From a virus, in the IMG/VR virus record IMGVR_UViG_3300034110_000037, positions 1-22,668 of that record: DNA of 22,668 nucleotides. One strand, given 5' to 3'. Shown here one piece after another: positions 1 through 22,668 of the stretch. Each line of letters starts with the position of its first letter. Within the stretch, counting starts at the first letter, position 1. The notes below the pieces were generated by a model that saw nothing but the letters and a program-made list of their open reading frames with translations, searched no databases and had not been told where the DNA came from. Made by a program: the position numbers and the translations under genes.

Positions 1-21
1 CTTATCGTATCTGCCTAACCA

Positions 22-57
22 GTGACTGAACTATAACACGTTTTAACTGATTGTCAA
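22..57 (-). promoter_or_regulatory. Leftward sigma70-like promoter 1
   Basis: Read on the minus strand there is a perfect -35 hexamer TTGACA (bases 52-57), a 16-base spacer and a -10 hexamer TATAGT (bases 30-35, five of six consensus bases). Transcription would start near base 23 and run left out of the window. This is the best host-type promoter match in the window and implies a minus-strand transcription unit, possibly early genes, just beyond the left edge. No experimental support; the call rests on hexamer match and spacing. Confidence 0.65.
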
Positions 58-113
58 GAACTATTTTATTAGTACAAACCCTAAGGCCAATCAATCAATG
101 CATGTTCAGTGCA

Positions 114-150
114 TGTGTTGGACTATCTAGGATGATAGCTAGATTGTCAA
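114..150 (-). promoter_or_regulatory. Leftward sigma70-like promoter 2
   Basis: On the minus strand a second perfect TTGACA (bases 145-150) is followed after 17 bases by GATAGT (bases 122-127, four of six consensus bases). It lies about 93 bases behind promoter 1 and shares the extended start TTGACAATC, so the two look like a tandem pair feeding the same leftward unit. A short inverted repeat, ATCTAG (125-130) and CTAGAT (139-144), overlaps its spacer and -10 and could be an operator. Confidence 0.55.
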
Positions 151-184
151 GCCCTTTATATACGTATAGGCATTCATGCCGTTA

Positions 185-212
185 GGCGTATATATAAGAC
201 GCCCTAGTGGGC
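185..212. promoter_or_regulatory. Two overlapping alternative hairpins
   Basis: GGCGT (185-189) can pair with ACGCC (199-203) around a 9-base AT-rich loop. GCCC (201-204) can instead pair with GGGC (209-212) around TAGT. The stems share bases 201-203, so they exclude each other. No T-run follows on the + strand, so neither is a standard terminator. Confidence 0.3.
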
Positions 213-314
213 ATAGAGAATGCCGAAGGCGATAGGGATATATCTGAGCATACCCGAGCATCAATCAAGCTGTAACCCGCATGGATACTAGATGTACGAT
301 GATGCATACATAGC

Positions 315-328
315 ATACTGAGCAGTAT
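315..328. promoter_or_regulatory. Dyad ATACTG-AG-CAGTAT
   Basis: Six-base arms form a perfect inverted repeat around a 2-base centre, and one member of the CTGAG motif family lies within it. Size and symmetry suit a dimeric regulator, but the regulator is not in the window. Confidence 0.35.
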
Positions 329-413
329 CGGGAATGAATGTATAGTCAGTAGGTCAATGCAACTAATTATCATTATCACTACATATCCTGAGTATTACTG
401 AGAATCATTCGCA

Positions 414-426
414 TTACATGATGTAA
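414..426. promoter_or_regulatory. Dyad TTACAT-G-ATGTAA
   Basis: Perfect 6-base arms flank a single central base, between the motif pairs at 388/398 and 440/450. It is operator-like in form, with no further evidence. Confidence 0.3.
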
Positions 427-461
427 ATGAGAACTATTCCTGAGTATACCTGAGTATGATC

Positions 462-489
462 TAGGGGTATACAGGGGGTGTAGGGGTAT
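462..489 (+). repeat. Direct repeat TAGGGGTAT with G-runs
   Basis: TAGGGGTAT occurs at 462-470 and 481-489, separated by ACAGGGGGTG. The resulting three G-runs (4, 5 and 4 bases) stand out in otherwise AT-rich DNA. One run is missing for a classic intramolecular G-quadruplex. Confidence 0.45.
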
Positions 490-511
490 GTACTTATAGT
501 GCATTACAGCT

Positions 512-565
512 TAAAATTATCTGCAAAAAATTATACACCCTAAAATTTTCTATAAAAAATTATGC
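512..565 (+). repeat. Imperfect 25-base AT-rich direct repeat
   Basis: Two 25-base units (512-536 and 541-565, period 29) match at 21 positions. Each has the form TAAAATT, TCT, then an A-run and TTAT. They sit directly before the four-copy, 11-base-spaced motif array. An AT-rich repeated segment beside protein-binding repeats resembles a DNA-unwinding element, but this is inference. Confidence 0.5.
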
Positions 566-700
566 TCTTTGGAGTATACTGAGTATATGCTGAGGGAATG
601 CTGAGCATACACTGAGTACATTCTATGACGCCTTCGGCATTTCTTAATAACGTGTTAAGAGAATGCTGAACGTAGTGAAGCGTCTAGTGTCCTCTTGTTA

Positions 701-714
701 ATATAATATTATAT
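701..714. promoter_or_regulatory. Perfect 14-base palindrome before the spike gene
   Basis: ATATAATATTATAT is its own reverse complement and ends 12 bases before the spike start codon. It contains TATAAT (702-707), but no -35 element lies 16-18 bases upstream, so a host promoter is not well supported. It could be an operator, or a weak hairpin in the mRNA leader. Confidence 0.4.
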
Positions 715-726
715 GAAAGAATCAGA

Positions 727-2772
727 ATGAAATTAAATCTTCCTGATGTTACTAGTGTTGGAAGTGTTTCTGTTATTAACAGTAACTTTGCAGCAATTGA
801 GCAGGAATTACAGAATAAGGTTTTGTATAGGAACAATCCAGATGGTGAGCCTAATACATTAGAAACCCCTCTGGATGCTAATGGTAAAGAGATTTACAAT
901 GTCTCTACAATGCGTACAACAGATTTGTACATTGATGGTGAGAAGGTAGTTCCATCAGGAGTAGTTGTAGTAGAGGGTGAGACAGATATTTCTGGTCTTC
1001 TAGTTAAGACAGCTAATCTGTCAGATGTACAGAGTGCAGCTACGTCTAGGGTTAATCTAGGCTTAGGGAATGTTGATAATACGTCTGATGTTAATAAGCC
1101 TATTAGCACAGCAGTGTCAAGCGCTCTATCTGGTAAGCAAGCGACACTTGTCTCTGGTGTTAACATTAAGACTATTAATAGTAATAGTATTGTTGGTTCA
1201 GGTGATTTGGTATTAACTGGAGTAGGTGAAACTAACACTACGTCTAATCTAGGAAGTGGCCAAGGATTGGCAGCTCCCAAGAGTGGTACTAACCTTCCGT
1301 TTAAGAGCTTGGTTGCTGGCACTAACGTTACGTTGACACCAACAGCTAATGATGTAACAATTAATGCTACAGTTAATACATCAGCGTTGTTAGTTAAAGC
1401 TAGTAATCTGAGTGATGTACAGAGTGCTGCCACTAGTCGTACCAATCTGGGACTAGGTAATGTGGATAACACCACTGACCTGAATAAGCCCATTAGTACA
1501 GCTACATCTTCAGCATTAGCTGGTAAGCAGGCTACACTGGTTTCAGGTACAAACATTAAGACGATTAATGGAAGTACATTGCTAGGATCAGGTGATCTCG
1601 TTGTTAGTGGTACTGGTGGAGATTTCCTCCAAGCAGGGGCTGGAGCTGTTACGCGTACAATGCAGAATGCCCGTAGGGACATTTACAGCGTAAAGGATTT
1701 CGGTGCTGTAGCTGACGGCGTAACAAATGATTACGCTGCTATTCAAGCAGCCATTGATGCTCTTCCAGCAGAGGGTGGAACTATTTTATTTCCACATGGC
1801 AACTATGTAGTTAACACAGTTCCTAATCCGGGAACTAAGAGCTTGTATGTTGATATTAGTCCGGGATGTGTATTCTCAGGAGCTGGTACAGGAGCTGGTA
1901 AGTTCCCGTATATGACCTCCAATCACGGTCAGCTTGCTGTAGGCCCTTACGTTCGTTCTCAGACCATGCAGAAGTCTACCAACTCAAATGGTGGTGTAGC
2001 TGCATTCCAAGCTGAGATGTTGCAGCCTGCAGGATATGGAGCAGGACAGTCTGTTGCTGGATATTTTGGAGCAATGACTAATAATCCTACTCCCGGTGGT
2101 AATATCTGGGCTATTAATCCGTTGATTCAGGTTGGCTCCTCTGTACCAGCAGGAAGCTCTTGTCAGTGTGCTGAGTTTGATATTGATAATGATTCAGTTA
2201 ACGGATTGGTGAAGGGTATTACGATTAGTGGATATAGTAGTGCTGCTCCCACAATTGGTATTGAAATTCTAATGAATAATACCAAGTGGAAGCGTGGTAT
2301 CGATATTCGCAATAGTACCGTAGGTATGTGGATTTATACTGATACGGTTCCTCAGGGAATTGTTATTGGACAGCCGGGACAAACATCTAACACAGCAATC
2401 TCTGCAGAGCAGGTTATTGGTGGCGGTGACACCCTGATTCTCCAGCGTAAAGGAGCCTCTGGTCACTTTATTCGTGGAGTGAATGAAACCAATAGTGCTA
2501 ATCTGTTTATTGTAGATTGTGCAGGTAACATGGTTGTTGCTGGTACGTCTACGTTCACTGGGTTTAGTTCCTTCAATGGGGGAATGGGCACTACGTCAAT
2601 GATTCTCACATCTGGTTCTGGAACAGTTCCTGCTGGGTATTTCTCAATGGGTAATAGTACAGCAGCTTCTGCTAGTGCAGGTGCTTCTGGATCACTCCCC
2701 GGAACTGTTGCAGGATACTGGGTATTCTTCATCGGCTCCACTCCTTTTAAAATTCCTTATTACAACAACTAA
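727..2772 (+). CDS. Tail spike / receptor-binding protein, pectate-lyase type
   Basis: A 681-residue probable trimeric tail spike that binds or degrades host surface polysaccharide. Residues 1-60 form a virion-anchor domain shared with the second fibre at 4253-5017. Residues 91-163 and 221-293 are a duplicated 73-residue module with tail-fibre-like wording (NLGLGNVDNT). Residues about 322-362 carry the start of a pectate-lyase/beta-helix domain (VKDFGAVADGVTND, then GGTILFPHGNYVV), typical of phage depolymerase spikes. The C-terminus ends GSTPFKIPYY, a form I recall at the ends of other Gram-negative phage fibres. No catalytic residues can be assigned by eye, so depolymerase activity is inferred. 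The leader has GAAAG (715-719) seven bases before ATG rather than a GGAGG site. Confidence 0.88.
   Translation: MKLNLPDVTSVGSVSVINSNFAAIEQELQNKVLYRNNPDGEPNTLETPLDANGKEIYNVSTMRTTDLYIDGEKVVPSGVVVVEGETDISGLLVKTANLSDVQSAATSRVNLGLGNVDNTSDVNKPISTAVSSALSGKQATLVSGVNIKTINSNSIVGSGDLVLTGVGETNTTSNLGSGQGLAAPKSGTNLPFKSLVAGTNVTLTPTANDVTINATVNTSALLVKASNLSDVQSAATSRTNLGLGNVDNTTDLNKPISTATSSALAGKQATLVSGTNIKTINGSTLLGSGDLVVSGTGGDFLQAGAGAVTRTMQNARRDIYSVKDFGAVADGVTNDYAAIQAAIDALPAEGGTILFPHGNYVVNTVPNPGTKSLYVDISPGCVFSGAGTGAGKFPYMTSNHGQLAVGPYVRSQTMQKSTNSNGGVAAFQAEMLQPAGYGAGQSVAGYFGAMTNNPTPGGNIWAINPLIQVGSSVPAGSSCQCAEFDIDNDSVNGLVKGITISGYSSAAPTIGIEILMNNTKWKRGIDIRNSTVGMWIYTDTVPQGIVIGQPGQTSNTAISAEQVIGGGDTLILQRKGASGHFIRGVNETNSANLFIVDCAGNMVVAGTSTFTGFSSFNGGMGTTSMILTSGSGTVPAGYFSMGNSTAASASAGASGSLPGTVAGYWVFFIGSTPFKIPYYNN
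997..1605 (+). repeat. Duplicated 73-residue module within the spike gene
   Basis: Units at 997-1215 and 1387-1605 (period 390 bases) encode two 73-residue segments with about 59 identical residues. The intervening ~57 residues are not repeated. Many codons differ at the third position, so the duplication is not recent, or it has diverged under selection to keep the protein sequence. Confidence 0.85.
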
Positions 2773-2773
2773 C

Positions 2774-2932
2774 ATGTTTGAAAAAGTTACTACCCTCTCT
2801 TTTACAGACGCTGAACTGAAAGTCATCAATGATGCTCTTCAGCTTGCTCCTTTCGGACAAGTGGCCCCAGTGATGCTCTCAATTAACCAACAGATTGCTA
2901 AGATTAACAGCGCTCAGCAGGAGAAAGCATGA
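2774..2932 (+). CDS. Small protein of unknown function between spike and holin
   Basis: A 52-residue protein beginning MFEKVTTLSF. It is predicted mostly helical, with no signal peptide or clear membrane segment, and ends in a Gln/Lys-rich tail. Its ATG comes one base after the spike stop codon and no good ribosome site precedes it, so translation probably depends on coupling to the spike gene. It overlaps the holin-like gene by ATGA. The longer reading frame from 2675 would overlap the spike C-terminus and is less likely. Small genes here in other phages can encode fibre chaperones or lysis accessory proteins; nothing in the sequence chooses between these, and I do not recognise a family. 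Confidence 0.6.
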   Translation: MFEKVTTLSFTDAELKVINDALQLAPFGQVAPVMLSINQQIAKINSAQQEKA

Positions 2933-3138
2933 GCGTAAACCATATTACGGAGAATATGACAAATCCGGGACTAGCAACAACTATAGGAGGAACAACTATC
3001 CTAGCAAATTTTGCAGGGAATCTCCCTGTCATAATTAATGTGATTGTTGCAGTTTATTTCACATTGATGGTTGTCCATAAGGTATACCAAATGTGGAAAG
3101 AATATAAAGCAGACAATCCCGATGAACCCAGCAAATAA
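2929..3138 (+). CDS. Holin-like small membrane protein
   Basis: A 69-residue inner-membrane protein and likely lysis timer. A strong hydrophobic helix covers about residues 32-52 (from LPVIINVIVAVYF), with a weaker non-polar stretch at 15-30, followed by a charged cytoplasmic-type tail rich in Lys, Glu and Asp. Size, charge pattern and position just before the endolysin fit a phage holin. Because the endolysin has a signal-anchor domain, a pinholin that only depolarises the membrane would suffice. A good ribosome site AGGAGA (2919-2924) precedes ATG, which overlaps the previous stop as ATGA. The 3' end overlaps the endolysin start by 17 bases. The function is inferred from context; no family was confirmed. 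Confidence 0.72.
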   Translation: MSVNHITENMTNPGLATTIGGTTILANFAGNLPVIINVIVAVYFTLMVVHKVYQMWKEYKADNPDEPSK

Positions 3139-3604
3139 ATGGCTGGTAGGTTATATCAGTAGTGCTCTCATTGCAAGTGCAAGCGTGTGGGAGGGCACTC
3201 GATATTACGCCTATAAGGACCTAGGAGGCGTTCCTACGGTGTGTCAAGGTCATACGGGGAATGGTATTACATTTGGGCGTAAATACTCGCCAGAAGAATG
3301 TAGTGCCTTTCTACGTACAGATCTGATTAAGCATTCTAGTGGTGTACTGGAATGCATCAATAAGCCTTTAAAGGAGAATGAGTTTAATGCGTTCGTTCTT
3401 TTTGCTTATAATGTTGGGGTTTCTGGCGCATGTAATAGTAGAGCTTTTCGTGAGTTTAATGCAGGCAATATTGAAACTGCCTGTAGAGCTATGGCGTATT
3501 CTCCTAAAGGTGATCCGGCATGGTCATACGTAGATGGAAAGTTCACTCAAGGTTTACATAACAGGCGTCTATATGAAATGCGAATGTGTTTGGGAGACAA
3601 ATGA
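3122..3604 (+). CDS. SAR endolysin, T4-type lysozyme (GH24)
   Basis: A 160-residue muramidase that cleaves the glycan strands of peptidoglycan. Residues 7-22 are a weakly hydrophobic Ala/Ser/Gly-rich segment with no cleavage site, typical of a signal-anchor-release domain that tethers the enzyme inactive to the membrane until depolarisation. The catalytic triad of the T4/P21 family is present with correct spacing: Glu24 (WEG), Asp33 (YKD) and Thr39 (PTVC), followed by GHTG. Six cysteines lie outside the anchor, so disulfides may stabilise the periplasmic form. The start at 3122 places the anchor at the N-terminus; the upstream in-frame ATG at 3071 would add 17 polar residues and is less likely. 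It overlaps the holin-like gene by 17 bases and Rz by ATGA. Confidence 0.9.
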   Translation: MNPANKWLVGYISSALIASASVWEGTRYYAYKDLGGVPTVCQGHTGNGITFGRKYSPEECSAFLRTDLIKHSSGVLECINKPLKENEFNAFVLFAYNVGVSGACNSRAFREFNAGNIETACRAMAYSPKGDPAWSYVDGKFTQGLHNRRLYEMRMCLGDK

Positions 3605-4074
3605 ATAAGCTTATAGCTATTGTAGCTCTTCTAGTGGCCCTAGGAGCTGCGCATATTTGGGACAAGGGGGTAGCTGTGGATAATGCCATAGAACTCACTA
3701 CAGCCCGTTTAAACAAGGAATGGCAGAATAAGCTTGATGCTTCTATTAAAAAGAAGGATGAAGCTCAGAATGCCCTTTCCAATTCCCATTATAAGGAAGT
3801 AGAAGCGAAGAATGCTAAAATTCAAGACATTAGTGGTAAGCTTAGTGCTGCTCTTAGCAGCTTGCAAAACCGTCCCACACGTCCCCAACCCTCCACAGAC
3901 AGTTCCGGTGGTACAACAGCTGCCCAAACCTGTACCGGTAGAGAACTTCCAAGAGAGGATGCAGAGTTTCTTACAAGGGAATCTTCCGCAGCCCAGGAAA
4001 TAGTCGTACAACGTGACTATTATTATCAAGAATACGAAAGTGTTCGTAAAGTTTTAGAAGAATTAAGGAAATAA
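3601..4074 (+). CDS. Rz: Inner-membrane spanin Rz
   Basis: A 157-residue type II membrane protein. Residues 3-18 form an N-terminal hydrophobic anchor (LIAIVALLVALGAA), followed by a long charged periplasmic helix with coiled-coil character. With Rz1 it bridges inner and outer membranes and fuses them in the last step of lysis. The start at 3601 follows GGGAG (3592-3596) and overlaps the endolysin stop as ATGA. The Pro/Thr/Ser-rich stretch around residues 91-112 does not look like normal Rz helix; it is where the embedded Rz1 gene imposes its proline-rich coding in another frame. Confidence 0.88.
   Translation: MNKLIAIVALLVALGAAHIWDKGVAVDNAIELTTARLNKEWQNKLDASIKKKDEAQNALSNSHYKEVEAKNAKIQDISGKLSAALSSLQNRPTRPQPSTDSSGGTTAAQTCTGRELPREDAEFLTRESSAAQEIVVQRDYYYQEYESVRKVLEELRK
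3812..4003 (+). CDS. Rz1: Outer-membrane spanin lipoprotein Rz1, nested in Rz
   Basis: A 63-residue lipoprotein read in a different frame entirely inside Rz. It has a basic N-terminus (MLKFK), a hydrophobic core and a lipobox LLAAC with the acylated cysteine at residue 18, so the mature protein is about 46 residues. The mature part is proline-rich (HVPNPP, VPVV, KPVPV), typical of Rz1. Nested Rz/Rz1 is the lambda arrangement and strongly supports both calls. AAGGAAG (3793-3799) lies upstream as a rather distant ribosome site. A lipoprotein spanin implies a Gram-negative host. Confidence 0.88.
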   Translation: MLKFKTLVVSLVLLLAACKTVPHVPNPPQTVPVVQQLPKPVPVENFQERMQSFLQGNLPQPRK

Positions 4075-4075
4075 C

Positions 4076-4252
4076 ATGGCAACATTTGGTGGACAACTCG
4101 GCGTAGCAGAGAAAGCTCTGAAGAATCGTAAGAATCGTCTTGATGATGAGGAATCTAAAGCTATGGGCGAAGACCCTAAGCCCACAAAGACCTCAGATAA
4201 GGAAGAGAAAGCCTCTCCACGCCCCCCTATGAGCAAGAAGTGGTACGAATAA
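4076..4252 (+). CDS. Small highly charged protein of unknown function
   Basis: A 58-residue protein, MATFGGQLGVAEKALKNRKN at its start and SKKWYE at its end. About a third of its residues are Lys, Arg, Asp or Glu; it has no hydrophobic segment and looks largely disordered after residue 25. AAGGAA (4065-4070) is correctly placed before ATG, which comes one base after the Rz stop. The stop codon is directly followed by the next gene's ATG. Good ribosome site, exact fit between two genes and normal codon use support it as real. No family recognised; a cytoplasmic nucleic-acid-binding or virion-associated role would be guesswork. Confidence 0.65.
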   Translation: MATFGGQLGVAEKALKNRKNRLDDEESKAMGEDPKPTKTSDKEEKASPRPPMSKKWYE

Positions 4253-5017
4253 ATGAAAATTACACTACCTAGCGTAGCTGGTGGTTATAATCTTCAACTT
4301 ATTAATGAGAATTTCCAAACAATTGCTAACGAGCTAAACACTCGCGTTTGGTATCGTAATAATACTGTTGGAGAGCCTAACACACCGGCTCAAGACATTG
4401 ATATGAATGGCAAGAGGTTGTATAATCTCCCATTGCCAACTTCTAGCTCTGAGCCAGTGACTCGTGGATATGCTGACGCCTATCTAGGCGGCACTGTAAC
4501 ATCTGAACTGAATGATCTAGCCGCAGGAGTTGCTGCAGACGTCATCCTTGTTGATGAGCTTGCAACCACAGCAACCACTCAAGCGGGTATCTGTATTACA
4601 CAGGCTAATCTGGCAATTACTGCTGCTGGTGAAGCTGCTGCATCTGCTGCTGCTATTACCCTACCCTTGCCAGTTGCAAGCGGCGGAACAGGGGTTACAA
4701 CGGCTCTGGATGCTCGTGCTGCCCTTGGTGCTGCTGCTATTGAGACTGGTACAGCATATCCAATCGGTGGGTTGATGATGGCTACGTTCTATAATAACAG
4801 CGGAGCATTGGCTACAGTTACCATTAATTATGGAGACACTACAGGCAGTCAGAATCTGACACCCGGAGGCATTCAATCTAATGGTACAACCCTAGTTCCA
4901 AATCTAGCAGCTACATCTGGATTCCTATCAGCAGGACAGACATGGCGATGCCTCGGTAGGGCATTCTTCGAAGATGGCGTAAAGGTTACAACAACACTAT
5001 GGCAGAGAGTTTCGTAG
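4253..5017 (+). CDS. Short tail fibre sharing the spike anchor domain
   Basis: A 254-residue probable second receptor-binding or fibre-tip protein. Its first 59 residues align with those of the spike at 727-2772 with about 28 identities, including YRNN, GEPNT, D-NGK and YN, so both probably dock to the same virion site or one docks on the other. After an Ala/Thr-rich helical middle (residues about 85-145) comes a fibre-type hinge (SGGTGVTTALDARAALG). The remaining ~85 residues form a beta-rich C-terminal head without an obvious enzyme motif. The gene begins immediately after the 58-residue gene, with only a weak purine-rich leader, and overlaps the small terminase by 19 bases. Confidence 0.8.
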   Translation: MKITLPSVAGGYNLQLINENFQTIANELNTRVWYRNNTVGEPNTPAQDIDMNGKRLYNLPLPTSSSEPVTRGYADAYLGGTVTSELNDLAAGVAADVILVDELATTATTQAGICITQANLAITAAGEAAASAAAITLPLPVASGGTGVTTALDARAALGAAAIETGTAYPIGGLMMATFYNNSGALATVTINYGDTTGSQNLTPGGIQSNGTTLVPNLAATSGFLSAGQTWRCLGRAFFEDGVKVTTTLWQRVS

Positions 5018-5502
5018 AACGCGAACGCTTGCTGGATTCAGAGGGGAGGCCGTTAACGCAGTCTCTCTTTCTCGAAATTGGATATAGCGATCAAGCAATC
5101 TATACGTTTAAGGAAGTGGACCACGTATACAACGGCAAGACTTACATTTCACTAAAGAAGCGCTTTATTGAAATGGAGGACCCTACAGAATATGAGTTTG
5201 CCATTACATACTTTCTTAGTTGGAAGCATTGGCAACGTATCTGTAAGAATAAGCTAATTCTTGAGCAAATTAACGAATGGCGTGAAGAGCTTGAGATGAA
5301 GCTACGTAGCAGAGCTGTTAAACAGGCTATGCAGGCTGCTGGAAGCCCCTCAGGGAACTTTCAAGCTGCTAAGTGGCTGGTAGATAAGGGTTGGGACCCT
5401 AAACGCGCTGGAAGGCCAACTAGGGATGAGCTTGAGCGTGAAAGCCGTATACGTGAAAAGATTGATGATGAGTATAGCGGAGATATTGCTAGGCTCAAAT
5501 AA
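4999..5502 (+). CDS. terS: Terminase small subunit
   Basis: A 167-residue DNA-recognition subunit of the packaging motor, called from its position before the large subunit and its sequence character: a mostly helical, charged protein with a C-terminal section NFQAAKWLVDKGWDPKRAGRP followed by an acidic/basic helix. The KGW...RAGRP pattern is common in podovirus small terminases. It overlaps the fibre gene by 19 bases; AAAGG (4981-4985) lies a little far upstream as ribosome site. The large subunit starts 8 bases after its stop with AAGGAA (5501-5506). Which DNA it recognises is unknown; the repeats at 1-726 are one candidate. Confidence 0.78.
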   Translation: MAESFVERERLLDSEGRPLTQSLFLEIGYSDQAIYTFKEVDHVYNGKTYISLKKRFIEMEDPTEYEFAITYFLSWKHWQRICKNKLILEQINEWREELEMKLRSRAVKQAMQAAGSPSGNFQAAKWLVDKGWDPKRAGRPTRDELERESRIREKIDDEYSGDIARLK

Positions 5503-5510
5503 GGAATACA

Positions 5511-7118
5511 ATGGCAGTTAAAGAAGATGAGTGGCTTAAATTAGCCCAGATTAAGCTCGATAAGATGCCTGCCGAGGCAAAAGAAATACGAGAACTGGCA
5601 AAGCAAGACCTCTTCTTCTTTGCTCGTTTGGTGAATCCCGGCTACGTCTATGGTGATATTCATAAGGAATATTTCCAATGGATGCAGGATTATACGGTGT
5701 TCGGGCAGGGGGATGCAACAACAACAAATAAACTAATCATGCTCCCCCGAGCCCACTTAAAGAGCCATATGGTGGCTACATGGGCATCTTGGATTATTAC
5801 AAGGCATCCTGAGATTACAATTCTCTACGTGTCTGCTACTGCTGGCTTGGCTGAAGCACAACTTTACGCCATTAAGAACATCCTAACTAGCCCAGTATAC
5901 ACTCGGTACTATCCTGAATACGTAAATCCTCAAGAGGGAAAGAGGGAGAAATGGAGCTTGTCATCCATCTCCATTGATCACCCTCAACGTAAGAAGGAGG
6001 GTATTCGAGATGCTACTATTGCTACAGCAGGATTGACAACCAACACTACTGGTTGGCACGCTGATGTATTAATCCCAGATGACTTGGTAGTTCCTGAGAA
6101 TGCGTATACCGAAGATGGGCGAGACTCTGTATCTAAGAAGAGTAGTCAGTTTACTTCTATTCTTAATGCTGGTGGATTCACATTGGCATGTGGTACGCGC
6201 TATCATCCCGGAGATATTTATGGGACATGGAAGAATCAAGAGTTTGATATTTACAATGATGACGGTGAAATTGTAGATAGAAAGCCTGTATGGGAAGTTA
6301 AGGAATACGCTGTTGAACGTGACGGTGTATTCATCTGGCCTCGTTCTGTACGTCCCGGAGATGGAAAGTTCTTCGGATTTGATCCACAAACACTAGCTAA
6401 GATTAAGGCGCAGTATGAAGATCGAGTCCAGTTCTACGCCCAATACTACAACGATCCAAACGATCCAGGAACAAATCGGATCGACAGAAGTAAGTTCCAA
6501 TACTATGACAGGAAGTTCCTCGTTCAATCTGGAGGATACTGGACATTCAAAGGTAAACGCCTTAACGTATATGCAGCGATTGACTTTGCTTTCAGCCTTA
6601 CAAAGAAATCGGACAACACAGCAGTCGTAGTGATTGGTATGGACTCTGATGGATTTTTCTATATCTTAGATATTGAAGTGTTTAAGAGTGATAAGATTCG
6701 AGACTATTTTGAATGTGTACAGCGACTACATGGTAAGTGGGAGTTTAAGAAGCTCCGTGCTGAGGTTACAGTAGCTCAGACGGTTATTGTACGCGACTTA
6801 AAGGATAAGATGCGTGAAGAGGGATTAAGCCTTACAATTGACGAACATCGTCCTAATCGTAACGAAGGAACTAAAGCTGAACGTATTGCTGCTGTTCTCG
6901 AACACAAATATGAGAATCAAAACATCTGGCATTTTAAAGGAGGCTACACAGATATGCTTGAAGAAGAGCTAGTGTTAGCAAGGCCCAAGCATGACGATAT
7001 TAAGGATGCCCTAGCCTCTGCTATTGAAATTGCTGTAAAACCTCGTGCAGGCCGTTCTGATGAGTCACAGCGTAATGTTATCGCTTTTCACCCAAGATTT
7101 GGAGGATGTGTATTCTAA
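5511..7118 (+). CDS. terL: Terminase large subunit (packaging ATPase-nuclease)
   Basis: A 535-residue motor that pumps DNA into the procapsid and cuts it. The N-terminal ATPase shows a variant Walker A (PRAHLKSH, 79-86), a Walker B (DVLIPDD, 185-191, followed by LVVPENAY) and a coupling motif (CGTRYHPGD, 227-235). The C-terminal RNase H-like nuclease shows acidic residues at AIDFA (Asp358), RAEVT (Glu418) and HDDIKDA (Asp495/496, Asp499). Length is normal for T7-like terminases. The C-terminus (HPRFGG then CVF) overlaps by one base the start of an HNH endonuclease gene, so its last residues may have been altered when that gene arrived. That last point is inference. Confidence 0.93.
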   Translation: MAVKEDEWLKLAQIKLDKMPAEAKEIRELAKQDLFFFARLVNPGYVYGDIHKEYFQWMQDYTVFGQGDATTTNKLIMLPRAHLKSHMVATWASWIITRHPEITILYVSATAGLAEAQLYAIKNILTSPVYTRYYPEYVNPQEGKREKWSLSSISIDHPQRKKEGIRDATIATAGLTTNTTGWHADVLIPDDLVVPENAYTEDGRDSVSKKSSQFTSILNAGGFTLACGTRYHPGDIYGTWKNQEFDIYNDDGEIVDRKPVWEVKEYAVERDGVFIWPRSVRPGDGKFFGFDPQTLAKIKAQYEDRVQFYAQYYNDPNDPGTNRIDRSKFQYYDRKFLVQSGGYWTFKGKRLNVYAAIDFAFSLTKKSDNTAVVVIGMDSDGFFYILDIEVFKSDKIRDYFECVQRLHGKWEFKKLRAEVTVAQTVIVRDLKDKMREEGLSLTIDEHRPNRNEGTKAERIAAVLEHKYENQNIWHFKGGYTDMLEEELVLARPKHDDIKDALASAIEIAVKPRAGRSDESQRNVIAFHPRFGGCVF

Positions 7119-7594
7119 TGGGCAATTCAATTAGAATTTTAAGAGATCAAGTTTGTCAAGATTGCGGAAAAGTCGTTGTATCGAGTAGCAATAAATTCCT
7201 TAGATGTGTGCCTTGTGGTCGTAGAAATTATTATAAAAAGTACATGCTAACTCCAGAGTGGAGAGTTCGTAAATTAATGGCCATGGCTCTAAATCGAGCA
7301 AATGAAAAGAAACTACCATTTGATTTAACTTTAGATTATCTAATCCATCTGTGGGAAGATTCAAATGCAGCCTGCTCTATCAGTTATAGAAAATTTGACT
7401 TAGAGCCTTCAGGTAAGTTCGCGCAAGTCAACCCCGATGCACCATCCATTGATCGTATAGTCCCTGAAAAAGGATATACCCAAGGGAATGTCAGATTCGT
7501 TACGTACCATGTTAATGTGGCACTTGCTGAATTTGGTGAAGAAAAACTCAGGATTCTCTGTAAAGATATCCTTAATCAAACCAGTAAAACATGA
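7118..7594 (+). CDS. Free-standing HNH homing-type endonuclease
   Basis: A 158-residue endonuclease with two CxxC knuckles (Cys13/16, Cys30/33) forming a probable zinc ribbon, then an HNH-type region: SIDRI (110-114), GYTQGNVRFV (119-128) and a final HVN (His131, Asn133). This pattern is typical of phage homing endonucleases that spread into uninfected sites. ATG at 7118 shares a base with the terminase stop (TAATG) and follows GGAGG (7101-7105); an alternative in-frame ATG at 7106 is too close to that site. The gene is more AT-rich than its neighbours in the lines I counted (about 35-37% versus about 42% GC in the portal), consistent with later arrival. It overlaps the portal by ATGA. Confidence 0.85.
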   Translation: MGNSIRILRDQVCQDCGKVVVSSSNKFLRCVPCGRRNYYKKYMLTPEWRVRKLMAMALNRANEKKLPFDLTLDYLIHLWEDSNAACSISYRKFDLEPSGKFAQVNPDAPSIDRIVPEKGYTQGNVRFVTYHVNVALAEFGEEKLRILCKDILNQTSKT

Positions 7595-9342
7595 CAACAC
7601 GCCCACTTGAAATTAGTAAGGCTTTTGGACGAGATTCCGAAGCTGCTTACATCTCCACCACATGGAGTAATTATAAAACACAGATGCAGCCTAAGGTTGA
7701 TTTGTGGAAAGAGCTTCGTAACTACATCTTTGCTACGGACACAACCACTACAACTAATAAGAGCTTGCCTTGGAAGAATAGCACAACTCTTCCTAAGCTC
7801 TGTCAGATTCGAGACAATCTCCATTCTAACTACATTTCAGCTTTGTTTCCTAATGATGATTGGCTGAAATGGGAGGCGTATAGTAAGAACGACAATACAA
7901 AGTCTAAGGTATCTGCTATTGAAGCATACATGGGTAATAAGACCCGTGAGAGTCACTTCAGGATGGCAATTAGTCGTACCCTGTATGATTACATTGATTA
8001 CGGTAATGTCTTTGGAACTGTAGAGTATGAGGCTGCTTTCCGTGAGGATAAGGATGGTAAGAAGGTTGCAGTGTATCAGGGTCCACGCCTGAAGCGCATT
8101 AGTCCTTTGGACATTGTGTTTAATCCTCTTGCTGATGACTTCATGAAGAGCTGGAAGATCATCCGAAGCTTGAAGAGTATCGGTGAGCTTAAAAACATGG
8201 CTGAGCAAGAGCCAGATAATGTTTATCTGAAGAAAGCTCTATTGCAACGAGATAAGCTTATGAGAGGCATGAACCAAGGAGGCTTGGAGAATGCTGATAA
8301 GGATGAAGGATTCCTTGTAGACGGCTTCGGCAATTACTCAGAATACTTGCAAAGCAATTACGTAGAGTTCTTAGAGTTCTATGGTGACATGCATAACGCT
8401 ACAACCGGTCAAATGGATCGTGGAGTAGTTGTCACTGTTATCGACCGTATGTGGGTTGTACGGAAAGAGCCTTATAAATCATGGCTAGGATATGCCCCAA
8501 TCTTCCACGTAGGCTGGCGTACACGTTCAGATAACCTGTGGGCTATGGGTCCTCTGGAGAATCTGGTTGGTATGCAATATCGCATTGACCATCTGGAGAA
8601 TCTGAAGGCTGATGCTATGGACTTGGCAGTGATGCCCCCATTGGTCATTAAAGGGGACGTAGAGGAGTTTGAATGGGCTCCAGGTACGGAGATACACATT
8701 GATGAAGGTGGAGACGTTACAGAGCTTGCTAAGGGCACGCAATGGGTGATTACTGCTGAGAATAACATTGACAAGCTTGAGATGCGTATGGAGCAATATG
8801 CTGGAGCACCTCGGGAAGCTATGGGTATTCGTTCAGCAGGTGAGAAGACAGCTTTTGAAGTGCAACAGTTGCAGAATGCTGCTGGTCGTATTTTCCAAGA
8901 AAAGATCACTACATTTGAGACTGAGTTCCTAGAACGTATCTTGAACGCTATGCTAGAGACAGCACGACGTAATCTTGATCCCTCTGACGTTGTACGTGTT
9001 ATTGATGATGATCTTGGTGTTACTCAATTCTTGAAGATTACTAAAGATGATATTACCGCTTCTGGTGTTCTACGTCCTATTGGTGCTCGACATTTTGCTG
9101 CTCAAGCACAGCTTATGCAAAATCTGACACAACTGGCTGCTAGCCCATTGTGGCCCACTGTACAGCCTCACGTTAGTGGTAAGAGCTTGTCTAAGCTTGT
9201 TGAAGACGTGTTGGGATTGGATCGTTACGATCTATTTACTCCTAACATTGCTGTATTTGAACAACAAGAAACACAACGCTTAATCAATCAAGCCGGTGAA
9301 GACTTGCAAGTTGAACAAGCACAACCTCCATCACCAGTATGA
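7591..9342 (+). CDS. Portal (head-tail connector) protein
   Basis: A 583-residue subunit of the dodecameric ring at the packaging vertex, through which DNA enters and leaves. The sequence has the podovirus portal style: an N-terminal helical section with WKELRNYIF and SALFPNDDWLKW, a central section with PLDIVFNPLADDF, a wing/stem region with DNLWAMGPLENLVGMQYRID, and near residue 417 the GEKTAFEVQQLQNAAGRIF segment typical of these portals. Length is slightly above T7 gp8. Its ATG overlaps the HNH stop (ATGA) and lacks a clear ribosome site, so translation may depend on ribosomes finishing the HNH gene. Confidence 0.9.
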   Translation: MTTRPLEISKAFGRDSEAAYISTTWSNYKTQMQPKVDLWKELRNYIFATDTTTTTNKSLPWKNSTTLPKLCQIRDNLHSNYISALFPNDDWLKWEAYSKNDNTKSKVSAIEAYMGNKTRESHFRMAISRTLYDYIDYGNVFGTVEYEAAFREDKDGKKVAVYQGPRLKRISPLDIVFNPLADDFMKSWKIIRSLKSIGELKNMAEQEPDNVYLKKALLQRDKLMRGMNQGGLENADKDEGFLVDGFGNYSEYLQSNYVEFLEFYGDMHNATTGQMDRGVVVTVIDRMWVVRKEPYKSWLGYAPIFHVGWRTRSDNLWAMGPLENLVGMQYRIDHLENLKADAMDLAVMPPLVIKGDVEEFEWAPGTEIHIDEGGDVTELAKGTQWVITAENNIDKLEMRMEQYAGAPREAMGIRSAGEKTAFEVQQLQNAAGRIFQEKITTFETEFLERILNAMLETARRNLDPSDVVRVIDDDLGVTQFLKITKDDITASGVLRPIGARHFAAQAQLMQNLTQLAASPLWPTVQPHVSGKSLSKLVEDVLGLDRYDLFTPNIAVFEQQETQRLINQAGEDLQVEQAQPPSPV

Positions 9343-9593
9343 AAAACTCTTGGACACAAGGACTAAGTGAACAGCAGGAGCAAGAGGTACGTAAAGAATA
9401 CGCTCAATCTCCTGTACTCAGAGAACGCCTAAAGGCACTTATAGACGCTAAAATTAACGTATCAGAGAGTGCAGCCCAAGCTAAGGTAAATTACGATAAA
9501 CCTTCTTGGGCGTACTTCCAAGCTGACGCTAATGGCTATAAAAGGGCTTTAAATGAAATTATTTCACTAATTTCTACAAAGTCTGTCGACTAA
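9339..9593 (+). CDS. Small protein of unknown function after the portal
   Basis: An 84-residue, soluble, charged and probably helical protein (EQQEQEVRKEY in the first third, SWAYFQADANGYKRALNEI near the end). Its ATG overlaps the portal stop as ATGA with no separate ribosome site, so it is probably coupled to the portal. No membrane segment or known motif is visible. It is the last gene before the AT-rich gap that precedes the capsid genes. Position suggests a head-assembly accessory role, but I do not recognise the family. Confidence 0.7.
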   Translation: MKNSWTQGLSEQQEQEVRKEYAQSPVLRERLKALIDAKINVSESAAQAKVNYDKPSWAYFQADANGYKRALNEIISLISTKSVD

Positions 9594-9715
9594 CTTAGTA
9601 AAAAACGATCTATAGTATACTTAGTATATATTAGAATATAAACTGTCTAGCTATGTAATAGTCTAACAGTTAATAATACTAGTATACTTTCAACGAACAA
9701 CGGAATAAATAATCA
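9594..9715 (+). promoter_or_regulatory. AT-rich control region before the capsid genes
   Basis: A 122-base non-coding gap in an otherwise tightly packed operon. It contains a 16-base element (9614-9629) matching 573-588 of the first control region at 15 positions, with palindrome AGTATACT, which occurs again at 9681-9688. CTTAGTAT (9620) and ATTAGAAT (9630) repeat the 10-base-spaced motif pattern. A hairpin AACTGT-C-TAG...CTA-ACAGTT lies at 9641-9671. TGTAAT (9654-9659) is -10-like, but its -35 partner TTAGAA (9631-9636) is poor. It is probably a late promoter for scaffold and capsid genes, using a phage-specific signal. Confidence 0.55.
9641..9671. promoter_or_regulatory. Imperfect hairpin in the capsid control region
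   Basis: AACTGT (9641-9646) and TAG (9648-9650) can pair with CTA (9663-9665) and ACAGTT (9666-9671): a 9-pair stem with one bulged C and a 12-base loop. No T-run follows. It could be an mRNA leader structure or an operator. Confidence 0.35.
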
Positions 9716-10534
9716 ATGTCTGACCCGACTTCGATTTTTGGTAATGATAATCAGGCTACCCAGCCAAATGTAAATGACGGTAATACGTCAAACGCTCAAG
9801 GAAGTGCCGATCTTGCAAACCTGCTAGGATCAATCAAGAATGAGCGAGGAGAAGTGAAATACAAGTCTGTAGAAGACGCTCTCGTAGGCTTGCGTAATGC
9901 GCAAGAATACATTCCACAGTTGACAGCTAAACTGTCCACACAGGAACAAGAATTGAAAGCTGCACAAGAAGCAGCCGCACGAGTAGCAGAACTAGAAAAG
10001 ACTGTAGAAGCTCTCTTATCCAAGAGTGATGGTAATTCAAATACCCCGAATACACCAAGCATCTCAAAGGATGAAATTGTAAAGTTGGTTTCCCAAACAC
10101 TAACAGAAACTCAGAAAGCGGAACAAGCTAAAGCAAATACACTTGAAGTGGTTAATACTCTCAAGAGCAAGTATGGTGCTGAAGCTGAGAAAGCTTATAA
10201 TGAGGCTGCAACTAATCTGGGAATGAGTGTAACAGAGTTGAACGCTCTGGCTGCACGTAATCCAAAAGCTGTATACAAGATTCTCGGTGTGAGCCCAGAA
10301 GCTCCTAAACAATTGAGTTCTGCTCCAGCAGTAAGCTTTAATACAGATGGATTCCAGCCAACACAAGACTCGTTTATTGGACGTAACGCTAAGCCTACCT
10401 TGATTGGTGCGACTACATCAGACCTCAACGAAGAAACTCTAAGAGCTAAAGCGATGGTAGAAGAGCTGCACAAGCAAGGCAAGACAATTAGCGATTTGAC
10501 CAATCCTAAAGTTTATTTTAAAACATTTAAATAA
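9716..10534 (+). CDS. Capsid scaffolding protein
   Basis: A 272-residue internal scaffold guiding coat assembly, lost on maturation. Called from position directly before the major capsid gene and composition: a disordered Asn/Asp/Ser/Thr-rich N-terminus, a helical coiled-coil section at about residues 70-102 (LSTQEQELKAAQEAAARVAE and on), a second helical region at about 120-165, and a short basic C-terminus (KVYFKTFK) of the kind that contacts coat in P22-like scaffolds. No Cys or Trp was seen, common in scaffolds. Start ATG has only a weak site (GGA, 9702-9704); the upstream gap probably holds its promoter. Confidence 0.82.
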   Translation: MSDPTSIFGNDNQATQPNVNDGNTSNAQGSADLANLLGSIKNERGEVKYKSVEDALVGLRNAQEYIPQLTAKLSTQEQELKAAQEAAARVAELEKTVEALLSKSDGNSNTPNTPSISKDEIVKLVSQTLTETQKAEQAKANTLEVVNTLKSKYGAEAEKAYNEAATNLGMSVTELNALAARNPKAVYKILGVSPEAPKQLSSAPAVSFNTDGFQPTQDSFIGRNAKPTLIGATTSDLNEETLRAKAMVEELHKQGKTISDLTNPKVYFKTFK

Positions 10535-10548
10535 TAAGAAAGCAATAG

Positions 10549-11499
10549 ATGCAAAATCGTGCTAATTCTACAGCGTTTATTGAAGCAGAACAGTATTCTG
10601 CCTTCATTCTGCGCAATCTCCATGACGGCATGTTGCCGGGTAATTTCTATCGTAACGTCTCTGACTTTGGCTCGGGTAACACCCTCCACATCAAGACTAT
10701 CGGTAGCGTAACTGTTCAAGACGGTGCTGAAGAAGTTCCTTTTGATTACAGTGCAATTGAATCGGGTGAAGTGACTCTGACCATCTCTGACTATGTTGGT
10801 GATGCTTGGTACGTTACTGATGAGCTTCGTGAAGATGGTTCCCAAGTGGAAGCTCTGCTCTCCGCTCGTAGCTCTGAGTCTACTCGTGCTATTCAAGAAA
10901 TCTTTGAAACACGTTTCCTGAAGCGTTGCAACACTTCTCAAACCAATGCTAATGCTAACAACATTAACGGTTTCCCACACCGTATTGCTTCTGCTGTAGC
11001 TACTGTCGGTTCTGAGAACACAGTGTTGCTGGATCACTTCATCCGCATGAAGCTGGCCTTTGACAAGGCTAATGTCCCAATGGCTGGCCGTATCGCCATC
11101 GTTGATCCTGTTGTAGCTTCTACACTGGATCGCTTGGTGTCTATTGGTCGTGATGTTACACCTTTCGGTTCTCAGATTCTGTCTAGCGGCTTTGACCGTG
11201 ATCACAGCTTCCTGATGAATCTGTATGGCTGGACCATCATCACTTCTAACCGTTTGGATACTGGCACTTTCAGCGATGGTACTACTTCGGTGACTGGTGC
11301 TGTAGCTAACGTGTTCATGTCGCTGGCTGATGACAATACTAAGCCTATTATGGCTGCATGGCGTCGTATGCCTAAGGTTGAGGGTGAGCGTAACAAGGAC
11401 CTGCGTCGGGATGAGTTTGTGACCTCTTGCCGCTTCGGTTTTGGTACTCAGCGTGTTGACACTCTGGGCATCTTGATCACTTCTGCAACCAAGGTCTAA
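10549..11499 (+). CDS. Major capsid protein
   Basis: A 316-residue coat subunit, expected HK97 fold (inferred from gene order and length). The N-terminal arm is followed by a stretch resembling podovirus coats (FYRNVSDFGSGNTLHIKTIG), then an acidic loop (QDGAEEVPFDY), a helix with DELREDGSQVEALLSARSSE (spine-helix-like), and a C-terminal domain with NRLDTGTFSDGT. Codon choice differs from neighbours, with many CTG, ATC, AAC and CGT codons, and GC is about 55% in a counted line. This fits very high expression. It is preceded by GAAAG (10538-10542) six bases before ATG rather than GGAGG. The minus strand carries a 367-codon open frame, a by-product of codon bias. Confidence 0.9.
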   Translation: MQNRANSTAFIEAEQYSAFILRNLHDGMLPGNFYRNVSDFGSGNTLHIKTIGSVTVQDGAEEVPFDYSAIESGEVTLTISDYVGDAWYVTDELREDGSQVEALLSARSSESTRAIQEIFETRFLKRCNTSQTNANANNINGFPHRIASAVATVGSENTVLLDHFIRMKLAFDKANVPMAGRIAIVDPVVASTLDRLVSIGRDVTPFGSQILSSGFDRDHSFLMNLYGWTIITSNRLDTGTFSDGTTSVTGAVANVFMSLADDNTKPIMAAWRRMPKVEGERNKDLRRDEFVTSCRFGFGTQRVDTLGILITSATKV

Positions 11500-11514
11500 T
11501 AGAAAGATAATAAT

Positions 11515-11985
11515 ATGGCTTATGAAAATTCTGCAGGTCTCGGCGTAACTAATCAGTACGGCCCGCGACAAACAGGTGGTGCTATTGGTCTGGAGCATGG
11601 TGAGGGTTCTACCCACACTTTGACTGTCGATCTGACAGGTGAGATGCTTAATAGCGCTTACGCCCCTCCTGTGTATATGCCTAAAGGCGCTCTCGTCCGT
11701 AAAGCATATTTGCGAGTGGATGAAGTGTTTGTTGTTTCAGCTGCTGGCACTGTGGCGATCGGTGGTACAGCCCCCGGTACTGACGGTGTTGTTCTGACTG
11801 AAGCTAAGCTGGAAGCCTTGGGTACTTCTGATGTTAGTTCTCTGGCAGTTGGTACATGGGCTACAGCCTCTGCTACTGGTCCACTGACCACACAAAAGCT
11901 TGCTAAAGCTATCACAGGTACTGTCGGAGCTACCTCCGGTAAAGGTTCTCTGATTATTGAATACATCAATAAGACAGTAGGCTAA
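11515..11985 (+). CDS. Probable capsid decoration or head protein
   Basis: A 156-residue, Gly/Ala/Thr/Val-rich, beta-rich protein directly after the major capsid gene and before the terminator. It lies in the same high-expression block, has the same codon preference, and a similar leader (GAAAG at 11502-11506, eight bases before ATG). The composition, lack of membrane segment or enzyme motif, and position suit a cement/decoration protein that binds the outer capsid. Alternatives are a head completion protein or minor coat protein. I do not recognise a named family, so the role is inference from context. Confidence 0.6.
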   Translation: MAYENSAGLGVTNQYGPRQTGGAIGLEHGEGSTHTLTVDLTGEMLNSAYAPPVYMPKGALVRKAYLRVDEVFVVSAAGTVAIGGTAPGTDGVVLTEAKLEALGTSDVSSLAVGTWATASATGPLTTQKLAKAITGTVGATSGKGSLIIEYINKTVG

Positions 11986-11993
11986 TCTTCTTT

Positions 11994-12030
11994 AAAGGGG
12001 CATGTTTCAAAAGAGCATGTCCCTTTTTTT
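11994..12030 (+). terminator. Rho-independent terminator after the capsid block
   Basis: AAAGGGGCATG (11994-12004) pairs with CATGTCCCTTT (12016-12026) in an 11-pair stem with one G-T wobble, an 11-base loop and a 7-base T-run (12024-12030). It lies wholly between the decoration gene stop and the ribosome site of the adaptor gene. Partial termination here would lower transcription of tail genes relative to capsid genes, as the terminator after gene 10 does in T7. Confidence 0.9.
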
Positions 12031-12045
12031 ATTTAAGGAATTGAA

Positions 12046-12801
12046 ATGAAGATGACCTTAATTGAGATGGTACAGGATATTCTGAACGATCTCGATAGCG
12101 ATGAAGTCAATCATATTGATGACACGATTGAAGCACAGCAAGTAGCTCAGATCATCAAGACGTGTTATTATGAGATGCTCGGTCATCGTAACTGGCCTCA
12201 CACACGTAAGCTTATACAGCTTGAAGCTTCTGGACAGCTCTCCCTCCCAAACTATCTAATCCTTCCTGAGAATCTCTCAGAGCTTACATATTTCAAATAT
12301 GATAAGGCTAAGATTGATGCTGCTGATATTAACATTCAAGATGTTACGTATAAGGAGCAGGATGACTTCCTTAGGTATGTATCCACACGTAAAAGCTCCA
12401 GCGCTAATGTAGAAACCATCACTGATCCTAGTGGGACTAAGATTCTAGTTCTCAACGATCAAGCTCCAACATATTGGACTTCATTTGACGATAACTACCT
12501 TGTTACCGATTCATATGATAAAGCTGTTGATGATACGCTAAAGAAGAGCAAAACGCAAGCACAAGCCTATATTACACCAATCTGGAGTCGTACTGACAGT
12601 TTTGTTCCAGACCTTCCTACAGAGGCGTTTCCAGCCTTCCTAGAAGAAGCTAAGAGTACAGCATTCCTAGCATTGAAGCAAGTAGCTAATCAGAAAGCAG
12701 AGCAGAAAGCTAAGCGTAATCAAGCATGGTTGTCTCGTAAAGCATGGAGAGCTAATGGAGGCGTACGCTATGAATCTTATGGTCGAAAGGGACGACGTTG
12801 A
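12046..12801 (+). CDS. Head-tail adaptor (T7 gp11 / tail tubular A-like)
   Basis: A 251-residue adaptor ring protein joining portal to tail nozzle. The N-terminal helical section (TLIEMVQDILNDLDSDEVN, then EAQQVAQIIKTCYYEML) followed by GHRNWPHTRKLIQLE and a beta section with SLPNYLILPEN is typical of tail tubular protein A homologues. The C-terminus is strongly basic (AKRNQAWLSRKAWRANGG and GRKGRR), which may contact DNA or portal. AAGGAA (12035-12040) is five bases before ATG, right after the terminator T-run, so messages that read through are well translated. It is somewhat longer than T7 gp11 (196). Confidence 0.82.
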   Translation: MKMTLIEMVQDILNDLDSDEVNHIDDTIEAQQVAQIIKTCYYEMLGHRNWPHTRKLIQLEASGQLSLPNYLILPENLSELTYFKYDKAKIDAADINIQDVTYKEQDDFLRYVSTRKSSSANVETITDPSGTKILVLNDQAPTYWTSFDDNYLVTDSYDKAVDDTLKKSKTQAQAYITPIWSRTDSFVPDLPTEAFPAFLEEAKSTAFLALKQVANQKAEQKAKRNQAWLSRKAWRANGGVRYESYGRKGRR

Positions 12802-13016
12802 AAGAATATAAAGATTATTACATTAAGCCAGATAAGAATTACCCAAACAACTACGTCATTGTAACTGCAGGACGAGGGGGTAAAATTCCTAATGTTATGG
12901 ATGGGCTTTTCACTTCAGTCACGGTTGGAATGGAAGCAATAGATAAGTATCTAATGGGTAAGCCCGAAAAGGATGTTGTCGATGACAAAGAAGTCAGTAA
13001 AGGTCGAAGTAAATAA
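12798..13016 (+). CDS. Small protein of unknown function, TTG start
   Basis: A 72-residue charged protein beginning MKEYKDYYIKPDKNYPNNYV with a central GRGGKIPNVMDGLF, no membrane segment and a Lys/Asp-rich tail. The likely start is TTG at 12798, overlapping the adaptor stop (TTGA) after GAAAGGGA (12785-12792); the first in-frame ATG would remove over 30 residues. The 3' end overlaps the nozzle gene by 35 bases. The KPDKNYPNNYVIVTAGRGGKIP stretch reads like a small beta domain. Small genes between adaptor and nozzle occur in other podoviruses, but I cannot name the family. Confidence 0.65.
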   Translation: MKEYKDYYIKPDKNYPNNYVIVTAGRGGKIPNVMDGLFTSVTVGMEAIDKYLMGKPEKDVVDDKEVSKGRSK

Positions 13017-15228
13017 CTTCGTTGGAGGATTGATTACAGAGGCTAGTCCTCTAAACTTTCCAGCTAATGCCACTACAGATGAGCTGAATTTTGTATTGAA
13101 TAGAGATGGCACACGTGATCGTCGATTCGGTATGGATTTTGAAGCTGGATATAACCTAGTTGAGATTCCAGCTACTCTTGCTGAAATGGCAACAACCTCA
13201 CCAGTTCCTTATCAATGGTTTAGTGTAGATGGTGATGCTAATGTGAATATTATGGTTGTGCAGGTTAAAGATTCATTGATATTCTTTGACTTGGATAACA
13301 CCGTAATAACCTCAGCATCTCCTTTAGGAACAATCTCACTGGCTTCTGAAGGTTTCCCAGATGATGTACGTTATTCATTCACAGATGTAAATGGCAGGCT
13401 TATTGTAGCTGCTGGTGTCAGCAATATTGCATCTGTTACGTATGATGGTACAACCTTTGCTGCTACATCTGAGACAATTAAGACACGAGATATTTGGGGA
13501 TTGGAAGTAACAGAGGAGCCAGCTTACGAGACAGATATTCTCTATCGCGGTGGTCTTCCCGAAACACATCAGTACAACCTCTATAATCAATCTTGGGGAA
13601 TCCCTAGGCCGTATTCAGCTCTAGGTGCGCTTCCTATGAATGACCCTGTTGGTGTATACAACGGTGTACTCTCTAAGTACCCTAGTAACTCTGAAGTCGT
13701 CTGGACTGGGCTATACTTCCAACCAGCAGCTTCTGGTGTTGACCCATATGAGCGTCTATATCCTACACTGTTTGAACAAGCATTCGGTTCTAAAGTAAAA
13801 GCTCCTAAGGGCTATTTCATTATTGACCTGTTAGCTCGTGGACCCTCACGAACAGCAGCAATGACTGCTAATGCTGATCGTCATCCAGAACTGAGCTTAA
13901 CACCAATCACTCCAGTAGCTGACACTACTCCCGGAGGAGCAACAATAGTTACTGAATTCGCTGGGAGGGTTTGGTATGCTGGGTTTAGTGGAAAGGTAGT
14001 TGATGGCGATTCCCGAAGCCCTAATCTATCCAGCTATGTAGCTTTCTCACAACTGGTGAGTAACTCACTGGATATAACAAAATGTTATCAATCTGGCGAT
14101 CCTACATCTCGTGAAAGTAATGATTTAGTGGATACCGATGGCGGGCTTATCCGTTTGTCTGGTGCTGAAGAAATCGTTAACATGGTTAACATCGGAAGCA
14201 GCTTGCTGGTATTTGCTACCAACGGTGTGTGGGCAATTAGCGGAGGTGATCGTAATGGATTTACAGCCACTAATTATAAAGTTGACCACCTATCTACCTT
14301 TGGTACAATTGCGCCTCTCTCCGTCGTTTCTGATGGCTCTAGGGCATTGTATTGGGCAGCAGATGGCATCTATGTTGTTGATAAGAATCAAATAGGTGAC
14401 TGGATTGTTAACAATCTAATTCAGAAGAATATTCAAAGCTTTTATGAGGATATTCCGATTGTAGGTAAGTCAAGTGCTATAGGCGTATTTGAAGCTGCTG
14501 GTAAGCGTATCAGATGGTTGTACCACTACGGTGATCGGTTTACAGAATTCTCTGATACTCGTGAGCTTATTCTGGATTTAACTCTAGGAGCGTTCTACCC
14601 GTTTAAGATAATGCGTACTGCCGGGAATGCTGTAGAAGTAGTTTCTGTATTTGCTTCCACACCGTTTAATTCGCCCAGTGTAGTAGGTAATCCTAATAGG
14701 ACTTCTGGAGTGCTTGAGAGCCGCTATCTAACGGTTGTTAATGTAGCAGGTGATCCCTATTTTACATTCTCATACTATAATAACGATAAGTTTCTAGATT
14801 GGAAATCGTTTGATTCTGTAGGATATGATGCAGCAGCGTTCCTTACAACGGGAGCTATCACAGCTAATGATTCTTCAGTTGCTAAGCAGGTTCCATATCT
14901 TACGCTACACTTCAGGCGTACTGAATTGGGGGTAGATGAAAGTCTAGCACCTCAATATACTTCAAGTTGTTTTGTCAGATCACAGTGGGACTGGGCTAAT
15001 AGCGCTAATTCTAATAAGTGGGGAAGCCTATTCCAAGGCTATCGTCAACGTAAGGAATATCTCCCAACATCTGAAGATGATGATTATGACACAGGATTTG
15101 AAGTGGTCACAAGCCGTAGCAAGCTACGTGGACGTGGTAAAGCTTTCTCACTGTTTATGGAAACAGAAGCAGGTAAAGATTGTCGCATACTAGGATGGAG
15201 TATTAGTCTAAATGGAAACCCGGTTTAA
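12982..15228 (+). CDS. Tail nozzle (T7 gp12 / tail tubular B-like)
   Basis: A 748-residue protein forming the short tail's tube below the adaptor. The N-terminus has the nozzle-family opening: NNFVGGLITEASPLNFPANA, then TTDELNFVLNRDGTRDRR, comparable to the start of T7 gp12. The rest is beta-rich with repeated aromatic residues, as expected for a nozzle with propeller-like blades. Length is close to T7 gp12 (794). The start at 12982 is preferred because AAAGGA (12968-12973) lies eight bases before it; the in-frame ATG at 12973 overlaps that site. It overlaps the small upstream gene by 35 bases and the acetyltransferase gene by 17. Confidence 0.85.
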   Translation: MTKKSVKVEVNNFVGGLITEASPLNFPANATTDELNFVLNRDGTRDRRFGMDFEAGYNLVEIPATLAEMATTSPVPYQWFSVDGDANVNIMVVQVKDSLIFFDLDNTVITSASPLGTISLASEGFPDDVRYSFTDVNGRLIVAAGVSNIASVTYDGTTFAATSETIKTRDIWGLEVTEEPAYETDILYRGGLPETHQYNLYNQSWGIPRPYSALGALPMNDPVGVYNGVLSKYPSNSEVVWTGLYFQPAASGVDPYERLYPTLFEQAFGSKVKAPKGYFIIDLLARGPSRTAAMTANADRHPELSLTPITPVADTTPGGATIVTEFAGRVWYAGFSGKVVDGDSRSPNLSSYVAFSQLVSNSLDITKCYQSGDPTSRESNDLVDTDGGLIRLSGAEEIVNMVNIGSSLLVFATNGVWAISGGDRNGFTATNYKVDHLSTFGTIAPLSVVSDGSRALYWAADGIYVVDKNQIGDWIVNNLIQKNIQSFYEDIPIVGKSSAIGVFEAAGKRIRWLYHYGDRFTEFSDTRELILDLTLGAFYPFKIMRTAGNAVEVVSVFASTPFNSPSVVGNPNRTSGVLESRYLTVVNVAGDPYFTFSYYNNDKFLDWKSFDSVGYDAAAFLTTGAITANDSSVAKQVPYLTLHFRRTELGVDESLAPQYTSSCFVRSQWDWANSANSNKWGSLFQGYRQRKEYLPTSEDDDYDTGFEVVTSRSKLRGRGKAFSLFMETEAGKDCRILGWSISLNGNPV

Positions 15229-15697
15229 AGCAGTGAGAACTGAGGATGAGGAGCTTGTAGCTTCCATCCTTACACACCCAACAGTATTGCCACACGTCAT
15301 TGATGATGGAGTGTGTGCTTTGAAGGGCTTCATCAATCCTACCATGTTTTGGATTACCGTGTACGATGAGGGAGAGCTTCTAGGAATGTTTCTTTCTCAT
15401 CCACATAATTCTGTTACATATGAGAGCCATACATGCTTACTCCCAAATGCTTATGGAGCTAGGGCAGTTAAGGCTGCACATGCTTACATGGAATGGATGT
15501 TTACATGGACAGCTTGCCAGAAATTAATAACAAATGTTCCTGAGTATAACAAACTAGCATTACGATTTGCTCGTAAGGTTGGTGGAGTGCTTGAGGGATG
15601 TAATAGGCAAAGCTTTTTAAAGGATGGTGTATTGATGGATCAATATGTCCTCGGTATAACTAAAGGAGAATTTCTATGCCAGCACTCGCCGCAGTAG
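15212..15697 (+). CDS. GNAT-like acetyltransferase encoded in the tail operon
   Basis: A 161-residue protein with GNAT-fold order: an N-terminal strand-helix section, a central strand pair (FWITVYDEGELLGMFLSH), then a helix (RAVKAAHAYMEWMF) and the typical C-terminal run: VPEYNKLALRFARKVGG, with Asn and Ala at the cofactor-binding positions, then VLEGCNRQSFLKDGVLMDQYVLGI. Only a degenerate acetyl-CoA P-loop (NAYGARAVKAA) is visible, so activity is uncertain. It overlaps the nozzle by 17 bases and the next gene by 22, so it belongs to the virion operon. Similar GNAT-like genes occur among structural genes of other podoviruses, with substrates unknown to me. It could modify a virion or a host protein. 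Confidence 0.72.
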   Translation: METRFKAVRTEDEELVASILTHPTVLPHVIDDGVCALKGFINPTMFWITVYDEGELLGMFLSHPHNSVTYESHTCLLPNAYGARAVKAAHAYMEWMFTWTACQKLITNVPEYNKLALRFARKVGGVLEGCNRQSFLKDGVLMDQYVLGITKGEFLCQHSPQ

Positions 15698-16188
15698 CAG
15701 CAGTTGTAAGTATTGTTGGAACGGCTGCATCAATTAAGTCACAGGCAGATGCACGATCATCTGCAGCAGCTAGTGCTGATGAACAGCGTAAGGCTCAGAG
15801 TGAACAACGAGCAGTTGTAGCAGCACAGCAAGCTAATGACCGTCGTGCTCAAATACGTGAAGAGCGTGTACGTAGAGCACGTCTCCTGCAAGGCTCTGAA
15901 AACTCAGGTACGTCAGGGAGTTCTGGAGAAGCTGGAGCTGTAGGAAGCATTGCTACGCAGTACTTTGCTACTACTGGAAGCTTGTTAGGTGGAGCACAAG
16001 CCTCTGCAAATATTAGTACATTTCAACAGAATGCTGCTAACTTCAACTACAGCACACAAAAGAGTTCTCAAGAGGCTTCTATATACGGACAGGCTGGACA
16101 ACTCGCAGGGAATATTTTTGAACAAGTTGGTACAATTAATAACTCATTTAAAACACCAACTACACCTCCAAGTGATTCGGCAGGTTAA
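15676..16188 (+). CDS. Small internal virion (ejection) protein, T7 gp14-like
   Basis: A 170-residue protein with an N-terminal hydrophobic helix (residues 3-20: ALAAVAAVVSIVGTAASI), an Ala/Gln/Arg-rich charged helix (about 25-72), a Gly/Ser/Ala-rich link (GSENSGTSGSSGEAGAVGS) and a Gln/Asn/Ala-rich C-terminal part. This composition and its position between nozzle and giant internal protein match small ejection proteins such as T7 gp14 and P22 gp7, which insert into the host envelope during infection. AAAGGAGAA (15662-15670) is an excellent ribosome site six bases before ATG. It overlaps the GNAT-like gene by 22 bases. Confidence 0.75.
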   Translation: MPALAAVAAVVSIVGTAASIKSQADARSSAAASADEQRKAQSEQRAVVAAQQANDRRAQIREERVRRARLLQGSENSGTSGSSGEAGAVGSIATQYFATTGSLLGGAQASANISTFQQNAANFNYSTQKSSQEASIYGQAGQLAGNIFEQVGTINNSFKTPTTPPSDSAG

Positions 16189-16205
16189 GAGTTAATAAGG
16201 AATCT

Positions 16206-19200
16206 ATGGCAGACATTCTCGATACAATTGCAGGAGCACCTCCCGCATATGATTTTCCATTAGAGCAGCTCACTACTGAAGCTATTCTAAATAAACCAGC
16301 ACCTCCACCTGCTGCTGTTCGTAACCGTGCAGCTACAGCAGCTATGCTTGATGGTGATCCAGCTAAGGCTATTGAGAAGTATCAGTCTATGGTGGCTGAG
16401 GGTCAAAGTGGTGGAGATACGCAAGCACAGGGCGTAATTGATGCGTTTCATAAGCAAGATAATTCTCTTGATATGAAAGCCATTATGAGTGTTCTAGCCG
16501 ATCCTAAGCTCACTATCCAACAGAAGCAAGGTGCTGTAGATGCTGTTAAGGGCAGTGCTGTTCTTAAAGACAGTGGAACAAGCCTGTTAACTAAGAACTT
16601 GGCAGAGGGTAGTGATGGTGAGACACAGGAAGCTGAAGATGCTCGTATCTCTACAGCTTCTGCTCTGAACGAGATATACAAGAGTAAAGAGACCATCCAA
16701 GGGCTTGTAAACGCTCATGGAGCCTCTTTGAATGATGGCACTAGCTCAGCTACTGTGGACATGCTTTCTGCTGTCCTAGCCCCGTTTGCTACGTCTGCTC
16801 GTAGCTTTAAATTTGCTAAGGCTGTAGCTGAGGCTAATGGTCAGAAATTTACAGCTTGGGATGCTGTTAAGGCGGCTACGATTGGTGCTGGTAATGTTAC
16901 AGAGGATGCTCGTAAGAATCTGGAGAGTATGTCTCCTACAGCACGGGTAGCATATGCTAAGACATTGATTGATGTTATTCAGAAGAATAGCGGATTGTTG
17001 TTTGCTAATGACAATCAATATGCTCAGTTTATGAAGGCTTCTCAAATCTTTGAGGAAGGTGGATACTCTACTGCTGAGAAGTATATTGATAACGTAACAT
17101 TCCTGTTAGACGCTATTGGTGTTGGTCAGATACTGAAGGGCAGTGGTAAGGTTGTCAAAGCTAAGAATGCTGCTAAGGTTGTAGCAGAGGATGCTGGATA
17201 TTCTAATCGCTATACTCCTAAGAATGATATTGTAGACGTTGTACAGCGTATTGAAACAAACTCAGTTGTACGCCAAGAGAATCCAGCATCAGTAGCCTCT
17301 ACAGCTAATCAGTCTAATCCTGAGAAAGCTCGTGGATTCCATGAAGCTGTATTCAAGTCTACAGATGATACAATCTCTGAAGCTACTCACGGTACGACTA
17401 AAGATCAAGCTATCATCAACGATGTATTCCCACAAGCATCTACGGGCAATGGCGTAACAGCTAAGGCTGCTGACATTCAGCGTAACCTTCGCCTAGATGA
17501 GAATCTTACACCACGTCTCAAGCAAATGTTGAAAGAGAGTGATGTAGCAATTCACTACAGCTTGGAAGAGAAAGCAGCAGCTAGGGCTCAGATCATTCGT
17601 GATTATTCCTCAGCTACTGATCTGGTTCCTGTAGATGCTATGGGTGGATTTGAAGCAGGCTTTAAGCTTGACGGCAGTGGGTTGAAAATCTCTGCTGTAT
17701 ACGGCACTAAGGAGGGTGCATTCGTTAATGCTCAGGAAGCATATCAACAAGCTCTGTATGGCTTGCGTAATCAAGGCATTCTTCCTAGCGAAGTAGAAGT
17801 ATTAGCTAAGCAAGGCTTGGATTATGTTCCAGTAGATTTGAAAGCTGTTGGTAATAAAGAAGGAAGCTACCTAGTACGTATCAACACTGAGCGTATGATT
17901 GGTGATCAGGATATTGCTAAGTTTGAAACAGAAACTGTTAAGCGTAATTTCTTTGATCGTAGTCCTGTATCTGTATGGAATCAGAATGGCAGCGTAAGCC
18001 GTTGGATGTTTGATGCAGCTTCAATGATTAGCCCACGTTACACTGGTGCTGCTGTTGTAGCCACTGATCTTGTTTCTCACTTTGAGAAGGAGATGCTCCA
18101 CATTGCTGATGCATATGCTAAGCAATATAACAGCTTGGCTAAAGTCCGTAAAGCTAAGATTGATGAATATATCAAAGAGGCTAACTTTAAGGGATTGCCA
18201 TTTGATCAAGCTGATCTCGTAGGACGAGGGTTCCATCCTGAAGAGATTGATACATTGCGATCATGGCGTGATTTCTGGGACAGTCACTTCTACCTAGAGA
18301 ATAATGATGTTATTCGTTCCTTGAATAATCAGGGATACCAGATGTTTAAAACACCATCAACGGAGTTGTATGCTAAGCCTATTAGTAAGAATTCAAATGT
18401 TGGAAAGGTGTTTGATCCAGCATCTGGAATGGTATTGGAATTATCTCAAGTTGCTCTGGATGATCTATACGCCAAAGGTGGTACATTGGCCAAGTTGCGT
18501 AGACCTACTGAGTTTACTTTTGGCATGCCTTATAAGAAAGGTGTGAAGCAGACAACAGCCTCCACTGAGTATATGATTGTACGTAATACACCAACGGAGT
18601 ATCTACGTAAATTCAGAGATAGTGATCAAGTGTTGAACTATCGTGAAGGATATTATCAGCTTCAATATAAAGCTCCTCGATTTGTTGATGAGCTGACTGT
18701 AGAAGGTGGACGAGTTACTGGACGTAGGGCTGTAGCAGTTGCTGGTGATACAGCAGAGGCTGAACGCTTTGCTGTTCGTCAACGCCGTACCAATCCTGAT
18801 AAGCAATATGAAGTGCGAGCTGATGATAAGGCTGTACGTCGTGGAGGTGATGATTGGTTTGATCTGAATGCCACATCTGGACGTATCGCTCAGAAGCATC
18901 GTGGAAAGCTCCTAGAAGACGCTACAGGCATCAATCACTTGGGAGATGGTACATACATAGTCAATCCTGTAGAAAGCGCTACAAGGGCTGCTAAATCAAT
19001 CTCTGGACGTACTGTAACTCGCCCTATGCTGGAAACAGCTAAGAGCAGGTTTATCAGCCAATATTGGGATAGTCTGCCTGACAATGGATTTGGTGGTAAG
19101 CGATTCCCATCTGCTCCAGGAGAGATTGGTAGTAAGGGTGGTCAATTCTCTAAGCAGACAGCAGATGCTCGTACTACTTGGGAATACATTCACTATCTGG

Positions 19201-20909
19201 AGAATGGCTACATCAATTCTGTTGACGAGTTCTTCAAGCAACAGTTTAACGCTATTGGACAAGCTCTAGGTGAACTAGGGATGAGCCGTACAGAACGTGC
19301 AGTAATGCGTTCCACAGAGGTCGTAGAGGGACCAATGCACTTGGGTAAGAATCTGGTATTCCAAGCATACATTGCCCTTAACCCACTTCGTCAGTGGATT
19401 GTTCAGACTAACCAGATTGTACGCACAATGTCATATAGTCCACAAACATGGTTGACAGGTCAGGGTGCTAAGCTGTTAGGTGAGTATGCGGCAGTTAAAG
19501 GTGGATTTGGTGGGAGTGTATCTGCTGAAGGAAGAGCATTTGCTAAATTCCTAGATAGTTCTGGATTGCTCCAGTCTGTGGATAAACAGAACCTGATTCG
19601 CGGTAGTCTGATCCAAGCAGCGGATAGTTCTAATCAAGCTGTACGCGTAGCTTCTGAGATTGGTCAGGCCCCACGTAAGATTGGCTTTGATGCAGCAGAG
19701 ATGATGAATTTGATGGGACACGGTGCTGCTGTGTTTGACAAGTATCGTAGAGCAGGTAAGGATATAAATGATCTTACTGTTATGCGTGAGATGCATTCCG
19801 AGCTACGTGCAATTAGCTATGACATGAACTTTGCAGGTGATATGGTTTACAACCAAACATCTCCAGCATTGGTTATGCAGTTCTTGCAAGTTCCACATAA
19901 GGCTCTGTTGCAAGCTACTAATCGCCGTATTCCTCCTAGTACACGAGCATGGCTCTTGGCTGGTGATATTGTACTGTTTGGAATTCCAGCAGCTATGATT
20001 AGCACAGTTCTCGGTGGTGATGTTCTCCCGGATCATGAGAAGACTCGTCAACTCTTCACAGAAGGACTGGAAAGCTTTATTCTGAATAACGCTCTATCTC
20101 AACTTATGGGTGAAGAGACTAATGTAGATTTCTCTACGTTCTCTCCTGAATCCTTAGATGGCTGGGCTAAGATATTCCACGGAATGATTGGTGAAGGTAT
20201 GGGTCAAGTAGTGATGAATAGTCCTGCTGGTCAACTCTTCCTCGCTGAAGGTGGACGCTTCCAGAATGCTGTGTCACAGATGACTAAGTTTATGTCTCCT
20301 TGGGAACCCGGAGAGCGTACACAGGAAGAGGCTGTGATGGTGGTGAATGAGATTGCTAAGATTTCATCTGGATGGAATAATGCCATGAAGATGAAGCAAG
20401 CTCTTGCCCTGAAGAAGTCTCTGGATAAGAATGGTGTAGTGATTGATCCTAATGTCAATAATGCTGAAGCAATTATGCAGCTATTTGGTTTTGCCACAGG
20501 TAATACTAAGAAGATGTATGAGAGTCAACGTATTGTTATTGAAGGCTCAAAGAAGCACAAGGAAGATGTGCTCACTGCTTATAAAGCAGCTAAGCAATAT
20601 CATCAGAGTAAGTTTGAATCAGGAATCACTTCCCCAGCTCAACAGCAAGCTGTAATTGGACAGATGCTGATGATGTATAAGGATGATCCAGTAGCACTTG
20701 ATATTATTAACCGTGAATGGTCTAAAGACAGCATGGGCAAGGATCAAATGTTATTTATGGGTATGATTAAGAGTGTAGGCTTGCCACAATATGGTATGAC
20801 TATTGATGAAATCAAACAGTCTCCTATTCCTGATGACCATAAAGAGATTCTAATTCAACGTCTGACTGATGCTAAGAACGCTCGTACAGAAATTAATAAA
20901 GGTAAATAA
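16206..20909 (+). CDS. Giant internal virion (ejection) protein
   Basis: A 1567-residue protein, the largest in the window. Length, position and Ala/Lys/Gln-rich helical composition match the large ejected core proteins of short-tailed phages (T7 gp16, 1318 residues). No lytic transglycosylase motif of the T7 gp16 N-terminus is visible, so wall opening is probably not its task, or is done elsewhere. Residues 1248-1271 (AWLLAGDIVLFGIPAAMIST and on) are the only clear membrane-like helix and could insert in the host membrane. A middle section (about 640-900) has many aromatic and charged residues (YGLRN, WRDFWDSHFYLENN). AAGG (16197-16200) precedes ATG; the stop overlaps the next start as TAATG. 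Confidence 0.82.
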   Translation: MADILDTIAGAPPAYDFPLEQLTTEAILNKPAPPPAAVRNRAATAAMLDGDPAKAIEKYQSMVAEGQSGGDTQAQGVIDAFHKQDNSLDMKAIMSVLADPKLTIQQKQGAVDAVKGSAVLKDSGTSLLTKNLAEGSDGETQEAEDARISTASALNEIYKSKETIQGLVNAHGASLNDGTSSATVDMLSAVLAPFATSARSFKFAKAVAEANGQKFTAWDAVKAATIGAGNVTEDARKNLESMSPTARVAYAKTLIDVIQKNSGLLFANDNQYAQFMKASQIFEEGGYSTAEKYIDNVTFLLDAIGVGQILKGSGKVVKAKNAAKVVAEDAGYSNRYTPKNDIVDVVQRIETNSVVRQENPASVASTANQSNPEKARGFHEAVFKSTDDTISEATHGTTKDQAIINDVFPQASTGNGVTAKAADIQRNLRLDENLTPRLKQMLKESDVAIHYSLEEKAAARAQIIRDYSSATDLVPVDAMGGFEAGFKLDGSGLKISAVYGTKEGAFVNAQEAYQQALYGLRNQGILPSEVEVLAKQGLDYVPVDLKAVGNKEGSYLVRINTERMIGDQDIAKFETETVKRNFFDRSPVSVWNQNGSVSRWMFDAASMISPRYTGAAVVATDLVSHFEKEMLHIADAYAKQYNSLAKVRKAKIDEYIKEANFKGLPFDQADLVGRGFHPEEIDTLRSWRDFWDSHFYLENNDVIRSLNNQGYQMFKTPSTELYAKPISKNSNVGKVFDPASGMVLELSQVALDDLYAKGGTLAKLRRPTEFTFGMPYKKGVKQTTASTEYMIVRNTPTEYLRKFRDSDQVLNYREGYYQLQYKAPRFVDELTVEGGRVTGRRAVAVAGDTAEAERFAVRQRRTNPDKQYEVRADDKAVRRGGDDWFDLNATSGRIAQKHRGKLLEDATGINHLGDGTYIVNPVESATRAAKSISGRTVTRPMLETAKSRFISQYWDSLPDNGFGGKRFPSAPGEIGSKGGQFSKQTADARTTWEYIHYLENGYINSVDEFFKQQFNAIGQALGELGMSRTERAVMRSTEVVEGPMHLGKNLVFQAYIALNPLRQWIVQTNQIVRTMSYSPQTWLTGQGAKLLGEYAAVKGGFGGSVSAEGRAFAKFLDSSGLLQSVDKQNLIRGSLIQAADSSNQAVRVASEIGQAPRKIGFDAAEMMNLMGHGAAVFDKYRRAGKDINDLTVMREMHSELRAISYDMNFAGDMVYNQTSPALVMQFLQVPHKALLQATNRRIPPSTRAWLLAGDIVLFGIPAAMISTVLGGDVLPDHEKTRQLFTEGLESFILNNALSQLMGEETNVDFSTFSPESLDGWAKIFHGMIGEGMGQVVMNSPAGQLFLAEGGRFQNAVSQMTKFMSPWEPGERTQEEAVMVVNEIAKISSGWNNAMKMKQALALKKSLDKNGVVIDPNVNNAEAIMQLFGFATGNTKKMYESQRIVIEGSKKHKEDVLTAYKAAKQYHQSKFESGITSPAQQQAVIGQMLMMYKDDPVALDIINREWSKDSMGKDQMLFMGMIKSVGLPQYGMTIDEIKQSPIPDDHKEILIQRLTDAKNARTEINKGK

Positions 20910-22668
20910 TGGACTTCTCAGTCAATTCGACTAGAATGCCTGAAGCTCCTAACACGGTGGGACGAGATATTGTCTCACCTGTTCAAGAGCAGGCTATGAC
21001 TACTAACATCGTTCCAGCTCTTGCTAATGTTGCTGACATATTCATGAAGGGATATGCAGCAGATAAGAAGGCTGAGGCTGATGCTTTTAAGCAATCTGTA
21101 CTAGGAGATTACGCTCGTAAACAGGCTGCTATTAACGAAGCAATTGCAAGTGGGGAGATGAACCCTGATGTAGCGGCTACGCGCTCTAGGGCTCTGTTTA
21201 GCAAGACTATGGCAGGTTATACCCAGTTTGCTGATGACATTCATAAGATCAACAATTCAATGCGATCTGGAAGTGAGTTGGGTGTAGCAGAAGATGCTGT
21301 AAAGTCTGCTGCTGAAACGCAGAAGGCTCGTGAGAGTGCTGCTAGGGCTAATGGTGTAACCATCTACCCTTGGATGGATGCAGCCACTAAAGAAGTGATG
21401 CTTCAGACTAATGAAGCTTCTATCCGTGCTGAACGTGAATGGAAACAGAAACAAGAGCGTAATGCTGAGCAACGGGCTATGTCTGCTGAAGAGCGTACAA
21501 TGGTTGATCGTGAGCGTAAAGAAGATGCTCTGAAAATGGTTACAGATATTGCTGGTAATAACATTACCTCTTCGTCTGCATTCATTCAAGGATTGTCTGC
21601 TAAGGTGTCACAAGGGACCATTCCTGCTGATCAGGCTGCTCTGATGATGACTCAGCACTTCTCTCAGATTGAAGCAGCTATTCAGGCAGCTTCTGGTCTC
21701 AATCCAGAGATTGCTTCTCCATATCGTTCTCTGTTCACTGATCTCAAAGCTCTGGGCACTAAAGCTATTGATCCTAAGACTAGCTCTGAAACTTCTAAAG
21801 CTATGTTTGATGAGATTATGTATAGGGCTAAACTTGTAGCTGTTACAAGCGATCCAGCATTGAAGGCTACTGTTGTAGCTAATTCCTTGCTTGGTGGTAG
21901 TCCTGTTACCGCCCTTATGTCAATCAAACCTATTACGGATTACATTGACAAGGCTTCTCGTATTGACAGCTCTAAGGGTGAAGGATATGTCCCTCAGATC
22001 GTTGGTAACCCTGACGTAGAGAAAGATGTATTGAAATTTCTTAACGTAGCCATTAAGAAGGTTAACGAAGGAGGATATTCTGACAATCCTAAGGCTGAAA
22101 AGGAAGCTATCACGTCAGTGAATAACATCCTGAAGCAGACAGCAGATTTGCAGAATGATCCTACAGCTAAACAGAATCCTGAGAAACTGGCTGAGATGGC
22201 TAAGTTCTATGCATCTCCAGAGTATGGAGCATTCATGGCCAAGGGTAAGATCAATCCACAAGCTGCTCAAGCTGCTAAGCAGACATGGCAAGCTACGTAT
22301 GATCCTGCTGTACAGCAAAGCATTCAGAAACGTCTAAGTGCTTGGGAGACTAGCTTAGCTTCTCAAAGCGGTGGTGGTGTTAAGGGAGTTAAGCTCACTG
22401 ATGCCATTGATATTAAGTATGATGGTAGCGGTATTTCCTTCGTTCCTAAGAAGAGTAATGTGGCTATGGAGCCATACCAACAGAAACAACAGGAGGCTTC
22501 AATTGCTGAACTGAACGCTGTTAAAGCTGGTATTAACCAGAGTATCCGTATTGGAGCGCACATGGAAGGCTCCACAGACTATAACAAGTATTGGGAAGAG
22601 AATAAACATCTCTATGTCCCTCAGCTTTATCCTGCTCGTATTGGCACTATTGTCAACGGATATAAGTA
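20909..22668 (+). CDS. Large internal virion protein, incomplete at the window edge
   Basis: An open frame of 586 codons that has no stop before the right edge, so the 3' end is missing. ATG overlaps the previous stop (TAATG) after AAAGG (20898-20902). The product (MDFSVNSTRMPEAPNTVGRD at its start) is helical and rich in Ala, Lys, Gln and Glu, with long charged stretches such as AADKKAEADAFKQ and EREWKQKQERNAEQRA that suit coiled coils. This and its place after the giant protein suggest another ejected core protein, comparable in role to T7 gp15. No enzyme motif is visible in the part present. Confidence 0.8.
   Translation, partial: MDFSVNSTRMPEAPNTVGRDIVSPVQEQAMTTNIVPALANVADIFMKGYAADKKAEADAFKQSVLGDYARKQAAINEAIASGEMNPDVAATRSRALFSKTMAGYTQFADDIHKINNSMRSGSELGVAEDAVKSAAETQKARESAARANGVTIYPWMDAATKEVMLQTNEASIRAEREWKQKQERNAEQRAMSAEERTMVDRERKEDALKMVTDIAGNNITSSSAFIQGLSAKVSQGTIPADQAALMMTQHFSQIEAAIQAASGLNPEIASPYRSLFTDLKALGTKAIDPKTSSETSKAMFDEIMYRAKLVAVTSDPALKATVVANSLLGGSPVTALMSIKPITDYIDKASRIDSSKGEGYVPQIVGNPDVEKDVLKFLNVAIKKVNEGGYSDNPKAEKEAITSVNNILKQTADLQNDPTAKQNPEKLAEMAKFYASPEYGAFMAKGKINPQAAQAAKQTWQATYDPAVQQSIQKRLSAWETSLASQSGGGVKGVKLTDAIDIKYDGSGISFVPKKSNVAMEPYQQKQQEASIAELNAVKAGINQSIRIGAHMEGSTDYNKYWEENKHLYVPQLYPARIGTIVNGYK

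Follow-up and report, generated by a model that had tools for sequence, protein, structure and literature searches.

A one-strand array of short words surrounds a predicted genome-end site in a podovirus related to Zobellviridae

Results

Gene content of the window

The DNA analyzed here, referred to as the window, is a virus record of 22,668 bases, whose open reading frames (ORFs) include tail fiber, lysozyme, overlapping spanin-like, and terminase genes, and which also encodes an endonuclease VII-like protein, the portal, the major capsid protein, and tail and further late proteins. The tail fiber and terminase ORFs, array words, and end elements described below lie on the + strand. The large terminase (5511-7118; phrog_38, E 1.3e-90; Terminase_6C) shares 60-69% identity with those of named Zobellviridae (CW02, PA11, O4, ICP2); judged from sequence, the window phage is a podovirus related to this family. 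Bases 1-726 form a non-coding region according to the ORF list and precede the late genes, the first of which (727-2772) encodes a tail fiber or tail spike protein (PHROGs tail families). Comparison with the complete relatives IME180, Pecta, CVT22, and TC6 places this region between a leftward early arm and a rightward late arm. The late side is seen downstream of the region in the window record, which does not contain the early arm, the two-arm position resting on the relatives.

A sigma-70 consensus scan marked two possible early leftward promoters on the − strand (30-57, TTGACA-16-TATAGT, 11/12; 122-150, TTGACA-17-GATAGT, 10/12), the overall count of promoter-like sites not being above that in shuffled sequences. 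The Rfam search gave no match and the tRNA search found none. Two of the late genes have similar N-termini, at 727-930 and 4253-4450 (MK..LP.V....... INxNFxxI..ELx.....YRNN..GEPNT), as if two tail fibers carried one common attachment domain. The stretch between the large terminase and the portal, in which O4, IME180, and CVT22 have no gene, is occupied at 7106-7594 by a gene of endonuclease VII-like or HNH-like type (phrog_3322, phrog_1035).

One-strand array in the non-coding region

The first-pass annotation described eleven octamer sites in a single orientation, and all of them are present, the third starting at 318, not 317. Four of the eleven match the octamer exactly, while those at 254, 318, and 590 match poorly. 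The outer left words (244-325) are CTGAGCAT at 244, CCGAGCAT at 254, and CTGAGCAG at 318. They are followed by CTGAGTAT at 388 with CTGAGAAT at 398 (388-405), by two further copies of CTGAGTAT at 440 and 450 (440-457), and by the right words (579-619), which advance in steps of 11: CTGAGTAT at 579, CTGAGGGA at 590, CTGAGCAT at 601, and CTGAGTAC at 612. CTGAG has ten + strand copies and no − strand copy in bases 1-726, and in the remaining 21,942 bases it is at background level (30 on + and 31 on −). The array also withstood the comparison with shuffled sequence that had been proposed for it, since 5000 dinucleotide shuffles of the region contained on average 0.68 and at most 5 copies of CTGAG, compared with the 10 observed.

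Steps of 10 or 11 bp, to which the annotation had drawn attention, are far above chance within clusters: the best 5-mer forms five pairs with this spacing, compared with two or fewer in the shuffles (n=3000). They do not, however, amount to phasing across the whole array, over which the resultant length has its maximum of 0.77 near a period of 10.2 and varies erratically between adjacent periods. Strict one-face helical phasing over the entire array was ruled out by this phase analysis and by the 10-14 bp spacing in relatives. The idea of a protein polymerizing along one face of the helix is unsupported as stated, phase being kept within clusters only and relatives stepping by 11, 12, or 13 bp. 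Because the spacing in relatives is 10-14 bp, mostly 11-13 bp, strict 10/11 spacing is a trait of the window phage and not of the system.

A perfect 13-base inverted repeat lies outside the array and encloses all of it, with its left arm, AATGCCGAAGGCG, at 219-231 and its right arm, CGCCTTCGGCATT, at 629-641. Similar TGCCGAAGGCG and CCTTCGGCA strings occur around the same region in the related loci L004, L007, L012, and L112. A scan of viral contigs for pairs of the exact octamer two bases apart returned 17 contigs, none of which was recovered in the later scan for the conserved core.

Conserved core and its relation to terminal repeat boundaries

A search based on the start of the tail fiber gene yielded only two loci. 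In relatives fetched via the large terminase, the same position carries a conserved core with a fixed order of strings, namely a G-rich block, GTGCATTRCASCTT, and then AAATTTCT...AGAAATTA. Further core loci came from a pattern scan of viral contigs. Over 50 loci are matched by a profile derived from 25 cores, and each complete isolate genome contains a single convincing copy. The profile hit in the window (443-534, E 2.6e-17) contains the G-rich block, GTGCATTRCASCTT, and a AAATTTCT-like string. The octamers surround this core, which reads as the G-rich block followed by GTGCA/TTACAGCTTAAAATTATCT (here and below, slashes mark the cut). In the window, the G-rich block GGGGTATACAGGGGGTGTAGGGGTA was placed at 464-488 by profile alignment, and the end core GTGCA/TTACAGCTTAAAATTATCTGCAAAAAATTA at 499-533 by the column of the boundary of the direct terminal repeat (DTR) in relatives. 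The second half of the core (505-533) is followed by a copy of itself (534-562), the two forming AT-rich 29-base repeats that are 83% alike (505-562), and the core profile gives second hits at 534-575. The G-rich block consists of three runs of four or five G, kept in most relatives just before the cut, and may possibly form a G-quadruplex or a strong protein site.

A blastn search located the core at the termini of several isolate records or close to them. DTRs are recorded for six isolates belonging to five genera; their late-side boundary coincides with the same base of the core in four and is at most 3 nt off in two, O4 and K4 being near-identical at the core and therefore counted as one. 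O4 and K4 have a common 74-base terminal repeat, which ends at GGTGCA inside the core. The late-side boundaries of phiRIO-1 (annotated repeat of 121 bases) and VpV262 (138 bases), counted relative to a TTTCT-like string 14 bases further on, are at the same core base as in O4 and K4; the boundaries of O4, VpV262, and phiRIO-1 were taken from their sequence records. In ICBM1 and ICBM2, the repeats of 172 and 159 bases, read from PacBio data, have their boundary within 3 bases of the core cut, and a conserved G+C-rich DTR end has been reported for cobaviruses (PMC6775973). Klebsiella phage Klyazma, for which a terminal repeat of 711 bp was determined by PhageTerm and Sanger sequencing (PMC9960094), differs from O4, K4, phiRIO-1, and VpV262 in that its repeat ends approximately 80 bases before the core cut; the reported ends of this phage (OP125547, L133, 1-837) may deserve a second look. 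CVT22 and VPMCC5 were classed as circularly permuted by their authors.

Upstream element and predicted terminal repeat

Motif discovery in 36 loci, between 230 and 58 bases before the cut, returned GGTCATTGCACCCCAA, which is related to GGTGCATTGCACC of the core and has the same orientation. Its log-likelihood was 116, compared with 50 and 53 in two base-shuffled sets, which were searched from fewer seeds. In the window, this upstream end element, GGTCAATGCAACTAAT, a relative of GGTGCATTGCACC, lies at 352-367. The left DTR boundary of O4 and K4 is inside such an element (GTGCAA/TACACC), and the right boundary reported for Klyazma falls in its copy of the element; phiRIO-1, VpV262, and ICBM2 have no clear element at the left DTR edge. 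Because the O4/K4 boundary sits in the homologous element, the left edge of the window repeat is predicted after base 362, with an uncertainty of about 5 bases. With its right edge predicted between 503 and 504 from the core, the DTR of the window phage would be about 141 bp long (363-503), as derived by homology to reported boundaries. Array words are located to the left of this predicted repeat, inside it, and to its right.

Arrays in related loci

When 39 loci were pooled, 5-mers recurred more often than expected at lags of 10-14 bases (45, 72, 63, 86, and 42, compared with approximately 14-18 expected), and no such excess block at these lags was found in coding DNA of the same contigs. In ten loci, including the window, the best 5-mer has the lowest p value that the shuffle test could give (p 0.003); all ten of these 5-mers come from CTTGAG, CTCAAG, or CTGAG. 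Together with L012 (CTCAAG, p 0.047) and L080, which was included for its eight copies of CTAAG although its own test favored another 5-mer, they make up a set of twelve array loci. In this set, 87 copies of CTTGAG, CTCAAG, CTGAG, or CTAAG lie on one strand and none is reversed, the words being at background downstream of the array regions. Relative to the cut, the copies are concentrated between -80 and -42 and between +45 and +125, others reaching out to -260, and no word was found from -41 to +44. Among gaps of at most 15 bases, 46 of 47 measure 10-14 bases, with a mode of 12-13. With its flanks, the word reads CTTGAGNAT, from which CTGAGTAT of the window differs by lacking one T. Treatment of CTCAAG and CTTGAG as unrelated words was dropped, as they are the two orientations of a single site and share their flanks. 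Outside the twelve-locus set, ICBM2 carries 11 copies of CAAGG and none reversed, in a CCAAGG array around its DTR known from long reads.

The array was not detectable in many relatives that have the core, among them O4, K4, L005, and L017, and is thus not essential to the end site. L005 and L017 are close to the window in the large-terminase tree. The first-pass annotation had held that absence from close relatives with the same gene order would refute its reading of the array; it is indeed absent from these two, and it is present in the other close relatives L004, L007, L008, and L116. Since the core is kept without an array in the former while the latter carry one, the array is best seen not as noise but as an accessory to an end site that is itself more conserved. 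In L005, which has no CTTGAG-type array, a palindromic word resembling GTCTTATATAAGA occurs four times upstream of the core (about 5750-5920).

Candidate small terminase

The ORF at 4999-5502 is located directly before the large terminase, a position that its gene occupies in all relatives, and is considered here a candidate small terminase and the proposed array-binding protein. It belongs to phrog_8035, a family without assigned function, and was not identified by Pfam or PDB sequence searches. AlphaFold modeled it with confidence (pLDDT 87.5). None of the PDB matches from Foldseek was significant, and the top fold matches, weak and below significance, are led by small terminases (Sf6 gp1, Z 4.3; phBC6A51, Z 3.8; NV1, Z 3.1).

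In the tree of small-terminase candidates, the four CTCAAG loci form one clade (98/85), whereas the three of them with a large terminase do not group together in the tree of that gene (AU p 0.0002). Pairing of L004 with L116, the competing arrangement, is not rejected by the small-terminase-candidate tree (p 0.40). These few loci are suggestive of a CTCAAG word that follows the small-terminase candidate and not the large terminase.

Discussion

The region before the late genes of the window phage is very probably a genome-end site, to judge from the core that it shares with relatives of known ends. The octamers probably belong to this site, that is, to the concatemer junction, and the array would then provide multiple copies of a site to which the packaging machinery, most likely through its small terminase, binds. 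Considered separately, a role of the array in end recognition or packaging has roughly two chances in three, and for the predicted small terminase as the protein that binds it the chances are about even. A packaging signal was the third option offered by the first-pass annotation, and it fits an array that surrounds the DTR site. According to the mechanism that we propose, replication would produce head-to-tail concatemers, in which neighboring genomes have one common terminal repeat (predicted at about 363-503), and end elements would mark its two edges, one at 352-367 and the other, the core, at 499-533. The packaging protein bound to the array of CTGAGTAT words, in all likelihood the small terminase (ORF 4999-5502), would load and orient the large terminase. 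Cutting at the two end elements, in the window phage presumably including the core, together with duplication of the repeat, would then yield unit genomes.

Other functions of the array were also considered. Iteron origins consist of short same-strand repeats beside an AT-rich stretch, and the array, lying next to the AT-rich repeats at 505-562 and between two genome arms, resembles them; it could therefore bind a replication initiator or serve to restart replication at the genome end, its position reflecting replication and not packaging. We regard this as rather unlikely, since the layout is centered on the DTR boundary, with word-to-cut distances kept in twelve loci and the interval around the cut free of words, and a non-systematic look at the annotations of relatives revealed no iteron-type initiator gene. 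Control of late transcription, by an activator or phage sigma factor acting through words upstream of the first late gene at 727, is a still weaker candidate. Although the array directly precedes the late genes and relatives encode sigma-factor-like proteins, the words flank the DTR on either side and also occur within it, as far as 480 bp away from the gene, they do not rise above background elsewhere in the late region, and core-bearing relatives of the same gene order do without them.

The least probable explanation, which we already disfavor, is that the words are a functionless by-product of slippage or gene conversion in non-coding DNA. The close relatives L005 and L017, with the core and without the words, speak for it. 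Against it stand the sequence between the words, which is not repeated as a unit, and the twelve loci, in which the words keep to one strand (87 to 0) and to similar distances from the cut even though the word itself changes. Under the preferred reading, in which the array serves the packaging machinery, a more speculative extension, in our opinion doubtful, is that every phage lineage uses a packaging word specific to it, which is recognized by the small terminase of that lineage. The array would thus act as a lineage code that lets the machinery favor concatemers of its own phage, and the words (CTTGAG, its reverse CTCAAG, CTGAG, CTAAG, and CCAAGG) would switch with the small terminase, independently of the large terminase.

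For a widespread group of podoviruses, these results make the genome-end site recognizable from sequence alone, so that ends may be placed in metagenomic contigs without reads. They also extend T7-like repeat arrays at the concatemer junction to a second phage family, in which the words vary by lineage and the layout is constant, and the natural changes of the word open the role of such arrays to comparison and to swap experiments.

Comparison with known systems

Close counterparts of the window region are the DTR ends of Zobellviridae (phiRIO-1, VpV262, O4, K4, and the cobaviruses ICBM1 and ICBM2), which have the same core and gene arrangement as the window and a boundary on the same base or within 3 nt of it, whereas the ends of the window phage are predicted only. 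As to arrays, that of ICBM2 is likewise confined to one strand but composed of CCAAGG, and O4 and K4 have none. In phage lambda, cosB repeats beside the cos cut site bind a protein and load terminase, and the ends are cohesive. Several short repeats next to the cut are a likeness to the array, for which protein binding is proposed; the difference lies in the cohesive ends of lambda compared with the DTRs of the window-phage group.

The octamers had been said to match no known family, which overlooks the same-strand CCTAAAG arrays of T7, located in and beside its terminal repeat. By our count, the CCTAAAG-type words of T7, confined to one strand, are found within the terminal repeat at 17, 41, and 60, then from 175 to 332, mostly in steps of 12-13, and once more before the right-hand repeat. 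These junction arrays are called SRL and SRR, names that reportedly come from Dunn and Studier in 1983, and to our knowledge their role has not been settled. In both systems, many words of 6-8 bases, all in one orientation and without a coding function, lie within the terminal repeat as well as to its left and right, and in the concatemer both show the order array, repeat, array, which in the window is relative to the predicted repeat. Steps are 12-13 in T7 and 10-14 in the window phage and its relatives. The word differs, being CCTAAAG in T7 and CTGAGTAT or CTTGAGNAT here, with no homology to the T7 junction; T7 belongs to another family and has no core of the window type, and in the window-phage group, unlike T7, early and late arms diverge from the junction. 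Because word, core, and family differ, the T7 arrays are the closest known case as an analogue in arrangement and not by membership. The repeated word very probably marks where the window phage cuts its concatemers into single genomes before packaging, much as T7 does, and is a variation on a known arrangement and not a new kind of system.
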